A stretch of 64,000 bases of DNA from an uncultured Prevotellaceae bacterium (GTDB lineage: Bacteria > Bacteroidota > Bacteroidia > Bacteroidales > Bacteroidaceae). The notes below the pieces were generated by a model, which worked only from the letters and a program-made list of their open reading frames with translations, searched no databases and had not been told where the DNA came from. The stretch is taken from positions 28,735 through 92,734 of the forward strand of contig CACYPF010000009.1 in NCBI GenBank assembly GCA_902776195.1. Reading direction: 5' to 3'. Below are positions 1-64,000 of this stretch, one piece after another; position 1 is the first letter of the stretch; the number at the start of each line of letters is the position of its first letter. The position numbers and the translations under genes are program-made.

Positions 1-217
1 TGAACAAATCGGGCTCTACTCCTGATAGTTCTCTGTATTTGCATTCTATGTTTTGCAGTAGTTCCAGAATATCTGCCCTGACCATCGCTTGTACATGCGG
101 TTTCTTATACTCAGAGACAAAGAGAGAATAACCCTCGACTTTCTTTGAGCTGAAGTCCTGATAGTCGCCCTTGATGATAGGTTTCACCCACTCATGGAGA
201 AAATCATATGCTTCCAT
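1..217 (-). CDS. Hypothetical protein, 3' end cut off by the window
   Basis: An open frame reads leftward from an ATG at 217 to the window edge (72 codons, starting MEAYDFLHEWVKP). A purine-rich AAGGAG sits about 8 bases upstream of the ATG, which is unusual for this phylum and supports the start. The visible part is charged and helical-looking, with no signal peptide or membrane segment. I do not recognise the family. It lies 19 bases downstream of the Schlafen-type gene on the same strand, so the two are probably co-transcribed as cargo of the integrated element. Confidence 0.6.
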   Translation of the reverse strand, partial: MEAYDFLHEWVKPIIKGDYQDFSSKKVEGYSLFVSEYKKPHVQAMVRADILELLQNIECKYRELSGVEPDLF

Positions 218-236
218 ATCGCTTGCTCCTTTTCTA

Positions 237-1757
237 TTATATAGCTACATACTTCTGAGTAGGGCTTTTCGGCGATTCCGGCTCTGTCATTCGAAGAGAC
301 TTGTTTAGAAGTGGATCAATATACCTTTTCTTGACTTTATATCTATCGGTCATACCAAGGTGCTCGCAAATTTCAGATAAAGTCTTTGGCTCTTTGCAGA
401 AAGCAAGGAGCTTTTGCTCATTCTTCTCTTTCTTACTTACTGCCTTTTCGTCATTACTTACTGCCTTTTTGTCGCTACTTACTGCCTTTTCATCATTACT
501 TACTGCCTTTTTGCCGCTACTTACTGCTTTTTCATCATTACTTACTGCCTTTTTATCGTTAATCCCTGCCTTTTCTGTGCTACTCCCTGCCTCTAAGGCA
601 GCAAGTGGACGGTTCACACGAACAGTAAACTGGTTCCCCTCCTTGCTGTCAATAAACTCTACATGGCTGTCTTCGGCCAATACGCGAGGGATGCCTGAGC
701 CTAAACCACGATAAGGCATCGTCTTGGCGCAGAAGTTGGCCATCAAAGGGTTGCGGGCATACGAATTGCCCAGTTTCACCTCGTCTATCGTATGGCCACC
801 CATCACGCAGCCTGGATTCACTATTTCCACTCTGTCATCGAAGACCATCAGCCGGATAGCGGCCGTTTTCAGCAGGTCGATATGTACAAGAGCATTCTGG
901 AGCAGTTCTTCCAGTACGGTCTCAGGAATCTCCAACTGTCCGATAGAGTTAAACGACTGTCCGTTCTGTGTTCGGCGAAGGCACGATTTCAGCCACATCA
1001 TAGCTTGTTCGAACATTTCAGGAATAGTACCTTCTATGTCACGGCTGTCACGGTATTCAGTTCCTGCGATGCTGTTGCCAAAAAACCAAACGGCCTTGAT
1101 AACAAACATAGGCTTGAACTGTTGCGGGCGTTGACCAAAGAACAACAATCCTGCTGTGGTAAGCCTTCCTTCCGAATCCGTAATATGAAGATTGTGCAAC
1201 AACTGATCTTGTGGCACATCAAATTCTGTCATGGGTTTGCCATAGACATTCTGAAAGAAGCGGTCAAGGGCCAACGTGTCTATGTCTCTTACTGACGTAT
1301 CTTTCACACTGGCTTCATCAGCATGATATTCACCTGAGTCTTGAAAGAGGCTTAATAGTTCGCTGTTCTCAGTCACCCGGCGTTTGTCGGCACCTTGCTT
1401 CACCCAGATATGACCAGCCAGGTCTTTGTAGGGTTTGTTATGTCCTCTTTGCACGGTTGCCACCAGAATCATTTTTCCATCTACGTCCACAACGTCTGTC
1501 TGGATGTAGATGGTTGGGCGTACCTGTTCATTGGCAGTATTGCCCAGCTCACGGCTTGTCTGTTGGATGGCATCGTAGTCGAGGCCAAGGATCTCGCCAG
1601 TCTTGTCTTTTACTCCAAACAGCAGGTCTCCACCTTCACAGTTGGCAAAGGCCACCATTTCTGCCGCTATCTCCTTCTGTGTAGTGAACTGTTGCTTAAA
1701 CTGCACTCGGCTCGTCTCGCCTCGGCGTATCTTATTCCTTAGCTCTTTTTCTGTCAT
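237..1757 (-). CDS. AlbA_2/Schlafen-type ATP-binding protein (RecG-like putative regulator)
   Basis: A 506-residue protein. Residues about 10-130 match the Schlafen AlbA_2 fold (VQFKQQFT, then AFANCEGGDLLFGV). Residues about 270-390 resemble a GHKL ATPase-like module (ELLQNALVH as the N box, RGLGSGIPR as the G box). A low-complexity linker of heptapeptides (KAVSNDE and KAVSSGK, alternating) covers about 405-450, followed by a winged-helix-like C terminus. Such proteins are common cargo of Bacteroidetes mobile elements and are annotated as ATP-binding proteins or putative transcriptional regulators; the biochemical role is not settled. Its place beside a tyrosine recombinase and an att site supports mobile cargo. 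The length of the linker is likely to vary between strains because it is a perfect-period tandem repeat. Confidence 0.8.
   Translation of the reverse strand: MTEKELRNKIRRGETSRVQFKQQFTTQKEIAAEMVAFANCEGGDLLFGVKDKTGEILGLDYDAIQQTSRELGNTANEQVRPTIYIQTDVVDVDGKMILVATVQRGHNKPYKDLAGHIWVKQGADKRRVTENSELLSLFQDSGEYHADEASVKDTSVRDIDTLALDRFFQNVYGKPMTEFDVPQDQLLHNLHITDSEGRLTTAGLLFFGQRPQQFKPMFVIKAVWFFGNSIAGTEYRDSRDIEGTIPEMFEQAMMWLKSCLRRTQNGQSFNSIGQLEIPETVLEELLQNALVHIDLLKTAAIRLMVFDDRVEIVNPGCVMGGHTIDEVKLGNSYARNPLMANFCAKTMPYRGLGSGIPRVLAEDSHVEFIDSKEGNQFTVRVNRPLAALEAGSSTEKAGINDKKAVSNDEKAVSSGKKAVSNDEKAVSSDKKAVSNDEKAVSKKEKNEQKLLAFCKEPKTLSEICEHLGMTDRYKVKKRYIDPLLNKSLRMTEPESPKSPTQKYVAI
436..603. repeat. 21-bp tandem repeat inside the Schlafen-type gene
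   Basis: CTTACTGCC-type units recur at 436, 457, 478, 499, 520 and 541, with degenerate units at 562 and 583, an exact 21-bp period. Read on the minus strand, each unit gives one heptapeptide. Alternating units differ (NDE versus SGK or SDK), so the higher-order period is 42 bp. The frame is kept because 21 is a multiple of three. Confidence 0.9.
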
Positions 1758-1860
1758 ACCTTAATTATATTATAGGCACCATACGGCCTTGTGATTGCAA
1801 AATTACACATTTATTGTCATATTATAATCGCTATACTCAAAAAATAGCCGAAATTAACAC

Positions 1861-3354
1861 TTATTTCTCCACTTCTTTCATCAGTGCCTTACGTTCCTTC
1901 GCACTCATGCTCCGCAGTAATTCAAGGAGTTCGGCTTTATTGTCAGCAGGTTTGCTTTCCTTCAGCAGGTAAGCATTGTATTCCAGCATCTTCTCCAGCG
2001 GATAGGTTCCAATATAGTTTGATGTGATGTCACCACTGCTGCTGTGACCCATACTGTCACTGATATATTTATAAGGTACGCGACCCGAATTGTTCAGGTT
2101 CGTGGCAAAGCTATGACGTGCCCAGGTAGGTGTGGGCAACTGTTCCAATCCAAGCAGTTTGGCAACAATCTCCATATGCTTGCGAATGTATTTGTTGTAC
2201 CGCTGAATGACCCATATTTCCTTATCGGGTGTGATGCCTTGGCTCATAATGGGGAATACTCGTTGTCCCTGTTTGGGTTCGTTGGCATACTTGTCAAGTA
2301 TCTTCTTGATTTCAGGTGTAACGGGGAAGATAACCTCGCTGGCATCCTCATTGCGCTCCCTCGTCTTATGACGGAGGAATCGCAACTGCTTCCCATGAGT
2401 GGCAAAGTACCATCCGTCATATTCCAGACGCAAAGTATCAGCCAGGTTCTGACCGTCGCCGAGATACATAAAGAGGAACAAACCAAGATCACGAAAAAGA
2501 GCATGCTTCGCCTTTGGAGGATATAGTTCTTTGCCGTTCTCATCCTTTGCCTCGTTTTTCTCCCAGAAGTCATAGAGTTGACTCATCGTAGTCACATCGA
2601 GGAATTCATGCTTGCGACTCGTTTTCTTGTTATACCCAGAGTCCTTGAACATATCCTTGGTGCTGCCATTGATCAGATTCCTGCTGATGGCAATGTTGAC
2701 GATGGTGCGGAACGTGCGCAGCACGATACCAATATAGGTCACGCTCAGTTCGTCTTTCTTCATCGTTTCTGTCCACTTCTGTATGAACGAACTGTCTATG
2801 TCGCTAAATTCAACGTGCTCACCATTGTCTTTGATGAACCTGTTTCTCACGTCTTTACCTACTCTTGCGGTACCGGCCTTGCCACTATCCACTTTCTCCT
2901 GAAGGTATTCCTCCCAGATTTGGTAAATACTCGTCGTGTCATCCTTCTTCCCTTGATAGCGGTCTTGAAGTCTCTTGATAGAGAAATTACCTTCGCTGAT
3001 AAGCTGGTTGGTCAAGTCTTTTATTTTCTCCATCAACGCTTTCAGTTCATTCCGTTCTGCCAGTTGGATTCTCCGCCCCGTCTTCTCATATTCGCAGAGT
3101 TGAATCCACTCTTCCATCGAGTATTTCTCGCCAAGTCTGAGAAAAGTCTTCTTACCCTCATAGGCAATCCTGACAGCAACAGGCAGCGGCTGACTATAAT
3201 CGCCAGCCTTGCGTATATCAAGGATCAATGAACCAAAAACACTTCCATTCGAGGATGTGAATTTCGCCAAACATTTCTCGCCTCGGCTACCCTTAGATGG
3301 GCTGTTTGAAGCTGAAATTTGGCTTTTAATTGCCTTATTTTTCTCTGATTCCAT
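1861..3354 (-). CDS. Tyrosine recombinase (integrase)
   Basis: A 497-residue site-specific recombinase that would integrate and excise the element to its left. The core-binding domain is about residues 140-240 and the catalytic domain about 265-480. The C-terminal box is clear: WARHSFATNL, then MGHSSSGDITSNYIG with the nucleophilic Tyr. At the place of the first conserved Arg the sequence reads GDGQNLADTLRL, with Gln where Arg is usual; loss of this Arg is known in Bacteroidetes integrases such as IntDOT. The gene starts about 200 bp from a tRNA 3' fragment, the usual position for an integrase next to its attachment site. The length is at the long end for the family. Confidence 0.9.
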   Translation of the reverse strand: MESEKNKAIKSQISASNSPSKGSRGEKCLAKFTSSNGSVFGSLILDIRKAGDYSQPLPVAVRIAYEGKKTFLRLGEKYSMEEWIQLCEYEKTGRRIQLAERNELKALMEKIKDLTNQLISEGNFSIKRLQDRYQGKKDDTTSIYQIWEEYLQEKVDSGKAGTARVGKDVRNRFIKDNGEHVEFSDIDSSFIQKWTETMKKDELSVTYIGIVLRTFRTIVNIAISRNLINGSTKDMFKDSGYNKKTSRKHEFLDVTTMSQLYDFWEKNEAKDENGKELYPPKAKHALFRDLGLFLFMYLGDGQNLADTLRLEYDGWYFATHGKQLRFLRHKTRERNEDASEVIFPVTPEIKKILDKYANEPKQGQRVFPIMSQGITPDKEIWVIQRYNKYIRKHMEIVAKLLGLEQLPTPTWARHSFATNLNNSGRVPYKYISDSMGHSSSGDITSNYIGTYPLEKMLEYNAYLLKESKPADNKAELLELLRSMSAKERKALMKEVEK

Positions 3355-3414
3355 ACCATTACACTTTAAAAATCCCTTATTTTATCGGTCTTGCAGACTA
3401 TAGTCGGTTGTCAA

Positions 3415-3448
3415 TTCGGGTGACCTTCAGGTGACCTTTTCGCCCGAA
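3415..3448. promoter_or_regulatory. Direct repeats in the integrase leader (possible operator)
   Basis: GGTGACCTT occurs at 3419-3427 and again at 3430-3438, one helical turn apart. The pair is enclosed by the inverted bases TTCGGG (3415-3420) and CCCGAA (3443-3448). It lies about 65-95 bp upstream of the integrase start, where a recombination directionality factor or repressor could bind. A role is inferred; only the repeats are seen. Confidence 0.4.
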
Positions 3449-3551
3449 AACTGCTGCAAATTTACGAAATTCTTGGAAACAGACAGATAGGCTAACGCAT
3501 TTATTTTCAGTGCTTTAACATTATTTGTAATTTCATGAAATAGGTCAAGAA

Positions 3552-3598
3552 CAGACTCATAATCTGGAGGTCCCAGGTTCAAGCCCTGGCTGGTCCAC
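3552..3598 (+). other. Attachment site: 3' fragment of tRNA-Met(CAT)
   Basis: The bases fold as the 3' two-thirds of a tRNA: anticodon loop CTCATAA with anticodon CAT at 3558-3560, variable loop, T arm (CCAGG, TTCAAGC, CCTGG) and the 3' acceptor strand CTGGTCC followed by A. The bases upstream do not supply the matching 5' acceptor strand (GGACCAG expected) or a D arm, and the outermost anticodon-stem pair is a mismatch. This is therefore not a complete tRNA but the duplicated 3' end left by integration. Its orientation predicts that the intact tRNA-Met lies at the other end of the element, left of this window. Confidence 0.85.
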
Positions 3599-3603
3599 AA
3601 GTA

Positions 3604-3635
3604 AAAGCAGTTGCGGAAATCGTAACTGCTTTCTT
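3604..3635 (+). terminator. Terminator, probably of the original tRNA gene
   Basis: AAAGCAGTT (3604-3612) pairs perfectly with AACTGCTTT (3624-3632) around an 11-base loop, starting five bases after the tRNA fragment. It was probably the terminator of the tRNA before integration, so chromosomal sequence resumes here. Confidence 0.7.
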
Positions 3636-3675
3636 CGTTATAAATGTTAAAAGTTTTAAGTTTGTCGATAAAAGT

Positions 3676-3707
3676 TTTGCGGTTATCAATTATTATTCCT
3701 ATCTTTG
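3676..3707 (+). promoter_or_regulatory. Promoter of the first LruC lipoprotein gene
   Basis: TTTG (3676-3679), a 20-base spacer, then TATCTTTG (3700-3707), a full match to the Bacteroidetes housekeeping promoter. It leaves a leader of about 85 bases before the start codon at 3802. Confidence 0.8.
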
Positions 3708-3801
3708 CAACATCTATTGACTTATATATAAGATGTTTGCGGACACGCAATAAGCTGATAAAGAAGGAAATAAACATGTTTAATATTAAATAACTACGCA
3801 A

Positions 3802-6108
3802 ATGATGAACAAAAAGTATTTGATGAATGGCTTTGCCGCATTGGCTCTCATCGCTTCCGTTAGCAGTTGTACTAAGGATGTGACGACGATGAGTCAGAGC
3901 GAGATTGATTCCAAAGCAAAGGAGAATGCTGAGCTTCAACTTGGTTTCACCATTCCTGACGGACAGAGTTGGGTGATGGCATCACAGGTGACAGCAGACA
4001 TTTCGGTAAACTTGGGTCTTGACCAAGAATATACTGTTGGTATTTACGACAAGAATCCCCTGTATGACAGCAGTGCAAAATTCTTTGTTATGGAAACTGT
4101 TAAAGAGGGTGAGGCACTTTCTACTTCTTTCTCGCTTCCAACCTCTTTAGATCAGGTTTATGTGGCCACGTACGATAGTAAGAACCGTAGTGTTGTCAAC
4201 ACCGTTGATGTTGAGAATGGACAGATTGTTGCTAATATCGGTGGTTCAATGATGCGAAGCGGTCGTCGTGCAGTAGAGGATGCTAGCGTATATCCTGACT
4301 ATGTAAAGACATTGAATAATTATCTTAATCCAGCAGCACCTAACAATTATACTACAGTAAAGAATATTTCAGTGAGCGATATGCAGGCTTATACTGCTAT
4401 AACTGAAGCAGATATAGCTCAAACAGGTACAACTCTAACAAATCGTTATTACTATAATCTTTATGATGAAAATGGTAACTATATTAAGAACACAAGCAGT
4501 TTCCCTGGTGATAGCGATGGTAAGCATTATAGAATTGCTTCTGATACTGAAATTACAAGCAAAATTGAAGTTAACGGAACAGAAAATGTTATCAATGATG
4601 TTGTAATTTATGTAGAAGGTAAATTGCATCTGAATGGTAACACTTTGAATGGTCCAACGATTGTAGTTGCACCTGATGGCGAATTAGTTATTGACGGTAC
4701 TACTAATATGAGTAAAGCAGGTCGTATTATAGTTATGGCTGGTGGTAAGATATCTGGTGCTGAAGGAGTGGCCTATAATGTTAACAATGGCGGACAATGC
4801 TATAATGCAGGAACTATTGAGTTTGATGGTGAACTAAATGTGAATGGCTCTGATTTTTATAATAACGGAACTATCATAGTTGACGTTCTTCGTAACACTT
4901 CTGGTGGTAAGTTTACTAATTTTGGTAAGATTACTGCCCGTACAAATACAGGTGCTGGTGATTCTTATAATTCTACTATCATCAATGGTTGCTATATGCA
5001 CTTCACAGAAAATGCGGGTATTGGAACCCTGACATTGCTTGATAACAGTCGTTTGGATGTTGATGGACGTGCTGAGTTCAATCAAGCAACTCAGACCTTA
5101 TACAATCAAAGCGAGATTAATGTTGGAGAATTGTATGTAACCAGCACTACGTTCTCAGGGCCTACAGCTCAGGGTTCGTATGCTATCGTTAAAACAGGGA
5201 AAATCTTTATCGGAAGGTCTGGCGATGTGACTACTCAGAATAATGTATATTTTGATTGGGATACAAATGAAGCATATCATAAGAGCAATGGTAAATATAC
5301 TGATGGACAGACAAATGTGTATAGTGAGGCATATTGGTTAATACATAACCAAATAACTAAATATACATCCGAAAATTCTTCTACTCTGATTATCCCAAAG
5401 GGTGACTGCACGGGTATGGGTTACAATCCTGGCGGTGGCGGCGGTAAGATCAATGGTGATCCCGCAGTTTATACCTACGCTTTCGAGGACCAGACAGTAA
5501 ATACCGACTATGATATGAACGATGTGGTGCTGAAAGTGAACTATCATGTTACTGAGCAAGGTACTGGTGCCAATGCCGGTAAGGTGATTTACGACAAGAC
5601 AAAACTTGACGTGAAGTTGGTTGCTGCTGGTGCTACCTTTAATATTAAGGTGAAGATAGGTGACACTTATCTCTTCGGTGGTAAGGAGATTCACGACGCT
5701 TTGAATGTTGACCCAGGTGTGATGGTGAACACAGGCGGTCCTCAGACAGCTAATCCAGCAGTGGAGAAGAATGGCATCAGCATTCCCGCAGGATGGAACG
5801 GTGACTTCACTAAGTTGCCAGTATCTATCGAGGTGCTGAGCACCAGCACTACATACGTGTTCCCGAATACAGACCTCTATCCACATGCTGTCATGGTTCC
5901 TACCGACTGGGCATGGCCTCAGGAGCGTGTCAATGTACAGGTAGCATATCCTGGCACTTCTTCCGCATCGAAGGTTACTATTAATAATGTGGAAGTTCCA
6001 AACAACTCATTTAGAGCATGGGGAGGTACTCCTGCTGCAAGCCGTACCTCTGCGATGAACGGTTGGTATAACAACCCGGCATCTGGTAAGGTGGTGAGCA
6101 ACAATTAA
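3802..6108 (+). CDS. LruC-domain lipoprotein
   Basis: A 768-residue predicted lipoprotein. The signal peptide ends in the lipobox VSSC (Cys23). Residues about 130-540 are Gly-, Asn- and Thr-rich beta-type sequence with many short repeating strands (for example NGGQCYNAGTIEFDGELNV), as in parallel beta-solenoids. Around residue 560 begins the LruC/DUF4842-like domain, with the acidic signature NTDYDMNDVVLKV, which may bind metal. The start could be the first or second ATG (MMNKK). It is the first of three LruC-type lipoproteins in 5.6 kb and has its own promoter and terminator. The family is surface-exposed or periplasmic in Bacteroidetes and Leptospira; its function is unknown. AT-richer middle codons suggest fast evolution of the solenoid. 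Confidence 0.85.
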   Translation: MMNKKYLMNGFAALALIASVSSCTKDVTTMSQSEIDSKAKENAELQLGFTIPDGQSWVMASQVTADISVNLGLDQEYTVGIYDKNPLYDSSAKFFVMETVKEGEALSTSFSLPTSLDQVYVATYDSKNRSVVNTVDVENGQIVANIGGSMMRSGRRAVEDASVYPDYVKTLNNYLNPAAPNNYTTVKNISVSDMQAYTAITEADIAQTGTTLTNRYYYNLYDENGNYIKNTSSFPGDSDGKHYRIASDTEITSKIEVNGTENVINDVVIYVEGKLHLNGNTLNGPTIVVAPDGELVIDGTTNMSKAGRIIVMAGGKISGAEGVAYNVNNGGQCYNAGTIEFDGELNVNGSDFYNNGTIIVDVLRNTSGGKFTNFGKITARTNTGAGDSYNSTIINGCYMHFTENAGIGTLTLLDNSRLDVDGRAEFNQATQTLYNQSEINVGELYVTSTTFSGPTAQGSYAIVKTGKIFIGRSGDVTTQNNVYFDWDTNEAYHKSNGKYTDGQTNVYSEAYWLIHNQITKYTSENSSTLIIPKGDCTGMGYNPGGGGGKINGDPAVYTYAFEDQTVNTDYDMNDVVLKVNYHVTEQGTGANAGKVIYDKTKLDVKLVAAGATFNIKVKIGDTYLFGGKEIHDALNVDPGVMVNTGGPQTANPAVEKNGISIPAGWNGDFTKLPVSIEVLSTSTTYVFPNTDLYPHAVMVPTDWAWPQERVNVQVAYPGTSSASKVTINNVEVPNNSFRAWGGTPAASRTSAMNGWYNNPASGKVVSNN

Positions 6109-6148
6109 TCAATGGCATCAAATACTTAACATTTATATATCGTAAGAG

Positions 6149-6182
6149 CGGGGCATCTATGTGAATAGGTGCCCCGATTTTT
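6149..6182 (+). terminator. Rho-independent terminator
   Basis: CGGGGCATCTAT (6149-6160) pairs with ATAGGTGCCCCG (6165-6176), with one G-U pair and a GTGA loop, followed by a T-rich tract. It ends the first LruC transcript. Confidence 0.9.
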
Positions 6183-6209
6183 GTCTGTTGGTTATACTGA
6201 TTCATGGTG

Positions 6210-6405
6210 AACCCTATGAGAACCCGGCGGGTTCCATATCGGAAACCGACGGATTCCTTGGCGGAAACCAGTGGTTTCCTTGGGAGAAACCAATGGTTTC
6301 CTACGATGGAACCGGTGTTTTCTGCCATCCGGACAATCATTCAGCTATATCCAAGGATTCCTTCAGCCATATCCAAAGATCCCTTCAGCCATAATCTATG
6401 GAAGT
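6210..6405. repeat. 22-bp minisatellite of small palindromes
   Basis: About nine units follow one another with starts at 6210, 6232, 6254, 6276, 6298, 6320, 6340, 6362 and 6384: a 22-bp period with one 20-bp unit. The first half is made of units such as GGAAACCAGTGGTTTCC (6263-6279), each an inverted repeat with a 3-base centre; the last three units (TTCAGCCATATCC type) have lost the palindrome but keep the period. Because 22 is not a multiple of three, the array is not coding. It fills the gap between two convergent lipoprotein genes. Confidence 0.85.
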
Positions 6406-6426
6406 ATGAAGTCAAAATATTACCAC

Positions 6427-6516
6427 AAAAAGTGTCAATCTATCAGCCTATCTGTCAAGTTGCAACCGACTAATATACAGCCGGTTACAACGATTTCTGA
6501 TAGATTGACACTTTTT
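6427..6516. repeat. 90-bp inverted repeat (nested stem-loop)
   Basis: Bases 6427-6446 are the exact reverse complement of 6497-6516 (20 bp). Inside, 6459-6468 (GTTGCAACCG) pairs with 6482-6491 with one mismatch. The outer arms start with A5 and end in T runs, so the structure could terminate transcription from both sides. It could also be a MITE-like element; no clear target-site duplication is visible. Confidence 0.85.
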
Positions 6517-6580
6517 TCCCGAATTTTAAAACTTTATGTAATAAATCAACGTGAGTTCGAAGAAAAGCTACAGAAGAAAG

Positions 6581-7849
6581 TTAATACACAGCCCCCTCGG
6601 CAGGATACTCATACCAGTCTTGTGCGTCGGCATGGTCGAGTGTCCATTCACCAAAGCTGTGTCCGCTCTCCTGGTAGGCACCAGATACGATGCTGTTCTT
6701 ACGCATGCCGATAGGTTCTCCCTCCAAAGGCCAGCGGAAATCAGCGTAAGGTATGGCAATGGCCCATGAGAAGCCGTTGTTATAACTGGCGGCAGCCCCC
6801 TCGTAATAGTTGAAGAGCATCTCCGTGAGCTTATAGGGGTAGGTGTGTATCTCCCAGAAATGGTCTCCCGTCTGACCGTATTGTACCACGATGAAGGGGT
6901 CTATCTGTCCGAGGTTGAAGTTGCGTGCCTCATACTCGTTGGCAAACTCGATGTAGTAGGTGACGGTCACTGGCGATTGTGTGGCAGCACTGGTGCTGCT
7001 GCCATTCTCCATCGTGTTGAAGTATCGGCGGTAGACGGAGCCGTCGGCAGAGAGGTGGAACATGGCGAGGTGTGCATCGTCGAAGAGGTTGATGACGGCA
7101 TCGCCGTTCAGAGCCTTCAGTTTCAGGTCCTTCTGCTTGATGAGTGTCCGCTTGAGGTCAGGTGCTGTGACGAAAGTCGTCTTCTCGTCCTGTGTGATCT
7201 CCACATCATCATACGGATAACCCACCAGTCGTAGTGCCGCAGCGATTTGTGTGAGATAGCCTACGGCATTGAGTGTCACATTCAGTGCCACCACATTCTC
7301 GTCGTCGGTCAGTTCCTTGGTGACGGAGAACACGATGTCGTTATAGTCCCAGTCGCCCGGGTTGGGGTAGTCGGCTTCGTAGCAATAGAAAAATCTCTGA
7401 GGTGATATGGTGTAGGGAGTCCCTGTAGGTTCTCCCGTTCCGAAACTGATATTACTGCTGTTAGTCGGGGCGGAAGTGATGCGCAGGATATTGTCGTCAG
7501 CATCACGTACCACGGCGTAGACGGTACGTAGTATGGAGGGTACTATGTACGTCATCTGCTTACTGATGGCAGATGTCGTATATGCTTCGGCAAGCACCTC
7601 GACACCCGTATCCTCGTAGGGGTTTCCAGACAGGATCTGCACTTTGGCGGCATCCGGCACGTTACCGCTGAGGAAACTCTGGCAAGCGTTCGTGAGTGTC
7701 CATGTATGTCCCTTCTCGATGGAGTCAACGGGGAAGTATCCCTCTAATTGGTCCTCGTAGCCATAGTATTGAAACTTGTCACGTATACATCCGCAGAAGA
7801 CTGTGGCTGTTGCTATAATAAATAAGGTATAGAAAACGTTTCTTTTCAT
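6581..7849 (-). CDS. LruC-domain lipoprotein
   Basis: A 422-residue predicted lipoprotein, with signal peptide and lipobox FCGC near residue 21. The LruC/DUF4842 signature GDWDYNDIVFSV lies at about residues 165-177, so the domain occupies most of the protein. It is convergent with the first LruC gene and divergent from the third. Codon use is GC-richer than in its two paralogues, so it is probably not a recent duplicate of either. The 3' end runs directly into the long inverted repeat, the likely terminator. Function unknown; surface lipoprotein inferred. Confidence 0.8.
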   Translation of the reverse strand: MKRNVFYTLFIIATATVFCGCIRDKFQYYGYEDQLEGYFPVDSIEKGHTWTLTNACQSFLSGNVPDAAKVQILSGNPYEDTGVEVLAEAYTTSAISKQMTYIVPSILRTVYAVVRDADDNILRITSAPTNSSNISFGTGEPTGTPYTISPQRFFYCYEADYPNPGDWDYNDIVFSVTKELTDDENVVALNVTLNAVGYLTQIAAALRLVGYPYDDVEITQDEKTTFVTAPDLKRTLIKQKDLKLKALNGDAVINLFDDAHLAMFHLSADGSVYRRYFNTMENGSSTSAATQSPVTVTYYIEFANEYEARNFNLGQIDPFIVVQYGQTGDHFWEIHTYPYKLTEMLFNYYEGAAASYNNGFSWAIAIPYADFRWPLEGEPIGMRKNSIVSGAYQESGHSFGEWTLDHADAQDWYEYPAEGAVY

Positions 7850-7994
7850 GTCATGATTGCTTTTGGGGTGTAAAATTACAAAAAAGGATGGAACTTTGAA
7901 CTATTTTACAGATAAAAGATTGATTTGTGCAAACGTTTCCGTTTATTTTAGCATTATTTAACTCTGCATAGCTGAATATTCTAAATAAATAATG

Positions 7995-8002
7995 TATTTT
8001 TG
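7995..8002 (+). promoter_or_regulatory. -7 element upstream of the third LruC gene
   Basis: TATTTTTG fits TAnnTTTG, about 60 bases before the start codon. No good TTTG is seen at the expected distance upstream, so the call rests on the -7 box alone. Confidence 0.45.
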
Positions 8003-8060
8003 CAGCGTAGAAAAATCTGAACGAAAAATATTTAGTATAATCAATTTAAATTACTGTAAG

Positions 8061-9371
8061 ATGAAAAAGTTATTTTTGATGGGTTTTGTAGCCCTCGGAC
8101 TCGCTAGCTGTGTTAGCGACAAGGAAGTTGCCCCACAGACTCAGGATCAGAAGTACCAGGCTGCTTTTGAGAACCTGGTTGGCGGTAAGATCAATGCCAA
8201 TGTAAACTGGGGATTTGATAATCAGCAGGTGGCTACCTTTGATGCAGATGGCAAATTTACAGGTATGCGTGCTGCTAATGTAAATGGTAACCAATGGGCT
8301 GATTTCATTGAGGTTCCTACTGCTTTGACACCTGATCAGAAGGCTGTTGTACGTGATTGGTTCCAGACTCATCCTAACTACGAGGGAACTACTTCCGTAA
8401 ACTGGAGCGAGTTCTTTGTTGAGCAAGTTTATAAAGGAGGTTCAAATCCTACAGAAGCTTGCCCAGAGGCATACACTGCTGCTAATGGTTCTGAAGGAAT
8501 TGTTGGATCTGACCACATGGATAAGTTGACGGTAGGTTTTGCAGATGAGCACATTAACAACTTCAACAATGGTAATAACAAGGACTGGAATGGCTTTACC
8601 TTGATGCAGAACAGCACTACTAACGAGTGCTTTGGCTACATCACGAGTGAGAGTTCTGAGCAGAAAGATAACAAGTTCATCCTTGTTCCTGGTGATATTA
8701 TTGACAAGAGTGTAGCAGGTATGTTCTTTGTGGGATTTGACTTTGAGTCAACAGGCGAAGAGACTAACCAGCAGATTGCTGCTGACGGTTACTACAGCGA
8801 CTGGATTGTAAGAATCGTTCCAGGTTCCTATAAAGGTGCTCGTCGTGTAATGGCTGAGGACTTGATTGCTAATGATCTCTCTCAGATTGATAAGAGTGAC
8901 TGGGACTTCAATGATGCCGTATTCGATGTTGCATTTATTAATGCTTACGAAAATGAACAGAATGTTAAATATGCTATTATTACCTTGTGGGCAGCTGGTG
9001 GTACCAAGTCTCTGACTGTTGCTGGTAAGGAAGTACATGAGTTGTTTGGTCAGCCTACTACTACAATGATTAACACCAATGCTAATGGTGGTGTTGATGG
9101 TTTAGCTCCTGTTATCTTCCGTGTTTATCTTGGTGCAACAGACTGGAATAAGGATTATAATGCAGACCTTATTCCTGTTAAGGTTGGTAGCGAAGTTCTG
9201 GATGCTCCAGAGGGTAAGGCGCCTCAGAAGGTTGAGGTTTCTACCTCTACCCGTTGGATGAAGGAGCGTCAGATTATTACTTCTGGTTATGCTGATTTCG
9301 CTACCTATGCAACAACAGCATCTCCTGATAACTGGTATGAGAATGCTTCAAATACAGGAAACCTGTATTAA
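8061..9371 (+). CDS. LruC-domain lipoprotein
   Basis: A 436-residue predicted lipoprotein starting MKKLFLMGFVALGLASC. The frame is open 69 bases further upstream, but this ATG gives a proper signal peptide (lipobox LASC, Cys17) and lies downstream of the -7 element, so it is chosen. The LruC signature KSDWDFNDAVFDV is at about residue 277. C-terminal residues such as STRWMKERQII and the ending DNWYENASNTGNLY resemble the end of the first LruC protein (GWYNNPASGKVVSNN), pointing to shared ancestry. A strong terminator follows. Function unknown. Confidence 0.85.
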   Translation: MKKLFLMGFVALGLASCVSDKEVAPQTQDQKYQAAFENLVGGKINANVNWGFDNQQVATFDADGKFTGMRAANVNGNQWADFIEVPTALTPDQKAVVRDWFQTHPNYEGTTSVNWSEFFVEQVYKGGSNPTEACPEAYTAANGSEGIVGSDHMDKLTVGFADEHINNFNNGNNKDWNGFTLMQNSTTNECFGYITSESSEQKDNKFILVPGDIIDKSVAGMFFVGFDFESTGEETNQQIAADGYYSDWIVRIVPGSYKGARRVMAEDLIANDLSQIDKSDWDFNDAVFDVAFINAYENEQNVKYAIITLWAAGGTKSLTVAGKEVHELFGQPTTTMINTNANGGVDGLAPVIFRVYLGATDWNKDYNADLIPVKVGSEVLDAPEGKAPQKVEVSTSTRWMKERQIITSGYADFATYATTASPDNWYENASNTGNLY

Positions 9372-9410
9372 TATGACCCATCAAATACGATCATAAACAA
9401 TGTTTTTAAG

Positions 9411-9441
9411 GAGTGTCTGCGAGATGCAGGCACTCTTTTTT
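9411..9441 (+). terminator. Rho-independent terminator
   Basis: GAGTGTCTGC (9411-9420) pairs with GCAGGCACTC (9426-9435), with one T-G pair and a 5-base loop, followed by T6. It ends the third LruC transcript. Confidence 0.9.
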
Positions 9442-9467
9442 ATCGCAAAAAAATTAAATAAATTTAT

Positions 9468-9498
9468 TTTGTTCTTTACTCACTTATTCGTACCTTTG
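9468..9498 (+). promoter_or_regulatory. Promoter of the spmAB-like gene (leaderless arrangement)
   Basis: TTTG (9468-9471), 19 bases, TACCTTTG (9491-9498). The start codon at 9503 is only five bases after the -7 box, where transcription should begin, so the mRNA is probably leaderless. Bases 9462-9500 match 37239-37277 (the thiamine operon promoter) at 38 of 39 positions. Confidence 0.85.
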
Positions 9499-9502
9499 CA
9501 GA

Positions 9503-10735
9503 ATGGTATTGAATTATATTTGGGTCGCTTTTTTCCTGCTTGCCTTTGTGATAGCATTGGTGAAGCTGATATTCTTCGGGGACTTGGAAGTGTTCCCCGC
9601 CATGATGGACTCTACATTCTCGTCGTCAAAGACCGCATTTGAGATCTCATTAGGTCTTACCGGAGTGCTGGCACTGTGGCTGGGTGTGATGAAAGTGGGA
9701 GAGAAAGGAGGAGTGGTTAATTTCCTTGCCCGTCTGCTGTCCCCCGTGTTCACCAAACTGTTTCCCGAGATTCCCAAAGGGCATCCCGTCACGGGTTCTA
9801 TCTTTATGAATATCGCTGCCAACATGCTGGGACTCGATAATGCTGCCACTCCCCTCGGACTGAAGGCGATGGAGCAGATGCAGGAACTGAATCCCAAGAA
9901 GGACACGGCATGGAATCCGATGATCATGTTCCTCGTGCTGAACACCAGTGGACTGACTCTCATCCCCGTCTCTATCATGGTATACCGTGTGCAGATGGGG
10001 GCAGCACAGCCTACCGATATCTTCATTCCCATTCTCCTTGCCACCTTCTTCTCGACACTGGCAGGTATCATCGTCACCTCCCTCTTCCAGCATATCAACC
10101 TGCTGAACCGCACCCTGCTGCTTACCTTAGGAGGAGCCTGTGTTGTGGTGGCAGGTATCATCTGGGGTTTCTCCCAGTTGGACAGTGACTCCATGAACAA
10201 GGTGAGCACCACCGTCGCCAATATCCTGCTGATGACCATCATTGTCGCTTTCATCGCCGCAGGAGTGCGGAAGAAAGTGAATGTCTATGATGCCTTCATC
10301 GAAGGAGCGAAAGATGGTTTCCAGACAGCAGTCCGCATCATCCCTTACCTCGTCGCAATCCTTGTGGGTATCGGTGTGTTCCGTGCCTCCGGTGCGATGG
10401 ATATGCTGATAGGTGGTATGCGGTGGTGTGTCGAGCTGACAGGTGCCAACGCACAATGGGTAGATGCCATGCCTACGGCACTGATGAAGCCCCTGTCGGG
10501 CAGTGGTGCGAGAGGTATGATGGTCGATGCCATGACGACCTACGGAGCTGACAGTTTCGTAGGCAGATTGTCGTGCGTCTTCCAAGGCTCTACCGATACC
10601 ACGTTCTATATCCTCGCCGTCTATTTCGGCTCAGTGGGTATTGCCAAGACCCGCCATGCCGTTGCCTGTGGCCTGATAGCCGACCTGGCGGGTATCATTG
10701 CGGCGATTGCGATTTGTTATTTGTTCTTTGGATAG
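9503..10735 (+). CDS. SpmA-SpmB fused nucleoside-recognition membrane protein
   Basis: A 410-residue polytopic membrane protein with two Gate (nucleoside-recognition) halves, matching SpmA then SpmB of sporulating Firmicutes joined in one chain, as is usual in Bacteroidetes. Conserved stretches include GSIFMNIAANMLGLDNAATPLG in the first half (shown here from positions 9796-9861) and FQGSTDTTFYILAVYFGSVG in the second. The start is set by the promoter five bases upstream. In these non-sporulating bacteria the role is unknown; transport of a small solute is a reasonable guess. It is followed by the flippase and DPP7 genes on the same strand. Confidence 0.85.
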   Translation: MVLNYIWVAFFLLAFVIALVKLIFFGDLEVFPAMMDSTFSSSKTAFEISLGLTGVLALWLGVMKVGEKGGVVNFLARLLSPVFTKLFPEIPKGHPVTGSIFMNIAANMLGLDNAATPLGLKAMEQMQELNPKKDTAWNPMIMFLVLNTSGLTLIPVSIMVYRVQMGAAQPTDIFIPILLATFFSTLAGIIVTSLFQHINLLNRTLLLTLGGACVVVAGIIWGFSQLDSDSMNKVSTTVANILLMTIIVAFIAAGVRKKVNVYDAFIEGAKDGFQTAVRIIPYLVAILVGIGVFRASGAMDMLIGGMRWCVELTGANAQWVDAMPTALMKPLSGSGARGMMVDAMTTYGADSFVGRLSCVFQGSTDTTFYILAVYFGSVGIAKTRHAVACGLIADLAGIIAAIAICYLFFG

Positions 10736-10770
10736 GGACTATAGGAACTATAGGAACTATAGTAACTATA
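10735..10770 (+). repeat. Four 9-bp units between spmAB and the flippase gene
   Basis: GGGACTATA, GGAACTATA, GGAACTATA and GTAACTATA follow each other at 10735-10770, starting at the last base of the upstream stop codon. The array sits in the 50-base gap between two co-directional genes, so it is probably transcribed. Confidence 0.85.
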
Positions 10771-10785
10771 ATAAATAAAAAAAAT

Positions 10786-12240
10786 ATGGGAAAACTCACA
10801 ACGATTTTTAAAGACACAGCCATTTACGGGCTCTCCAGCATCATAGGACGCTTCCTGAACTACCTGCTGGTGCCCCTCTATACCGCTAAGCTGTCAGTGG
10901 CAAGTGGTGGGTATGGCATCATTACCAATATCTATGCCTATGTGGCACTGGTCCTCGTACTGCTGACCTTCGGTATGGAGACCACCTATTTCCGTTTCAC
11001 CAATAAGACACATACTGACTCTGAGACGGTCTATGGCACCACCTTGATCAGTGTGGGCAGCATCTCCCTGTTGTTTGCCATACTGGTATTGCTGTTCCTC
11101 TCACCCATCAGTCAGGTGATGGGCTATGGCGACCATCCTGATTATGTCGGTGTGATGGCAGTCACCGTTGCCATCGATGCTTTCCTGTGTATCCCCTTTG
11201 CCCATCTCCGCCAACAGAAGAAAGCGGTGAAGTTTGCGGCACTGAAACTGTTGAACATCGTGATCAGTATTGTGCTGAACCTCATCTATTTCTATTTTAT
11301 GGACGGCAAGGACGTAGGCTATGTGTTCTATATCAACCTGATCTGCACCGCCATGCTCGCCGTCTGTCTGATCACGGAGTATACCGGTTTCCGATGGAAG
11401 CTCGACAAACAGTTGCTGCGCACCATGCTCAGTTACTCATGGCCCATCCTCGTGCTGGGTATTGCAGGTATCCTCAACCAGACCGCCGACAAGATGCTGT
11501 TCCCCTATATATATAAAGGTGAGGACATGCAGGCACAACTGGGTATCTATGGAGCCTGTTCGAAGATTGCCATGATCATGGCGATGATCACCCAAGCGTT
11601 CCGTTTTGCCTACGAGCCTATCGTCTTTGCGGGAGTGAAGGACAAGGACTCCCATGAGATGTATGCCAAGGCAATGAAATACTTCATCATCTTCACCCTC
11701 CTTGCCTTCCTTATCGTGGTGGGGTATATGGATATCCTGAAAAGAATCGTCGTACCCAACGAAGACTACTGGGTGGGTCTGAAGGTTGTGCCTATCGTCA
11801 TGGCGGCAGAGATCATGATGGGTATCTATTTCAACCTGTCGTTCTGGTACAAGCTCATCGACAAGACCATCTGGGGAGCCATCTTCTCCGGTATCGGCTG
11901 TGCGGTACTGCTGATAGTCAATGTCCTTTTCGTACCCCAATACGGATTCATGGCATGTGCATGGGGAGGTTTTGCCGGTTATGGTGTCGCCATGGTCATC
12001 TCGTATGTCGTAGGACAGAAATACTATCCCATCGACTATCCGTTGAAGGACATTCTCAACTATGTTTTCCTTGCTGCTCTCATTACAGCCATGATGTTTT
12101 TCGGAAAAAGTCATAATGACTCCACATGGGTGAATGTCCTTATCAATACAGGTTGGATCATCAGCTTTGTCGCTTTTATCATCAAGCAAGACCTGCCGTT
12201 GAGCAGTCTTCCTGTTATCGGAAAATATTTTAAGAAATAA
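10786..12240 (+). CDS. Oligosaccharide flippase family protein (MOP superfamily)
   Basis: A 484-residue membrane protein with about 12-14 hydrophobic segments. The N terminus (GKLTTIFKDTAIYGLSSIIG) and following segments are typical of polysaccharide-biosynthesis (Wzx-like) flippases, which move lipid-linked sugars across the inner membrane. The start at 10786 is chosen over an upstream in-frame one, because the longer version would translate the end of spmAB in another frame and the 9-bp array. No glycosyltransferases lie nearby, so the substrate cannot be inferred. The next gene starts three bases after its stop. Confidence 0.85.
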   Translation: MGKLTTIFKDTAIYGLSSIIGRFLNYLLVPLYTAKLSVASGGYGIITNIYAYVALVLVLLTFGMETTYFRFTNKTHTDSETVYGTTLISVGSISLLFAILVLLFLSPISQVMGYGDHPDYVGVMAVTVAIDAFLCIPFAHLRQQKKAVKFAALKLLNIVISIVLNLIYFYFMDGKDVGYVFYINLICTAMLAVCLITEYTGFRWKLDKQLLRTMLSYSWPILVLGIAGILNQTADKMLFPYIYKGEDMQAQLGIYGACSKIAMIMAMITQAFRFAYEPIVFAGVKDKDSHEMYAKAMKYFIIFTLLAFLIVVGYMDILKRIVVPNEDYWVGLKVVPIVMAAEIMMGIYFNLSFWYKLIDKTIWGAIFSGIGCAVLLIVNVLFVPQYGFMACAWGGFAGYGVAMVISYVVGQKYYPIDYPLKDILNYVFLAALITAMMFFGKSHNDSTWVNVLINTGWIISFVAFIIKQDLPLSSLPVIGKYFKK

Positions 12241-12243
12241 GAT

Positions 12244-14358
12244 ATGAAGAAGTTTTTATTTAGTCTGATGTGTCTTTGCTCCTTAGGAGCCCATGCCGAC
12301 GAAGGTATGTGGACACTTTACAACCTTCCTGCTGCCGTCTATGACCAGATGAAGCAGTATGGATTCCAGCTGCCACAGGATCAGCTCTACCAGAGTGACA
12401 ATGCGGTGAAGAACGCCGTCATCAACTTCGGAGGCTACTGCTCAGGAGTAGTAGTATCACCTGACGGACTGGTATTCACGAACCACCATTGCGGTTTTGA
12501 GTGCATCCGCAGACACTCTACTGTCGAGCACGACTATATGCTGAATGGTTTTGTTGCCAAAAGCTATAGCGAGGAACTGCCCAACGAGGACTTGTTCGTG
12601 AGTTTCATGGTCGAGCAGAAAGATGTGACGGACAGTCTGAAAGCCCTGGGTATCGATACCCTCTCGTTAGAGAAGACGGAGGCTTTTGTAGACTCTATCC
12701 AGAACGCATGGAGCAAGGAGATCCGCCAGCAGGACTCTACCCTGCGTGTGGAGGTGCTGCCTTTCTATGAGGGCAACAAGTACTACCTCACCACCTATCG
12801 TGACTTCGAGGATGTACGTCTGGTATTCGCCGTTCCCAAGTCGATGGGTAAGTTCGGCGGTGAGACCGATAACTGGATGTGGCCTCGCCAGACCTGCGAC
12901 TACAGTGTGTTCCGCATCTATGCCGACCCCAAGACAAACGGTCCTGCCAAGTATTCGAAAGACAATGTGCCCTACCACCCGAAGTCATGGGCTAAGGTGT
13001 CGATGGACGGTTATAAGCCTGGTGACTTCGCTATGATCATGGGTTACCCCGGTTCCACCAGCCGTTACCTCAGCAGCTATGGTATCAAGGAGCGCCGTGA
13101 CGCGATGAATGCCCCTCGTGTTCAGGTTCGTGGTGTCAAGCAGGAGATTATGCTGCGTCATATGCGTGCTGATGAGGCTGTCCGCATCAAATACGACTCT
13201 AAATATGCTAACAGCTCTAACTACTGGAAGAACTCGATGGGTATGAACAAATGTATCGATAGCATCGGACTCATCCAGCAGAAACAGGATTTTGAGATGA
13301 AGCTGAGACAGTGGCAGAACGAGACGGGCTATCTGAAAGGACAGCTTGACTTCGACAAGATGGCAGAGCTCTACCAGAAACGACTCGCACTGACCCGCAT
13401 CCGCACCTTATTCATAGAGACATTCTTCCTGCAAGACCAGCTGACTACCCGTGCTTGGAAGAGCAACTGGGGCATGGAGGTGAAGGGACCCAAGGACAAG
13501 CCAAAGAAGCAATATTACGAGTTTGAGGATAATAGTGAGGAATGGGATGAGGCGACAGACAAGGAGATACTTGCCGCACTGATGAGGAACTACCGTGCAC
13601 AGATCACCAATACCAACTACCTGCCTGCCTTCTATAAGACCGTTGATGAGAAGTTCCATGGAGACTATACCGCCTATGTTAATGCGTTGTATAAAAAGTC
13701 TGTATTGATGAAGAATGGAAAACCACTCTACTTCAATAAGAAGAGCTATAACAAAGACCTGGGCGTACAGTATGGTCTCGACCTGACGGAACTGCTTGGT
13801 AAGATAGGGGCAGACCGTAAGCAACTGACAAACGACATCGCTGAGCAGGAGAAGTATCTCTGTGCCGCCAAGTTACGGATGGAGCAGGACCTGCCTAACT
13901 ACTCGGATGCCAACTTCACCATGCGTATGACCTACGGACAGATAGGGGAATATACCCTTGGCGGTCGTCCCTCTGGTTATTATACCACGGCGCGCAGTCT
14001 GTGGGAGAAGATGCAGAAGGCTGATGAGAACTTTGAGTATTTCGCAGAACCGGTGATGCACGAGTTGCTGTCCAGCAAGGACTATGGCAAATATGCTGAT
14101 AAACTGACAGGGACGCTGCAGCTCTGTTTCCTCTCCAACAATGATATCACAGGTGGTAACTCCGGCTCACCTATCTTTAATAATAAGGGAGAACTGCTCG
14201 GTCTTGCCTTTGACGGCAACTGGGACAGTCTGTCGAGTGATATCTTCTTCGACCGCCAGTTGGCACGTACTATCAATGTTGACGTGCGCTTCATGCTCTA
14301 TATGATGGACAAATGGGGACATGCCGACAGGTTGTTGCAAGAAATGGGTATACAATAA
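12244..14358 (+). CDS. S46 family dipeptidyl peptidase, DPP7 type
   Basis: A 704-residue secreted or periplasmic serine peptidase that would release dipeptides from the N terminus of peptides. Signal peptide ends at AHA (residue 18). The catalytic His is in FTNHHCGFEC (about 81-83), with flanking Cys as in the family, and the nucleophile is in GGNSGSP (about Ser640). The specificity position reads FDGNWDSLSSD: Gly as in DPP7 (hydrophobic P1) rather than Arg as in DPP11 (acidic P1). Length agrees with the family (about 700-720). Asaccharolytic and gut Bacteroidales use such enzymes for peptide feeding. It starts three bases after the flippase stop. Confidence 0.92.
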   Translation: MKKFLFSLMCLCSLGAHADEGMWTLYNLPAAVYDQMKQYGFQLPQDQLYQSDNAVKNAVINFGGYCSGVVVSPDGLVFTNHHCGFECIRRHSTVEHDYMLNGFVAKSYSEELPNEDLFVSFMVEQKDVTDSLKALGIDTLSLEKTEAFVDSIQNAWSKEIRQQDSTLRVEVLPFYEGNKYYLTTYRDFEDVRLVFAVPKSMGKFGGETDNWMWPRQTCDYSVFRIYADPKTNGPAKYSKDNVPYHPKSWAKVSMDGYKPGDFAMIMGYPGSTSRYLSSYGIKERRDAMNAPRVQVRGVKQEIMLRHMRADEAVRIKYDSKYANSSNYWKNSMGMNKCIDSIGLIQQKQDFEMKLRQWQNETGYLKGQLDFDKMAELYQKRLALTRIRTLFIETFFLQDQLTTRAWKSNWGMEVKGPKDKPKKQYYEFEDNSEEWDEATDKEILAALMRNYRAQITNTNYLPAFYKTVDEKFHGDYTAYVNALYKKSVLMKNGKPLYFNKKSYNKDLGVQYGLDLTELLGKIGADRKQLTNDIAEQEKYLCAAKLRMEQDLPNYSDANFTMRMTYGQIGEYTLGGRPSGYYTTARSLWEKMQKADENFEYFAEPVMHELLSSKDYGKYADKLTGTLQLCFLSNNDITGGNSGSPIFNNKGELLGLAFDGNWDSLSSDIFFDRQLARTINVDVRFMLYMMDKWGHADRLLQEMGIQ

Positions 14359-14359
14359 T

Positions 14360-14396
14360 AAAAAACCAGATACCTGATTCAGGTATCTGGTTTTTT
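14360..14396. terminator. Bidirectional terminator
   Basis: CCAGATACCTGA (14366-14377) pairs perfectly with TCAGGTATCTGG (14379-14390), flanked by A6 and T6. It separates convergent genes and should work for both. Confidence 0.95.
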
Positions 14397-14399
14397 CGT

Positions 14400-16298
14400 T
14401 TATTTCTTTTTCCTTGGTTTGCGGATAGCCCATCCCTCCTCGCTGAAGTCGGGGACCTCCCCTTTTAGTTTCATTGACTTGGGATTGAGGAACTGCATCC
14501 ATTCGTCCTTGGAGTAGTGCTTCTTGGTTTCTCTAGTATCCCTAGTATCTCTAGTGTTCCTAGTTTCCCTAGTATTCCTAGTTCCCCTAGTCCCCCTAGT
14601 TTCCCTAGCCCCCTTAGCTCCGCCCTCTTCAGCATCATTGCAGCGAACGTCGCGCCCTTTGTATTTCTGACCATTTACATACTTCATCACACGAGGGGCA
14701 TCCTCCTCAGGAACCTCGAAATAGGACATCATGGTCAACAGGTCGATATGTCCGACCTCAACATGCCCTTTCACGTTCTTATTCAGGAACTGCATCAACT
14801 CACCAGGGTAGAAGCCGTCTTTCTTGCCTAAGTTGATGAACAATCGGCGATAGCCAGCTTCAGCCTTGCGGGGACTGTTGCCACGCTCCCGCTTCTCGCC
14901 CCGCTTGCCACGCTCCCGCTTCTCACCCCGTTCCCGTTTGTTGCCGACAGGTTCTATCTCCGGGGCATCAGCGTAGTAGGCAAGGAACCGACCGAACTCC
15001 ATGGAAACGATCTTCTTGATAAGGTCCTCCTTGTCGATATACTCAAAGTAACGGTCGATGTCCTGCATGAAGGGCGCAATCTGCTCCTCGTCGACATCCG
15101 CCTTGACAATCTGGTCCATCACCTTATAGAGCTGTTTCTTGCAAATCTCCTCGGCAGAGGGGATCTTTCCCTCCTCGAAAGCCTTGCCAATCTCTTTCTC
15201 GATATTGCGGATCTTATGCTTCTCACGGGAGTGGACGATGCTGAGAGATGTTCCTTTCTTACCGGCACGACCGGTACGGCCAGAGCGGTGGGTGTAGTTC
15301 TCGATGTCATCAGGGAGTCCGTAGTTGATTACATGAGTCAGGTCATCAACGTCCAAGCCGCGTGCTGCCACATCAGTAGCAACCAGCAACTGAACGGTAT
15401 GCTGGCGGAATTTCTGCATCGTCAGGTCACGTTGCTGCTGTGACAGGTCACCATGCAGTGCCTCGGCATTATAGCCGTCGCGAATCAGTTTGTCGGCAAC
15501 CTCCTGTGTCTCCAGCTTCGTACGGCAGAAAATGATGGCGAAGATGCGGGGGTAGAAGTCTACCAGCCTTTTTAAAGCTAAATACTTGTCTTTCGCATTC
15601 ACCATATAATAGATATGGTTCACATGTTCGGCACCCTCGTTGCGGCTTCCCACCACGATCTCCTTATAGTCATGCAGATACCCTTTGGCGATACGCTCTA
15701 TCTCCTTACTCATCGTAGCGGAGAAGAGCAGTGTGTTACGCTCTGTGGGCACTCCTTCTAAAATAGCGTCGATACTCTCGGAGAAACCCATGTTCAACAT
15801 CTCATCGGCTTCATCAAGTACCACGTTATTCACATCATCTAACTTGGCGACCCCACGGTTCATCAAGTCAATCAGTCTGCCCGGTGTTGCCACTATTACC
15901 TGTACACCTTTCCGCAATGCACGGATCTGCTGCTCAATGGACGCGCCACCATACACAGCCTCGATATGCACTCCTTCAAGATACTTGGAGAAGTCGCGCA
16001 GGTCGTCAGCAATCTGCAGACACAGCTCACGGGTTGGTGCAAGAATGAGAGCGTGGGGCAGTCCTCTTCCTATCTCTCCCATCTGTGGACGGGGCATGGA
16101 GGCTATCTTCTGCAAGACAGGAATACCAAATGCAGCCGTCTTACCCGTTCCTGTCTGGGCAAGGGCGATAACATCATTCTGATTACCAAGTAAATAAGGG
16201 ATAACTTCCTCCTGAACGGGCATAGGCTGTACAAAACCCAATTCCTCAATAGCGCGTCGAATCTCTTCGCAAACGCCTAACTCTTCAAATGTCTTCAA
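14400..16298 (-). CDS. deaD: DEAD-box RNA helicase, DeaD/CsdA-like
   Basis: A 632-residue ATP-dependent RNA helicase for ribosome assembly and mRNA unwinding. Motifs in order: Q motif (GFVQPMPVQ), I AQTGTGKT, Ia PTRELC, II LDEADEML, III SAT, V TDVAARGLDVDD, VI HRSGRTGRAGK. Residues about 490-565 (YRRLFINLGKKDGF onward) form a DbpA-type RNA-binding domain as in DeaD. Between them lies an Arg/Glu/Gly-rich stretch, and after the RNA-binding domain comes a low-complexity tail of TRG/TRN/TRD/TRE tripeptides from a 9-bp repeat. The promoter at about 16330 has a TACCTTTG box. Confidence 0.93.
   Translation of the reverse strand: MKTFEELGVCEEIRRAIEELGFVQPMPVQEEVIPYLLGNQNDVIALAQTGTGKTAAFGIPVLQKIASMPRPQMGEIGRGLPHALILAPTRELCLQIADDLRDFSKYLEGVHIEAVYGGASIEQQIRALRKGVQVIVATPGRLIDLMNRGVAKLDDVNNVVLDEADEMLNMGFSESIDAILEGVPTERNTLLFSATMSKEIERIAKGYLHDYKEIVVGSRNEGAEHVNHIYYMVNAKDKYLALKRLVDFYPRIFAIIFCRTKLETQEVADKLIRDGYNAEALHGDLSQQQRDLTMQKFRQHTVQLLVATDVAARGLDVDDLTHVINYGLPDDIENYTHRSGRTGRAGKKGTSLSIVHSREKHKIRNIEKEIGKAFEEGKIPSAEEICKKQLYKVMDQIVKADVDEEQIAPFMQDIDRYFEYIDKEDLIKKIVSMEFGRFLAYYADAPEIEPVGNKRERGEKRERGKRGEKRERGNSPRKAEAGYRRLFINLGKKDGFYPGELMQFLNKNVKGHVEVGHIDLLTMMSYFEVPEEDAPRVMKYVNGQKYKGRDVRCNDAEEGGAKGARETRGTRGTRNTRETRNTRDTRDTRETKKHYSKDEWMQFLNPKSMKLKGEVPDFSEEGWAIRKPRKKK
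14533..14617. repeat. 9-bp CTAG array in the helicase C-terminal tail
   Basis: CTAG recurs at 14533, 14542, 14551, 14560, 14569, 14578, 14587, 14596 and 14605, exactly nine bases apart, with a degenerate tenth unit. Read on the minus strand it gives TR plus one variable residue per unit. CTAG is usually a rare tetranucleotide, so nine copies in 76 bp are notable. Confidence 0.9.
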
Positions 16299-16322
16299 AT
16301 CTAATACCTTTATTATTTGTTG

Positions 16323-16336
16323 GCAAAGGTACGAAT
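16323..16336 (-). promoter_or_regulatory. Promoter -7 region of the helicase gene
   Basis: On the minus strand the sequence reads ATTCGTACCTTTGC, identical to the same 14 bases in the spmAB and thiamine promoters. No clear TTTG is visible at the usual distance. Confidence 0.65.
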
Positions 16337-16391
16337 AAAAAGTGGAATAATATAAAAATGATAGATATTTATATTTTTTTAGAGATTATCT

Positions 16392-16423
16392 ATTGACAGT
16401 ATTCAGGAAATTTATTATCTTTG
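16392..16423 (+). promoter_or_regulatory. Promoter of the first nrdD operon
   Basis: ATTG (16392-16395), 20 bases, TATCTTTG (16416-16423). Transcription would begin near 16430, giving a leader of about 110 bases that contains two direct repeats and two palindromes. Confidence 0.75.
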
Positions 16424-16440
16424 CAACCGAATTCAGTTTT

Positions 16441-16503
16441 CCAAAATGGGAAACTTTTTGAATTCAAAAAATAAAAAAGTTATCCAAAACGGAAAACTTT
16501 TCC
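16441..16503 (+). promoter_or_regulatory. Direct repeats in the nrdD leader
   Basis: CCAAAATGGGAAACTTTT (16441-16458) recurs as CCAAAACGGAAAACTTTT (16484-16501), 43 bases apart, about four helical turns, with two differences. Between them lies the palindrome TTTTTGAATTCAAAAA (16455-16470), and the second copy contains the palindrome GGAAAACTTTTCC (16491-16503). These are plausible binding sites for a regulator of anaerobic dNTP synthesis, or RNA structure, since they lie downstream of the promoter. Confidence 0.5.
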
Positions 16504-16542
16504 GTCAACTGAGACATTAAAAACTTGATAAAAAATATAACA

Positions 16543-18642
16543 ATGGAGATTAAGAACTTTACCATCACAAAACGAGACGGATCGAAAGACCAGTTCTCAT
16601 TAGACAAGATTATGAATGCCATATTAAAGGCATTTGACAGTGTGGAACAACCTACAGATCTTGGTGCTATCTCTAAGATTCTCAGTCGTTTGGATATTCA
16701 TAACGACATTACGGTGGAGGACATCCAGAACCAAGTGGAGGAAGCCTTGATGCGTGAGGGCTACTACAAGGTTGCCAAGTCGTTCATGCTGTACCGTCAG
16801 GCTCATTCCGAGGACCGTGAGACACTTGCCAAGTTACAGTTCTTGTCAGAATATTGCGACTCAGTGAATGCTGCAACGGGTTCAAAGTATGATGCGAATG
16901 CAAACGTGGAGCACAAAAACATTGCGACTTTGATTGGTGAGTTGCCTAAGTCCAACTTCATCCGTCTGAACCGTCGTCTGCTGACTGACCGTATCAAGAA
17001 GATGTATGGTAAAGAACTCGCTGACGAGTATATCGACAAGCTGACACACCATTTTATATATAAGAACGACGAGACGAGTCTTGCCAACTACTGTGCCTCT
17101 ATCACGATGTATCCCTGGCTGATTGGCGGTACCATTTCCATTGGTGGTAACTCCACGGCTCCTACCAACCTCAAGAGCTTCTGTGGTGGGTTCGTGAATA
17201 TGGTGTTCATGGTTTCCAGTATGTTGAGTGGCGCTTGTGCTACCCCAGAGTTCTTAATGTATATGAACTACTTCCTGGGTAAGGAATACGGACAGGATTA
17301 TTATAAGCATGCAGGTGAGCAAGCTGACCTCAGTCTGAAGAAGCGTACGCTCGACAAGGTGATTACTGACTATTTTGAGCAGATAGTATATACGCTGAAC
17401 CAGCCCACTGGTGCCCGCAACTATCAGGCAGTGTTCTGGAACGTTGCTTACTATGACAAATACTATTTCGAGAGTATCTTCGGTGAGTTCTATTTCCCCG
17501 ACGGTTCTAAGCCAGACTGGGAGGGTCTGTCATGGTTGCAGAAGCGCTTCATGAAATGGTTCAATCAGGAGCGTACCAAGACCCTGTTGACCTTCCCCGT
17601 AGAGACCATGGCACTGCTCGTTGACGAGAATGGTGAGTGCAAGGATAAGGAATGGGGCGATTTCACTGCAGAGATGTATGCGGAAGGACATTCGTTCTTC
17701 ACTTATATGAGTGACAATGCCGACTCCCTGAGTTCTTGCTGCCGTCTGCGCAATGAGATTACCGACAATGGTTTCAGTTACACATTGGGTGCCGGTGGCG
17801 TGTCTACAGGCTCTAAGAGTGTGCTGACCATCAACCTCAACCGTTGCATCCAGTATGCTGTTAACCACAAGATGGACTATCTGGAGTATCTGGGTAGTGT
17901 CATAGACTTGTGCCATAAGGTGCAGATGGCTTACAACGAGAACCTGAAGGAGTTGCAGGAGCATGGCATGCTGCCACTCTTCGACGCTGGTTATATCAAT
18001 ATCAGCCGACAGTACCTCACCATCGGTATCAATGGTCTGGTAGAGGCTGCTGAGTTCATGGGACTGAAGATCACGCCAAATGATGACTATCTGCATTTCG
18101 TACAGGGTATCCTTGGACTTATCGAGAAGTATAACAAGCAGTACCGCACGAAGGATGTGATGTTCAACTGCGAGATGATCCCTGCGGAGAACGTGGGTGT
18201 CAAGCATGCCAAGTGGGACCGTGAGGATGGCTATTTCGTTCCTCGTGACTGCTATAACAGTTATTTCTATGTGGTAGAGGATGACTCTCTGACGATTATC
18301 GATAAGTTTAAGTTGCATGGCGCTCCCTATATCGAGCACCTCACTGGTGGTTCCGCATTGCATATGAACTTGGAGGAGCACCTCAGCAAGCAGCAGTATG
18401 CCCACCTGCTGAAGGTCGCTGCCCAGGAGGGATGTAACTACTTCACGTTCAATATCCCCAATACCGTATGCAACGACTGCGGACATATCGACAAGCGTTA
18501 CTTGAAGGAATGTCCTCACTGCCATTCCAAGAATGTGGACTATATGACACGTATCATCGGATACCTGAAGCGTGTCAGCAACTTCTCCCAGCCACGTCAG
18601 GAAGAGGCTGCACGTCGCTTCTATGCACATGCTAATAATTAA
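16543..18642 (+). CDS. nrdD: Anaerobic (class III) ribonucleoside-triphosphate reductase, first copy
   Basis: A 699-residue glycyl-radical enzyme making dNTPs without oxygen. The N terminus is an ATP-cone (TKRDGSKDQFSLDKIMNAI). The C terminus has the zinc site CNDCGHIDKRYLKECPHC (about 643-660) and the glycyl-radical motif RIIGYLKR (about 671). I start at the ATG at 16543; the frame stays open to a TTG at 16525, but ATG gives the normal ATP-cone start. It is followed after two bases by its activase, then by LOG and formate-channel genes. A second, quite different nrdD lies at 44258-46492. Confidence 0.95.
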   Translation: MEIKNFTITKRDGSKDQFSLDKIMNAILKAFDSVEQPTDLGAISKILSRLDIHNDITVEDIQNQVEEALMREGYYKVAKSFMLYRQAHSEDRETLAKLQFLSEYCDSVNAATGSKYDANANVEHKNIATLIGELPKSNFIRLNRRLLTDRIKKMYGKELADEYIDKLTHHFIYKNDETSLANYCASITMYPWLIGGTISIGGNSTAPTNLKSFCGGFVNMVFMVSSMLSGACATPEFLMYMNYFLGKEYGQDYYKHAGEQADLSLKKRTLDKVITDYFEQIVYTLNQPTGARNYQAVFWNVAYYDKYYFESIFGEFYFPDGSKPDWEGLSWLQKRFMKWFNQERTKTLLTFPVETMALLVDENGECKDKEWGDFTAEMYAEGHSFFTYMSDNADSLSSCCRLRNEITDNGFSYTLGAGGVSTGSKSVLTINLNRCIQYAVNHKMDYLEYLGSVIDLCHKVQMAYNENLKELQEHGMLPLFDAGYINISRQYLTIGINGLVEAAEFMGLKITPNDDYLHFVQGILGLIEKYNKQYRTKDVMFNCEMIPAENVGVKHAKWDREDGYFVPRDCYNSYFYVVEDDSLTIIDKFKLHGAPYIEHLTGGSALHMNLEEHLSKQQYAHLLKVAAQEGCNYFTFNIPNTVCNDCGHIDKRYLKECPHCHSKNVDYMTRIIGYLKRVSNFSQPRQEEAARRFYAHANN

Positions 18643-18644
18643 TT

Positions 18645-19112
18645 ATGCTTAAATACGTCAATACAGGCATTGTATTTCAGGAGATACCCGACGAGACGAC
18701 ACTGGCGATTAATATCTCTAATTGTCCTTGTGCTTGTCCTGGCTGTCATAGCCATTACCTTTGGGAAGATGTCGGGCTTCCCCTGGATACAGATGCCATT
18801 GACGATTTCGTGAGAAAATACGGTAGCGATATTACCTGTATCGCTTTCATGGGGGGAGATGCCGAACCCCAAGGGGTCAATCAATTAGCCATTTATATCC
18901 ACGAGACATATCCGGAATTCAAGGTGGCATGGTACAGCGGACGTATCCGTATCTCCTCTGCTATCTGTAAGACCGACTTTGATTATATCAAGATCGGTCC
19001 TTTTATCAAGCATTTGGGACCTCTGAAGTCACCCACCACTAACCAGCGTCTCTATCGTCAGGGAGAGAATGGTGAATTTGAGGATATCACGAGTCGTTTC
19101 TGGAAAAAATAA
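18645..19112 (+). CDS. nrdG: Class III ribonucleotide reductase activating protein, first copy
   Basis: A 155-residue radical SAM protein that installs the glycyl radical in NrdD. The cluster motif is CPCACPGC (a CxxxCxxC fit) at about residues 27-34, followed by HSHYLW. AFMGGDAEPQG corresponds to the usual GGDP motif that binds SAM. It lies two bases after nrdD and is clearly the partner of that copy. Confidence 0.92.
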   Translation: MLKYVNTGIVFQEIPDETTLAINISNCPCACPGCHSHYLWEDVGLPLDTDAIDDFVRKYGSDITCIAFMGGDAEPQGVNQLAIYIHETYPEFKVAWYSGRIRISSAICKTDFDYIKIGPFIKHLGPLKSPTTNQRLYRQGENGEFEDITSRFWKK

Positions 19113-19118
19113 ACCATC

Positions 19119-19658
19119 ATGAAAATATGTATCTACTGTTCTGCCAATGCAGATATAGACCCTGATTTCTTCCGTATGACAGAAGCGTTGGGACGATGGG
19201 CTGCGGAAAATGCCCATTCCATCGTGTATGGGGGAGTCAACCAAGGGTTGATGGAATGTGTGGCAAAAGCTGCCCATGAGGGTGGCGCACAGGTAGTCGG
19301 TGTTATTCCTACTCTTGTGGAGAAGTCGGGTCGAATCAGTCAGCAGGTGGACGTGGAGATGCTTTGTGACAACCTGAGTGACCGTAAGCAAATGATGCAG
19401 GATTATGCCGATGTGTTTATTGCCTTACCGGGCGGTATCGGAACACTTGATGAGATATTCAGTACTGTGGCATCGGCTACCATCGGCTATCACAGCAAGA
19501 AAGTCATCCTTTATAACATGAAGGGCTTCTGGAATACACTCGTCAGTTTACTGGATGATTTGCAAGGAAAGGGATTCATGAGAAAGGAATGGCGAGCCCA
19601 GATAATGGTTGCCAATTCCTTAGAGGAAATAGCCGCCATATTAAATGATTTGACATGA
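19119..19658 (+). CDS. LOG family protein (TIGR00730 type)
   Basis: A 179-residue protein of the LOG/YgdH family; tested members hydrolyse nucleoside 5'-monophosphates (including cytokinin forms) to base plus ribose phosphate. The signature LPGGIGTLDE is near residue 105, with GGVNQGLM and VVGVIP earlier. It sits six bases after nrdG and overlaps the channel gene by four, so it belongs to the anaerobic nucleotide operon; a role in nucleotide clean-up is an inference from that position. Confidence 0.88.
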   Translation: MKICIYCSANADIDPDFFRMTEALGRWAAENAHSIVYGGVNQGLMECVAKAAHEGGAQVVGVIPTLVEKSGRISQQVDVEMLCDNLSDRKQMMQDYADVFIALPGGIGTLDEIFSTVASATIGYHSKKVILYNMKGFWNTLVSLLDDLQGKGFMRKEWRAQIMVANSLEEIAAILNDLT

Positions 19659-20269
19659 AGAAAATAGAATTGTTCAGAGACATCCTGCCCCTTGCCATCT
19701 TAGCAGGAATTTGTATCTCCATCGGTTGTGTCGTCAACCTCAGGGTAGGTGGCGTGGCAGGTGCCGTATTGTTTGCTTTCGGACTGACGACCGTCGTTTA
19801 CTATGGTCTGAAGCTCTACACAGGGACTGCAGGGTTTATCCGCCGGCAGGGTGACTGGTCCATGCTGGTGATGGTATTAATAGGCAATATCATTGGTTGC
19901 CTGCTTACCGCATGGCTCATCGGCTATGCCCAACCTGATTGTATCGAACCCGCAGCAAAGATTCTTGCCGGAAGATTGGCGAAAGGACCATTTGCCTGTT
20001 TCCTGTTGGCGATAGGATGCGGATTCATCATGACGACGGCAGTGGAGTTTGCCCGTAAGGGAAAGATGCTGCCTTTGATATTCGGAGTACCAGTATTCAT
20101 CCTCTGTGGTTTTGCCCATAGTATTGCTGATGCTTTCTATTTCCTCGTGTCCCCCTTCACACAGCTATGGCAGACAGAGGTGCTTATCGTCTATGTAGCA
20201 GAGGTCTTGGGTAATTTCGTCGGTTGTAACCTTTACCGCTGGACACTCTTCTTCTCACATACCTCTTAA
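19655..20269 (+). CDS. Formate/nitrite transporter family protein
   Basis: A 204-residue membrane protein with about six hydrophobic segments, shorter than FocA of E. coli (285). Conserved FNT features: GNIIGCLLTAW, then CGFIMTTAVEFARK and VFILCGFAHSIADAFYF. FNT channels pass formate, nitrite or hydrosulfide. Formate is the reductant of E. coli-type class III ribonucleotide reductase, so its place as last gene of the nrdDG operon suggests formate supply. The stop codon overlaps that of the convergent wbqC-like gene (shared TTAA). Confidence 0.85.
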   Translation: MKKIELFRDILPLAILAGICISIGCVVNLRVGGVAGAVLFAFGLTTVVYYGLKLYTGTAGFIRRQGDWSMLVMVLIGNIIGCLLTAWLIGYAQPDCIEPAAKILAGRLAKGPFACFLLAIGCGFIMTTAVEFARKGKMLPLIFGVPVFILCGFAHSIADAFYFLVSPFTQLWQTEVLIVYVAEVLGNFVGCNLYRWTLFFSHTS

Positions 20270-20919
20270 AGATAGAAAACCGCCTCAGGACCCATACAGG
20301 ACAAAAGGTCAAGGATGGATAGATTTGGCAGGAATCCATGTCGTTGCTGGAAGACCTGCCAATATTCTTTTGGTTCGAATTCCGCATCGGGTAGTGGATG
20401 CTTGGCACAAATGATATCCCGGAAATCACTGAGAGTTGAAAGGCTACGGGTAGGCGAGCAGAGCTCGGGAATGAGGTCCGTAGTGAGTGGTGGCAGATAT
20501 GCTGAGGTGTAGTCTACCTTAGGCTGGATATCCATCAACTCACATATCTTCTGCCGGATGGCTTCGTTAAAGTCAATGAGGAAGTCATACTTCTTCTCAA
20601 AGAAAGGACGGAGATCATCTGCATAATACTCAAAGAAAGGACTTTCGTTATACGCACTTTGTAATGCGTTCCAATGAATACGCCGCCACTGGTTATGATC
20701 ACTGATACGCAGATCCTTCACGGTCATCTTGTCAGATAAGTGTTCCACAGGGACAGTCAATGCCTGTATTCCGTTAGCCGTAGCAATCACGCAACGGTTC
20801 CGGTAGGTCTGTTTCTGATAAGTGTCGTATTGCTCGATGATGGAAAGGTCATAACGGGCAAGTTTCTGATACCATTGGACAGGTCCGAAATAAGTTGTCT
20901 GCAGTAGTGCTGTCATCAT
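20266..20919 (-). CDS. WbqC family protein
   Basis: A 217-residue protein with the WbqC-like start (TTYFGPVQWYQKLARYD) and the later NQWRRIHWNALQSAY typical of the family. WbqC-like proteins often occur in O-antigen or lipid-glycan clusters, but the biochemical function is not settled. It is the last gene of the dapB-lepB-S26-wbqC run and its start overlaps the stop of the S26 paralogue by four bases, showing translational coupling. Confidence 0.85.
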   Translation of the reverse strand: MMTALLQTTYFGPVQWYQKLARYDLSIIEQYDTYQKQTYRNRCVIATANGIQALTVPVEHLSDKMTVKDLRISDHNQWRRIHWNALQSAYNESPFFEYYADDLRPFFEKKYDFLIDFNEAIRQKICELMDIQPKVDYTSAYLPPLTTDLIPELCSPTRSLSTLSDFRDIICAKHPLPDAEFEPKEYWQVFQQRHGFLPNLSILDLLSCMGPEAVFYL

Positions 20920-21449
20920 TGCAGTGTCCTTTCCTTTCGATAGCCTTCCAACATGTTCTTTTGGTCGTCGTGACTATAGAGGATACAAACTACCCTTCCG
21001 ATGATGTTCCGCTCAGAGATAAAGCCAAGGTTACGTGAGTCCACCGGATTCTTTGGGTGAATGGACTCCAGCCAGTAATAGTCAGCATCAGCACAATCCT
21101 TTAGCCCCGGTACCATCATGGTTCCTTTCTTCGTATGGACAGTATCACCAGGAACAGCCTTGCAACGTGCGATGAACTCCCCGTTGATGGAGTCATTAGG
21201 TATGTCGAATACGACAATATCCCCCTTGCTGACTGGTTTACGGAGCATGCGGCTGTAGGGCAACATCCCTTTACCGTCCACCCGTAAGCCATAACTCCAC
21301 CGGTTCACCAACAACCTGTCACCATCGATATACAGCGGTTGTAATCCCTTCCCATCAACAGTATAGACGGTAAATGCCAAAGCACGGAAGGCAAGCACCA
21401 GCACGAGGGCTGATGCAAGGGCTATCACGAACTTCAGCCAGTCTGACAT
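20916..21449 (-). CDS. S26 (LepB-like) paralogue lacking the catalytic Ser and Lys
   Basis: A 177-residue protein with one N-terminal membrane segment and a clear signal-peptidase fold: IDGDRLLVNRWSYG aligns with TGDYLFVSKVSYG of the neighbouring LepB, and CKAVPGDTV with VGLPGQTL. At the nucleophile, eight residues before GD, LepB has Ser but this protein has Gly (GKGLQPLYIDGD). At the general base LepB has YVKRC and this protein FIARC, so Lys is Ala. Both catalytic residues therefore appear lost while the fold is kept. It lies eight bases after lepB. A regulatory, chaperone or substrate-binding partner role for LepB is an inference. Confidence 0.8.
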   Translation of the reverse strand: MSDWLKFVIALASALVLVLAFRALAFTVYTVDGKGLQPLYIDGDRLLVNRWSYGLRVDGKGMLPYSRMLRKPVSKGDIVVFDIPNDSINGEFIARCKAVPGDTVHTKKGTMMVPGLKDCADADYYWLESIHPKNPVDSRNLGFISERNIIGRVVCILYSHDDQKNMLEGYRKERTLQ

Positions 21450-21457
21450 CTCTGCTG

Positions 21458-22891
21458 CTACTTGATATTGTCGACGAAGCGGAACAGACGGTTCCAGCGT
21501 ATACCAGAGAAGCCGCCACGGTCAGGATCACTGCTCCACCAGATGAAGATGGGCTTACCCACGATATGGTCTTCTGGCACAAAGCCCCAGTAACGGGAGT
21601 CGAGAGAGTTGTGACGGTTGTCACCCATCATCCAATAGTAATCCAGCTTGAAGGTGTATTTAGTAGCAACCTGGTCGTTGATATATATCTTTCCGTCCTT
21701 CACCTCCAGCTTATTATCCTCATAGGTGCGGATACAACGCTCGTAGACAGGAAGGTTCTCCAACGTAAGGTCAATGCTCTTTCCCTTGGCGGGAATCCAG
21801 ATAGGACCATAGTTGTCCCTTGTCCAGTGCATGTTACCATTCAAGGGGTAAATGTCAAGGTCGCTGGCATCGGTATTAAGCACCACACTCTCTGCCACCC
21901 CACGCTTCTTCAGCTGCTCTGCGGCATAACGGGTCAGCGGCATATAACCGGCGGTATTCAGTGAGGTGAGGTCTTCCATGGTGATACCCAGCTCTTTCAT
22001 CGTGTCATCATCAAGGCGTTGACTGAGTTTCACCTTATAGGTGTACTGCACATTGTCCGGCTCTTTGTTCTGCTTGCCATCGATGTAGATGATGCGGTCC
22101 TTGATCTGCAAGGTCTGCCCGGGGAGTCCTACACAGCGCTTCACGTAGTTCTCCCTGCGGTCGGTAGGACGTGTGTCTATCAGTCCGTATTCAGCCTGGT
22201 TGCGCACAATCTCACTGCGTCCCGCCTGATAAATAAAATCAAAATACTGACGACGCTGCTCAACAGTCAGCGAGTCTGGATCCGGACGTTGGGGATACAT
22301 CTGATAGCCCATGGAGTAACACATCTGATAGAAGTCGTAGGGCTGATATTGCGGAGCACTGCAGATGGTGTCACCAGCAGGATAGTTGAACACGACGATG
22401 TCGTTCAGTTGTACTTTTCCAAGTCCTTTCACACGGCGATAGTCCCAATGCGGCCATTCGATGTAGCTCTTACATTGGAAGAGTGGCAGCGTGTGCTGTG
22501 TCAGTGGCATCGTCAGTGGTGTCTCTGGGATACGGGGACCATAGGATACTTTAGACACAAAGAGATAGTCGCCAGTCAACAGTGATTTCTCCAGTGATGA
22601 GGAGGGTATCACATAGTTCTGAAAGAAAAACAGGTTGATGAAGTAGACAGCGACAAGGGCGAATACCAGGGCATCGACCCATGACATCACAAATTTAACG
22701 GGACCCTCCGCATCTTTCCACCACTGCCAGCGAATCTTCTTGGTGATATATACGTCATAGATAAAGGGTATGACGAGCAGTCCCCACCAGGACTTCACCC
22801 AATAGAGGAACAACAGGTACAGCACCAGCACGACAATGAATTTCGTCCACTGTACCTTCATATTCAACTTCTTCTTTTCTCTATCTTCCAT
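21458..22891 (-). CDS. lepB: Signal peptidase I
   Basis: A 477-residue membrane protease that removes signal peptides. It has two N-terminal membrane segments (about 12-35 and 65-85). The nucleophile is in VIPSSSLEKSLLTGD (Ser about 97, fitting the usual SSM motif with Leu for Met), and the general-base Lys is in NYVKRCVGLPG. The C-terminal box reads MMGDNRHNSLDSRYWG. It is longer than E. coli LepB (324) because of an insertion between the two catalytic boxes. It lies three bases after dapB and eight before the inactive-looking paralogue. Confidence 0.95.
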   Translation of the reverse strand: MEDREKKKLNMKVQWTKFIVVLVLYLLFLYWVKSWWGLLVIPFIYDVYITKKIRWQWWKDAEGPVKFVMSWVDALVFALVAVYFINLFFFQNYVIPSSSLEKSLLTGDYLFVSKVSYGPRIPETPLTMPLTQHTLPLFQCKSYIEWPHWDYRRVKGLGKVQLNDIVVFNYPAGDTICSAPQYQPYDFYQMCYSMGYQMYPQRPDPDSLTVEQRRQYFDFIYQAGRSEIVRNQAEYGLIDTRPTDRRENYVKRCVGLPGQTLQIKDRIIYIDGKQNKEPDNVQYTYKVKLSQRLDDDTMKELGITMEDLTSLNTAGYMPLTRYAAEQLKKRGVAESVVLNTDASDLDIYPLNGNMHWTRDNYGPIWIPAKGKSIDLTLENLPVYERCIRTYEDNKLEVKDGKIYINDQVATKYTFKLDYYWMMGDNRHNSLDSRYWGFVPEDHIVGKPIFIWWSSDPDRGGFSGIRWNRLFRFVDNIK

Positions 22892-22894
22892 AGT

Positions 22895-23611
22895 TTAGAA
22901 TTTAAACATATCGCTAATGGTCAGCAAACCCTCATGCTCTTTGGTGTACTCCGCTGCTAACACGGCACCAAGGGCAAATCCTTTACGGCTATGGGCATCG
23001 TGGGATATGGTAATCAAATCAGCTTCTGAATCGTAACGGATAGTATGGATTCCTGGTACCTCACCGCGACGGATGTCATCTACACGCAACAGCTTCGGGT
23101 CAGTGGTCTCCTCTGCCCATCCTTCTTTGCGGTCAAGATTGGCAACAATTTCCTCAGCCAGAGTGATGGCTGTACCTGAGGGGTGATCCAGTTTATGTAC
23201 ATGGTGTGTCTCCTCCAACTCCACATCATATTGCGGGAACTGATTCATGATCTTTGCCAGATAGCGGTTGACAGCAGAGAAAATAGCGACACCAATGCTG
23301 AAGTTGGAAGCCCAGAAAAGGGTCTTACCACCTTCCGCACATGCCTTGCGCACCTCATCACCATGCTCTTTCATCCACCCGGTAGAACCTGAAACAACTT
23401 TCACGCCAGCCTTCCATGCTTTCAGATAGTTGCCATAGGCAGCCTGTGGTGCCGTAAACTCGATAGCAACATCTGCCGAGGCAAAGGCTTCGGACTCGAA
23501 ATCACCTTGATTGTCAATATCAATAATACTTACAATTTCATGACCACGGTCAAGGGCAATCTGCTCAATCATCTTACCCATCTTTCCATAGCCGATTAAT
23601 GCTATTTTCAT
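22895..23611 (-). CDS. dapB: 4-hydroxy-tetrahydrodipicolinate reductase
   Basis: A 238-residue enzyme of lysine and diaminopimelate synthesis. The dinucleotide-binding start is ALIGYGKMGKMIEQ; the substrate site is EETHHVHKLDHPSGTA, with the catalytic HH and following Lys. Length is normal. First gene of a four-gene minus-strand run with lepB, so peptidoglycan precursor supply and protein export share a promoter, as in other Bacteroidetes. Confidence 0.95.
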   Translation of the reverse strand: MKIALIGYGKMGKMIEQIALDRGHEIVSIIDIDNQGDFESEAFASADVAIEFTAPQAAYGNYLKAWKAGVKVVSGSTGWMKEHGDEVRKACAEGGKTLFWASNFSIGVAIFSAVNRYLAKIMNQFPQYDVELEETHHVHKLDHPSGTAITLAEEIVANLDRKEGWAEETTDPKLLRVDDIRRGEVPGIHTIRYDSEADLITISHDAHSRKGFALGAVLAAEYTKEHEGLLTISDMFKF

Positions 23612-23634
23612 AATGCTTCTGTATTAATACGGTG

Positions 23635-23642
23635 CAAAGATA
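23635..23642 (-). promoter_or_regulatory. -7 element of the dapB operon
   Basis: On the minus strand TATCTTTG, about 24 bases before the dapB start. A second TATCTTTG is at 23651-23658 on the same strand. Neither has a perfect TTTG at the usual distance. Confidence 0.5.
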
Positions 23643-23711
23643 CTCATTTTCAAAGATATATCATTGGTTTGCAACAGAAAATAACAGAAATTGATGAACT
23701 TTGTCGTGAAA

Positions 23712-24239
23712 CTATGAGTGCTGTTGAGCTATAAATCTCTCGACAGCGTGTCGAATGCTGAGTAGTCCGAACTCCTCTGGATGGATATTTTTAATGGGAA
23801 TCCACATACATTCCGCAGCATCATCGTCAGCCTTTACTTCACAACCGTCAGGGACATGCACCAGATAATCCATATCAATGGTGTGAATCCCTATGCCACT
23901 GTACATATAGACATTAGGACTGGAGAAGAGATACTCTACGTCATCGACCTCAAGTCCTGTCTCTTCCTTAATCTCTCGACGCATACCCTCCTCAGCCGTC
24001 TCATACATATCCACGAAACCACCTGGCAGGTCAAGTGTTCCTTTGGCAGGCTCTTTGGCACGGCGTACCACCAGCATCTCTTGTCTGTCATTGACGATAA
24101 AGGCAGCAGTAGCGGCACAGGGATTGGCATAATAGACAAAGCCACAGTCCTCACACTGTTTGCTTTTGAAGTTATGAATAACAAAATGCTTACTGCCGCA
24201 AATCGGGCAGTAAGCAAATTTCTCCAAGGGATGTTCCAT
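23712..24239 (-). CDS. Nudix hydrolase with N-terminal zinc ribbon
   Basis: A 175-residue protein. A zinc ribbon (CPICGSKH, then CEDCGFVYY) precedes a Nudix box GGFVDMYETAEEGMRREIKE, which fits GX5EX7REUXEEXGU once the next residues (ETGL) are added. The layout resembles NudC-like or NADH-pyrophosphatase-type Nudix proteins, but substrate cannot be told from sequence. Its ATG overlaps the stop of the upstream esterase gene (TAATG), so the two are coupled. Confidence 0.88.
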   Translation of the reverse strand: MEHPLEKFAYCPICGSKHFVIHNFKSKQCEDCGFVYYANPCAATAAFIVNDRQEMLVVRRAKEPAKGTLDLPGGFVDMYETAEEGMRREIKEETGLEVDDVEYLFSSPNVYMYSGIGIHTIDMDYLVHVPDGCEVKADDDAAECMWIPIKNIHPEEFGLLSIRHAVERFIAQQHS

Positions 24240-25699
24240 TACCAGTTATCTGTTCTGAAGGGGAACAATGGCAGGTTACCGCCATTCTTCACATTACCAA
24301 GTTGGAAGTTCTTAAAGCAGTAGCGCACGGCAACAGGCTTCTTGACCTTAGGTGAGGTGATGATGATAGCCTCATCCCAATAGCCTCCACCTGGCTGCCA
24401 GAAATGTTTGGCAGTGGCAGGATAGAAGACCTTGTCCTCGCCGGCAATCTCAAAACCCTCCATCTTCTCGAAGGGTGCGTCACACCAGTAGTTGTCCTGC
24501 AAATGGATAAAGACAGTGTCGTTCTTGATATTCATATCTTTATAGGAGGAACTCTTATACTGGATGGTCTCATAGCCATAGTCACGGTTAAGTGCCGTGA
24601 AGGCAAGACGCTCACCCACCGGTTGTTTCTGGGCAGGATGAATCTGGGTCGTCTCATAAGGATAAGCGAGGTCATTGGTACAAACCAGGGAACTGTTGGG
24701 GATGATCTGGCTTGCCTTGTACTGTTGCTCACGCAGTTTGGCACCACTGATGCCGTTGACGTTGTCATCGTCATAGGCGTAAGGTGCTATCTGTACGAAA
24801 TAGAAAGGTATCTCACCCAGTCCGAACTGCTTGCGCCACTGCTCTACCAGCAGTTTCATGCGTTGAGAGTACTGGTCACCAGGGTCACCGACGTTAGAGC
24901 ATCCTTGATAATAGAGGATACCTTTCACGGTGGCTTTCAGGATAGGATTAAAGGTACCGTTACCCCAGAGCAGAGAGCGATGGTAGTCCCATTGTGACCA
25001 TTTCTTGCAAATCTCCACAGAGTCGGTAGGGTCATTGGTATATTTCTCTAAGTTCTCCTTTGTCAACCAGCTCTCCACACGGGTACCGCCTTTATTCGCC
25101 TCAATGATACCTACGGGCATGTCGAGTGTACGACTGAGCAGACGGGCAAAGAAATAACCCGTAGCAGAGAACTCACTGACAGTCTTTGGACTGCACACAC
25201 GCCATGCTGCCTGTGCGTCATTCAACGGTTTGGACGACATCACACTGGGAATCTTGATACTACGCACACCCTTGGAGTTAACAGCATCCAAGACGTGATG
25301 GTTATAATCCTTGACCGGACACATGCCAAAACCTTTGACAGGCATCTCCATGTTCGACTGTCCGGCACAGACCCATACCTCGCCTGCGAGTACATTATTA
25401 ATAGTGACTGAACCATCCCCATCATTGAAGGTGATACTCAGAGGAGTGTAGGATGCTTTGGGCGACTTGACGGTCAACAGGAACTGACCGTCCTTACCCG
25501 CTTTCACGGTCGACTTCTCCTGACTCCACGAAACGGTAGCTGTTACCGTGCTGTTAGGTTTTGCCCATCCCCAGAGGCGGACATCAGTTTGCTGTTGAAT
25601 CACCATGTTGTCGCCTACCAAATGCGACAACTTTACTTTTGCCTGCATACTCATGGTAAGGGTAGCAAGAACCGCTAATGACAGAATTCGTTTATACAT
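24239..25699 (-). CDS. Sialate O-acetylesterase-like protein
   Basis: A 486-residue secreted SGNH-type esterase. Signal peptide MYKRILSLAVLATLTMSMQA. The nucleophile block is VCAGQSNMEMPV, with GIIEANKGGTRVESWL and YYQGCSNVGD further on, as in the family that removes acetyl groups from sialic acids or from plant glycans. In a gut or rumen Prevotella, host or plant polysaccharide deacetylation are both possible. It faces away from another esterase-like gene, and the two promoters overlap. Confidence 0.88.
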   Translation of the reverse strand: MYKRILSLAVLATLTMSMQAKVKLSHLVGDNMVIQQQTDVRLWGWAKPNSTVTATVSWSQEKSTVKAGKDGQFLLTVKSPKASYTPLSITFNDGDGSVTINNVLAGEVWVCAGQSNMEMPVKGFGMCPVKDYNHHVLDAVNSKGVRSIKIPSVMSSKPLNDAQAAWRVCSPKTVSEFSATGYFFARLLSRTLDMPVGIIEANKGGTRVESWLTKENLEKYTNDPTDSVEICKKWSQWDYHRSLLWGNGTFNPILKATVKGILYYQGCSNVGDPGDQYSQRMKLLVEQWRKQFGLGEIPFYFVQIAPYAYDDDNVNGISGAKLREQQYKASQIIPNSSLVCTNDLAYPYETTQIHPAQKQPVGERLAFTALNRDYGYETIQYKSSSYKDMNIKNDTVFIHLQDNYWCDAPFEKMEGFEIAGEDKVFYPATAKHFWQPGGGYWDEAIIITSPKVKKPVAVRYCFKNFQLGNVKNGGNLPLFPFRTDNW

Positions 25700-25721
25700 C
25701 GTTAAAAGTTTTTAGTCTAAA

Positions 25722-25759
25722 ATTGCTGCAAAGATAATGAATTTTTGTATCTTTGCAAG
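25722..25759. promoter_or_regulatory. Overlapping divergent promoters of two esterase-like genes
   Basis: Leftward: TATCTTTG on the minus strand (25729-25736), with TTG of the upstream box at 25756-25758 after 19 bases. Rightward: TATCTTTG (25748-25755), with ATTG at 25722-25725 after 22 bases. Each -7 box lies within the other promoter's spacer region, so the two transcription directions should compete. Confidence 0.65.
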
Positions 25760-25777
25760 CAACAAAGGTAAGAAAAT

Positions 25778-26602
25778 ATGAAAATGAAGAAATCTTTATT
25801 GATTTGGACAATGCTGCTTGTTGCCGTATCGTCATCTGCACAGCAGGGGTTGGAAATGGATTTATGGCCTTCTGGTCCTAAGACTTCCAATGGAGACCCG
25901 AACGATTTGGCAAAGGTCACCGTTTTCCTGCCATCGAAGAGCGTGGCAACAGGTCGTGCTGTCGTTATCTGCCCGGGAGGAGGCTATCAGCATCTTTCTT
26001 TCGAGAAGGAGGGTACGTCGTGGGCACCTTTCTTCAACGCCCAGGGTGTTGCCGTCATCGTACTGAAATACCGCATGCCTCATGGGGTATGGCAGGTTCC
26101 TCTGGAGGATGCGGAGGAGGCGATGCGACTGGTACGCCGTATGTCTGCCACCTGGGACATCAATCCCCGGCAGGTCGGTATCATGGGATTCTCGGCAGGT
26201 GGGCATCTTGCCTCTACTGTTGCCACTCATTCCAAAGGCGATGCGGCTGCTGACTTCCAGATATTGTTCTATCCTGTGATAACGATGGAGCAGGGGACCA
26301 CCCATAAGGGCTCCCGTGAGAATCTGCTGGGCAAGAAACCCAAGCGTAAGCTGCTGAACCAGTTCTGTAACGAGCAGCATGTCACTGCCTCTACACCCCG
26401 TGCCTTTATCGTCCTTGCCAATGACGACAAGGCGGTGCCACCCCTCAACAGCGTCCTTTATTACGAGGAACTATGCCAGAGCAAGGTGCCTGCCACCATG
26501 CACATCTATCCCACAGGCGGTCATGGTTTCGGCAGTCTGCAGTCGTTCACCTACCATTATGAGATGATGCTGGAGCTGAAGGCTTGGCTGAATAGTTTCT
26601 AA
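25778..26602 (+). CDS. Alpha/beta hydrolase (acetyl-xylan-esterase-like)
   Basis: A 274-residue secreted hydrolase. Signal peptide ends at VSSSAQ. The oxyanion block is VVICPGGGYQHLS and the nucleophile elbow MGFSAGGHLAST; the acid and His lie in ANDDKAVP and GGHGFG. The pattern fits the endo-xylanase-associated esterases of Bacteroidetes. It is divergent from the sialate O-acetylesterase gene and shares a promoter region with it, so both may act on acetylated glycans. Its stop overlaps that of the convergent capA-like gene (CTAA). Confidence 0.88.
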   Translation: MKMKKSLLIWTMLLVAVSSSAQQGLEMDLWPSGPKTSNGDPNDLAKVTVFLPSKSVATGRAVVICPGGGYQHLSFEKEGTSWAPFFNAQGVAVIVLKYRMPHGVWQVPLEDAEEAMRLVRRMSATWDINPRQVGIMGFSAGGHLASTVATHSKGDAAADFQILFYPVITMEQGTTHKGSRENLLGKKPKRKLLNQFCNEQHVTASTPRAFIVLANDDKAVPPLNSVLYYEELCQSKVPATMHIYPTGGHGFGSLQSFTYHYEMMLELKAWLNSF

Positions 26603-27486
26603 CGTCCCCGGCAGGGCACACATTTGATAATCTCTACAGGAATCGTCTCCACGTGGGACGATTCTTTCGTAATAGTCAGTTTCACCATACATGCCTTGCT
26701 GTTGACAGGCTTCCGCTGGTCGAAGATGAAATTGCCGATACTATAATAGATGGGCTTCCCTTTATATTCCTCTATCGTCTGGAGGGTATGGGTATGATGA
26801 CCTATGAGGGCATCGGCACCAGCGTCTATCAACTGATGAGCCCTTACCCGCTGGATAGTGACGGGTTGTAGCGTATGCTCACCTCCCCAGTGCAAGGTGA
26901 CGATGATATAGCTGTCGGGTTCAGACGACCGAAGGTGTCTGACACGCTCCACCAACGTGTCAAAATCCTCTTGACTGACAGAGGGCTTTTCGGACAGATA
27001 GGCAAAATTCTCCAATGCCAGTTGCAGAGAAGCCAATACGTAAACCTTCCGGGGGGAGGAGGTCAGGAGTACCGGTCTGGCTGCTTCCTCCATGGTATGT
27101 CCTGCCCCAATGGGAATCATACCTGCTGAGACGACATTCTCCCTGGTGTCCACCAGTCCTGCCCTCCCCTGGTCAACGCTATGGTTATTGGCAAGGTTCA
27201 GATGGGTAATCCCATGCCGTTTCAAGGTAAAGAGCCATTCCGGTTCGGCACGGAAGATAAACTGCTTGAACGAGGGCTCCTTGATCTTTGTGGCAGGACA
27301 CTCCAGGTTGCCGATGACGATATCGCTGCTTTGAAACACCGAATCGACAAAGGGAGAGAACACCGCATCCGTCCCCTTCTGTTCTATCACCTTACGGACA
27401 CCACGGTCCAGCAGGATATCACCAGTGATGGTCACAGACACGGAGTCTGTGACCATCAACATAGCGAATAACATCGTCTTCAGCAT
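26599..27486 (-). CDS. CapA-family metallophosphatase-like protein
   Basis: A 295-residue protein of the PGA_cap (CapA/YwtB) family with metallophosphatase-type motifs: TGDILLDRG, GNLECPA, NLANNHSVDQG, VTLHWGGEH, IGHHTHTLQ and GNFIFDQ. The N terminus is hydrophobic and may be a signal. CapA in Bacillus is needed for poly-gamma-glutamate capsule; in Bacteroidetes the substrate is unknown and no capBC genes lie here. It overlaps the upstream DUF3160 gene by seven bases. Confidence 0.85.
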   Translation of the reverse strand: MLKTMLFAMLMVTDSVSVTITGDILLDRGVRKVIEQKGTDAVFSPFVDSVFQSSDIVIGNLECPATKIKEPSFKQFIFRAEPEWLFTLKRHGITHLNLANNHSVDQGRAGLVDTRENVVSAGMIPIGAGHTMEEAARPVLLTSSPRKVYVLASLQLALENFAYLSEKPSVSQEDFDTLVERVRHLRSSEPDSYIIVTLHWGGEHTLQPVTIQRVRAHQLIDAGADALIGHHTHTLQTIEEYKGKPIYYSIGNFIFDQRKPVNSKACMVKLTITKESSHVETIPVEIIKCVPCRGR

Positions 27487-29876
27487 CCCGAACTATAGAA
27501 GATATACTCGTTGTCGAGTTTCTTACCGCCGAGAGGTACGATAATCTCCTCCATCCAACTGGGGATGCCCTTGTTGGGCTGGCTTTCCAACTCCTGCTGC
27601 CACTCCTCGTCGGTATGGCGTGGCGCCTGTAAGTCGTCCTCGAACTCACGATAGCTGAACACGGCACCACGGGTGAGGTAGAGATACCCCTCAATCTCAA
27701 CGACTACATAAATCTGGTGGGCAGGACCAACTGCCTCATACAGTACCGACTTATTGGGGTTGTTGAAAGAATTAGCGGTATATACATCGGCAACGACAGC
27801 CACCGACTTGTCGGCACCTTGTACGTTATACCAGCCGTAGAGTTCCTGGTCTGGTTCACGGACGAGGTCAAGGGTGATATTCTCAAAGACAGAGCCGATA
27901 GCCTCTATCTGCCGGTATTCCTGTTCTGAGAGTTTCTTACCTGCCAGCTCCTTCTCACTGCAGCTCAGTAAGAACTCTGCTTGTTCACGCAGGTCACGGG
28001 AAGTCGTGGTGGCTTTTTCCGTCACGAGGTCAAACTTCTTCAGCACGTCCATTGTGGCATCGATGAGGTGAATCGCCTTTGTCCAGTAAGCGACATTGGG
28101 TTCTACATAGCCACGGGTGTAAGGTTCCGGCAAACCGCCGCCACCACACTCAGCACCGAATGGCTGCTTGGCATAGAGGATGGCGTCATGCTTCAGCTCC
28201 GCCCATGAGGCAAGTGCCGCATTCAGGTTCTTCTTGTCCCATTGGGGTGTCTGCATGAATCTCGGGTAGTTGGCATTCTTGCTATTCACATCCTTCAAAG
28301 AGGCAATCCATTTATTGGCAACCGTCTGGTCCCAGTCGATGGTACCCATCCGTTGTTTCATGCGAAGGAGATTGGGTGTGAACTGGTTCCAGTTCTCCTG
28401 TTCCTTCAGCTCCTGTATGAGTATGCGCTCGGCAGCAGGAATACCTATAGCAGCCATCACGTCAAGTCCGGTAGGTACCGCACGCAAGGTGGGATTGCTT
28501 TCGTAATCCACCATTTCCTGCAACACCTCCGCATCGGGCATATAGCGTTGGGGCATCAGGCGTACCTTATAGGGACTGGTCACCGCAAACTTCGGTTTGA
28601 TGCGTGTCTGCTGGTCCGTGATCTTCATCAGAGCCTTGCACACCTGTTCCATGTTCTTTTTGGAGTTGAAGATCTGCTGGACAGTGCCGAATGTCTTCTG
28701 TTCCTTATAGACCTGTGTGATGCTGACATCGTCGGGCAGTCCCATCAGATAGGTGATAGGTTCTGTCAGGTTCTGGTACATCTTCGAGAGAGAAGCGTCC
28801 TGGCAGATCGTCTCTGCCATCATCAGCGCATAACGCAGCTCCTCGTCATTCTCCATCTCAAAGGGTACGTTCTGCAACCACATCATCGTGCGGAAATAGC
28901 GTTGCAGCGTCTCTGATCGAGTATAATGTCCACGAGGACGGTAGAGCGCATAGGGGAAGGCTGGGCGCTGGTAGGCGACGGTATATCTCAGGAATTCCGA
29001 GGGGCAGCTTTCCGCATTGTTCACATGTTTGATCTCCTCCTTCACCAACGCTGTGTATTTGGCAGCCACGGGCAGTGGTTTCCCCTCGTTCAGCTCATAG
29101 GCGATGGCATAGTATGCCGCACAGTATTCTGCAGCTTCCTTCACCTTCTTGTCGGTTGTGTTGGCAGCCATTTTCGTAAGCAGCTCATAGTTGCGTTTCA
29201 CGAAATCCGTCACCATGGGTGACAGTTTCTGTTGCTCCGTCTCTTTCAGCAGGCAGTCGAAGAACATGTGGAATGCCTGCAGGTAGAGGTCTGTCGTCAC
29301 AAAACTGGGGAACTCCCGGTAGTCATTGTTCTCATAAATCTGGAAGAGCTGGTTCTCGTTAGCAGGTACGATGGCGAACCCGTTCTTGGCTATCGCTTTG
29401 TAGAGTTGCGGGTCAAACTCAGAGAGACTGAAGGGGTTGACGATATTGTCCATATTGGTCATCATTCCCGCAGGCACCACGTTGTTCTGTGCCTTCAGCT
29501 CATTCTCACGGGCTTGCAGTCTCTTGACGAAAGCCTGCTCAGCAGGGGTGTACTTGATAGGGGTAGCCTTCCCGTTTTGCTCTTTGTCCAACCTGTCTTC
29601 GGCGATACTCTCATACCATGTGGTGGAGGCAAACACACCACGCAGGTCACTGCTCATGAAGAGATACCCCTGACGGGCTGCTATGGCATTGCGCAGGATG
29701 CGCACCTCGGAGAGTGACAGACTGTTAACATCAATATTGAGGGGCAGCTTGGTTTTCAGCGACTCCACATTGATCTTCGCCTTACCGGGAAGAATGAACG
29801 GTTTCCGCTTCTCCTCTTGGGCACTTACGCTGATGGTCAGACACAGTGTCACCATCATCAACAACAACTTTTTCAT
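27480..29876 (-). CDS. DUF3160 protein with N-terminal YARHG domain
   Basis: A 798-residue secreted protein (signal peptide ends at SVSAQ). Residues about 55-90 (LRNAIAARQGYLFMSSDLRG) form a YARHG domain, an extracellular module, and the remainder is the DUF3160 region (FPSFVTTDLYLQAFHMFFDC). The C terminus (DNEYIFYSSGC) is Cys-terminated. Function unknown. Its stop overlaps the start of the capA-like gene, so the two are translated together. Confidence 0.82.
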   Translation of the reverse strand: MKKLLLMMVTLCLTISVSAQEEKRKPFILPGKAKINVESLKTKLPLNIDVNSLSLSEVRILRNAIAARQGYLFMSSDLRGVFASTTWYESIAEDRLDKEQNGKATPIKYTPAEQAFVKRLQARENELKAQNNVVPAGMMTNMDNIVNPFSLSEFDPQLYKAIAKNGFAIVPANENQLFQIYENNDYREFPSFVTTDLYLQAFHMFFDCLLKETEQQKLSPMVTDFVKRNYELLTKMAANTTDKKVKEAAEYCAAYYAIAYELNEGKPLPVAAKYTALVKEEIKHVNNAESCPSEFLRYTVAYQRPAFPYALYRPRGHYTRSETLQRYFRTMMWLQNVPFEMENDEELRYALMMAETICQDASLSKMYQNLTEPITYLMGLPDDVSITQVYKEQKTFGTVQQIFNSKKNMEQVCKALMKITDQQTRIKPKFAVTSPYKVRLMPQRYMPDAEVLQEMVDYESNPTLRAVPTGLDVMAAIGIPAAERILIQELKEQENWNQFTPNLLRMKQRMGTIDWDQTVANKWIASLKDVNSKNANYPRFMQTPQWDKKNLNAALASWAELKHDAILYAKQPFGAECGGGGLPEPYTRGYVEPNVAYWTKAIHLIDATMDVLKKFDLVTEKATTTSRDLREQAEFLLSCSEKELAGKKLSEQEYRQIEAIGSVFENITLDLVREPDQELYGWYNVQGADKSVAVVADVYTANSFNNPNKSVLYEAVGPAHQIYVVVEIEGYLYLTRGAVFSYREFEDDLQAPRHTDEEWQQELESQPNKGIPSWMEEIIVPLGGKKLDNEYIFYSSGC

Positions 29877-29891
29877 AGGTAAAATGGTTTA

Positions 29892-30389
29892 TTAGTCATG
29901 ATTAAATATTTCCAATGCAGCCGATCTGGTGACATTCTTGGCGAGAAACCGCTCAAAAGCCATACCGAAATGGTCCCAGCGGTACTCCGCCACCACATAT
30001 TTCCCGTCTGTCGTGCGTTCGAGGCTCCTGATAAGTCCGTCCTTGAAACGGAAGTCCTCTAAGATGCCTCCTAACTTGGAACCGAGCCAGAGGGGACGCA
30101 CCAGTCCGTGGTAGTTCTTGAAGATAAAGAGTCTGTGCCCTTTCTCCTGATAGTAACGGGTGCTCTTGATGACACCCACCATCGCATCGATACTGCCGTC
30201 ACCATCCACATCCCCTGTGCAGAACCGGTAAACGGGGTATGGCAGTCTCCATTTATCATAGGTCGAGTCGGTCTTCAGCGACAGAAACGACAGTGTGTCA
30301 TTCTTCTGCTCCAGGGAGAACCTCTGCCCCAAAGCATAGGTGGCAACCAGCCAGCACCCTATTGTCAATAACCACTTCTCACCTCTCAC
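29892..30389 (-). CDS. Secreted protein with an EF-hand-like Asp motif
   Basis: A 165-residue product not assigned to a known family. Hydrophobic N terminus (WLLTIGCWLVATYALGQ) fits a signal peptide. The motif GDVDGDGSIDAMVG (about residues 58-71) has the DxDGDGxxD pattern of FG-GAP/EF-hand-like calcium loops. The likely start is a GTG at 30389 that lies inside a heptanucleotide array (30380-30407), whose minus-strand units AGAGGTG offer a purine-rich ribosome-binding-like stretch. It is 17 bases after the TlpA-like gene and 15 before DUF3160. Confidence 0.6.
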   Translation of the reverse strand: MRGEKWLLTIGCWLVATYALGQRFSLEQKNDTLSFLSLKTDSTYDKWRLPYPVYRFCTGDVDGDGSIDAMVGVIKSTRYYQEKGHRLFIFKNYHGLVRPLWLGSKLGGILEDFRFKDGLIRSLERTTDGKYVVAEYRWDHFGMAFERFLAKNVTRSAALEIFNHD

Positions 30390-30407
30390 CTCTTACCTCT
30401 CACCTCT
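30380..30407. repeat. Four-unit CACCTCT heptanucleotide array
   Basis: CACCTCT, CACCTCT, TACCTCT, CACCTCT at 30380-30407. It spans the stop of the TlpA-like gene and the start of the next. Four-unit arrays of the same heptamer lie at 40514-40541 and 58822-58849. Confidence 0.9.
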
Positions 30408-31549
30408 CAAAGCAGACTTCTGATCTCTGCCTCCAGGTCCTTCACCTGAGCGGCTCTCTTATAGAGGGCGTTGTCTCTGCTGATGAGGAAATAGTCTGGC
30501 AGTCCTTGTATGTTATAGGTAATGAGTGTCTGAGAGTCCAGTCCCTGCGGGTCACGTACACAGACCCATGGCAGTGCGGCGGTCTGTTGTTTCCAGAAGT
30601 GCTCGTCAGGATCCAGTGATACCTGATAGATCTCCAGTCCCTGTGCCTGATACTTATTATATAGTTCACGCAACAGGAGAATACGCTCTGGTGATTTCTC
30701 TATACCGAACAGATGGAAATCGAGGATAACCACTTTTCCCTTCAGGTCACTTAACTTACGCATCTGTCCCTTGTTGTCAGGCAGAACAATGTCTATCAGT
30801 CCGGTGGCGGAAATCTGGTTCACGTCAATGGTGCGTGCCTCGTTCTGTGCTGCGATACGTACATTCTTCATCCCCTCGATGGCGATGTTATGTAGGTTGG
30901 CACCACGCTCAGAACCAGGATAGTAGGTGTCCCAGCTGGTGGCGACAGCAGCGAAGAGCTTGATGTCGTCCTTGTCAGAGCGGGGATTGAAGATCAGTGT
31001 GTTCCCTAATGCCTGGAACAGGGCGAAATAGGCATACGAGCGGTTGGGCTCCTTGAGGATATAGTTGGTCTTCACGTCCTGTTTGTATGCCTTGATCATG
31101 TTCAGGATGCTGTCATTCGACTCGTCGACGCTGAGGGCGTCATTCTGTGAAATGGCGATGGCACGCTGTGTCAGGTTGATCTGTTTCAGGGTCAGCTCCT
31201 TGATCTTCGAGCAGTTGTCGGAACCACTGATCTCATACTGGGTAGCCATCTGCGGATATTGTGCCTTGACGGTAACGGTCTCGGTAGAGTCGATGCTCAC
31301 ATTGATGATCTGGTCGGCAATACGCAGGCGGTAGAACTCCGGGGCTGGTGTCTGCTCCTTAGAAAAAGAGAACGCACCATCCTCGTCCAGTTTCACGGAG
31401 TCGACGACAGCAATGTCCTCCAGTCCCACATTCTCGAAATAGAGTACGGAGTCCTTGGCATTGGTGATATTTCCCTCTACATGGAATTTTTTCTCACTAC
31501 ATGATGCCATAGCTAATGTGGCGATGGCAGCTATCAGATACTTTCTCAT
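30407..31549 (-). CDS. DUF4369/TlpA-like lipoprotein without the CxxC pair
   Basis: A 380-residue lipoprotein (lipobox MASC). Residues about 20-115 are a DUF4369 domain (KFHVEGNITNAKDSVLYFEN), and about 245-375 a thioredoxin fold (LPDNKGQMRKLSDLKGKVVI). Where TlpA has WCxxC, this protein reads DFHLFGIEKSPER, with no Cys, so it should not act as a thiol oxidoreductase. The later GLPDYFLISRDN keeps the cis-Pro region. Role unknown; an envelope-stress or binding function is possible. First gene of a run that continues through 29892, DUF3160 and capA-like genes. Confidence 0.82.
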   Translation of the reverse strand: MRKYLIAAIATLAMASCSEKKFHVEGNITNAKDSVLYFENVGLEDIAVVDSVKLDEDGAFSFSKEQTPAPEFYRLRIADQIINVSIDSTETVTVKAQYPQMATQYEISGSDNCSKIKELTLKQINLTQRAIAISQNDALSVDESNDSILNMIKAYKQDVKTNYILKEPNRSYAYFALFQALGNTLIFNPRSDKDDIKLFAAVATSWDTYYPGSERGANLHNIAIEGMKNVRIAAQNEARTIDVNQISATGLIDIVLPDNKGQMRKLSDLKGKVVILDFHLFGIEKSPERILLLRELYNKYQAQGLEIYQVSLDPDEHFWKQQTAALPWVCVRDPQGLDSQTLITYNIQGLPDYFLISRDNALYKRAAQVKDLEAEIRSLL

Positions 31550-31579
31550 CTTTTATTTGTCTGTTTATGAATTTCTTTG

Positions 31580-31587
31580 CAAAGGTA
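31580..31587 (-). promoter_or_regulatory. -7 element of the TlpA-like/DUF3160 gene run
   Basis: On the minus strand TACCTTTG, about 30 bases before the start codon. No good TTTG at the expected place. Confidence 0.5.
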
Positions 31588-31678
31588 GTAAAAAATCAGT
31601 GAAGTAATGAAGAAACAGCATTTATTTTTTTGAATGATGGATTAAACGTTTCGTCACGACCTTCGTCTAAAGGTAGTT

Positions 31679-34177
31679 ATGTATAGATTAGTGATTTCCG
31701 CAGTTGTGGTTTTTGTAAGCACAATAGCAGCCTTTGCACAAGGTTCGGTAAAAGGTAAAGTTTTGGATAAGCAGACCGATGAGGTCATGGAGTTCGTGAA
31801 TGTCGTTGTAGAGACACCAGCAGGTAAGTTAGTCAAAGGAGCTATTACGGATGTCAGCGGTCAGTTCTATATTAAGGGATTGAAAGACGGCAACTACCAG
31901 TTGCAGGTCTCTTTCGTGGGTTATAAGACACTGACACGACAGTTCACCATCTCTGCCAGTGACCGCAACAAACACTATAATGCGCTGTATCTCTCGGAGG
32001 ATGCCAAGGTACTGGGTGAGGTACAGGTTACCGGACAGCGCTCACAGATGAAACTGGAGGTCGACCGTAAGGTGTTCTCTGTCGACCAGATACTGGCTGC
32101 CGCAGGTGGCTCGGCAAGTGACTTGCTGGAGAATATCCCCAGTGTCGAGGTGACAACGGACGGTGAGATATCCCTTCGTGGTAATTCCAGCGTGGAGGTA
32201 TGGATCAATGGTAAGGCGAGTGGTCTCACCACTGACAACCGTGCGGAGATCCTGCAGCAGATTCCTGCGGAGAGCATCGAGCGTATTGAGGTCATTGACA
32301 ACCCATCCGCGAAATACTCCCCCGAGGGTTCGGCAGGTATTATTAATATTGTGTTGAAACGTGACCGCAAGGGTGGCTATTATGGCTCTTTGCGTGCCGG
32401 TGCCAATATCCGTGGCGGATGGAACACCAGTGGCAATATTAATTACTCCAGCGGTGTGCTTGATGCCTATGCCAATGTGGGCTTCCGTAATCGCAGGAAC
32501 AGCGGGGGCAGTGAGAGTGAACAGCACTACAAGCAGACCAACCAGTATCAGAACTACGATAGTGAGAGCAAGAACAGGGGACATAACCTCTTCACCCGTC
32601 TGGGACTCACCTGGCATTTCACCAAGAACGACGACCTTTCCATCGGAGGTATGATGATGCATGGCAAGTTCCACAACCGTAACTATACCCCCTACCATTA
32701 TGGTACCATCGGCGCCACAGAGGACACTTACCGTATGTTCCGTCTGAACAGAGGTGATGGCGATATGCATTTCTACCATGCCGACATGGGATATGAGCAC
32801 CGCTGGACAGACACCCATAAGTTGACTGCTAACGTGGAGTATAACCGCTGGATGAGCGATAACGATAATATTTACCAAGACTCGACATCTTTCGACTCTC
32901 AACCAACAATTTTCAATTATCAATACCGTCCCATGCATGTCCGCAACCGCTCATGGGAGGTTAAACTAGACTACGAGAATCAGATTTCAGAGAACTTCAA
33001 ATTGGAGGCGGGCTATAACGGACGCTTCTCTCATGAGAACACACCACAGGAGTCTTGGATGGCTGACAACTGGGAGGGTACCGACCTGTTGGAGGATGAA
33101 CTCTATTACAACCGCTTCATCTATTCCATGGACACCCATGCCCTCTATGCCACCGTCAATACCAAATTAGGAAAACTGGGTGTTATGGCAGGACTGCGTG
33201 GTGAGTACTGGAAGGTGAACACCGAGAGTTATGACTATGCACAGGAGCATGGTACTGCGGCGAAGGACGAGCCTTACAAGAAAGACTTCTTCAAACTCTT
33301 CCCCTCGCTGTTCCTGAACTATGAGTTGACGGAGTCGGCACAGCTGCAGTTGAACTACACCTATCGTCTCCGCCGTCCTTGGGGTGGACAGCTGAACTCG
33401 TTCCGCAATACCAGTGATGCATCGATGGTGTCGTTCGGTAACCCGGAGCTGACACCGGAATATACCCACTCCATCTCCCTCAACTTCCTGAAGACATGGG
33501 AGCAGCATACGCTCAGTATCTCTACTTACTACCGTCCCACAACGGATGTCATGCAGCGTATCCGCTATCAGAATGCTGCCGACGGGATGATGTACATGAC
33601 CCAGATGAACCTCACCAAGCGGCAGAGTCTGGGTGTCGAGATCATCGGTAAGAACAAGCTCTTCCGTATCCTCGACCTCACCACGACGGTGAATGGATAT
33701 TACAACAAGCTTGACGGTTTCTCGTATGTTATCGACGGACAGACGGTCACTGGCGAGAGCGACAAGAGCTTCTCATGGGATGCCCGCTTACTTGCATCCC
33801 TCATCCTGCCTTATGATATCTCCTTGCAGTTGACGGGTAACTACCGCTCCCGTGGTGTCATCACCCAGGGCTATCGTAAGCCGAACGCTTCTCTTGACCT
33901 TGGTTTCCGCAAGAATTTCTTCAATAAGACGATCGCTGTCGCTATCAACTGGCGTGATGTCTTCAACACCCGTAAGTGGGAGAACTATACCGAGAGCGAC
34001 ACTTTCTGGCGCCACCAGAAGAACTGGCGTGACCCGAATGTCAATTTCCAGATCACGTGGAACTTCGGTAACATGAACAACCAGCGCAAGCATGGTGAGC
34101 GGGAGGAACTGCAGCAACCTGTTAACGAGCAGCCACAGCAGAACCAAGGTTACCAGCAGAGTGGAGGAGAGGACTAA
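31679..34177 (+). CDS. TonB-dependent receptor family outer-membrane protein
   Basis: An 832-residue outer-membrane beta-barrel protein. Signal peptide ends at AAFAQ; residues about 23-110 are a carboxypeptidase-regulatory-like domain (GSVKGKVLDKQTDEVMEFVN), then a plug (LLENIPSVEVTTDGEISLRG) and a barrel. No SusD-like gene follows, so it is not a classic polysaccharide-utilisation pair; it fits the outer-membrane barrel family of regulators or transporters. The C-terminal 25 residues are Gln-rich and unstructured, which is odd because barrels usually end in an aromatic beta strand. Substrate unknown. Confidence 0.85.
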   Translation: MYRLVISAVVVFVSTIAAFAQGSVKGKVLDKQTDEVMEFVNVVVETPAGKLVKGAITDVSGQFYIKGLKDGNYQLQVSFVGYKTLTRQFTISASDRNKHYNALYLSEDAKVLGEVQVTGQRSQMKLEVDRKVFSVDQILAAAGGSASDLLENIPSVEVTTDGEISLRGNSSVEVWINGKASGLTTDNRAEILQQIPAESIERIEVIDNPSAKYSPEGSAGIINIVLKRDRKGGYYGSLRAGANIRGGWNTSGNINYSSGVLDAYANVGFRNRRNSGGSESEQHYKQTNQYQNYDSESKNRGHNLFTRLGLTWHFTKNDDLSIGGMMMHGKFHNRNYTPYHYGTIGATEDTYRMFRLNRGDGDMHFYHADMGYEHRWTDTHKLTANVEYNRWMSDNDNIYQDSTSFDSQPTIFNYQYRPMHVRNRSWEVKLDYENQISENFKLEAGYNGRFSHENTPQESWMADNWEGTDLLEDELYYNRFIYSMDTHALYATVNTKLGKLGVMAGLRGEYWKVNTESYDYAQEHGTAAKDEPYKKDFFKLFPSLFLNYELTESAQLQLNYTYRLRRPWGGQLNSFRNTSDASMVSFGNPELTPEYTHSISLNFLKTWEQHTLSISTYYRPTTDVMQRIRYQNAADGMMYMTQMNLTKRQSLGVEIIGKNKLFRILDLTTTVNGYYNKLDGFSYVIDGQTVTGESDKSFSWDARLLASLILPYDISLQLTGNYRSRGVITQGYRKPNASLDLGFRKNFFNKTIAVAINWRDVFNTRKWENYTESDTFWRHQKNWRDPNVNFQITWNFGNMNNQRKHGEREELQQPVNEQPQQNQGYQQSGGED

Positions 34178-34198
34178 ATATTTATTGTTGTAATATTC

Positions 34199-34237
34199 CA
34201 ATTATACAAATTTGCGTTACGCATTTTTGTATAATTG
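34199..34237. terminator. AT-rich hairpin between convergent genes
   Basis: CAATTATACAAATTTGCG (34199-34216) pairs with CGCATTTTTGTATAATTG (34220-34237) around TTA, with a two-base mismatch. It lies 22 bases after the receptor stop. It probably ends that transcript; the rest of the gap to 34365 shows nothing clear. Confidence 0.6.
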
Positions 34238-34364
34238 ACAAAGCCGCGTCTGTCTCTCACCTTTTACCTATATATGATTAAGGTGGGATAAACCTTTTGC
34301 TGACATGTAAATAATTCGCTTTTTGCCGTAAAAAAGCATATAATCCTCTTTAATTCCTTTCTCC

Positions 34365-35015
34365 CTAACTCCTTAACTTCAAGACCTTTTTCACTCCCTT
34401 CCCCAGGCCATTCAGTTCCCCATTGCGCTTCTTGCATAACCGGGTAGCGAGGAAGGTGAAGGCATAGGTAAGACGTGCGGTGACAGGGGCGACATAGGGA
34501 AGCCAGACGAAATCGGAAGGATGATGGCGGAGGTCGTAGGCGAACTGCTTACGGAACTTATAGGAGGGGTAGTTCTCCTTTGGTGCACGACCGTACCCCA
34601 TGATGCGATAGCCGTTCTTCAGGTGCCAGCGCACCGACCAGGTGGCAGGGAATCCCGTACGCTCACTGATATACCTGTATCCCCGTTGCCGCAACTGCAC
34701 AATCTCCTCCTGCAGCAACCGTGTACCGATACCCTCGTTCTTCGCTGTCGGAGACACCGCCAGGTTGGCACCCCACACACTGCCCTTCCGCTTATTCAGC
34801 TTCAGCGTATGCACCGCCAGCAGCTCCCCCGTTGCGGCATCCTCCGCGATGAACACCACCCTGCTCTTGATATAGTTGGCAAAGTGTGCGTCGTCAGAAA
34901 GGGGAACATACAGACCTATCGATGTCCACTGCTCAAAGGATGTCCATATCAGCCTGTTAAGTTCCTCAACAGGTACAGCCTTCTCTCTAAGTGTATGTAC
35001 GACTATCTCTCTCAT
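34365..35015 (-). CDS. GNAT family acetyltransferase
   Basis: A 216-residue protein with the acetyl-CoA site NLAVSPTAKNEGIGTRLLQEE (seen in two halves: VSPTAKNEG and GIGTRLLQ) at about residues 85-105, and beta strands before it. The last 45 residues are basic (LCKKRNGELNGLGKGVKKVL). Substrate cannot be told. Divergent from the galacturonokinase-like gene; the minus strand has TACTTTTG at 35027-35034 as a likely -7 box. Confidence 0.8.
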   Translation of the reverse strand: MREIVVHTLREKAVPVEELNRLIWTSFEQWTSIGLYVPLSDDAHFANYIKSRVVFIAEDAATGELLAVHTLKLNKRKGSVWGANLAVSPTAKNEGIGTRLLQEEIVQLRQRGYRYISERTGFPATWSVRWHLKNGYRIMGYGRAPKENYPSYKFRKQFAYDLRHHPSDFVWLPYVAPVTARLTYAFTFLATRLCKKRNGELNGLGKGVKKVLKLRS

Positions 35016-35073
35016 ATTGTCAAGTGCAAAAGTACGAACATTTCATGAGACTACCATGAAAAGTCGAATAAAA

Positions 35074-35105
35074 TTTGGTGTTCTTCTTACTTAGTTGTAT
35101 CTTTG
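35074..35105 (+). promoter_or_regulatory. Promoter of the galacturonokinase-like gene
   Basis: TTTG (35074-35077), 20 bases, TATCTTTG (35098-35105), a full consensus match, 28 bases before the start codon. Confidence 0.8.
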
Positions 35106-35133
35106 TAGGCAAATAGCAAATAACTAAAAACAG

Positions 35134-36378
35134 ATGGAACAGCAATATCAGTATCATATTTTCTCACCCTACCGGGTTTGTCCCTTGGGTGCCCATGTGG
35201 ACCACCAGCATGGACTGGTGACGGGGTTTGCGATTGACAAAGGTGTGGACCTGTGGTTTAATGTTTGTGAGAAGACCTCCTCTGACAGGGGAGGAGGATA
35301 TGCCGCAAACCATGTGCACTTGGAGTCGAGGACTTTTGAGGGGGTGGTGGACTTTGACATTGATGCCCCGACGCAGGTAAAGGAACGCCATTGGGGTGAC
35401 TATGCCCGTGGTGCCAAGTATGCGTTGAGGAAGCGGTTTGAATTGAAACGGGGTATCGACGGTGTGATACAGGGTTCGTTGCCTGTGGGCGGATTGTCAT
35501 CCTCCGCAGCAGTGTTGATAGCCTATGTGATGGCTTTTGCCAAGGCAAACGATATCACCCTGCAACCTTTCGAGGTGGTGAAAATAGCCTCTGAGGCAGA
35601 GCGTGAGTACATCGGACTGAACAACGGTCTGTTGGATCAGGCTTGTATTGCGCTGGGTAAAAAGAATCAGCTTTTGTTCCTGGATTGTGATTCGAATGAA
35701 TACAGGCTGATACCTTTTGGTAAGACCCCCTCTAGCTCCCCCTGTTTAGGGGGAGGAGACAAGTCCTCCCTAAGCAGGGAGGATTTAGGAGAGTCTCTCC
35801 CTTTCGAGATCGGTATTTTCTTCTCAGGACTGACACGCTCATTGGTAAACAGCGACTATAACCTCCGTGTGTATGAATGTAAGACGGCAGCATGGAATAT
35901 GCTTGCCTATACCGACCAGCCCCTGAAGACATTCGACAAGACCTTCCTGCGTGACATCCCCAAGGCGACGTTTGAGAAGACCCGTATCGCCATGCCCCAG
36001 CGGTTTGCCCGTCGTGCCGAGCATTTCTATTCGGAGTACCGTAGGGTGCGCCAGGGTGTGACAGCGTGGGAGACAGGTAACCTGAAACTCTTCGGCAAGT
36101 TGTCGTTTGACTCCTGTGAGAGCAGTATCCATAACTACGAGTGTGGCAGTCCGGAGCTGATAGCCATCTATGAGATCATGCGCTCACTGCCTGGTGTCTA
36201 TGGTGGCAGGTTCAGTGGTGCCGGTTTCAAGGGAGCCTGCATCGCCTTGGTAGATCCTGCCTGTAAGGAGGAGATAGAGAAGGAACTGACCCGCCGTTAC
36301 CTGGAGGAGTTCCCAGAGTATGAGAAGACGTTCGAGGTGTTCTGGGTGAAACCAGATGATGGAGCGAGGTTTGTATAA
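35134..36378 (+). CDS. GHMP kinase, galacturonokinase-like (galactokinase family)
   Basis: A 414-residue sugar 1-kinase. The N-terminal signature SPYRVCPLGAHVDHQHG is close to the plant galacturonokinase form (CPLGAHIDHQGG) rather than GalK (GEHTDY). The phosphate-binding motif is GGLSSSAAVLIA, preceded by HWGDYARGAKYAL, and the third motif is GGRFSGAGFKG. I therefore favour a uronate or related sugar kinase over galactokinase. Residues about 197-221 (TPSSSPCLGGGDKSSLSRED) are a low-complexity insertion encoded by a palindromic repeat, and about 48-55 another. A sugar nucleotidyltransferase gene follows. No gal genes lie nearby. Confidence 0.75.
   Translation: MEQQYQYHIFSPYRVCPLGAHVDHQHGLVTGFAIDKGVDLWFNVCEKTSSDRGGGYAANHVHLESRTFEGVVDFDIDAPTQVKERHWGDYARGAKYALRKRFELKRGIDGVIQGSLPVGGLSSSAAVLIAYVMAFAKANDITLQPFEVVKIASEAEREYIGLNNGLLDQACIALGKKNQLLFLDCDSNEYRLIPFGKTPSSSPCLGGGDKSSLSREDLGESLPFEIGIFFSGLTRSLVNSDYNLRVYECKTAAWNMLAYTDQPLKTFDKTFLRDIPKATFEKTRIAMPQRFARRAEHFYSEYRRVRQGVTAWETGNLKLFGKLSFDSCESSIHNYECGSPELIAIYEIMRSLPGVYGGRFSGAGFKGACIALVDPACKEEIEKELTRRYLEEFPEYEKTFEVFWVKPDDGARFV
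35276..35297. repeat. Palindromic element inside the kinase gene, copy 1
   Basis: CCTCCTC (35276-35282) is the inverse of GAGGAGG (35291-35297), around TGACAGGG. It resembles a degenerate form of the larger copies at 35722-35797 and 37187-37223 and adds the residues TSSDRGGG to the protein. Confidence 0.65.
35722..35797. repeat. Palindromic element inside the kinase gene, two inverted copies
   Basis: Two copies of one element of about 37 bp face each other. Copy A has CTCCCCC (35736-35742) pairing with GGGGGAG (35749-35755) around TGTTTA. Copy B has TCCTCCC (35764-35770) pairing with GGGAGGA (35777-35783) around TAAGCA. The outer ends also match in reverse (GACCCCCTCTAG against TTTAGGAGAGTC). 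The block adds about 25 codons without a frameshift, between LIPFG and ESLPFEIG. Confidence 0.85.
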
Positions 36379-36379
36379 A

Positions 36380-36400
36380 GTGAAGAGTGAAGAATGAAGA
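36380..36400 (+). repeat. Three-unit GTGAAGA heptanucleotide array
   Basis: GTGAAGA, GTGAAGA, ATGAAGA directly after the kinase stop codon, in the 76-base gap before the nucleotidyltransferase gene. The rest of the gap shows no clear site. Confidence 0.85.
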
Positions 36401-36454
36401 ATTTCTTGCTAAGGCAAGCGTACTAAAGAAACGATTAGCTACCGCAGAGATAAG

Positions 36455-37186
36455 ATGAAGAATATTGTTATAGCGGCAGGATATGCCACAAGATTGGGAG
36501 AGTTGACGAGGAATTTCCCGAAACCATTGTTGAAGATTGGTGAGAACACGATCTTAGGACGTATGCTCGATGATATCGACCAGATACCAGAAATAGATGA
36601 GCATATTATCATCTCTAACCACCGTTTTGCACCCATCTTCGAGGAGTGGAAAGAGACGCAGCATTATAAGAAGCCCATCACTATCGTGGATGATGGTACG
36701 GAGACTAATGAGACTCGTCTGGGGGCGGTCTGCGACCTGCTGTTTGCGATGGATAAACTCAATATTCATGACGATATGCTCGTTGTCGCTGCCGACAACC
36801 TGCTGTTCTTCTCGTTTCAGGAGTTTGTCAAATTCGCCAAGGAGAAGCAGACATCCTGTATCATGTGCCACGAGCAACCGAGTATCGAGAAACTACAACG
36901 GACCGGTGTCATCGTTGTCGATGAGCAGATGAGGGTGCTGAACATGGAGGAGAAACCGCAGGAGCCGAAGAGTCATTGGGCTGTCCCACCTTTTTATATA
37001 TATCTGAAGAAAGACCTCGACCTGGTGCGTCACTCCGTGGAGAACGGCTGCGGCAAGGATGCGCCGGGTAACCTCGCCCATTATATGGTGGACCATACCA
37101 CCATACATGCGTGGCAGATGACGGCTGGTCGTTTCGACATCGGCAGTCTCGACACGTATTATGAGGCAGTGGCGAAATTTGGATAA
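36455..37186 (+). CDS. Sugar-1-phosphate nucleotidyltransferase-like protein
   Basis: A 243-residue single-domain nucleotidyltransferase. The GT-A signature is AAGYATRLGELTRNFPKPLL (residues about 7-26), where R and K contact the nucleotide; VVAADNLLFF holds the metal-binding Asp and FDIGSLDTYYEA is the typical C-terminal motif. The family joins a sugar 1-phosphate to NTP. Placed 76 bases after a galacturonokinase-like gene on the same strand, it would complete a salvage route from free sugar acid to nucleotide sugar; that pairing is inference. It ends just before another copy of the palindromic element. Confidence 0.85.
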   Translation: MKNIVIAAGYATRLGELTRNFPKPLLKIGENTILGRMLDDIDQIPEIDEHIIISNHRFAPIFEEWKETQHYKKPITIVDDGTETNETRLGAVCDLLFAMDKLNIHDDMLVVAADNLLFFSFQEFVKFAKEKQTSCIMCHEQPSIEKLQRTGVIVVDEQMRVLNMEEKPQEPKSHWAVPPFYIYLKKDLDLVRHSVENGCGKDAPGNLAHYMVDHTTIHAWQMTAGRFDIGSLDTYYEAVAKFG

Positions 37187-37223
37187 GAGACCCCTTCCTA
37201 ACCTCCCCCTGTTTAGGGGGAGG
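37187..37223. repeat. Palindromic element, intergenic copy
   Basis: Starts directly after the nucleotidyltransferase stop codon. CCTCCCCC (37203-37210 region) pairs with GGGGGAGG around TGTTTA, with the conserved leader GACCCCTTCCTAA. It is nearly identical to copy A inside the kinase gene and lies just before the thiamine promoter, where it could also serve as a terminator. Confidence 0.8.
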
Positions 37224-37244
37224 AATAAAAAATAAGTGATTTAT

Positions 37245-37275
37245 TTTGTTCTTTGCTCACTTATTCGTACCTTTG
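37245..37275 (+). promoter_or_regulatory. Promoter of the thiamine-uptake operon
   Basis: TTTG (37245-37248), 19 bases, TACCTTTG (37268-37275). The 39 bases 37239-37277 match the spmAB promoter with one difference. Confidence 0.9.
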
Positions 37276-37285
37276 CACCCGAATT

Positions 37286-37366
37286 ATCAAGGGGTGCCAC
37301 CAGTTGGTGGCTGAGATGATACCCTCTTAACCTGATGCGGGTAATACCGACGTAGGGATGATAGAG
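37286..37366 (+). promoter_or_regulatory. TPP riboswitch (THI element)
   Basis: The conserved blocks are all present: GGGGTGCC (37291), GGCTGAGAT (37309), ACCCTC followed by AACCTGAT (37321-37335), and TAATACCGACGTAGGGA (37342-37358). It should turn off the downstream receptor-PnuT-kinase operon when thiamine pyrophosphate is plentiful. AAGGGG at 37289-37294 can pair with CCCCTT at 37381-37387, followed by a T-rich tract, a possible alternative structure. Confidence 0.97.
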
Positions 37367-37421
37367 CAGAAATCAATATGTCCCCTTTATTTTTAGTCAT
37401 TTAAAAATTAAAGGAAAAGAA

Positions 37422-39686
37422 ATGAAAAGATTAATTCTGGTGCTGCTGATGGGTACGGCAATGACCGTGCAGGCAGTGGAGATGGACACACTGAAGAGTG
37501 TGGAGTTGCAGGACGTGCAAGTGGTGTCTGTGCGTGCCACGAAGAAAACACCTGTCGCTTTTGTTAACGTGGGCAAAGAGCAGTTGAAGGCGGTCAACTA
37601 TGGTCAGGATGTGCCTTACTTGTTGTCGCTGACTCCTTCTGTGACCATGACGAGTGACGCAGGTAACGGTATCGGCTATACTTCAATCCGGGTACGTGGA
37701 ACAGACCCTACCCGTATCAACATCACCGCCAACGGCATCCCGATGAATGATGCCGAGAGTGCAGGACTCTACTGGGTGAATATGGGTGATTTCGCCAGCA
37801 GTGTGCAGTCCATGCAGATACAGCGCGGTGTGGGTACCTCTACCAATGGTGCCGGTGCCTTTGGCGCTACTATCAATATGCTGACTGAGAATATCGGTAT
37901 CGACCCGTTTATCGGCATCGACCTGAGTGCGGGCTCTTACTATAGTCATAAAGAGACTGTGCGCTTCGGCACAGGACTGCTGGGTGGTCACTGGGGCATT
38001 CAGGGTCGTCTTTCGAACATCGGTTCGAAAGGTTACCTCGACCGTGCATCCACAAAGCTGAACAGCTATTTCCTGCAGGCAGGGTGGTTTGGCGACAACA
38101 CCGTGGTGAAGTTCATCACGTGGAATGGTGTCGAGGAGACCTACCATGCGTGGAACTACACGTCAAAATACGAGCAGTCGCTCTATGGACGTACCTACAA
38201 CTCATGCGGTGAGTACTACGACGAGCAGGGCAACCGCCACTATTATGACGACCAGACGGACAACTACCATCAGCAGAACTACCAACTCATCTGGAACCAG
38301 CGCCTCACGAATGAACTGAAGCTGAATGCGGCACTGCATTACACCAAGGGGCACGGCTACTATAATGAGTACAAGACGAAACGTACCCTCTTCGAGTATG
38401 ACCTGGATCATGCGATGACATGGGCGAAAAGCGACCTGGTGCGCAAGAAGACAATGGATAATGACTTCTATGGTGTCGTGGCTTCGCTGACCTATGATAA
38501 CAAGAAGAACCTGCATGCCATCTTAGGAGGAGGCTGGAACAAATACGATGGTGACCACTATGGTCTCATTCCATGGGTGAAGAATCCTGTGGATGAGCTG
38601 TTTCCTGACCATCGCTACTACGACAATAACACGAAGAAGACTGACTTCAATATTTACGGCAAGGTAACCTACGACCTGCTGCCTGGTCTGAATGCCTTCT
38701 TAGACCTGCAGTACCGTCATATAGGTATCAAGATGAACGGTCCTACGGACGAGATAGACTGGACAGTCAACAAACGTATTGTCTATGACATCCAAAAGTC
38801 GTACGACTTCTTCAACCCGAAGTTCGGACTGAACTATGACATCACACAGAACCATAAGGTGTATGCGTCGTATGCTATCGCCCATAAGGAGCCTGCCCGT
38901 AACAATTTCGAGAATAACAACAATGCAGGACTGGAGATGCCTAAGACGGAGAGACTGAACGACCTGGAGGCAGGCTACAAGTTTCAGTCAAGACATTTCT
39001 CTGCGGGAGCCAACCTCTACTGGATGGACTACAAAGACCAGTTTGTGCTGACGGGTGAGATAGACAAGATCGGTGAGGCGATCACACGTAACATGCCCAA
39101 GAGCTACCGCATCGGTGTGGAACTGGAAGCGGCATGGAAACCTGTTGACTGGTTCCGGTGGGATGCTAACGCCACCTTGTCGAAGAACCGTGTCAAGGAT
39201 ATCACTGTACAACTGACTGACGGTAGCGTGGCAGACCTGGGTACTCAGCCGCTGGCATTCTCTCCAGACTTCCTGCTGAACAATATCCTGACTTTCTCCT
39301 ACTGCGGTTTCAAGGCTTCTGTACAGAGCCAATATGTCAGTGATCAGTATCTGACCAACACTGGTATCAAGAGTTACCAGACACTTGATGACAACGGCAA
39401 ACCTGTAGATGTGGGTATGATGTTGGAAGGACACTTCAACACGAATCTCGACTTGTCCTACAACTTCCGCCTGCCCAAGGTCGGTGTGAAGGATGCCACC
39501 ATCGGTGTGACCCTGTACAACCTCTTCTCGGCAAAATACGATAACAACGGATGGGCGGCACCTGCCTTTACCAAGGAGAATGGGAAGGTGATAGCTACGG
39601 GTTGGAGTGACTCCGACCAGTATGAGGCAGGCTTTGCGCCGTCGGCACCCTTTAACTTCATGGCTCACTTGTCGGTGAACTTTTAA
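37422..39686 (+). CDS. TonB-dependent receptor for thiamine
   Basis: A 754-residue outer-membrane receptor. Signal peptide ends at TVQAVE; the plug domain begins DVQVVSVRATKKTPVAFVNV and includes GIGYTSIRVRGTDPTRIN; the barrel ends with FNFMAHLSVNF, a typical terminal strand with Phe. There is no carboxypeptidase-like domain. Thiamine as substrate is inferred from the TPP riboswitch just upstream and from PnuT and thiamine pyrophosphokinase just downstream; this three-gene order is known in Bacteroides. Confidence 0.9.
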   Translation: MKRLILVLLMGTAMTVQAVEMDTLKSVELQDVQVVSVRATKKTPVAFVNVGKEQLKAVNYGQDVPYLLSLTPSVTMTSDAGNGIGYTSIRVRGTDPTRINITANGIPMNDAESAGLYWVNMGDFASSVQSMQIQRGVGTSTNGAGAFGATINMLTENIGIDPFIGIDLSAGSYYSHKETVRFGTGLLGGHWGIQGRLSNIGSKGYLDRASTKLNSYFLQAGWFGDNTVVKFITWNGVEETYHAWNYTSKYEQSLYGRTYNSCGEYYDEQGNRHYYDDQTDNYHQQNYQLIWNQRLTNELKLNAALHYTKGHGYYNEYKTKRTLFEYDLDHAMTWAKSDLVRKKTMDNDFYGVVASLTYDNKKNLHAILGGGWNKYDGDHYGLIPWVKNPVDELFPDHRYYDNNTKKTDFNIYGKVTYDLLPGLNAFLDLQYRHIGIKMNGPTDEIDWTVNKRIVYDIQKSYDFFNPKFGLNYDITQNHKVYASYAIAHKEPARNNFENNNNAGLEMPKTERLNDLEAGYKFQSRHFSAGANLYWMDYKDQFVLTGEIDKIGEAITRNMPKSYRIGVELEAAWKPVDWFRWDANATLSKNRVKDITVQLTDGSVADLGTQPLAFSPDFLLNNILTFSYCGFKASVQSQYVSDQYLTNTGIKSYQTLDDNGKPVDVGMMLEGHFNTNLDLSYNFRLPKVGVKDATIGVTLYNLFSAKYDNNGWAAPAFTKENGKVIATGWSDSDQYEAGFAPSAPFNFMAHLSVNF

Positions 39687-39688
39687 TT

Positions 39689-40267
39689 ATGAACTGTGAT
39701 TGGCTTGACATATTCACAACGATACTCGGGCTGGTATATATCTGGCTCGAGTATCGTGCCAGTATCTGGCTGTGGCTGGTCGGTGTCGTGATGCCGGCAC
39801 TGGACATTGTGCTCTATTGGCGGCATGGACTTTATGGTGACGCGGGTATGGCATGCTATTATACCCTTGCCGCCATCTATGGCTTCCTGTTCTGGAAATT
39901 CAAGAAGAGCGGTAAGACGGACACTGAACTGCCCATTACCCACATGCCTCTCAAGTACTATCTGCCGGCAACGGCAGGTTTCTTTGTGGCATGGGGCATC
40001 ACCTATTATATATTAGTGACATGGACCAACTCCACAGTGCCCTTGCTCGACGCATTCACCAATGCCCTCTCCTTCGTGGGACTGTGGGCTCTCGCCCGTA
40101 AGTTTGTCGAGCAGTGGCTGTTCTGGATCGTGGTTGATGTTGTGTGCTGTTACCTCTATGTCACCAAGGGCATCCCTTTCAAGGCAGCCCTCTACGGACT
40201 GTATGTCGTCATTGCCGTCGCAGGCTATTATAAGTGGAAGAAAATGGTTCATCATCACGCAGTATGA
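39689..40267 (+). CDS. pnuT: PnuT-type thiamine transporter (PnuC family)
   Basis: A 192-residue inner-membrane protein with about seven hydrophobic segments. PnuC-type features: LVYIWLEYRASIWLW, AAIYGFLFWKFKK and FVEQWLFWIVVDVVCCYLYV. Members under TPP riboswitches carry thiamine by facilitated diffusion, trapped by phosphorylation. It begins three bases after the receptor stop, and its stop overlaps the start of the kinase (ATGA), showing coupling between uptake and trapping. Confidence 0.92.
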   Translation: MNCDWLDIFTTILGLVYIWLEYRASIWLWLVGVVMPALDIVLYWRHGLYGDAGMACYYTLAAIYGFLFWKFKKSGKTDTELPITHMPLKYYLPATAGFFVAWGITYYILVTWTNSTVPLLDAFTNALSFVGLWALARKFVEQWLFWIVVDVVCCYLYVTKGIPFKAALYGLYVVIAVAGYYKWKKMVHHHAV

Positions 40268-40887
40268 AATCACCTGATATCGTTATATTGGCAAATGGTA
40301 CGTTTCCTACGCATCCTATTCCCTTGGAGGTGTTGCGTCAGGCAGACAAGGTGGTGTGCTGTGACGGTGCTGTCAAGTCATTCCCCAATGCAGATGTCGT
40401 CATTGGTGACGGTGACTCTGTCCCCGTCATGTATCACGACCGTTTGATCAGAGTCGACGAACAAGAGGATAACGACCTGACGAAGGCAACGCGCTATTGT
40501 TTGAAGAACTTCTCACCTCTCACCTCTCACCCCTCACCTCTAAGAATCGCCTATCTGGGATGTACCGGTGGACGTGAAGACCATACCCTTGGCAATATCT
40601 CGTTGCTGGTGCGGTACCTGAGAGACTTCGGGGTGGAGGGTACGATGTATACCGACCACGGTACCTTTGTGCCTGCTCATGGTGACCAGACCTTTGAGAG
40701 TTTCCCCCGCCAGCAGGTCAGCATCTTTAATTTCGGCAGTTCTGTGTTGTCATCAGAAGGATTGAGATGGCAATGCTATCCCACAACAGAGTGGTGGCAA
40801 GGCACATTGAATGAGGCAACAGGTACTTCCTTCACCATCCATGCTGACGGCTACTATCTGGTATTCAGGACTTATCTTCCTAAATAA
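40264..40887 (+). CDS. thiN: Thiamine pyrophosphokinase
   Basis: A 207-residue enzyme converting thiamine to thiamine pyrophosphate. Motifs: CCDGAVKSFPNADVVIGDGD, DEQEDNDLTKA and LGCTGGREDHTLGNISLL. The ATG at 40264 is chosen; an open frame runs 30 bases upstream inside pnuT. Residues about 84-93 (SPLTSHPSPL) come from a four-unit CACCTCT array and are probably an insertion between the second and third motifs. Confidence 0.93.
   Translation: MKSPDIVILANGTFPTHPIPLEVLRQADKVVCCDGAVKSFPNADVVIGDGDSVPVMYHDRLIRVDEQEDNDLTKATRYCLKNFSPLTSHPSPLRIAYLGCTGGREDHTLGNISLLVRYLRDFGVEGTMYTDHGTFVPAHGDQTFESFPRQQVSIFNFGSSVLSSEGLRWQCYPTTEWWQGTLNEATGTSFTIHADGYYLVFRTYLPK
40514..40541. repeat. Four-unit CACCTCT array inside thiN
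   Basis: CACCTCT, CACCTCT, CACCCCT, CACCTCT. The same four-unit length occurs at 30380-30407 and 58822-58849. Here it is translated, adding a Ser/Pro/Thr-rich loop. Confidence 0.88.
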
Positions 40888-40922
40888 TCCTTATTCTTTT
40901 CCTTTTTTTCAAATAATATTTG

Positions 40923-40930
40923 TACCTTTG
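40923..40930 (+). promoter_or_regulatory. -7 element of the TPR lipoprotein gene
   Basis: TACCTTTG, 21 bases before the start codon at 40952. The upstream region is a T run without a clean TTTG. Confidence 0.55.
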
Positions 40931-40951
40931 GCACAAATTTGAGAAAAGGAT

Positions 40952-42631
40952 ATGAAAAAGAATGTAATATTACTGGCTGGTGCCATGGCACTGCTGACCT
41001 CATGCGGAGGTGGATTGAAACCACTCTCTGCCGATAACTTCAAGGTAGTACCTAACCCTTTAGAGGCAGAAGGGGGACAGGTGCAGGCGACGATTAACGG
41101 AATGTTCCCGGAGCAATATATGAACCGGAAGGCTGTGGTGACTGTCGTTCCTGAGTTGCGCTACACGAAGAATGGGGTACAGCAAACGCTCAAAGGACAG
41201 CCTGCCTCTTTCCAGGGCGAGAAGGTGATGGGTAACGACCAGACCATCTCCTACCTGCTCGGTGGTCATTACACGATGAAGACCGCTTTCCCTTATGAGG
41301 CAGCGATGCAGCAGAGTGATCTTTACCTGACCTTTGATGCCAAGGTGGGCAATAAGGTGGTGAAAGTTCCTGCTGTGAAAGTGGCAGACGGTGTTATCGC
41401 CACCAGTGAACTGTATCATCAGACGGTAGCTTCGGCACAGCCTTGTGTGGCTCAGGATGCTTTCCAGCGTATCACGGAGCAGAAGCAGGAGGCGAATGTC
41501 AAATTCCTGATTCAGCAGGCAGAGTTACGGAAGAGTGAGTTGCAGTCGAACTCCGTCCAGGACTTCGTGAAGATGTTGAAGGAGATAGCCCGTGACCAAG
41601 AGGGACTGAATCTCTCAAATGTGGAGATTTCAGCATACGCCTCTCCTGATGGAGGACTGAAACTCAACGAGCAGTTGGCGAACAGGCGTCAGCAGAATAC
41701 GGAGAGCTATGTGCGTCAGCAGTTGAAGAACGCTAATCTGGAGGGTGGTGTCAGCTCTGAATATACCGCTCAGGACTGGGAGGGATTCCAGGAACTGGTG
41801 AAGGCAAGCAATATCCAGGACAAGGATGTCATCTTGCGGGTGCTCTCCATGTATCAGGACCCACAGGAGCGTGAGCAGCAGATCAAGAATATGAGCCAGG
41901 GCTTCCGTGAACTCGCTGAGGGTGTGTTGCCGGAACTGCGCCGTGCCCGTATGACGATTAACTATGAGGTGATCGGACGTGATGATGAACAGATTTTCGA
42001 CCAGTATAAGAAAGATGCCTCGAAACTGAGTGTCGAGGAACTTATCTATGCGGCTTCTATCGCTAACACGGAGGCAGAGAAAGAAGATATCCTTAAGACG
42101 ACGGCACGCCTGTATACCAAGGATGCCCGTGCTTATAATAACCTTGGAACCCTTGCCATGCAGCAGGGTAAGAATGACGAGGCACAGCGTTACTTCCAAC
42201 AGGCACAGGCTGTACAGCAGTTGCCTGAGACGAGTGCTAACCTGGGACTGATTGCCTTGCAGCAGGGGGATATCCAGACAGCAGAGAGTCTTATCGCGAA
42301 GTCGGCTGGTGCCTCCGGACTTGCTGAGGCTTTGGGTAATCTGCATCTGGCTCAGGGGAACTATGCGCTTGCCCAGCAAGACTTTGGCTATCGCCCGAGC
42401 AATAGTGCCGCTCTTGCGCAACTGCTGAACAAAGACTATGCCCGTGCCCAGCAGACTTTGAAGAATGTCAAGAATCCGAATGGCATGACCGACTATCTTG
42501 CCGCTATCGTACAGGCTCGTCAGGGAAATACCGATGCTGCATCGTCTTTCCTGCGCAGTGCACTGGAGAAGGATCCTTCGCTGAGACAATATGCAGAGAA
42601 GGATCTGGAGCTTTTAAAGGTTAGAAAGTAA
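40952..42631 (+). CDS. TPR lipoprotein with OmpA-like segment
   Basis: A 559-residue lipoprotein (lipobox LTSC, Cys18). Residues about 25-160 are beta-rich. About 215-260 resembles part of an OmpA-like peptidoglycan-binding fold (VEISAYASPDGGLKLNEQLANRRQQ, seen as YASPDG and NEQLANRRQ). About 385-540 are tetratricopeptide repeats (DARAYNNLGTLAMQQGKNDE, then TSANLGLIALQQGDIQ). It probably scaffolds an envelope complex. Coiled-coil-like Gln-rich stretches lie near 175-210. Exact role unknown. Confidence 0.78.
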   Translation: MKKNVILLAGAMALLTSCGGGLKPLSADNFKVVPNPLEAEGGQVQATINGMFPEQYMNRKAVVTVVPELRYTKNGVQQTLKGQPASFQGEKVMGNDQTISYLLGGHYTMKTAFPYEAAMQQSDLYLTFDAKVGNKVVKVPAVKVADGVIATSELYHQTVASAQPCVAQDAFQRITEQKQEANVKFLIQQAELRKSELQSNSVQDFVKMLKEIARDQEGLNLSNVEISAYASPDGGLKLNEQLANRRQQNTESYVRQQLKNANLEGGVSSEYTAQDWEGFQELVKASNIQDKDVILRVLSMYQDPQEREQQIKNMSQGFRELAEGVLPELRRARMTINYEVIGRDDEQIFDQYKKDASKLSVEELIYAASIANTEAEKEDILKTTARLYTKDARAYNNLGTLAMQQGKNDEAQRYFQQAQAVQQLPETSANLGLIALQQGDIQTAESLIAKSAGASGLAEALGNLHLAQGNYALAQQDFGYRPSNSAALAQLLNKDYARAQQTLKNVKNPNGMTDYLAAIVQARQGNTDAASSFLRSALEKDPSLRQYAEKDLELLKVRK

Positions 42632-42682
42632 AAAAATATAAGGGTAGTGTTGAGTCGGATAAGATATAATAAGGTGTATGGG

Positions 42683-43687
42683 ATGGTAAAAAGGTGTTTA
42701 CCTTTTTGCTTCTTTGCCTTTTTACTTTTGTCCTGTGGTCCTGACGGGGACAAGTTCCGCTTGTCAGGTCGTCTGCGTAACATCAACCAAGGTGAGTTCT
42801 TGGTATACAGTCCTGACGGCGGTTTTGTAGGAATAGACACCGTCAAAGTGCGGAACGGTCGTTTCTCCTATGAGAAGGAGTTGCGTAATGTGGTGACTTT
42901 GATGATTGTCTTCCCTAACTTCGCGGAACAGGCTGTCTTTGCCACTCCCGGTGAGGAGGTGGAAATAAAGGGTGACGCTACTCATCTGAGAGAAATATCT
43001 ATCGAGGGAACAGATGAGAATGAGGACTTGACGGAACTTATGGCACGCATCAACAAACTCACTCCGCCGGAGGTTCCTGGTGCCATCGCCCAATTTATAG
43101 AGGAGAATCCCACTTCCATTGTCAGTATGTATCTGCTTGACAAATACTATATATCGTCAAAAACTCCAGACTATGTGGAAGCCCAGCGACTTGCGGTATT
43201 GATGTTGAAAGCTGATCCTGATAACGGAAGACTGCGCCGTTTGAAGAAACAACTCGATGGGTTGAAAAGCAGTAAGCTGCAAGCCACATTACCCGTTTTC
43301 TCTGCCACGGATTTCAGAGGCAGGAAATTCAACAGCAGTGAGATGAAGGGAAAGGTGGGTGTCATCACCACATGGGCATCATGGAACTATCCCAGCACGG
43401 ATATCCAGCGCAGGCTGCGTCGGCTCTGGCGGAAATATCCAACCTCACTCTCGTTGGTCAGTATCTGTCTCGATGGTGCGAAGAAAGAAGTTAAACAGCG
43501 TGTTGAACGTGATACCCTCGACTGGACGGTAGTTTGGGACGGACACCTTTTCCAAACTCCTATTGTTCAACAGTTGGGACTGTATTCTGTGCCTGCTGTG
43601 GTGGTGGTCAATCGCCAAGGTAAAGTGGTTGCCCGTGACCTGGAGCCTAACAAGGTAGAGGAAGAGATAGAAAAGTTGCTGAAATAG
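42683..43687 (+). CDS. DUF4369/thioredoxin-like lipoprotein without CxxC
   Basis: A 334-residue lipoprotein (lipobox LLSC). The ATG at 42683 is preferred to an in-frame GTG 36 bases upstream because it gives a normal signal peptide. An N-terminal DUF4369-like domain (FRLSGRLRNINQGEFLVY) precedes a thioredoxin fold. The active-site position reads TTWASWNYPSTD in place of WCxxC, so both Cys are lost; GLYSVPAVVVVNRQG keeps the cis-Pro region. It is the second such Cys-less protein in the window (the other at 30407-31549). Confidence 0.82.
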   Translation: MVKRCLPFCFFAFLLLSCGPDGDKFRLSGRLRNINQGEFLVYSPDGGFVGIDTVKVRNGRFSYEKELRNVVTLMIVFPNFAEQAVFATPGEEVEIKGDATHLREISIEGTDENEDLTELMARINKLTPPEVPGAIAQFIEENPTSIVSMYLLDKYYISSKTPDYVEAQRLAVLMLKADPDNGRLRRLKKQLDGLKSSKLQATLPVFSATDFRGRKFNSSEMKGKVGVITTWASWNYPSTDIQRRLRRLWRKYPTSLSLVSICLDGAKKEVKQRVERDTLDWTVVWDGHLFQTPIVQQLGLYSVPAVVVVNRQGKVVARDLEPNKVEEEIEKLLK

Positions 43688-43688
43688 T

Positions 43689-44183
43689 TTACACGTCAGG
43701 TTGGAAAAGTACTGTCTTTCCTGTTCTTAGTGATGCCGGCACGTCGATAAGCCGTTGGTTACTACTGCCACGGAATAACAGGCTTTCATCACGTAGTGAC
43801 TTGATAAAAGGTCCATCTACCAATACGTCAATCAATTCCAGTAATTGCCGTTGCCGGGGATTATGAAGCAGTGTCTCAAACGTGAACCCCGTGAAGCACC
43901 AGATATCCTTATCAGTACGTTCCCGGATGGCGCGGGCAAGTTCGGCAAACCCCTCCGGCTGGTACATCGGGTCACCCCCCGAGAACGTCACATTGGCGTA
44001 GGGGTCAGCCTCGATGATGCGCATGATCTGTTCTGTAGACATCGGGTGCCCGCCACTGAAGTCCCATGACTGCGGGTTATGGCAGCCGGGACACGCATGA
44101 CGGCAACCGGCACAATAGATAGAGGTCCGGAATCCCGGACCGTCTACCATAGTGTCTTCTATAATGTCTAATACAGAGATCAT
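43689..44183 (-). CDS. nrdG: Class III ribonucleotide reductase activating protein, second copy
   Basis: A 164-residue radical SAM protein. The cluster motif is CRHACPGC (residues about 26-33) followed by HNPQSWDF; SGGDPMYQPEG is the SAM-binding motif. Closer to the common NrdG type than the first copy. It follows nrdD2 after a 74-base gap filled with a decamer array, and is convergent with the lipoprotein gene one base away. Confidence 0.94.
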   Translation of the reverse strand: MISVLDIIEDTMVDGPGFRTSIYCAGCRHACPGCHNPQSWDFSGGHPMSTEQIMRIIEADPYANVTFSGGDPMYQPEGFAELARAIRERTDKDIWCFTGFTFETLLHNPRQRQLLELIDVLVDGPFIKSLRDESLLFRGSSNQRLIDVPASLRTGKTVLFQPDV

Positions 44184-44197
44184 GATTGTAGTTTTTT

Positions 44198-44262
44198 TCT
44201 AGAAAGTTCTAGAACGTTCTAGAATGTTCTAGAAATATCTAGATTGTTCTAGATTTTCTAGA
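44198..44262. repeat. Array of seven TCTAGA palindromes, 10-bp period
   Basis: TCTAGA occurs at 44198, 44208, 44218, 44228, 44238, 44248 and 44257: six starts exactly ten bases apart and the last nine. Most units extend to TTCTAGAA. The array fills the gap between nrdD2 and nrdG2, and its last copy includes the nrdD2 stop codon. It lies on one face of the helix and, in RNA, is a string of self-complementary units. Confidence 0.95.
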
Positions 44263-46492
44263 AGAGATTCTGCTGCTGAGAGCCCTCGATATGGGTCACA
44301 CGGTCGTTGAGCTCACAGAGCTTGCCGTGATTCCAGCGGTCAGTGGTGCCGACGAGGTATCCCGTGATACGCTGCAGCTTGTCGATATTGGTGCTGCCGC
44401 ATTTCGGACATTTCTCTAAGTGGGGTGTCGCATTCTCATAGCCACAGTCCATGCAGCGGTTGCGGTTGTGGTTGACGGAGCCGTAGCCCATATTCAACTT
44501 ATCCATCATATCCACTACACTCATGATGACCTGTGGGTTATGGGTGGCATCACCGTCAATCTCCACATAGAAGATATGACCGCCACGTGTCATCTCATGA
44601 TAAGGAGCCTCTATCTCAGCCTTATGACGGGCGGAGCACTTATAATATACAGGGACGTGATTGGAGTTGGTATAGTAGTCACGGTCAGTAACACCGGGGA
44701 TAACACCAAACTCCTTGCGGTCTTTCTTGGTGAACTTACCGCTCAGTCCTTCTGCAGGAGTAGCTAATACAGAATAGTTATGCTGGTAGCGGTCGCAGAA
44801 GTCGTTGACACGCTGGCGCATATAGCCGACAATCTTCAGTCCTAACTCCTGTGCCTCCTCACTCTCACCATGGTGCTTGCCGATGAGTGCCACTAGACAC
44901 TCGGCAAGTCCGATGAAACCGATACCTAAGGTACCTTGGTTGATGACACTCTCTATGGTGTCGTTAGGACTCAGTTTCTCTGCACCAATCCACAGACTAC
45001 GCATCAGCAAGGGGAATTGCTTGACGAAAGCGGTCTTCTGGAACTGGAAACGCTCATCCAACTGCTTGGCGGCAACTTCCAGCATCTCGTCGAGCTTGGA
45101 GAAGAACTTGGCGATACGCGCCTCCTTGTCTTGTACATCCATACATTCGATGGCAAGACGTACGATATTGATAGTGGTGAATGACAGGTTACCACGACCG
45201 ATAGAGGTCTTTGGTCCGAAACGGTTCTCAAAGACACGGGTGCGGCATCCCATCGTGGCAACCTCATGGAGATAACGCTTGGGATCATCGGCACGCCATT
45301 CACTATCCTGGTTATAGGTAGCGTCAAGATTCAGGAAGTTAGGGAAGAAACGGCGTGCCGTCACCTTGCAGGCGAGCTGGTAGAGGTCGTAGTTCGGGTC
45401 CTGCGGGAGGTAGTTGACACCTCTTTTCTTTTTCCATATCTGGATGGGGAAGATGGCGGTCTCGCCATTGCCCACTCCCTGATAGGTACTGTTCAGCAGC
45501 TCACGCATGATGCAACGTCCCTCGGCAGAGGTGTCAGTACCATAGTTGATGCTGGAGAATACTACTTGGTTACCCCCACGGGAGTGGATGGTATTCATAT
45601 TGTGGATGAATGCCTCCATCGCCTGGTGGACACGTCCCACCGTCTTGTTGATGGCATGCTGACGCACTCGGTCGATGCCCGTCAACTTATCGAGGGGTTG
45701 TTTGAGATAATCCATGAGCACCTCATCATAGAGCTTACTGTAATCCTCTCCGTTGAGGTCCTCCAATGCCTTCAGCTCCTCGATATAGGACAGACGCACA
45801 TAGGGAGCCAGATAGAAGTCGAAGGCAGGAATAGCCTGACCGCCATGCATCTCGTTCTGGGCACATTCCAAAGAGATACAGGCAAGGACGGCTGCCGTCT
45901 CAATGCGCTTGGCAGGACGGCTGGCACCATGACCGGCGATAAAGCCCTGTGTCAGGATATTGTCGAGGGGGTGCTGTACACAGGTCAGCGACTTGGTGGG
46001 GTAGTAGTCCTTGTCATGGATATGGATATAGTTATGCTCTACGGCATCACGGCTCTCAGGCGACAACAGGTAGTCGTCGACAAAGGGCTTGGTGCTCTCG
46101 GAGGCGAATTTCATCATCATACCGGCTGGCGTGTCGGCATTCATATTCGCATTCTCACGGGTGACATCGTTATTCTTGATATTGACGATGTCGAGAAAGA
46201 CATCACGTGTCTTTGCCTTACGGGCAATGGAACGCTGGTTGCGGTAAGCGATATATCGTTGTGCCACATCCTTACGGGCACTCTTCATCAGCTCCATCTC
46301 AACGGAGTCCTGAATCTCCTCCACCGTCATCTGGGTATTACCCTTGGCGGCAATACGGTCGGTAATGGTCTGCAACAAACGCTCATCTTCTCCCTTGTCC
46401 GTATGAAGCATCGCCTTACGGATAGCGGCCATGATTTTCTGTTCGTTGAATCCCACAATACGCCCATCGCGCTTTACAACAGTCTGTATCAT
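44258..46492 (-). CDS. nrdD: Anaerobic (class III) ribonucleoside-triphosphate reductase, second copy
   Basis: A 744-residue glycyl-radical enzyme. ATP-cone at the N terminus (VKRDGRIVGFNEQKIMAAI), zinc site CMDCGYENATPHLEKCPKC near residue 690, and radical motif RITGYLVGT near 715, followed by WNHGKLCELNDRVTH. It shares only the family motifs with the copy at 16543-18642 and is longer, so the two are ancient paralogues or of different origin. It begins 23 bases after the acyltransferase-like gene. Confidence 0.95.
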   Translation of the reverse strand: MIQTVVKRDGRIVGFNEQKIMAAIRKAMLHTDKGEDERLLQTITDRIAAKGNTQMTVEEIQDSVEMELMKSARKDVAQRYIAYRNQRSIARKAKTRDVFLDIVNIKNNDVTRENANMNADTPAGMMMKFASESTKPFVDDYLLSPESRDAVEHNYIHIHDKDYYPTKSLTCVQHPLDNILTQGFIAGHGASRPAKRIETAAVLACISLECAQNEMHGGQAIPAFDFYLAPYVRLSYIEELKALEDLNGEDYSKLYDEVLMDYLKQPLDKLTGIDRVRQHAINKTVGRVHQAMEAFIHNMNTIHSRGGNQVVFSSINYGTDTSAEGRCIMRELLNSTYQGVGNGETAIFPIQIWKKKRGVNYLPQDPNYDLYQLACKVTARRFFPNFLNLDATYNQDSEWRADDPKRYLHEVATMGCRTRVFENRFGPKTSIGRGNLSFTTINIVRLAIECMDVQDKEARIAKFFSKLDEMLEVAAKQLDERFQFQKTAFVKQFPLLMRSLWIGAEKLSPNDTIESVINQGTLGIGFIGLAECLVALIGKHHGESEEAQELGLKIVGYMRQRVNDFCDRYQHNYSVLATPAEGLSGKFTKKDRKEFGVIPGVTDRDYYTNSNHVPVYYKCSARHKAEIEAPYHEMTRGGHIFYVEIDGDATHNPQVIMSVVDMMDKLNMGYGSVNHNRNRCMDCGYENATPHLEKCPKCGSTNIDKLQRITGYLVGTTDRWNHGKLCELNDRVTHIEGSQQQNLF

Positions 46493-46515
46493 ATAATTAT
46501 GTAGTTTTAGTTTAA

Positions 46516-47664
46516 TTAAAAGGTCTTACGGTAACAACGGTGACGGCGGTGCTGGGTAGATTCCAGATACTGCCATTGTCCCCGCATGTGCTCATTTGAC
46601 TCCATCTGGGGCATTGCCTCTGCCCATTTGAACCCATAACGCTGGAACCACTGGATGAGGTCATCAAAGATGAGGGAGTTGGCTCCCTTGGAGCGGTATT
46701 CTGGCAAGACACCGATGAGTAGCAGGTCCACCACCTCAGTCTTATGCCATTTCAGTACTTTCAGTATTTGCCACCACCCGAAAGGCAACAGTCTTCCGTC
46801 TTTTGTCTTTCGCAAAGCTTGGTTGAAGGAAGGGAACGTAATGCCGAAGCCCACTAACTTATGCTCGGGTGTGTTCCAGTCTTCAATACCTGTCACCAAG
46901 TTCAAGTCTGCTACCTTGATATATTGGTCGACAAGTTGGTTGATTTGTTTCTCTGAGAGTTGGGAGTAGCCGTAAAGATCCTTATAGGTGGCATTGATGA
47001 CAGCAAAGATATCTTTCCCCTTTCCTCCTTGAAGCAGTTCCTTCCGGGTAAACTTTTTCACCTGCAGGTTGTAGCGTTTGCGGACCATCTCGGCAATCTT
47101 ATGGAACTTGTCTGGTATCTTCTCTGGCACTCTCACCCGATACTCCATATAGTCGTTGTCCTTCTCGAAACCGCCCAACTGCCCGATATGCTCCATGTAA
47201 TATGGATAGTTGTAGTTGATATACATGGTGGCATCCTCTTCGAAGCCCTCTATCAACAATCCCTCACGGTCCATATCTGTAAATCCCAAAGGTCCGGCTA
47301 TCTCCGTCATGCCTTTCTCCTTGCCCCAAGTGATCACTTGGTTCATCAAGGCACGGCTTACCTCCATGTCGTTGATGAAATCGAACCAGCCAAAACGGAC
47401 CTCCTTGCGATTCCAGCGCTCGTTGGCGCGATGGTTGATGATGGCAGCGACACGTCCCACCATCTTCCCGTCTTGGAAAGCCATGAAATAGTCTGCCTCA
47501 CAGAAGTCAAAGCATGCGTTACGGTCGTGGCGCAGGGTGTTCATCTCGTCAGAATAAAGAAATGGGACTGCCTGAGGGCAGTCACGGTATAAGTCATAAT
47601 GAAACTGGACAAATTGCTCCAGTTCCTTTATACTTCCTACTTTCTTGATTTCCAACGTTTTCAT
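46516..47664 (-). CDS. GNAT-like acyltransferase family protein
   Basis: A 382-residue protein common in Bacteroidetes, with the usual start KTLEIKKVGSIKELEQFVQF and the sequences GPLGFTDMDREGLLIEGF and LLIGVLPEYRSKGANSLIF; the last resembles a GNAT acetyl-CoA site. Substrate unknown. The start codon is only two bases after the 3' end of tRNA-Arg, so its mRNA must arise from the tRNA transcript or lack a leader. nrdD2 and nrdG2 follow on the same strand. Confidence 0.65.
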   Translation of the reverse strand: MKTLEIKKVGSIKELEQFVQFHYDLYRDCPQAVPFLYSDEMNTLRHDRNACFDFCEADYFMAFQDGKMVGRVAAIINHRANERWNRKEVRFGWFDFINDMEVSRALMNQVITWGKEKGMTEIAGPLGFTDMDREGLLIEGFEEDATMYINYNYPYYMEHIGQLGGFEKDNDYMEYRVRVPEKIPDKFHKIAEMVRKRYNLQVKKFTRKELLQGGKGKDIFAVINATYKDLYGYSQLSEKQINQLVDQYIKVADLNLVTGIEDWNTPEHKLVGFGITFPSFNQALRKTKDGRLLPFGWWQILKVLKWHKTEVVDLLLIGVLPEYRSKGANSLIFDDLIQWFQRYGFKWAEAMPQMESNEHMRGQWQYLESTQHRRHRCYRKTF

Positions 47665-47666
47665 AG

Positions 47667-47738
47667 TACCCCGACCGAGAATCGAACTCGGAACTAAGCT
47701 TTAGGAGAGCCTTGTTATATCCATTTAACTATCAGGGC
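47667..47738 (-). tRNA. tRNA-Arg (anticodon CCT)
   Basis: A 72-base cloverleaf: acceptor GCCCTGA with TCGGGGT, anticodon stem AGGCT/AGCTT with loop CTCCTAA (anticodon CCT), T arm CCGAG-TTCGATT-CTCGG, discriminator A. CCA is not encoded. A TATCTTTG -7 box lies at 47755-47762 on the minus strand. Confidence 0.95.
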
Positions 47739-47754
47739 TTCGTCTAAGTGCATG

Positions 47755-47813
47755 CAAAGATAATAAAAAGTTTAGAGTTTAGAGTTTAAAGTTTAAAGTT
47801 TTTGCTACCTTTG
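47755..47813. promoter_or_regulatory. Divergent promoters separated by a heptanucleotide array
   Basis: Leftward -7 box TATCTTTG (47755-47762, minus) serves tRNA-Arg; rightward -7 box TACCTTTG (47806-47813) serves the MaoC-like gene. Between them are GTTTAGA, GTTTAGA, GTTTAAA, GTTTAAA and GTTTTTG (47770-47804). The array covers the place of both upstream boxes, neither of which has a clean TTTG, so repeat number could set promoter strength. Confidence 0.7.
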
Positions 47814-47837
47814 CAACAAATTTATAAATTTTAAACT

Positions 47838-48305
47838 ATGGGAAAATTAATTATCAACTCGTACGACGAGTTTGCAGCCCATCTGGGTGAGGAACTGGGA
47901 GCCTCAGAGTGGCTGGAGGTAGACCAGGAGCGTATTAATCTTTTTGCGGATGCTACACTTGACCACCAGTGGATTCATGTGGATGTGGCACGTGCCAAGG
48001 AGGAAAGTCCTTATAAGAGCACCATTGCTCATGGCTATCTGACACTGAGCCTGCTTCCTTATATGTGGGACCAGATTATTGAGGTTCACAATATCAAGAT
48101 GCTGGTGAACTATGGGATGAACGACATGCGTTTCGGACAACCTGTCATTACCGGAAGTCGGGTGCGCCTGGTCACTAAGTTACATAACATCCAGAACCTG
48201 AGAGGTATCTGCAAGGCGGAGATTAAGTTTGTCATTGAGATAGAGGGACAACGCAAACCCGCATTGGAGGGTATTGCGTCATTCCTCTATTATTTCGAGA
48301 ACTAA
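47838..48305 (+). CDS. MaoC-like dehydratase
   Basis: A 155-residue hot-dog-fold protein. The hydratase motif reads FADATLDHQWIHVDVARAKE, with the Asp and His of R-specific enoyl-CoA hydratases, followed by TIAHGYLTLSLLP. It resembles NodN/MaoC-type enzymes acting on acyl thioesters. No fatty-acid genes lie nearby. Its stop overlaps that of ispG (CTAA). Confidence 0.9.
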   Translation: MGKLIINSYDEFAAHLGEELGASEWLEVDQERINLFADATLDHQWIHVDVARAKEESPYKSTIAHGYLTLSLLPYMWDQIIEVHNIKMLVNYGMNDMRFGQPVITGSRVRLVTKLHNIQNLRGICKAEIKFVIEIEGQRKPALEGIASFLYYFEN

Positions 48306-49678
48306 GCGAGGTCTTTGTTGATAAGCTCTAACAGCTTGTCAACAGCCTCCTCCTCGGGGATATTCTTCTCCACACATACCTTTTGTTTGTAGAGGCTGAT
48401 CTTGCCCCTGCCTGCTCCGACGTAGCCATAATCAGCATCTGCCATCTCACCGGGACCATTGACGATGCAGCCCATGATGCCTATCTTCAATCCTACCAGA
48501 TGGCTGGTAGCGGCTTTGATACGGGCAATGGTCTCCTGTAAATTATATAAGGTACGCCCGCAACCCGGGCAAGAGATATACTCTGTCTTGGTGAATTTGA
48601 TACGGGCTGCCTGCAGGATGGCATCAGACAGACTGGTAAGCCTTGGGTCATCAGAGGAACCGGGATTGATCACTAATTTTGTTGCCTTACGGTCAATCAA
48701 CAAGGCTCCTACTGCCATGGCGGCTTTCAGTTGAAGCGTTTCCCAATCGGACTCGTCGATGTTGAGCGTGATGGTGTCGTCTTTAATGGAAGCCTCAGCA
48801 TCGGCACGCAGACGGGCACATTCCTGAATGGAATCCACTAATTGACGTGCCACGGGAATCTCACATTCAGGCTCTTCACTCAAGGATACACGGATCGTGT
48901 CACCGATTCCTTCTGTCAGCAATGCCCCGATACCTACGGCACTCTTGATCCTGCCGTCCTCTCCCTCACCAGCCTCTGTCACACCCAGATGGAGGGGGTA
49001 GTGCATATTCTCCTTGTCCATGGTCTTGACCAGCAGACGGACAGTGGTCACCATCACCACGGTATTGCTTGCCTTGATGCTGATAACGATATCGTTGAAG
49101 TCCTCCCGTTTACATATACGGAGGAACTCCATACAACTCTCCACGATTCCTTCTGGTGTGTCGCCATAGCGTGACATGATACGGTCGGACAAGGAACCGT
49201 GATTCACACCGATGCGGATAGCGGTATGATGCTCCTTACAGATATTCAGGAAGGGAATGAGTTTCGCCTCTATCTTCTTCAGCTCCTCAGCATATTCCTC
49301 ATCTGTATACTCCAAGTGCTTGAAGACACGTCCCGGATCCACGTAATTGCCGGGGTTGATACGCACCTTCTCACAATACAGGGCGGCAACGTCAGCAACA
49401 TGTGCCGTGAAATGGACATCGGCAACCAACGGTGTATCGTAGCCGTCACCTTTCAGGCGTGCTGAGATGTTTTTCATGTTCTCTGCCTCACGAGTACCTT
49501 GGGTGGTGAATCGTACCAGTTCGCCACCAGCGTCAATGATACGCTTTGCCTGTGCCACACACCCTTCCGTATCATTAGTGTCCACGGTAGCCATCGACTG
49601 GATGCGGATGGGGTTGTCGCCACCAATAGCGATATTACCTACATGGGTAACGGAGGATTCTCTTCTTTGGTAGGTCAT
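48302..49678 (-). CDS. ispG: (E)-4-hydroxy-3-methylbut-2-enyl-diphosphate synthase
   Basis: A 458-residue iron-sulfur enzyme of the non-mevalonate isoprenoid pathway. N-terminal TIM barrel (NPIRIQSMATVDTNDTEGC); C-terminal cluster Cys in SCPGCGRTLYNL and GIMGCIVNGPGEM. Length is between the two-domain bacterial form (about 370) and the three-domain form often seen in Bacteroidetes and plants (over 600), so the central insertion is short here. It starts directly after purE. Confidence 0.93.
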   Translation of the reverse strand: MTYQRRESSVTHVGNIAIGGDNPIRIQSMATVDTNDTEGCVAQAKRIIDAGGELVRFTTQGTREAENMKNISARLKGDGYDTPLVADVHFTAHVADVAALYCEKVRINPGNYVDPGRVFKHLEYTDEEYAEELKKIEAKLIPFLNICKEHHTAIRIGVNHGSLSDRIMSRYGDTPEGIVESCMEFLRICKREDFNDIVISIKASNTVVMVTTVRLLVKTMDKENMHYPLHLGVTEAGEGEDGRIKSAVGIGALLTEGIGDTIRVSLSEEPECEIPVARQLVDSIQECARLRADAEASIKDDTITLNIDESDWETLQLKAAMAVGALLIDRKATKLVINPGSSDDPRLTSLSDAILQAARIKFTKTEYISCPGCGRTLYNLQETIARIKAATSHLVGLKIGIMGCIVNGPGEMADADYGYVGAGRGKISLYKQKVCVEKNIPEEEAVDKLLELINKDLA

Positions 49679-50185
49679 TTAGTTTGTCTTGAAACTGTAT
49701 TTTACCTCGGCAAGTTCTTTGTTTGCCTTTACGATTTTCTCTTTCAGTCCACTCTTATAGTCACTCAGGCGTTGTGCGACAGCCTCGTCGCTCAGGGCGA
49801 GCATCTCCACAGCGAGGATGGCGGCATTCTGGGCACCGTTCACTCCCACAGTGGCGACAGGGATGCCGGGAGGCATCTGGATGATACTGAGCATCGCGTC
49901 AAGACCGTCGAGCATTCCCTTGATGGGGACACCGATGACGGGTAAAGTGGTGGAAGCGGCTATCACACCGGGTAGTGCGGCAGCCATACCTGCGGCTGCG
50001 ATGATCACACGGATGCCACGTCCTTTGGCGTTACGTGCAAACTCCTCTACTGCCTCTGGCGTACGGTGTGCCGAGAGGGCGTTGACTTCAAACGGGACCT
50101 GCATCTCGTCCAGGAGCTTGCAGGCTTTCTCCATAACAGGCAGGTCACTGGTACTGCCCATGATAATACTGACAATTGGGTTCAT
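49679..50185 (-). CDS. purE: 5-(carboxyamino)imidazole ribonucleotide mutase
   Basis: A 168-residue purine-synthesis enzyme. The substrate loop is MGSTSDLPVMEKA, the catalytic His is in SAHRTPE, and GMAAALPGVIA and GAQNAAILAVEML are typical. Adjacent to ispG with no gap. No purK lies in the window. Confidence 0.95.
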   Translation of the reverse strand: MNPIVSIIMGSTSDLPVMEKACKLLDEMQVPFEVNALSAHRTPEAVEEFARNAKGRGIRVIIAAAGMAAALPGVIAASTTLPVIGVPIKGMLDGLDAMLSIIQMPPGIPVATVGVNGAQNAAILAVEMLALSDEAVAQRLSDYKSGLKEKIVKANKELAEVKYSFKTN

Positions 50186-50205
50186 AATATTTTGTTATTT
50201 CAATA

Positions 50206-50826
50206 TTAAATAAATAGTATGGCAACAGCTGCACAGATGAAGCCAACCCAGAATCCTCCGATAACTTGTGAAAGCGTATGCTGGCGAAGTACCATCCGGC
50301 AGGTCCCTAATATTCCTGCCGTGAGGAAAACGACACATAGCCACCAGACGGGATTGAAACCCAGGTATTCTGCGAAGGCGAAGAGTGCCCCGCCGACACC
50401 TCCGATGGCAGCGGTATGGGTGGAGATCTTCCACCACACATTAATCAGGGCACAAACAATCTGAACCATTAGTGCGGCTATCACTATAGAGATGATGAAA
50501 TGGGGCAGGTGGAGCCGCTCCATGACATAGATGCAAGTGAAATAGCAGACGATGGAAAGGACATAAGGTACCATGCGCCGCTCCCTTTGCCCGAGTTCGA
50601 TAAGGCTCCATCCCTGGTAGCGGCGATAGAAATGAATCATCAGTGAGGGCAGCAGGATGGTGAACAGATATACCATGATGAGAACTTGCAACTTATAAGG
50701 CCATGGGAAAATACTCATATAGCTGAAAGTAAACAAGGCTATCAACCCGATAATGGGGAGATAGAAGGGAGTGAAGAGCATGCTGATCACCCGTGCTACT
50801 AATATCAACTGCTGGCGCTTTCTCAT
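50206..50826 (-). CDS. PAP2-like membrane protein
   Basis: A 206-residue protein with about six membrane segments. Partial phosphatase motifs remain: KISTHTAAIGGVGG and LRQHTLSQVIGGFWVG, which match the second and third PAP2 signatures; the first (KxxxxxxRP) is not clear. It may be a lipid phosphatase or a degenerate relative. Its start overlaps the rpoN stop by four bases. Confidence 0.75.
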   Translation of the reverse strand: MRKRQQLILVARVISMLFTPFYLPIIGLIALFTFSYMSIFPWPYKLQVLIMVYLFTILLPSLMIHFYRRYQGWSLIELGQRERRMVPYVLSIVCYFTCIYVMERLHLPHFIISIVIAALMVQIVCALINVWWKISTHTAAIGGVGGALFAFAEYLGFNPVWWLCVVFLTAGILGTCRMVLRQHTLSQVIGGFWVGFICAAVAILFI

Positions 50827-52313
50827 TTTCTTAGTCTTGCAATGGGTATTCCTAATTGTTCACGGTATTTTGCCACGGTACGGCGGGCAATGGGGTATCC
50901 TTTCTCCGCAAGGAGTTTTCCTAATGCCTCGTCGCTGAAAGGGTTCTGCTTGTCCTCTGCGTCAATGAGGTCATGTAGTGCCGCCTTGATCTTCCGGGTG
51001 GAGAGCTCGTCACCCTGAGCAGTCACATAGCTGTCACTGAAGAAGTGGCGGAGCGGGAAGGTACCCCAGCGGGTCTGTGCGTATTTTGAGTTGCTGACAC
51101 GTGAGATGGTGCTCAGGTCGAGTCCTGTCTTCTCTGCAATGTCCTTTAGTATCATGGGGCGCAGCAAAGCCTCGTCACCCTCTTCAAAATAACGGTGTTG
51201 CCATTGGATAATCGCCTTCATGGTGAGGGAGAGGGTGTGGCGGCGCACCTTGATAGCCTCAATGAAACCTTGTGCGGCATCCACCTTCTTCTTCGTATAG
51301 AGCAGTGCCTCCTTCATCTGACGGCTCATGTGCTCCTTGTTGTCCTGATACTCACGTAAAGTGTCTGTAAACGACTGTGAGATATGCAGTTCCGGTATCT
51401 CTCCTGCGTTCAGCTGGAAAGTGACGGTCCCGTCATCCTGTGTGTCAATGATGAAGTCGGGGGTGATTTGCTGCATGGAGCGTCCAACGGCTTCTCCCAT
51501 TGACGCTCCTGGCTTGGGGTTGAGTTTCCGCAACTCCTTCATCAGTGTGTCTGCCTGCAGGTCACTGAGTCCCAGTGCCTGTTGTATCTTTTTCCAGTGT
51601 TTCTTGGTGAACTCAGTATAGTGGTCTTGTATCACCTGTCTCATCAGGTCACGGAGGTGTGAGGGACTGCGACGCTCAATCTGCAACATCAGACACTCTT
51701 GCAGAGAGCGGCCTCCGATTCCCGCAGGGTCAAACTCCTGCAGGTGGCGCAGCACTGTCTCAATCTCCTGTGGTGTGGCATCGATGGAGTGATAGATGGC
51801 AAGCTCGTCGCTGATACTGTCAAGTGACTTATGCAGCAGACCGTCATCATCTAACGAGCCGATCAAGTATTCCATGATGTACTGTTGCCGCTGGTTCAAG
51901 TCCAGAACGCCCATCTGTTCTTTGAGTTGGTCATAAAACGACTGTGTCTCGCCATAGACCATTTCATCTCTTTCCTCATGGTAATTCTGTCCGTCATGAT
52001 ATACGGGAAGGTCCTCGTCATCTCTGCCGATACTCTCTAAGGCGACATCTAATGCCGACTGACGCTGTTCTTGTTCGTAATCGTCGGGTGACTCTGGGTT
52101 CTCGGCGTTCTCTGAAAACTCAGTGAACTCAGGTTCCTCATCGGTATTGACCTCCAAAGCGGGGTTGTCGTCCATCTCCGCATTGACACGCTCCAGCAGC
52201 TGAGTGATGGGCAGTTCGATGAGCTGCGCCTGCAACAATTGTTGCTGCGTGATACTCTGTGTTTGCCTCAACGACAGAGTCTGTTGCTGTTCCTGTATCT
52301 GCTCCTGTGCCAT
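50823..52313 (-). CDS. rpoN: RNA polymerase sigma-54 factor
   Basis: A 496-residue sigma factor. Region I is Gln-rich (LRQTQSITQQQLLQAQLIELP, seen in parts), region II acidic (EEPEFTEFSENAENPESPDD), region III ends with the helix-turn-helix STISRVSNSKYAQT and the RpoN box ARRTVAKYRE, which reads the -24 element. No enhancer-binding protein is encoded in the window. Confidence 0.96.
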   Translation of the reverse strand: MAQEQIQEQQQTLSLRQTQSITQQQLLQAQLIELPITQLLERVNAEMDDNPALEVNTDEEPEFTEFSENAENPESPDDYEQEQRQSALDVALESIGRDDEDLPVYHDGQNYHEERDEMVYGETQSFYDQLKEQMGVLDLNQRQQYIMEYLIGSLDDDGLLHKSLDSISDELAIYHSIDATPQEIETVLRHLQEFDPAGIGGRSLQECLMLQIERRSPSHLRDLMRQVIQDHYTEFTKKHWKKIQQALGLSDLQADTLMKELRKLNPKPGASMGEAVGRSMQQITPDFIIDTQDDGTVTFQLNAGEIPELHISQSFTDTLREYQDNKEHMSRQMKEALLYTKKKVDAAQGFIEAIKVRRHTLSLTMKAIIQWQHRYFEEGDEALLRPMILKDIAEKTGLDLSTISRVSNSKYAQTRWGTFPLRHFFSDSYVTAQGDELSTRKIKAALHDLIDAEDKQNPFSDEALGKLLAEKGYPIARRTVAKYREQLGIPIARLRK

Positions 52314-52353
52314 TCCGACTGCAAAATTACAAATTTATTATCATTTGCAGTAA

Positions 52354-52998
52354 TTATTTGAAGTATTCTTTTAGTTGTCTGGCATAAGAGGCAAGTTGTT
52401 CGGTATCCATATTCCCATAACGCTGCCAAATCTCCTGACAGGCTTTCAGTAGCGGGCTGTCTGCCGTCGTCTTGCGCCTGAGATACGGATCGCAATGCTG
52501 GAAAAGAACCATGATGTCTACAATGTCCTGGACAGGTAACTTCAGCAGACTTGCCAGTTGGCGGATCTCCGGGGTCTCTGCCACCATGGTGACAGGAGTC
52601 AGGCGGAAGTACTGGTCGAGGATGATTACCAGCATGACGGGAATGATGCGGCTGTCGGTACTGATGGGGCGGAAATCACGCTCGAAGGTCTCTTGGACAT
52701 CCACTCCCTCAAAAAACTGCTCGTTGCCAAAGCCGCGCATCTGATGCCACAGGGTGACGGCACGCTTCAGCCGGCGTGGGTTCTTGCCGTACTCCGTCCA
52801 GATGCGTTCAATACGGGGTGTCTCCAGATTGGCAATCTCGCACATCTTATTAAAAAGGATCTGTGGAGCGATATGCAGTTCCAGGGCAAGGTCTACCATG
52901 CCCTTGCTATACATTGGTTTCACTCCGGCAGGCTTCTTGAGATACAGTTGCATCAAAAGCAGCCAGTAGTCATCTTGCCATTTCTGATTTCTTGCCAT
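52354..52998 (-). CDS. Conserved hypothetical protein upstream of rpoN
   Basis: A 214-residue protein starting MARNQKWQDDYWLLLMQLYL. An open frame extends 84 bases upstream but crosses the promoter at 53019-53049, so this ATG is chosen. Helical throughout, no signal peptide. I do not recognise a named domain. It is 40 bases upstream of rpoN and first gene of the rpoN-PAP2-purE-ispG run. Confidence 0.75.
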   Translation of the reverse strand: MARNQKWQDDYWLLLMQLYLKKPAGVKPMYSKGMVDLALELHIAPQILFNKMCEIANLETPRIERIWTEYGKNPRRLKRAVTLWHQMRGFGNEQFFEGVDVQETFERDFRPISTDSRIIPVMLVIILDQYFRLTPVTMVAETPEIRQLASLLKLPVQDIVDIMVLFQHCDPYLRRKTTADSPLLKACQEIWQRYGNMDTEQLASYARQLKEYFK

Positions 52999-53018
52999 AG
53001 TCAATGTCTTTTCTTCGC

Positions 53019-53097
53019 CAAAGGTAGTGATAAAAAGGGAAATCACAAAGAAAATGTTGAACATTTGCAAGTTTTTAAACAATTATTTGTATCTTTG
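53019..53097. promoter_or_regulatory. Divergent promoters: rpoN run and phosphatase genes
   Basis: Leftward: TACCTTTG on the minus strand (53019-53026), 19 bases, TTTG (53046-53049). Rightward: TTTG (53064-53067), 22 bases, TATCTTTG (53090-53097), giving a leader of about 10-15 bases before 53114. Confidence 0.75.
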
Positions 53098-53113
53098 CAA
53101 TCTCCATCCTATT

Positions 53114-54412
53114 ATGAATGATATGAAAAACCTAGTATTGACTATTGCCCTGTCCTGTGTCTCAGTGGTGCTGAATGCGCAGACTGCTTGGGAGGAGATA
53201 CAAAAAGACCTTCATAATTCGGCAAGCAATCACCTTGCTTACCCCGGACCTAAGCAGGCTATGCTGACACCGGCTCCTGAGGGTAAGAGCCCTTTTTATA
53301 TTAGTCATTATGGCAGGCATGGCTCACGGTACCTTGTCAAGAAAGAGAATTATGAGCGTCCTTGTGCCGTCTTGGCGAGAGCCGACAGTGCCGGGGCACT
53401 CACCGCTCTGGGAAGAGACGTGTTGCACCGTGTCAGGATGTTGTGTGACGAGGCAGACATGCGTTGGGGGGAACTGAGCCCGTTGGGGGCTGTGCAGCAC
53501 AGGCAGATTGCCCGTCGGATGTATGAGCGCTTCCCCGAGGTGTTCGATGGGGATGTATGTATCGATGCGAAGAGTACGGTGGTGATCCGCTGCATCCTCT
53601 CGATGGAGAACGCCCTGATGCAGCTCGTCATGATGAATCCCCGTCTGCGGATCCGTCATGATGCCTCCCATCACGACATGTATTATATGAATCTTCGTGA
53701 TACGGCACTTAAAAGTCAGAGGACAGACTCTGTCATCAATGAGAAGTACAAGGCTTTTGCCAGGAAATATGACCACAGCCAGCATCTGATGTCCAAGTTG
53801 TTCAGCGACGAGGATTATGTGAAGAAGGAAGTCGATGTCAAACAGCTGAGTGCGGATATCTTTACCTTGGCGTCTAATATCCAGAGTCTGGAGGCTCGGA
53901 AAAAGGTGACGTTGTACGACTTGTATTCTGACAAGGAACTATATGATAACTGGAAAGTGCAGAATGCTAATTGGTATATCTATTATGGTGGGTATAAGCT
54001 GAACGGAGGGACACAGCCTTACAGTCAGCGTAACCTGCTGCGCCGTATCATAGAGGAGGCGGACAGTTGTATCCAACTGGAGCGCCCCGGTGCCACCCTA
54101 CGTTTCGGACATGAGACGATGGTGTTGCCACTGACCTGTCTGTTGGAGTTGGACAACTATGGCTTACAGACCGACAACCTGGAGTCTTTGGAGCATAAGG
54201 GTTGGATTAATTACCGGGTATTCCCCATGGGGGCTAATGTACAGTTCGTGTTCTATCGGAAGGACTTGCAGGATAAGGATGTCCTGGTGAAGGTCTTGCT
54301 GAATGAGAACGAGGCGACACTGCCGATAAAGACAGACGATGCTCCTTATTATAAATGGTCCAATGTCCGTGACTACTATCTGAAAAAGCTGGATGCTTAT
54401 CATGGGAAATAG
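53114..54412 (+). CDS. Histidine-type acid phosphatase (clade 2), tandem copy 1
   Basis: A 432-residue secreted phosphatase. Signal peptide ends at VLNAQ. The phosphate-binding motif is YGRHGSRYL (His69, the nucleophile) and the acid motif FGHETMVLPL near residue 333, with His-Glu as in the MINPP/phytase-like branch. Such enzymes remove phosphate from inositol phosphates or other phosphomonoesters outside the cell. A frame extends upstream to 53027 but crosses the promoter. The next copy starts inside its last codons. Confidence 0.88.
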   Translation: MNDMKNLVLTIALSCVSVVLNAQTAWEEIQKDLHNSASNHLAYPGPKQAMLTPAPEGKSPFYISHYGRHGSRYLVKKENYERPCAVLARADSAGALTALGRDVLHRVRMLCDEADMRWGELSPLGAVQHRQIARRMYERFPEVFDGDVCIDAKSTVVIRCILSMENALMQLVMMNPRLRIRHDASHHDMYYMNLRDTALKSQRTDSVINEKYKAFARKYDHSQHLMSKLFSDEDYVKKEVDVKQLSADIFTLASNIQSLEARKKVTLYDLYSDKELYDNWKVQNANWYIYYGGYKLNGGTQPYSQRNLLRRIIEEADSCIQLERPGATLRFGHETMVLPLTCLLELDNYGLQTDNLESLEHKGWINYRVFPMGANVQFVFYRKDLQDKDVLVKVLLNENEATLPIKTDDAPYYKWSNVRDYYLKKLDAYHGK

Positions 54413-55724
54413 GTTGCTGGGACATATCGTATCGGTAGCTGTCATGCTGTTTGGTGTGATAGTATATGGTTATGCCCAGCCGATGTCGGCATTCGACAAG
54501 ATCAGTAACGACCGTCGTTTCTCAGCCAGCAACTATTGTATCTATCCCGACACCATTCTCCTGCGGCAGACTCCGCCGCCAGCGGGAAAGCGTCCTTTCT
54601 ATCTGAGTCATTATGGTCGTCATGGCTCCCGTTATCTGAGTAACCGCAAGGGGTATGATATTCCTTACAAGGTACTGCAAAAAGCTGACTCGCTGGGAAA
54701 ACTGACTCCTCTGGGACAGCACGTGAAACGGCAGATGGAGATGATTATCCGGGACTCCGAGGGACGGTGGGGCGACCTCTCCGAGTTGGGAAAGCAGCAG
54801 CATCGCGGTATTGCCCGCCGGATGATGAAACGATTCCCTGAGGTCTTTGAAGGGAAAGCGCATGTGGACGCTAAGAACACCACGGTTCCCCGCTGTATTC
54901 TCTCTATGGGTTCTGCCGTCCAGGGAATGGTGGCTCTGAACCCGAAGCTGCAGGTGAGGATGGATGCGTCCCTTCATGATATGTATTATATGAATCATCA
55001 GGATAAGTTGCTGCGTGGTAATATGATGACTCCTGTCACCAAGAAGGCGTATGATGAATATTGCTGCTCCCGCGAGCATAATCCCCGTCTGATGTCCCTT
55101 CTCTTCAACGACTCTGTCTATGTGAAGGAGCAGGTGGATGAGGTGTGGCTGAACTACTACCTGTTGAAAACGGCATTGATACAGCAGAACACCAGGATGG
55201 GCAGTAAGATCGATTTCCTGGACTTGTTCACCTATGAGGATATTCACCAGTACTGGCAGAAGGAGAATGCGTGGTGGTATTTTATGTACGGTCCTTCTTT
55301 GCTGAATGGTGGTAAACAGCCCTATACGCAGCGTTATCTTCTTCGCCAGATTATCCAGGAGGCTGACAGCTGTATCCATTTGAAGAAACCTGGTGTGCAG
55401 TTGCGTTTCGGTCATGAGACGATGGTCCTGCCACTGACTTGTCTGCTGGAACTCGACCATTTCGGCTATCAGACACTCGACCTGAACGAGCTGGAGGCTC
55501 ATGGATGGTGGGCTTGTCTGGTGTTCCCGATGGCTTCCAATATCCAGTTTGTATTCTATCGTGAGAATCTCTTCGACAAGGACATACTGGTGAAGGTACT
55601 GCTCAACGAGCAAGAGGCGACATTACCGGTCAAGAGTGATAACGCTCCTTATTATAAATGGAGTGATGTCCGTCAGTATTACTTGAATAAAATCAACAGC
55701 TATGAGGAGACCAGGGGGCAATAG
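54402..55724 (+). CDS. Histidine-type acid phosphatase (clade 2), tandem copy 2
   Basis: A 440-residue paralogue with the same motifs: FYLSHYGRHGSRYL and RFGHETMVLPLTCLLELDHF. Signal peptide ends at YGYAQ. It overlaps the first copy by 11 bases (an ATG at 54393 is also possible). Order of residues is collinear with copy 1 throughout, including YMNHQDKLLRG versus YMNLRDTALKS. Confidence 0.88.
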   Translation: MGNRLLGHIVSVAVMLFGVIVYGYAQPMSAFDKISNDRRFSASNYCIYPDTILLRQTPPPAGKRPFYLSHYGRHGSRYLSNRKGYDIPYKVLQKADSLGKLTPLGQHVKRQMEMIIRDSEGRWGDLSELGKQQHRGIARRMMKRFPEVFEGKAHVDAKNTTVPRCILSMGSAVQGMVALNPKLQVRMDASLHDMYYMNHQDKLLRGNMMTPVTKKAYDEYCCSREHNPRLMSLLFNDSVYVKEQVDEVWLNYYLLKTALIQQNTRMGSKIDFLDLFTYEDIHQYWQKENAWWYFMYGPSLLNGGKQPYTQRYLLRQIIQEADSCIHLKKPGVQLRFGHETMVLPLTCLLELDHFGYQTLDLNELEAHGWWACLVFPMASNIQFVFYRENLFDKDILVKVLLNEQEATLPVKSDNAPYYKWSDVRQYYLNKINSYEETRGQ

Positions 55725-55725
55725 C

Positions 55726-57015
55726 ATGTTGAGGATATGGGTGGTCGTCTCCTTGTCGTGTCTGACGGCAGGGGGGCTTGCCCAGACTGTCTTTGAGGAG
55801 ATAGCCAGGAACCCCCACCTTTGTGGCAATAACTATTGTGTTTACCCTGACAGTGACTATCACCGGTACACTCCCGCTCCCGAGGGGAAGCGCCCCTTCT
55901 ATCTCAGTCACTATGGTCGTCATGGCTCTCGCAATATGAGCCAAAGGGAAGGCTATGACATTCCTTTTGAGATATTAAGTAAGGCGGACTCTTTGGGCAA
56001 GTTGACCGCATTGGGTAAGAAGGTCCTCTGGCAGGTGGGTACTGTCCGTGAGGATGCCAGCAACCGCTGGGGCGACCTGACGGAGCTGGGCTCCCGGCAG
56101 CACCGGCATATTGCCAGGAGGATGATGGAGAACTTCCCGGAGGTTTTTGAGGATAGTGCCTGCATCGATGCACGCAGCACGACGAAGATCCGTTGCATCC
56201 TGTCCATGGGTGCCGCTCTCCAGCAGATGAAGGCGATGAACCCCCACCTCCGCATCCGGATGGATGCTTCCAAGCATGACATGTGGTATCTGAACCATCA
56301 GGACCGGGTGTTGCGGAAAAAGATGATGACTCCTGCCGCCCAACAGGCTTACGATGTCTTTACGAAGAAGAGGGAGCATAACGAGCGGCTGATGTGCAGC
56401 TTGTTCAATGATACGGCGTATGTGCGTCAGCAGGTAGACGACGGAACGTTGAACTACTATCTTTACAAGCTTGCCTCCATCCTGCAGGACACCCGTCTGG
56501 AGGACAGTCTGCACCTCTTCCGTATCTTTACCGACGAGGAGTTGTACCGTATCTGGCAGAAAGAGAATGCCTGGTGGTATATCTCTTTCGGACCCTGTCT
56601 GCTGAATGGTGGCAAACAGCCCTATACCCAGCGCCATCTGTTGCGCCGTATGATTGCGGAGGCAGACAGCTGCATTGCCTTGCCTGAACCGGGTGCCACC
56701 CTGCGCTTCGGTCATGAGACGGTCGTGCTGCCCTTGACATGTCTGCTGGAGTTGAACGGCTTTGGTTTCCAGACCATGGACTTGGAGGAGGTGGAGCGGA
56801 ACGGCTGGGTGGCATATCGGGTATATCCCATGGCTTGCAATATCCAGATTGTCTTTTATCGCAGGGATATCTTCGACAAGGACGTGCTGCTCAAAGTGCT
56901 GCTCAATGAACAAGAGGCAACACTGCCGTTACCGTCCAGTATTGCCCCTTATTATCGTTGGAGCGACTTCAGGGAATATTACCTGAAGAAACTCGATGCT
57001 TACCAGGAATACTAA
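55726..57015 (+). CDS. Histidine-type acid phosphatase (clade 2), tandem copy 3
   Basis: A 429-residue paralogue: FYLSHYGRHGSRNM and RFGHETVVLPLTCLLELNGF. Signal peptide ends at GGLAQ, which supports the ATG at 55726, one base after the previous stop; an in-frame ATG at 55702 would add residues before the signal. Its stop overlaps the sufE stop (CTAA). All three copies keep nucleophile and acid, so all should be active. Confidence 0.88.
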   Translation: MLRIWVVVSLSCLTAGGLAQTVFEEIARNPHLCGNNYCVYPDSDYHRYTPAPEGKRPFYLSHYGRHGSRNMSQREGYDIPFEILSKADSLGKLTALGKKVLWQVGTVREDASNRWGDLTELGSRQHRHIARRMMENFPEVFEDSACIDARSTTKIRCILSMGAALQQMKAMNPHLRIRMDASKHDMWYLNHQDRVLRKKMMTPAAQQAYDVFTKKREHNERLMCSLFNDTAYVRQQVDDGTLNYYLYKLASILQDTRLEDSLHLFRIFTDEELYRIWQKENAWWYISFGPCLLNGGKQPYTQRHLLRRMIAEADSCIALPEPGATLRFGHETVVLPLTCLLELNGFGFQTMDLEEVERNGWVAYRVYPMACNIQIVFYRRDIFDKDVLLKVLLNEQEATLPLPSSIAPYYRWSDFREYYLKKLDAYQEY

Positions 57016-57443
57016 ATCCCTTCCTTCGCCTTGAAGGCAAGGGCATACATCCGCATCTGCTTCACCATCGCCAACAGACCGTTGGAGCGGGTGGGTGAGA
57101 GGTGTTCTTTCAGTCCTATCTGGTCGATGAAGTATAATTCCGCATCGAGGATCTCTTGCGGGGTATGTCCGCTCAGTACCCGTATCAGCAGTGCTACGAT
57201 ACCCTTCACGATCAGTGCGTCACTCTCCGCCGTGAAGTCGATGATACCGTCATGGTAGTCTGCCTGCAGCCACACCCGGCTCTGGCAACCGTCTATCAGG
57301 TTACTCTCCACCTTGTATTTCTCGTCCAGCGGCTCCTGCTCATTGCCTAAGTCTATCAGCAGTTGGTACTTGTCCATCCAGTCGTCAAAACCGGCGAACT
57401 CCTCTATAATCTCGTCTTGTATCTCGTTAATTGTCGCCATCAT
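57012..57443 (-). CDS. sufE: SufE family sulfur-transfer protein
   Basis: A 143-residue protein that takes sulfur from a cysteine desulfurase (SufS) for iron-sulfur cluster assembly. The acceptor is Cys53 in IDGCQSRVWL; the C-terminal GLKEHLSPTRSNGL is typical. Single gene; no sufBCDS genes in the window. Confidence 0.92.
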   Translation of the reverse strand: MMATINEIQDEIIEEFAGFDDWMDKYQLLIDLGNEQEPLDEKYKVESNLIDGCQSRVWLQADYHDGIIDFTAESDALIVKGIVALLIRVLSGHTPQEILDAELYFIDQIGLKEHLSPTRSNGLLAMVKQMRMYALAFKAKEGI

Positions 57444-57481
57444 AATCTTCTTTTTGCGCTAAACTTGCGGTTAATTTATTG

Positions 57482-57559
57482 CAAAGTTATGTATTTTATG
57501 TTTGATGACAAAACGATTTATTAAAAATTTGGTATTTTACTCATTTCTTCGTACCTTCG
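57482..57559. promoter_or_regulatory. Divergent promoters of sufE and the U32-family gene
   Basis: Leftward for sufE: TAACTTTG on the minus strand (57482-57489), 19 bases, TTTG (57509-57512). Rightward: TTTG (57528-57531), 20 bases, TACCTTCG (57552-57559), a one-base variant of the consensus. The rightward start codon is eight bases after the box, so the mRNA is leaderless or nearly so. Confidence 0.8.
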
Positions 57560-57567
57560 CCACCGAA

Positions 57568-58812
57568 ATGAAAGAAAGTATCAAGGATTTTGAGATTATG
57601 GCTCCTGTGGGTAGCCGTGACTCGCTGGCTGCGGCACTGAAGGCAGGGGCAGGGTCGGTGTATTTCGGGGTGGAGCAGTTGAACATGCGCTCGCACTCCG
57701 CCAACCATTTTACGATTGACGACCTGCGGGAGATAGCCGCCACCTGTGAGGAGCATGGGGTGAAGAGCTACCTGACCGTCAATACGATTATCTATGGGGA
57801 GGACATCGAACTGATGCACCAGATTATCGATGCGGCAGTGGAGGCGCATATCTCTGCCGTCATTGCCTGCGACATTGCCGTGATGACCTATTGCAGACAG
57901 AAGGGGATGGAGGTGCACCTGTCCACCCAGCTGAATATCTCGAACATCGAGGCACTGAAGTTCTATGCGCAGTTTGCCGATGTGGTGGTACTGGCACGTG
58001 AGTTGAGACTCGAACAGGTGGCTGCCATCTATGAGCAGATAGAGCAACAGCATATCTGCGGACCGTCGGGAGAACTGATCCGCATAGAGATGTTCTGCCA
58101 TGGTGCGTTGTGCATGGCAGTCAGTGGCAAGTGCTATATGAGTCTTGACAATACAGGGCGCTCCGCCAACCGTGGGGAGTGTATGCAGATATGCCGCCGC
58201 TCGTATATCGTGACGGATAGGGAGACGGGGACGGAACTGGAGATTGACAATAAATATATCATGTCACCCAAAGACCTGAAGACCATCCGTTTCATCGACC
58301 GTATGATGAAGAGCGGAGTGAGGGTCTTTAAGATAGAAGGACGTGCCCGTGGTCCTGAATACGTGCTGACTGTGGTACAATGCTATAAGGAGGCTATCCA
58401 TGCCGTGCTCGACGGAACCTTTACCGAAGAGAAGAAAGACGCATGGGACGAACGTCTTGCCACCGTCTTCAACCGTGGCTTCTGGGACGGCTACTACCAG
58501 GGACAGCTGTTAGGAGAATGGAACAAGCACTATGGCTCGTGTGCCACGGAGCGTAAACAGTATGTGGGCAAGGGTGTGAAGTATTTCTCCAAACTCGGAG
58601 TGGCAGAGTTCACCTGTGAGGCATGTGAGTTCTCCGTGGGTGACAAGATGCTGATTACAGGTCCCACCACTGGTGCCCTCTATGTCACCGTTGACGAGAT
58701 ACATGATGACGTACAGGCGGTACAGACGGCACGGAAGGGAACACGGGTCAGTATCAAGGTGCCGGAGAAGGTGCGGGCAAGCGACAAGTTGTTCAAGATA
58801 CTTCAGGTTTGA
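57568..58812 (+). CDS. U32 family protein, TrhP/YegQ-like
   Basis: A 414-residue protein annotated as peptidase U32, but the family includes tRNA and rRNA hydroxylases (TrhP, RlhA). The start MKESIKDFEIMAPVGSRDSL is chosen from the promoter; the frame is open 66 bases further upstream. HGALCMAVSGKCYMS and ANRGECMQICRR carry the conserved Cys of the YegQ type, and FKIEGRARGPEY follows. I favour TrhP-like prephenate-dependent tRNA uridine hydroxylation over proteolysis. Confidence 0.82.
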   Translation: MKESIKDFEIMAPVGSRDSLAAALKAGAGSVYFGVEQLNMRSHSANHFTIDDLREIAATCEEHGVKSYLTVNTIIYGEDIELMHQIIDAAVEAHISAVIACDIAVMTYCRQKGMEVHLSTQLNISNIEALKFYAQFADVVVLARELRLEQVAAIYEQIEQQHICGPSGELIRIEMFCHGALCMAVSGKCYMSLDNTGRSANRGECMQICRRSYIVTDRETGTELEIDNKYIMSPKDLKTIRFIDRMMKSGVRVFKIEGRARGPEYVLTVVQCYKEAIHAVLDGTFTEEKKDAWDERLATVFNRGFWDGYYQGQLLGEWNKHYGSCATERKQYVGKGVKYFSKLGVAEFTCEACEFSVGDKMLITGPTTGALYVTVDEIHDDVQAVQTARKGTRVSIKVPEKVRASDKLFKILQV

Positions 58813-58821
58813 AGATAAACT

Positions 58822-58849
58822 CACCTCTCACCTCTTACCTCTCACCTCT
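58822..58849 (+). repeat. Four-unit CACCTCT array after the U32 gene
   Basis: CACCTCT, CACCTCT, TACCTCT, CACCTCT, ten bases after the stop codon; unit for unit identical to the array at 30380-30407. Confidence 0.9.
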
Positions 58850-58907
58850 AAGATTCTATCGCTCATCAATTTTTTTAGCCCTTAAATGTGATTTTTCTTT
58901 AAAAATA

Positions 58908-58938
58908 TTTGTCAGTTTAAAATAATTGTTTAAATTTG
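58908..58938 (+). promoter_or_regulatory. Promoter of the non-coding stretch
   Basis: TTTG (58908-58911), 19 bases, TAAATTTG (58931-58938), a full match. Transcription should begin near 58945, with no convincing gene for the next 480 bases. Confidence 0.75.
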
Positions 58939-58944
58939 CACCCG

Positions 58945-59327
58945 AAACCTGTCCACGAGAGGGCGGGCACGAACAATAACCAGTCTCGAAAGGACGTTTT
59001 CGAAACGTTACCTGTCTGTGATTTCAAATCTCGCAAATTTGATTCTTCGTACAGCGGTGATGCAACAGAGACGTCCGCGTGGGTTGATTATATGATATCT
59101 GCCTGCGGCTGTCTTCCTCTTTAAATATATATAATAAGGTGTACTCCATTCATGGGCGTACTATCTTTGCGTATATGGCAGGCATGGGGGAGGTATGCTG
59201 TAGTGTTGGGTAGCATCATCAGTTGACGTGGGCAGGCTTGAAGTTGCTTATCCTTACGAAGGGGCAATGCGAGAGCCTGAAATCAGGGATAGGCGCGGAG
59301 AGAAACTTTACTCCCACGTCTTTTTTT
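58945..59327 (+). ncRNA. Candidate structured RNA or long leader, family not recognised
   Basis: A 380-base stretch without a credible reading frame, bounded by a promoter and by a terminator-like end: GACGTGGG (59225-59232) pairs with CCCACGTC (59313-59320), then T7. Inside that stem, CAGGCT pairs with AGCCTG, TTGC with GCAA and CCTT with AAGG. In the 5' half, CGTTTTCGAAACG, CAAAT...ATTTG and GGACGT...ACGTCC can pair. A second -7 box TATCTTTG lies at 59162-59169, so the 3' part may be a separate RNA of about 150 bases. Conserved blocks of RNase P RNA, tmRNA and SRP RNA are absent. Confidence 0.45.
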
Positions 59328-59332
59328 GTATC

Positions 59333-59438
59333 CATACGTTTAGTTAGTAAATAAATACCGGCAGGGGAGCAGTCGGTCTACTTGGGACGTGTTTATTTAT
59401 TAATTCACTTTTTTATTAATTTAAATGTTAAACGTATG
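59333..59438. repeat. 10-bp inverted repeats before the BspA-like gene
   Basis: CATACGTTTA (59333-59342) and TAAACGTATG (59429-59438) are perfect inverses 106 bp apart. A second, imperfect pair lies inside (AGTTAGTAAATAAATAC against GTGTTTATTTATTAATT). The right arm ends at the ATG that is out of frame with the downstream protein. No promoter is seen inside the segment. Confidence 0.6.
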
Positions 59439-59488
59439 AAGGTACCATTCAGGACAACCTGAAGGGACTTAAGTTTACCATTATCAAG

Positions 59489-62419
59489 GTGTACAATAAT
59501 GTACCCGAAGGTGAGGCAAACACAGTATCTGTAAGCCAGAACAACTGGAATGAGAAGGCTGACGACAACACGAAGCTTGTCATTCCTGCTACTATCACTT
59601 TCTCTGTCAAAGGTAAAGACTTTGAGAATGTTGATATTGACAAGGAGGTAACTTTTGATGTTGTTGAAATTGATGACAACGGTTTCGCAAATCTCGACGA
59701 GCTGGCATCAGTTACTATCCCTGCTTCTATCAAGAAAATCGGAGAGTCTGCTTTCGCTGACGACTATGCACTGACTTCTGTACAGATTGCCACTGGCAGT
59801 AAACTGACAGAGATTGGAAATTATGCTTTCTCCGCATGGATCACTGAGAAGTTCGACCTTTCAAGTGCCACTTCTCTGACGACTCTGCCTGCGAAGCTTT
59901 TCCTTTCTGCTACTGCAGAACAGAATCCTTATGTGAAGGAAGTCGTACTGCCTGCAAGCATCACGGACATCAGCACTGCCCTTGCTAAACTGCCTAATCT
60001 GGAGAAAGTGAATATCACTGACACCAAGCTGGCATCTCTGGCAGTGGGTGCTTTGGAGGGCAACACCAAGATTACAGCCCTGGAGCTTCCCGCAACCTGT
60101 AAGACTATTGCAGACGGTGCTTTGACGAGCACTAAGGTTGCAGACTTGACCATCAATGCTTATCAGACAGATAATTCACAGTCTGTCGGTAAGGTTTATG
60201 GAGATGTTGCTGCAGACAAGAAAGTCCTGACCAAGTTGACTGTAAAGGGTGAGTTCAAGGGAACTATCGCTGCCAATGCTTTCAATGCTCTTGATAATCT
60301 TGCCGAAGTTAAGTTCGATGCAGTAAGCGGAACAATCACAGCAGGTGCATTCACCGCTAACCCCAAGTTGAATAAGATCACTCTTGGTGACGTGAAGGCT
60401 GGTGCTAATATCCAGGCAGCTTTCGCTTCTACACTTGTTGCTGGTGCTGACCTGAAGATTGGTAACATCGGTGCCGCTACTATCGCTGCTTCCGCATTCA
60501 CGGGTCTGAAGAGCGTGGAGATTGGTGATATCGCTACCACAACCGCTATCGGTGATGGTGCTTTCGCTGGTGCAAAACTCGCTACTATTACTGTAGGTGA
60601 CATCACTGGTAAGATCGGTGCCTCTTTCGCTTCTACTCTTCCTGCTGGTGCTGACCTGACGATTGAGGAGATTGGTGCTGACGCTCAAATCGCTGATGAT
60701 GCATTCACGGGTCTGAAGAGCGTGGAGATTGGTGATATCGCTGCCACTACCGCTATCGGTGATGGTGCTTTCGCTGGTGCAAATCTCGCTACTATTACTG
60801 TAGGTGAGATCACTGGTAATATCGGTGCCTCTTTCGTTTCTACTCTTGCTGCTGGTGCTGAGGTGACTATTGAGTCTATCGGTGAGGGCGCAAATCTCGG
60901 TGCTAACGCATTCAAGAGCATTAAGTCTCTGACGATTACTAATGGTATCAGCGCTGGTACTTTCGCAGCTGGCTCATTTGTATATGTTGATGCCAACAAC
61001 GTAACAGCAAATCTCGGTGCCATCAGTGGTGGTACATTCACTGCAGGCGCTATCACTGGTCCTACGACCGCTGGTAAAGAGTTGACTCTGACTATCGGTA
61101 ACGTTTCCGCTCCTCTGACTAACAATCTGGCTACCGGTAACATCAAGAAAGCTACCGTAGGTGAGATCTCCAAGGCTGTGTGTCTCGATGTGTTCGGTGC
61201 TGCTAAGGAAATCGTGTTCGGTGATATCAAGGAGGGTGGTTCTCTTACTGCGTTTGCTGCTGCCAACACCACTCTTGCTAAGGTTACCTTCGCCGCTATC
61301 GAGGTGGCTACCGGTATTACTGCTGACGCTTTCAACAATGCCACTATGCTCGCCACTGTAAACTTCAGCGGTCTGCTGGCTGATGGTGCTGTAGCTGCCA
61401 GTGCCTTCAAGACTGCTGGTTCTGCACTTGCTGCCGGTACCAATATGGTAGTTACTTACAAGCCAGCTGACGATCAGCTGACAAAGCCTTTCAATCAGGC
61501 TACTTTCGGTGCTTTAAGTGATCCGGTTAAGGTTACCCTGAAGACTACCCAGAAGTTCTTCGATAACTATACCGAGGCTGCTGGTGTTGTAACATGGTTC
61601 TACCGTACCACTGCAGAATTCTCAAAGGCTGCTGTTACGAAGACTATCAAGTTCGAGGGTGAGGTTGCTCCTGATGGATACAAGTATGCTCGCTTCTATG
61701 TCGCAAAGGATGAGAAAGCCGTATTCAACAAGGTTGATGGTGTGACAGCTTACTCTATCTACGTAGACGGTGAGGACATCTACATGAATCCGCTCCGTGT
61801 ATATGGTGGTAAGTATCAGATCAATGGTGTTTCTGCTATCCGTGCTGCCATTGTAGTGAAGTCTAAGTCTGGTGAGGATATCACTGTTACTATGAATCCT
61901 GATGAGGCTCCTACCAAGCAGTCTATCCAGAACGCAGATGATAAGTTCGGTATCCTCTACAACGATATGGCTACTGCTCTGACTGGTGCTAAGATTACCA
62001 TGGAGAATACTGCTTTCTTCAAGTTGACAGACGGTACTACTAGTGTTAACTGGGCTACTCTGCAGACCGATGCTAATTATGCAAACAACAATGCAATTGT
62101 ACTGCTTTCTAATCCTGCTAAGTCCAACTACATCCAGTTCGCAGACTTCGATCCTGAGACTCAGCCAACCGTTAAGATTGCTGCCGGTGGTTACTATCTG
62201 CTGACCAAGAAGGCTGCAACAGGCTCACGTCAGGTTGTATGGCTTGATGAGGATGGCAACACTACAGCTATCGAGAGTGTGAAGGTTGCTACTGAGGAGG
62301 CTGGTGAGATGAACGATGCCACCAACAATGCTACCTACAACCTCAATGGTATGCGTGTGAACAATACGAACCAGAAGGGTGTTTACATCAAGAACGGTAA
62401 GAAGTTCATTGTAAAATAA
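59489..62419 (+). CDS. BspA-like leucine-rich-repeat surface protein lacking a normal N terminus
   Basis: A 976-residue product of LRR_5-type repeats (LASVTIPASIKKIGESAFAD, GLKSVEIGDIA). The C terminus NATYNLNGMRVNNTNQKG then VYIKNGKKFIVK is the sorting-type ending common in Prevotella surface proteins. The listed start is a GTG; coding-like sequence continues upstream to 59432 (TYEGTIQDNLKGLKF) and stops at an in-frame TAA (59429). No signal peptide is present. The nearest ATG (59436) is in another frame and ends after eight codons. The 5' end may be truncated, frameshifted or switchable. Strong codon repetition in the middle comes from tandem duplication. Confidence 0.75.
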   Translation: MYNNVPEGEANTVSVSQNNWNEKADDNTKLVIPATITFSVKGKDFENVDIDKEVTFDVVEIDDNGFANLDELASVTIPASIKKIGESAFADDYALTSVQIATGSKLTEIGNYAFSAWITEKFDLSSATSLTTLPAKLFLSATAEQNPYVKEVVLPASITDISTALAKLPNLEKVNITDTKLASLAVGALEGNTKITALELPATCKTIADGALTSTKVADLTINAYQTDNSQSVGKVYGDVAADKKVLTKLTVKGEFKGTIAANAFNALDNLAEVKFDAVSGTITAGAFTANPKLNKITLGDVKAGANIQAAFASTLVAGADLKIGNIGAATIAASAFTGLKSVEIGDIATTTAIGDGAFAGAKLATITVGDITGKIGASFASTLPAGADLTIEEIGADAQIADDAFTGLKSVEIGDIAATTAIGDGAFAGANLATITVGEITGNIGASFVSTLAAGAEVTIESIGEGANLGANAFKSIKSLTITNGISAGTFAAGSFVYVDANNVTANLGAISGGTFTAGAITGPTTAGKELTLTIGNVSAPLTNNLATGNIKKATVGEISKAVCLDVFGAAKEIVFGDIKEGGSLTAFAAANTTLAKVTFAAIEVATGITADAFNNATMLATVNFSGLLADGAVAASAFKTAGSALAAGTNMVVTYKPADDQLTKPFNQATFGALSDPVKVTLKTTQKFFDNYTEAAGVVTWFYRTTAEFSKAAVTKTIKFEGEVAPDGYKYARFYVAKDEKAVFNKVDGVTAYSIYVDGEDIYMNPLRVYGGKYQINGVSAIRAAIVVKSKSGEDITVTMNPDEAPTKQSIQNADDKFGILYNDMATALTGAKITMENTAFFKLTDGTTSVNWATLQTDANYANNNAIVLLSNPAKSNYIQFADFDPETQPTVKIAAGGYYLLTKKAATGSRQVVWLDEDGNTTAIESVKVATEEAGEMNDATNNATYNLNGMRVNNTNQKGVYIKNGKKFIVK
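60494..60907 (+). repeat. 207-bp tandem duplication in the BspA-like gene
   Basis: The sequence from 60494 recurs from 60701 with few changes, a 207-bp (69-residue) period, beginning with AFTGLKSVEIGDIA in both. A more diverged copy precedes it. The duplication keeps the frame. Confidence 0.85.
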
Positions 62420-62502
62420 AACGTGAATTCGTAATTTAATCACTATTGGTATGCAGGAGTCTGCGCTCCTGCATACTTTAAATAATAAAACGAAAAGGAA
62501 AA

Positions 62503-62649
62503 ATGAAGAAAACATATTTTGCTCCAGAGATGGAGGATGTAAAGATTGACATGAAGTACACCATTCTCGCAGGTTCTGTTCCTGGTTCTAAGGATGGTGA
62601 CGACCCTGAGACAAAGGAGACCGATCCTGATTACAATTTGTTCGATTAA
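62503..62649 (+). CDS. Short peptide downstream of the BspA-like gene
   Basis: A 48-residue frame, MKKTYFAPEMEDVKIDMKYT then ILAGSVPGSK and an Asp/Glu-rich tail ending YNLFD, preceded by AAAAGGAAAA at the right distance. The MKKTYxxPEMExxxxxxxxxxLAGS layout is recognisable in many small Prevotella and Bacteroides proteins that lack a named function. No classical signal peptide. It lies 83 bases after the surface-protein stop, so it may be co-transcribed. Peptide-precursor-like shape (leader, LAGS, acidic tail) is only suggestive. Confidence 0.65.
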   Translation: MKKTYFAPEMEDVKIDMKYTILAGSVPGSKDGDDPETKETDPDYNLFD

Positions 62650-62740
62650 TTCTGTGCTAAGGAATCGGGGAGGAGCTGCTCAGTCAACCGGCTATGCCGA
62701 TAACTGAATGCCCTGCCCCTGATCGTTTATAACATGCCAC

Positions 62741-62775
62741 TCTGGGGCGCAGGGCTTCGCGCCTTGCGCCCCAGA
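62741..62775 (+). terminator. Strong GC-rich hairpin
   Basis: TCTGGGGCGCA (62741-62751) pairs perfectly with TGCGCCCCAGA (62765-62775); the 13-base loop contains GGC and GCC that can also pair. There is no long T run, but it probably ends the surface-protein transcript. The rest of 62650-62850 shows nothing else clear. Confidence 0.65.
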
Positions 62776-62851
62776 ATTATTTAAACCTAAAACATAAATC
62801 AAGAGAATATGGAGAAAGAGACGATGTACTGGTTGAGGAAACTCGGGGACT

Positions 62852-62960
62852 GAATGATCCACAATGAAAATCGCGGACTGTTCTTGCTCTGGCAAGCGAC
62901 TTCGTCGATGACCGAATGATCCACTTAACGACTTTTGTCGATGACAGCCTGATCCACTCC
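62852..62960 (+). repeat. Left repeat block next to the toxin gene
   Basis: Contains a 44-bp segment (62883-62926) identical to 63688-63731 and a degenerate copy of the 37-bp unit after it (GTCGATGACAGCCTGATCC, from 62937). A partial unit GAATGATCCAC is at 62852. Confidence 0.88.
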
Positions 62961-63025
62961 CTGTATTCTAAGGAATTCGCCAAAACACTGAATCTTGTAG
63001 TGCGGTGGGGGTCATTTCATATTGT

Positions 63026-63346
63026 CTATTTAACCCTCTTGACCAGGCTTGACGGTTCACGTCTCATGTCCCATACATCATCAATATATACAATGTCGTT
63101 CTCTGGTACATAATGGTAAACTAACTTGAAATTCTTTAGAACAACTGTAGACCTGAATCCTTCCTTGAAATTAGTTAACAGAGGTTCTATGAATCCCGTT
63201 AATGGATAATTTTCCAGACGTAATAATCGCTTAGAAACATTGTTAAAAAAATGTTTGGCTGCCTTCGCACCAAACTCCTCCTTAGAATATAATAATTGCT
63301 TTCTATATTCATTCCATGCTCTTTCAGTCCAAACTATCTGAGCCAT
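63026..63346 (-). CDS. RelE/ParE-family toxin
   Basis: A 106-residue toxin-like protein. WTERAWNEYRKQLLYSKEEFG is typical of the helical start (seen from WTERAWNEY), with RLLRLENYPLTGF, FRSTVVLKNFKLVYHYV and IDDVWDMRREPSSL at the end. ParE members block gyrase and RelE members cut mRNA; which applies cannot be told here. It overlaps the antitoxin gene by 13 bases and is the downstream gene, as is usual. Confidence 0.85.
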   Translation of the reverse strand: MAQIVWTERAWNEYRKQLLYSKEEFGAKAAKHFFNNVSKRLLRLENYPLTGFIEPLLTNFKEGFRSTVVLKNFKLVYHYVPENDIVYIDDVWDMRREPSSLVKRVK

Positions 63347-63600
63347 TCAAATTCTGTTTCTAATAGTTGATTTGCCTTATCTTTAGATATGATTTTGCCG
63401 TCTTTTACTTGCTCTAAGCTCATAGAGATGCGACTTTCCAGTTCTTCCAGAGTATATGGCGTAGTGTCTGAGACAGGAACAGGAATCTGAGAAGCCCGTA
63501 AGTTTTTGACATAACATAGAACTTTTGCTAACATTGATTCGTCATTTGCAAAAGAATCAATCTGTTGCACTAACTCCGTTTTTAATTGTATTGCCGTCAT
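63334..63600 (-). CDS. Antitoxin of the RelE/ParE pair
   Basis: An 88-residue protein starting MTAIQLKTELVQQIDSFAND, with an N-terminal helix-rich part and an acidic, toxin-binding C terminus (ISKDKANQLLETEFEWLR). No clear DNA-binding family is seen. The assignment rests on size, overlap with the toxin gene and gene order. Confidence 0.75.
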   Translation of the reverse strand: MTAIQLKTELVQQIDSFANDESMLAKVLCYVKNLRASQIPVPVSDTTPYTLEELESRISMSLEQVKDGKIISKDKANQLLETEFEWLR

Positions 63601-63620
63601 TATTTTTATGATTCCTGCTG

Positions 63621-63652
63621 CAAAGTTAAGTATTCTTTAGTAAACCTCCAAA
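63621..63652 (-). promoter_or_regulatory. Promoter of the toxin-antitoxin pair
   Basis: On the minus strand TTTG (63649-63652), 20 bases, TAACTTTG (63621-63628), about 20 bases before the antitoxin start. Confidence 0.8.
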
Positions 63653-63675
63653 TAATTCACAAAAAATTATCAAGG

Positions 63676-63807
63676 GAAAATCGGGGACTTGCTCTGGCAA
63701 GCGACTTCGTCGATGACCGAATGATCCACTTGGCAAAACGATTTCGTCGATGACCGAATGATCCACTTGGCAAAACGATTTCGTCGATGACTGCCTGATT
63801 TACATGA
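63676..63807 (+). repeat. Right repeat block next to the antitoxin gene, 37-bp units
   Basis: TTCGTCGATGAC recurs at 63706, 63743 and 63780, exactly 37 bases apart, each unit holding GAATGATCCACTTGGCAAAA or a variant. The first 44 bases (63688-63731) are identical to 62883-62926. There are no spacers between the units. Confidence 0.9.
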
Positions 63808-63885
63808 TGTCAAAGAACGCTTTTGGGTGTCGGGACTTCCCTTTTGACGTTTGCAAAGATATAACAATTGGAAAGGATTACTATG

Positions 63886-63943
63886 CACATCCTGACTCTT
63901 TCTGACTCTTTCTGACTCTTCTTGTCACATCCTGACTCTTTTA
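63886..63943 (+). repeat. TGACTCTT repeats in 10-bp phase
   Basis: TGACTCTT at 63893, 63903, 63913 and 63933; CACATCC precedes the first and last, giving a 40-bp higher repeat. The remaining bases to 64000 show no gene. Confidence 0.8.
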
Positions 63944-64000
63944 TCATTTTCGCCAGCGGTCCTTTTGTCTGGGCTCCTCGGTGAAGGTCCAAGCCCCAAG

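Follow-up and report, generated by a model that had tools for sequence, protein, structure and literature searches.

The seven TCTAGA palindromes between nrdD and nrdG belong to a family of short tandem arrays dispersed through the source genome and patchily through the genus Prevotella. The unit of this family is 9 or 10 bp long and combines a conserved self-complementary core with a variable spacer; the cores are TCTAGA, CTAG, and CTATAG, with CTCNGAG and CCTAGG in other species. Arrays lie in gaps between genes and inside genes, are filtered by reading frame, change by whole units, and are replaced by other repeats at orthologous places; in a 464-kb sample, they occur only within transcription units. 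On balance, and by a modest measure, the nrd array is probably one of many dispersed, lineage-specific microsatellites with palindromic cores, a tolerated product of repeat growth in transcription units that passes a filter of reading frame.

The window is the whole 64,000-nt stretch of DNA that was analyzed, and it comes from a genome of 2.97 Mb (the source genome, G000). The features concerned are listed by window position.

44198..44262, no strand: TCTAGA array of seven palindromes (six spaced by 10 bp, then one after 9 bp), from motif positions and shuffles
44257..44262, minus strand: off-phase unit holding the nrdD stop codon TAG, from motif position and gene call
44184..44257, minus strand: gap of 74 bp between nrdD and nrdG (RUG037, genome G166, has 0 bp)
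44258..46492, minus strand: nrdD, anaerobic ribonucleoside-triphosphate reductase (Pfam NRDD and ATP-cone)
43689..44183, minus strand: nrdG, activating radical SAM protein (Pfam Fer4_12 and Radical_SAM)
10739..10762, no strand: related array, CTATAG at 9 bp, in a same-direction gap; TCGAAAT repeats stand there in RUG037
14533..14608, minus strand: related array, nine CTAG at 9 bp, in frame in a DEAD-box-helicase-like open reading frame and encoding a TRE/TRN/TRD repeat

Copies of TCTAGA start at 44198, 44208, 44218, 44228, 44238, 44248, and then 44257. An earlier note had described seven copies in exact 10-bp phase, which holds for six and fails for the seventh, a step of 9 bp. Its placement of the array between nrdD and nrdG is confirmed by the Pfam identification of both flanking genes, and the last copy does include the nrdD stop codon, with TAG inside the TCTAGA at 44257-44262. 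The sequence TCTAGANNNNTCTAGA occurs five times in the window; 100 dinucleotide shuffles gave 0.00 on average. Shuffles lead to an expectation of 16.2 TCTAGA; the window has seven, all within the array and none elsewhere in the 64 kb.

Similar arrays recur across the source genome. Adjacent TCTAGA pairs spaced at 10 bp number 40, versus 0 for the reversed pattern, and 51 of the 84 TCTAGA in the genome (the reversed hexamer is counted 319 times) sit in 11 arrays of 10-bp period with 40 spacers. Triples of CTAG number 110 versus 3 in the reversed control, and triples of CTATAG number 35 versus 0. The arrays repeat short units, within the 5-11 nt range, head to tail at many loci, but the units are not near-identical; the core alone is constant and spacers vary. 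Neighboring 10-bp spacers are 0.52 alike (n = 29) versus 0.44 between different arrays, which counts against plain slippage since that process should yield like spacers.

Unit length and location are associated in the source genome, as judged from crude gene calls that take the longest open frames and that, for some CTATAG arrays, disagree between two rounds. All 10 of the 10-bp arrays with at least three units are intergenic (the eleventh has two units) whereas 10 of 11 CTAG arrays at 9 bp are in frame inside genes (Fisher P = 3e-5; the Fisher tests reported here take arrays as independent). CTATAG arrays are divided between six intergenic and four coding locations. Units inside genes of the source genome are multiples of three, as expected of short tandem repeats, and the 9-bp period of coding arrays preserves the frame. 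In loci of relatives centered on search hits, all five period-10 arrays are likewise intergenic. CTAG arrays at 9 bp in those loci are more often intergenic than coding (18 versus 8), and this counts against the explanation that we favor.

The 464-kb sample has 16 arrays, nine in same-direction gaps and seven in genes; contigs C3 and C6 of the source genome were picked for holding arrays. These nine are distributed among 124 same-direction gaps of at least 20 bp, and none is found in the 55 divergent and 28 convergent gaps of the sample (9 of 124 versus 0 of 83; Fisher P = 0.012). On contig C17, at position 38990, a 10-bp array is between frames that the crude gene calls show as convergent. 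Although 7-bp arrays do occur in divergent or convergent gaps (6 of 20 in the same sample), the 9- and 10-bp arrays are absent from them, which counts against the favored explanation. An array of operators is expected in promoter regions, and here 7 of 16 arrays are in genes and none is in a divergent gap.

Translated, the coding arrays are runs of tripeptides read in two phases, as SS/TR or as LD repeats. The proteins that hold them resemble Era, ObgE, an ABC-F ATPase, an ABC transporter, a helicase with AAA_11 and AAA_12 domains and, judged by sequence, a DEAD-box helicase. The Era loop was compared in 20 of 23 relatives (a motif filter missed three): five have other low-complexity inserts there, one has a shorter insert, and 14 have a short loop. 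Genes adjoining arrays, where read, look unrelated in function. The DEAD-box-like gene of the window carries, at 14878-14930, a further 27-bp repeat that encodes GEKRERG units.

Stop codons are part of several arrays. In 5 of 10 arrays with 10-bp units, those following nrdD and adk and those at loci L008, L009, and L013, the TAG stop of the upstream gene is included; among the 330 called genes, 57 have a TAG stop and 2 end in CTAG. The adk stop lies in its array as TATAG, in phase, and units span the whole adk-obgE gap from stop codon to start codon. Among the 22 relatives listed for this gap, G013 also has a CTAG array.

Comparison of the nrdD-nrdG gap across related genomes, which the earlier note had proposed, revealed turnover. 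The rumen bin RUG037 has the highest NrdD identity to the source genome in a search that may omit the source genome's own record. There, the nrdG start comes right after TTCTAA, and no array is present. Other genomes have arrays with other cores in this gap: seven CTAG at 9 bp (L020), CTATAG at 9 bp in strain tf2-5 (L021), and five CTAG at 9 bp (L022). Two units are present in L023, and the remaining loci, among 64 of 80 nrdD-nrdG loci, have other repeats or none. The 9-bp arrays of L020 and L022 also show an 18-bp higher-order duplication.

RUG037 is itself rich in arrays, with 67 CTAG triples, and the period is 9 in all 50 places listed. Four of 17 of its array loci matched stretches of the source genome over at least 60% of their length, and among matched loci three coding arrays are common to the two genomes. 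The first has four units in one genome versus six in the other; the second has seven units, with both end cores mutated in RUG037; the third has nine units, with one version 18 bp shorter and mutated in an interior core. In two of these three orthologous pairs, the sister species differ in array length. Unit change among relatives, one part of what the earlier note had named beforehand as signs against its proposal, is present. The other sign that it named, a lack of further arrays of the type, clearly does not hold.

At other places, the two genomes have exchanged one repeat for another. A gap with three TCTAGA units in the source genome has TCGAA repeats in RUG037, between flanks that are 95% identical over 800 bp, and the gap at window positions 10736-10785 has CTATAG here and TCGAAAT in RUG037 (flanks 92%). 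Near the start of an open frame on contig C3 (L130:5192-5227), period-9 CTATAG in the source genome corresponds to CTAG units in RUG037; both genomes read through in frame, flanks are ~91.5% identical, and the stretch looks signal-peptide-like by eye. A decayed-looking stretch at window positions 50186-50205 corresponds to TCGAAAT units in RUG037. No clear target duplication is visible at arrays in alignments of the two genomes. Operators are expected to be retained at orthologous sites, and the nrd gap and three exchanged places depart from this expectation; three coding arrays are kept. That a different repeat occupies the same places in a sister species could also mean a selected role, against a neutral reading.

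Across 150 genomes of the genus, source genome included, 97 have triples of CTAG, CTATAG, or CTCNGAG, and 64 have at least 10 of one kind. CTAG triples are present in 87 genomes (0 to 231 each; reversed control 0 to 10, exceeding the forward count in some genomes, as in G108 with 0 forward versus 10 reversed and G038 with 0 versus 8), and CTATAG triples in 31 (0 to 113 each; reversed control 0). CTCNGAG at 9 bp occurs in eight of the 150 genomes (control 0), with 141 triples in G023, 59 in G127, and 0 in the source genome; G023, G127, G100, and G086 have CTCNGAG arrays amounting to 13 to 141 triples per genome. The 10-bp TCTAGA type is rare. Arrays of at least three copies are present in 2 of 120 genomes (29 triples in the source genome and 2 in G044), and also in G170, the genome of L023, which was outside the draw of 120. 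In G169, the genome of L022, 10-bp arrays at C11:4394-4437 have the core CCTAGG in place of TCTAGA. Since arrays are also found in records that bear no MAG label, those of tf2-5 (L021, the nrd gap), Prevotella ruminicola KHT3 (L037), and Hoylesella timonensis (L075), an assembly artifact of a single metagenome bin is excluded as the sole cause.

An association of palindromic cores with unit length was seen in a scan by period that presumed no core, which covered ~1.4 Mb of 15 genomes, with stretches of relatives chosen by the contig at hand rather than randomly, and which required four units sharing at least four columns. Palindromic cores were found in 13 of 27 arrays of period 9-10 versus 6 of 82 of period 7-8 (Fisher P = 1e-5). 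This contrast rests on the source genome, with 12 of 15 versus 2 of 24; three of its arrays that failed the palindrome test are CTAG or CTATAG arrays whose core was clipped by the scan. In the other 14 genomes, the counts are 1 of 12 versus 4 of 58 (P = 1.0), or 3 of 12 for period 9-10 when the two CTCNGAG arrays of G023 are counted (P = 0.09).

We suggest that arrays grow from a core-like seed that resembles CTAG, in many cases the TAG with which the upstream gene ends, through hairpin-helped slippage or template switching during DNA synthesis. Arrays would be retained where harmless, with tolerance as the main filter; tolerated sites would be gaps within operons, for units of 9 or 10 bp, and tolerant stretches of proteins, for units of 9 bp. 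On this view, the array in the nrd operon would act as a spacer, and any influence on the intercistronic mRNA would be a side effect at most. Among the three options offered by the earlier note, an operator array, an RNA structure, and replication slippage, the last is the best fit to the whole-unit changes in length, the in-frame 9-bp coding arrays, and the RUG037 gap without an array. Unbiased slippage leaves unexplained the palindromic cores at period 9-10 in the source genome, and no series leading from seed to array was seen within one species. Loss of the hairpin nuclease SbcCD was considered as a permissive factor and is unsupported. SbcD scored above the cut-off in 22 of 150 genomes, and array-rich genomes (at least 10 triples of some family) are 12 of these 22 versus 52 of the 128 others (Fisher P = 0.25); in the source genome the match to SbcD is weak.

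A role in mRNA is unlikely, though it is the alternative that fares best. Palindromes in the transcript would form a long hairpin that halts exonucleases or ribosomes and, as in REP sequences, controls how much upstream product is made relative to downstream product. Such a role would suit the finding that each of the 16 arrays in the 464-kb sample lies within a gene or in a same-direction gap, and also the different self-complementary cores in the nrd gaps of relatives, but RUG037 has no array at nrd. The nrd gap folds at -25.7 kcal/mol (z of -4.8), and 12 of 18 other arrays that were folded have z of -2 or below; the remaining six fold at z above -2, one of them at -0.5, and stems of 4 bp are weak. 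Folding is needed by a role in mRNA yet follows from symmetry anyway, so that z alone is no test among self-complementary repeats, all of which fold. Rfam models had no match to window positions 43600-44900 at gathering scores. An RNA structure at the nrd gap is possible, as folding predicts, and an effect on the ratio of NrdG to NrdD is putative.

Cooperative binding at many loci by a putative dimeric protein, a nucleoid or regulon factor with a species-dependent preference for palindromes, is quite unlikely. Conserved dyad cores with variable spacers would suit such a factor, as would the species-specific cores, with CTCNGAG abundant in G023 and absent from the source genome. Avoidance of CTAG elsewhere points the same way: the 464-kb sample has 134 CTAG versus a Markov expectation of 692, and arrays of at least three account for 51 of them. 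However, the array-free genomes G003, G004, and G042 are likewise poor in CTAG in the stretches sampled. Against binding sites are the seven arrays inside genes, the lack of any in divergent gaps, and the mutation of end and interior cores between sister species. An operator specific to nrd, as the earlier note had raised, is unlikely and was set aside; 11 arrays are spread genome-wide, similar ones occupy unrelated loci as well as coding sequence, with none in divergent gaps of the 464-kb sample, and RUG037 has no nrd array. Its suggestion that units fall on one face of the helix is doubtful as a rule, given that more arrays have period 9 than period 10: 21 of 31 in the source genome, 26 of 31 in hit-centered loci of relatives, and 9 of 10 in the named loci. 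The search for CTCNGAG, which allowed no period other than 9 bp, has no bearing on this question.

It is very unlikely that dyad-core arrays form a genome-wide Prevotella system inside transcription units, in which each lineage has its own core and a co-evolving reader acting at the protein or RNA level, and in which sister species have swapped families in place. Confinement of the palindrome contrast to the source genome makes such a system slightly less probable. Most improbable is the copying of micro-elements between places, whether REP-like units mobilized by a transposase or units made by a reverse transcriptase: one core does recur at 11 loci, some spacers recur (ACGT 6 and ACAA 5 of 40, either strand counted), and a sister species has a different repeat at the same place, but neither a fixed element length nor terminal repeats nor target duplications were noticed, and an array is not built of copies of one unit.

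Repeats of other kinds are present in the window. A 7-bp AGTTTAA array at 47767-47801 is in a divergent gap, just before a promoter-like TACCTTTG box that we take to be the Bacteroidetes -7 box, and is identical in RUG037; two 7-bp arrays of the window have 0 and 1 positions differing from RUG037. A 65-bp stretch of that divergent gap (47751-47815) is 95% identical to L023:8676-8740, where it is inverted relative to the flanks. CTCACCT arrays of 7 bp are at 30373-30409, 40511-40541, and 58820-58849, and 7-bp arrays are present at 21 loci of the 464-kb sample. Longer repeats are a 21-bp repeat, TTACTTACTGCCTTTTCATCA, with ~7 copies at 433-592, and, at 60420-60874 and 62897-63791, a 207-bp repeat (2.2 copies) and repeats of 33-37 bp.

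If the favored reading is true, a class of repeats with self-complementary cores invades operon gaps and conserved proteins, and its loss, change in length, and replacement are visible between sister species, making the origin of bacterial short tandem repeats testable by comparison. The findings also caution against taking single arrays for operators. If a factor reads the arrays, they would constitute a new genome-wide regulatory or chromosome-organizing code.

Within the literature covered, which includes few subscription papers, nothing was recognized as these arrays. Arrays of TTCTAGAA resemble eukaryotic heat-shock elements, and CTATAG resembles the ATAG sites of OxyR; we take both to be either coincidences or leads. 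Rickettsia palindromic elements also occur in frame inside proteins, and the arrays share with them in-frame palindromic repeats in proteins, but those are much longer single elements and these are tandem units of 9 bp. REP and BIME are intercistronic palindromes that form hairpins, where REP is an imperfect palindrome of 20-40 nt with a RAYT transposase in the genome. The arrays are similarly palindromic, intercistronic, and hairpin-forming; unlike REP, they lack a 20-40 nt unit and are present in coding sequence. REP sequences are named in PMC8040213. Closest among the described kinds found is the class of TAACTGA-type heptamer direct repeats (MacGregor 2015, PMC4679880). These are short tandem units that are dispersed, lie mainly between genes and in many cases immediately ahead of a start codon, are patchy by species, with some close relatives lacking them in the corresponding gap, and are also found in five Bacteroidetes. 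The arrays are alike in being tandem, dispersed, patchy, and absent at the same gap in some relatives; those repeats are 7 bp and not self-complementary, whereas here units are 9 or 10 bp with a self-complementary core, a variable spacer, and a core that depends on species. Long simple sequence repeats of 5-11 nt, as described in that paper (Mrazek et al. 2007, via PMC4679880), share the range of unit length and the tendency for multiples of three to be likeliest in genes; the description consulted does not mention a self-complementary core joined to a variable spacer, as in the present arrays.
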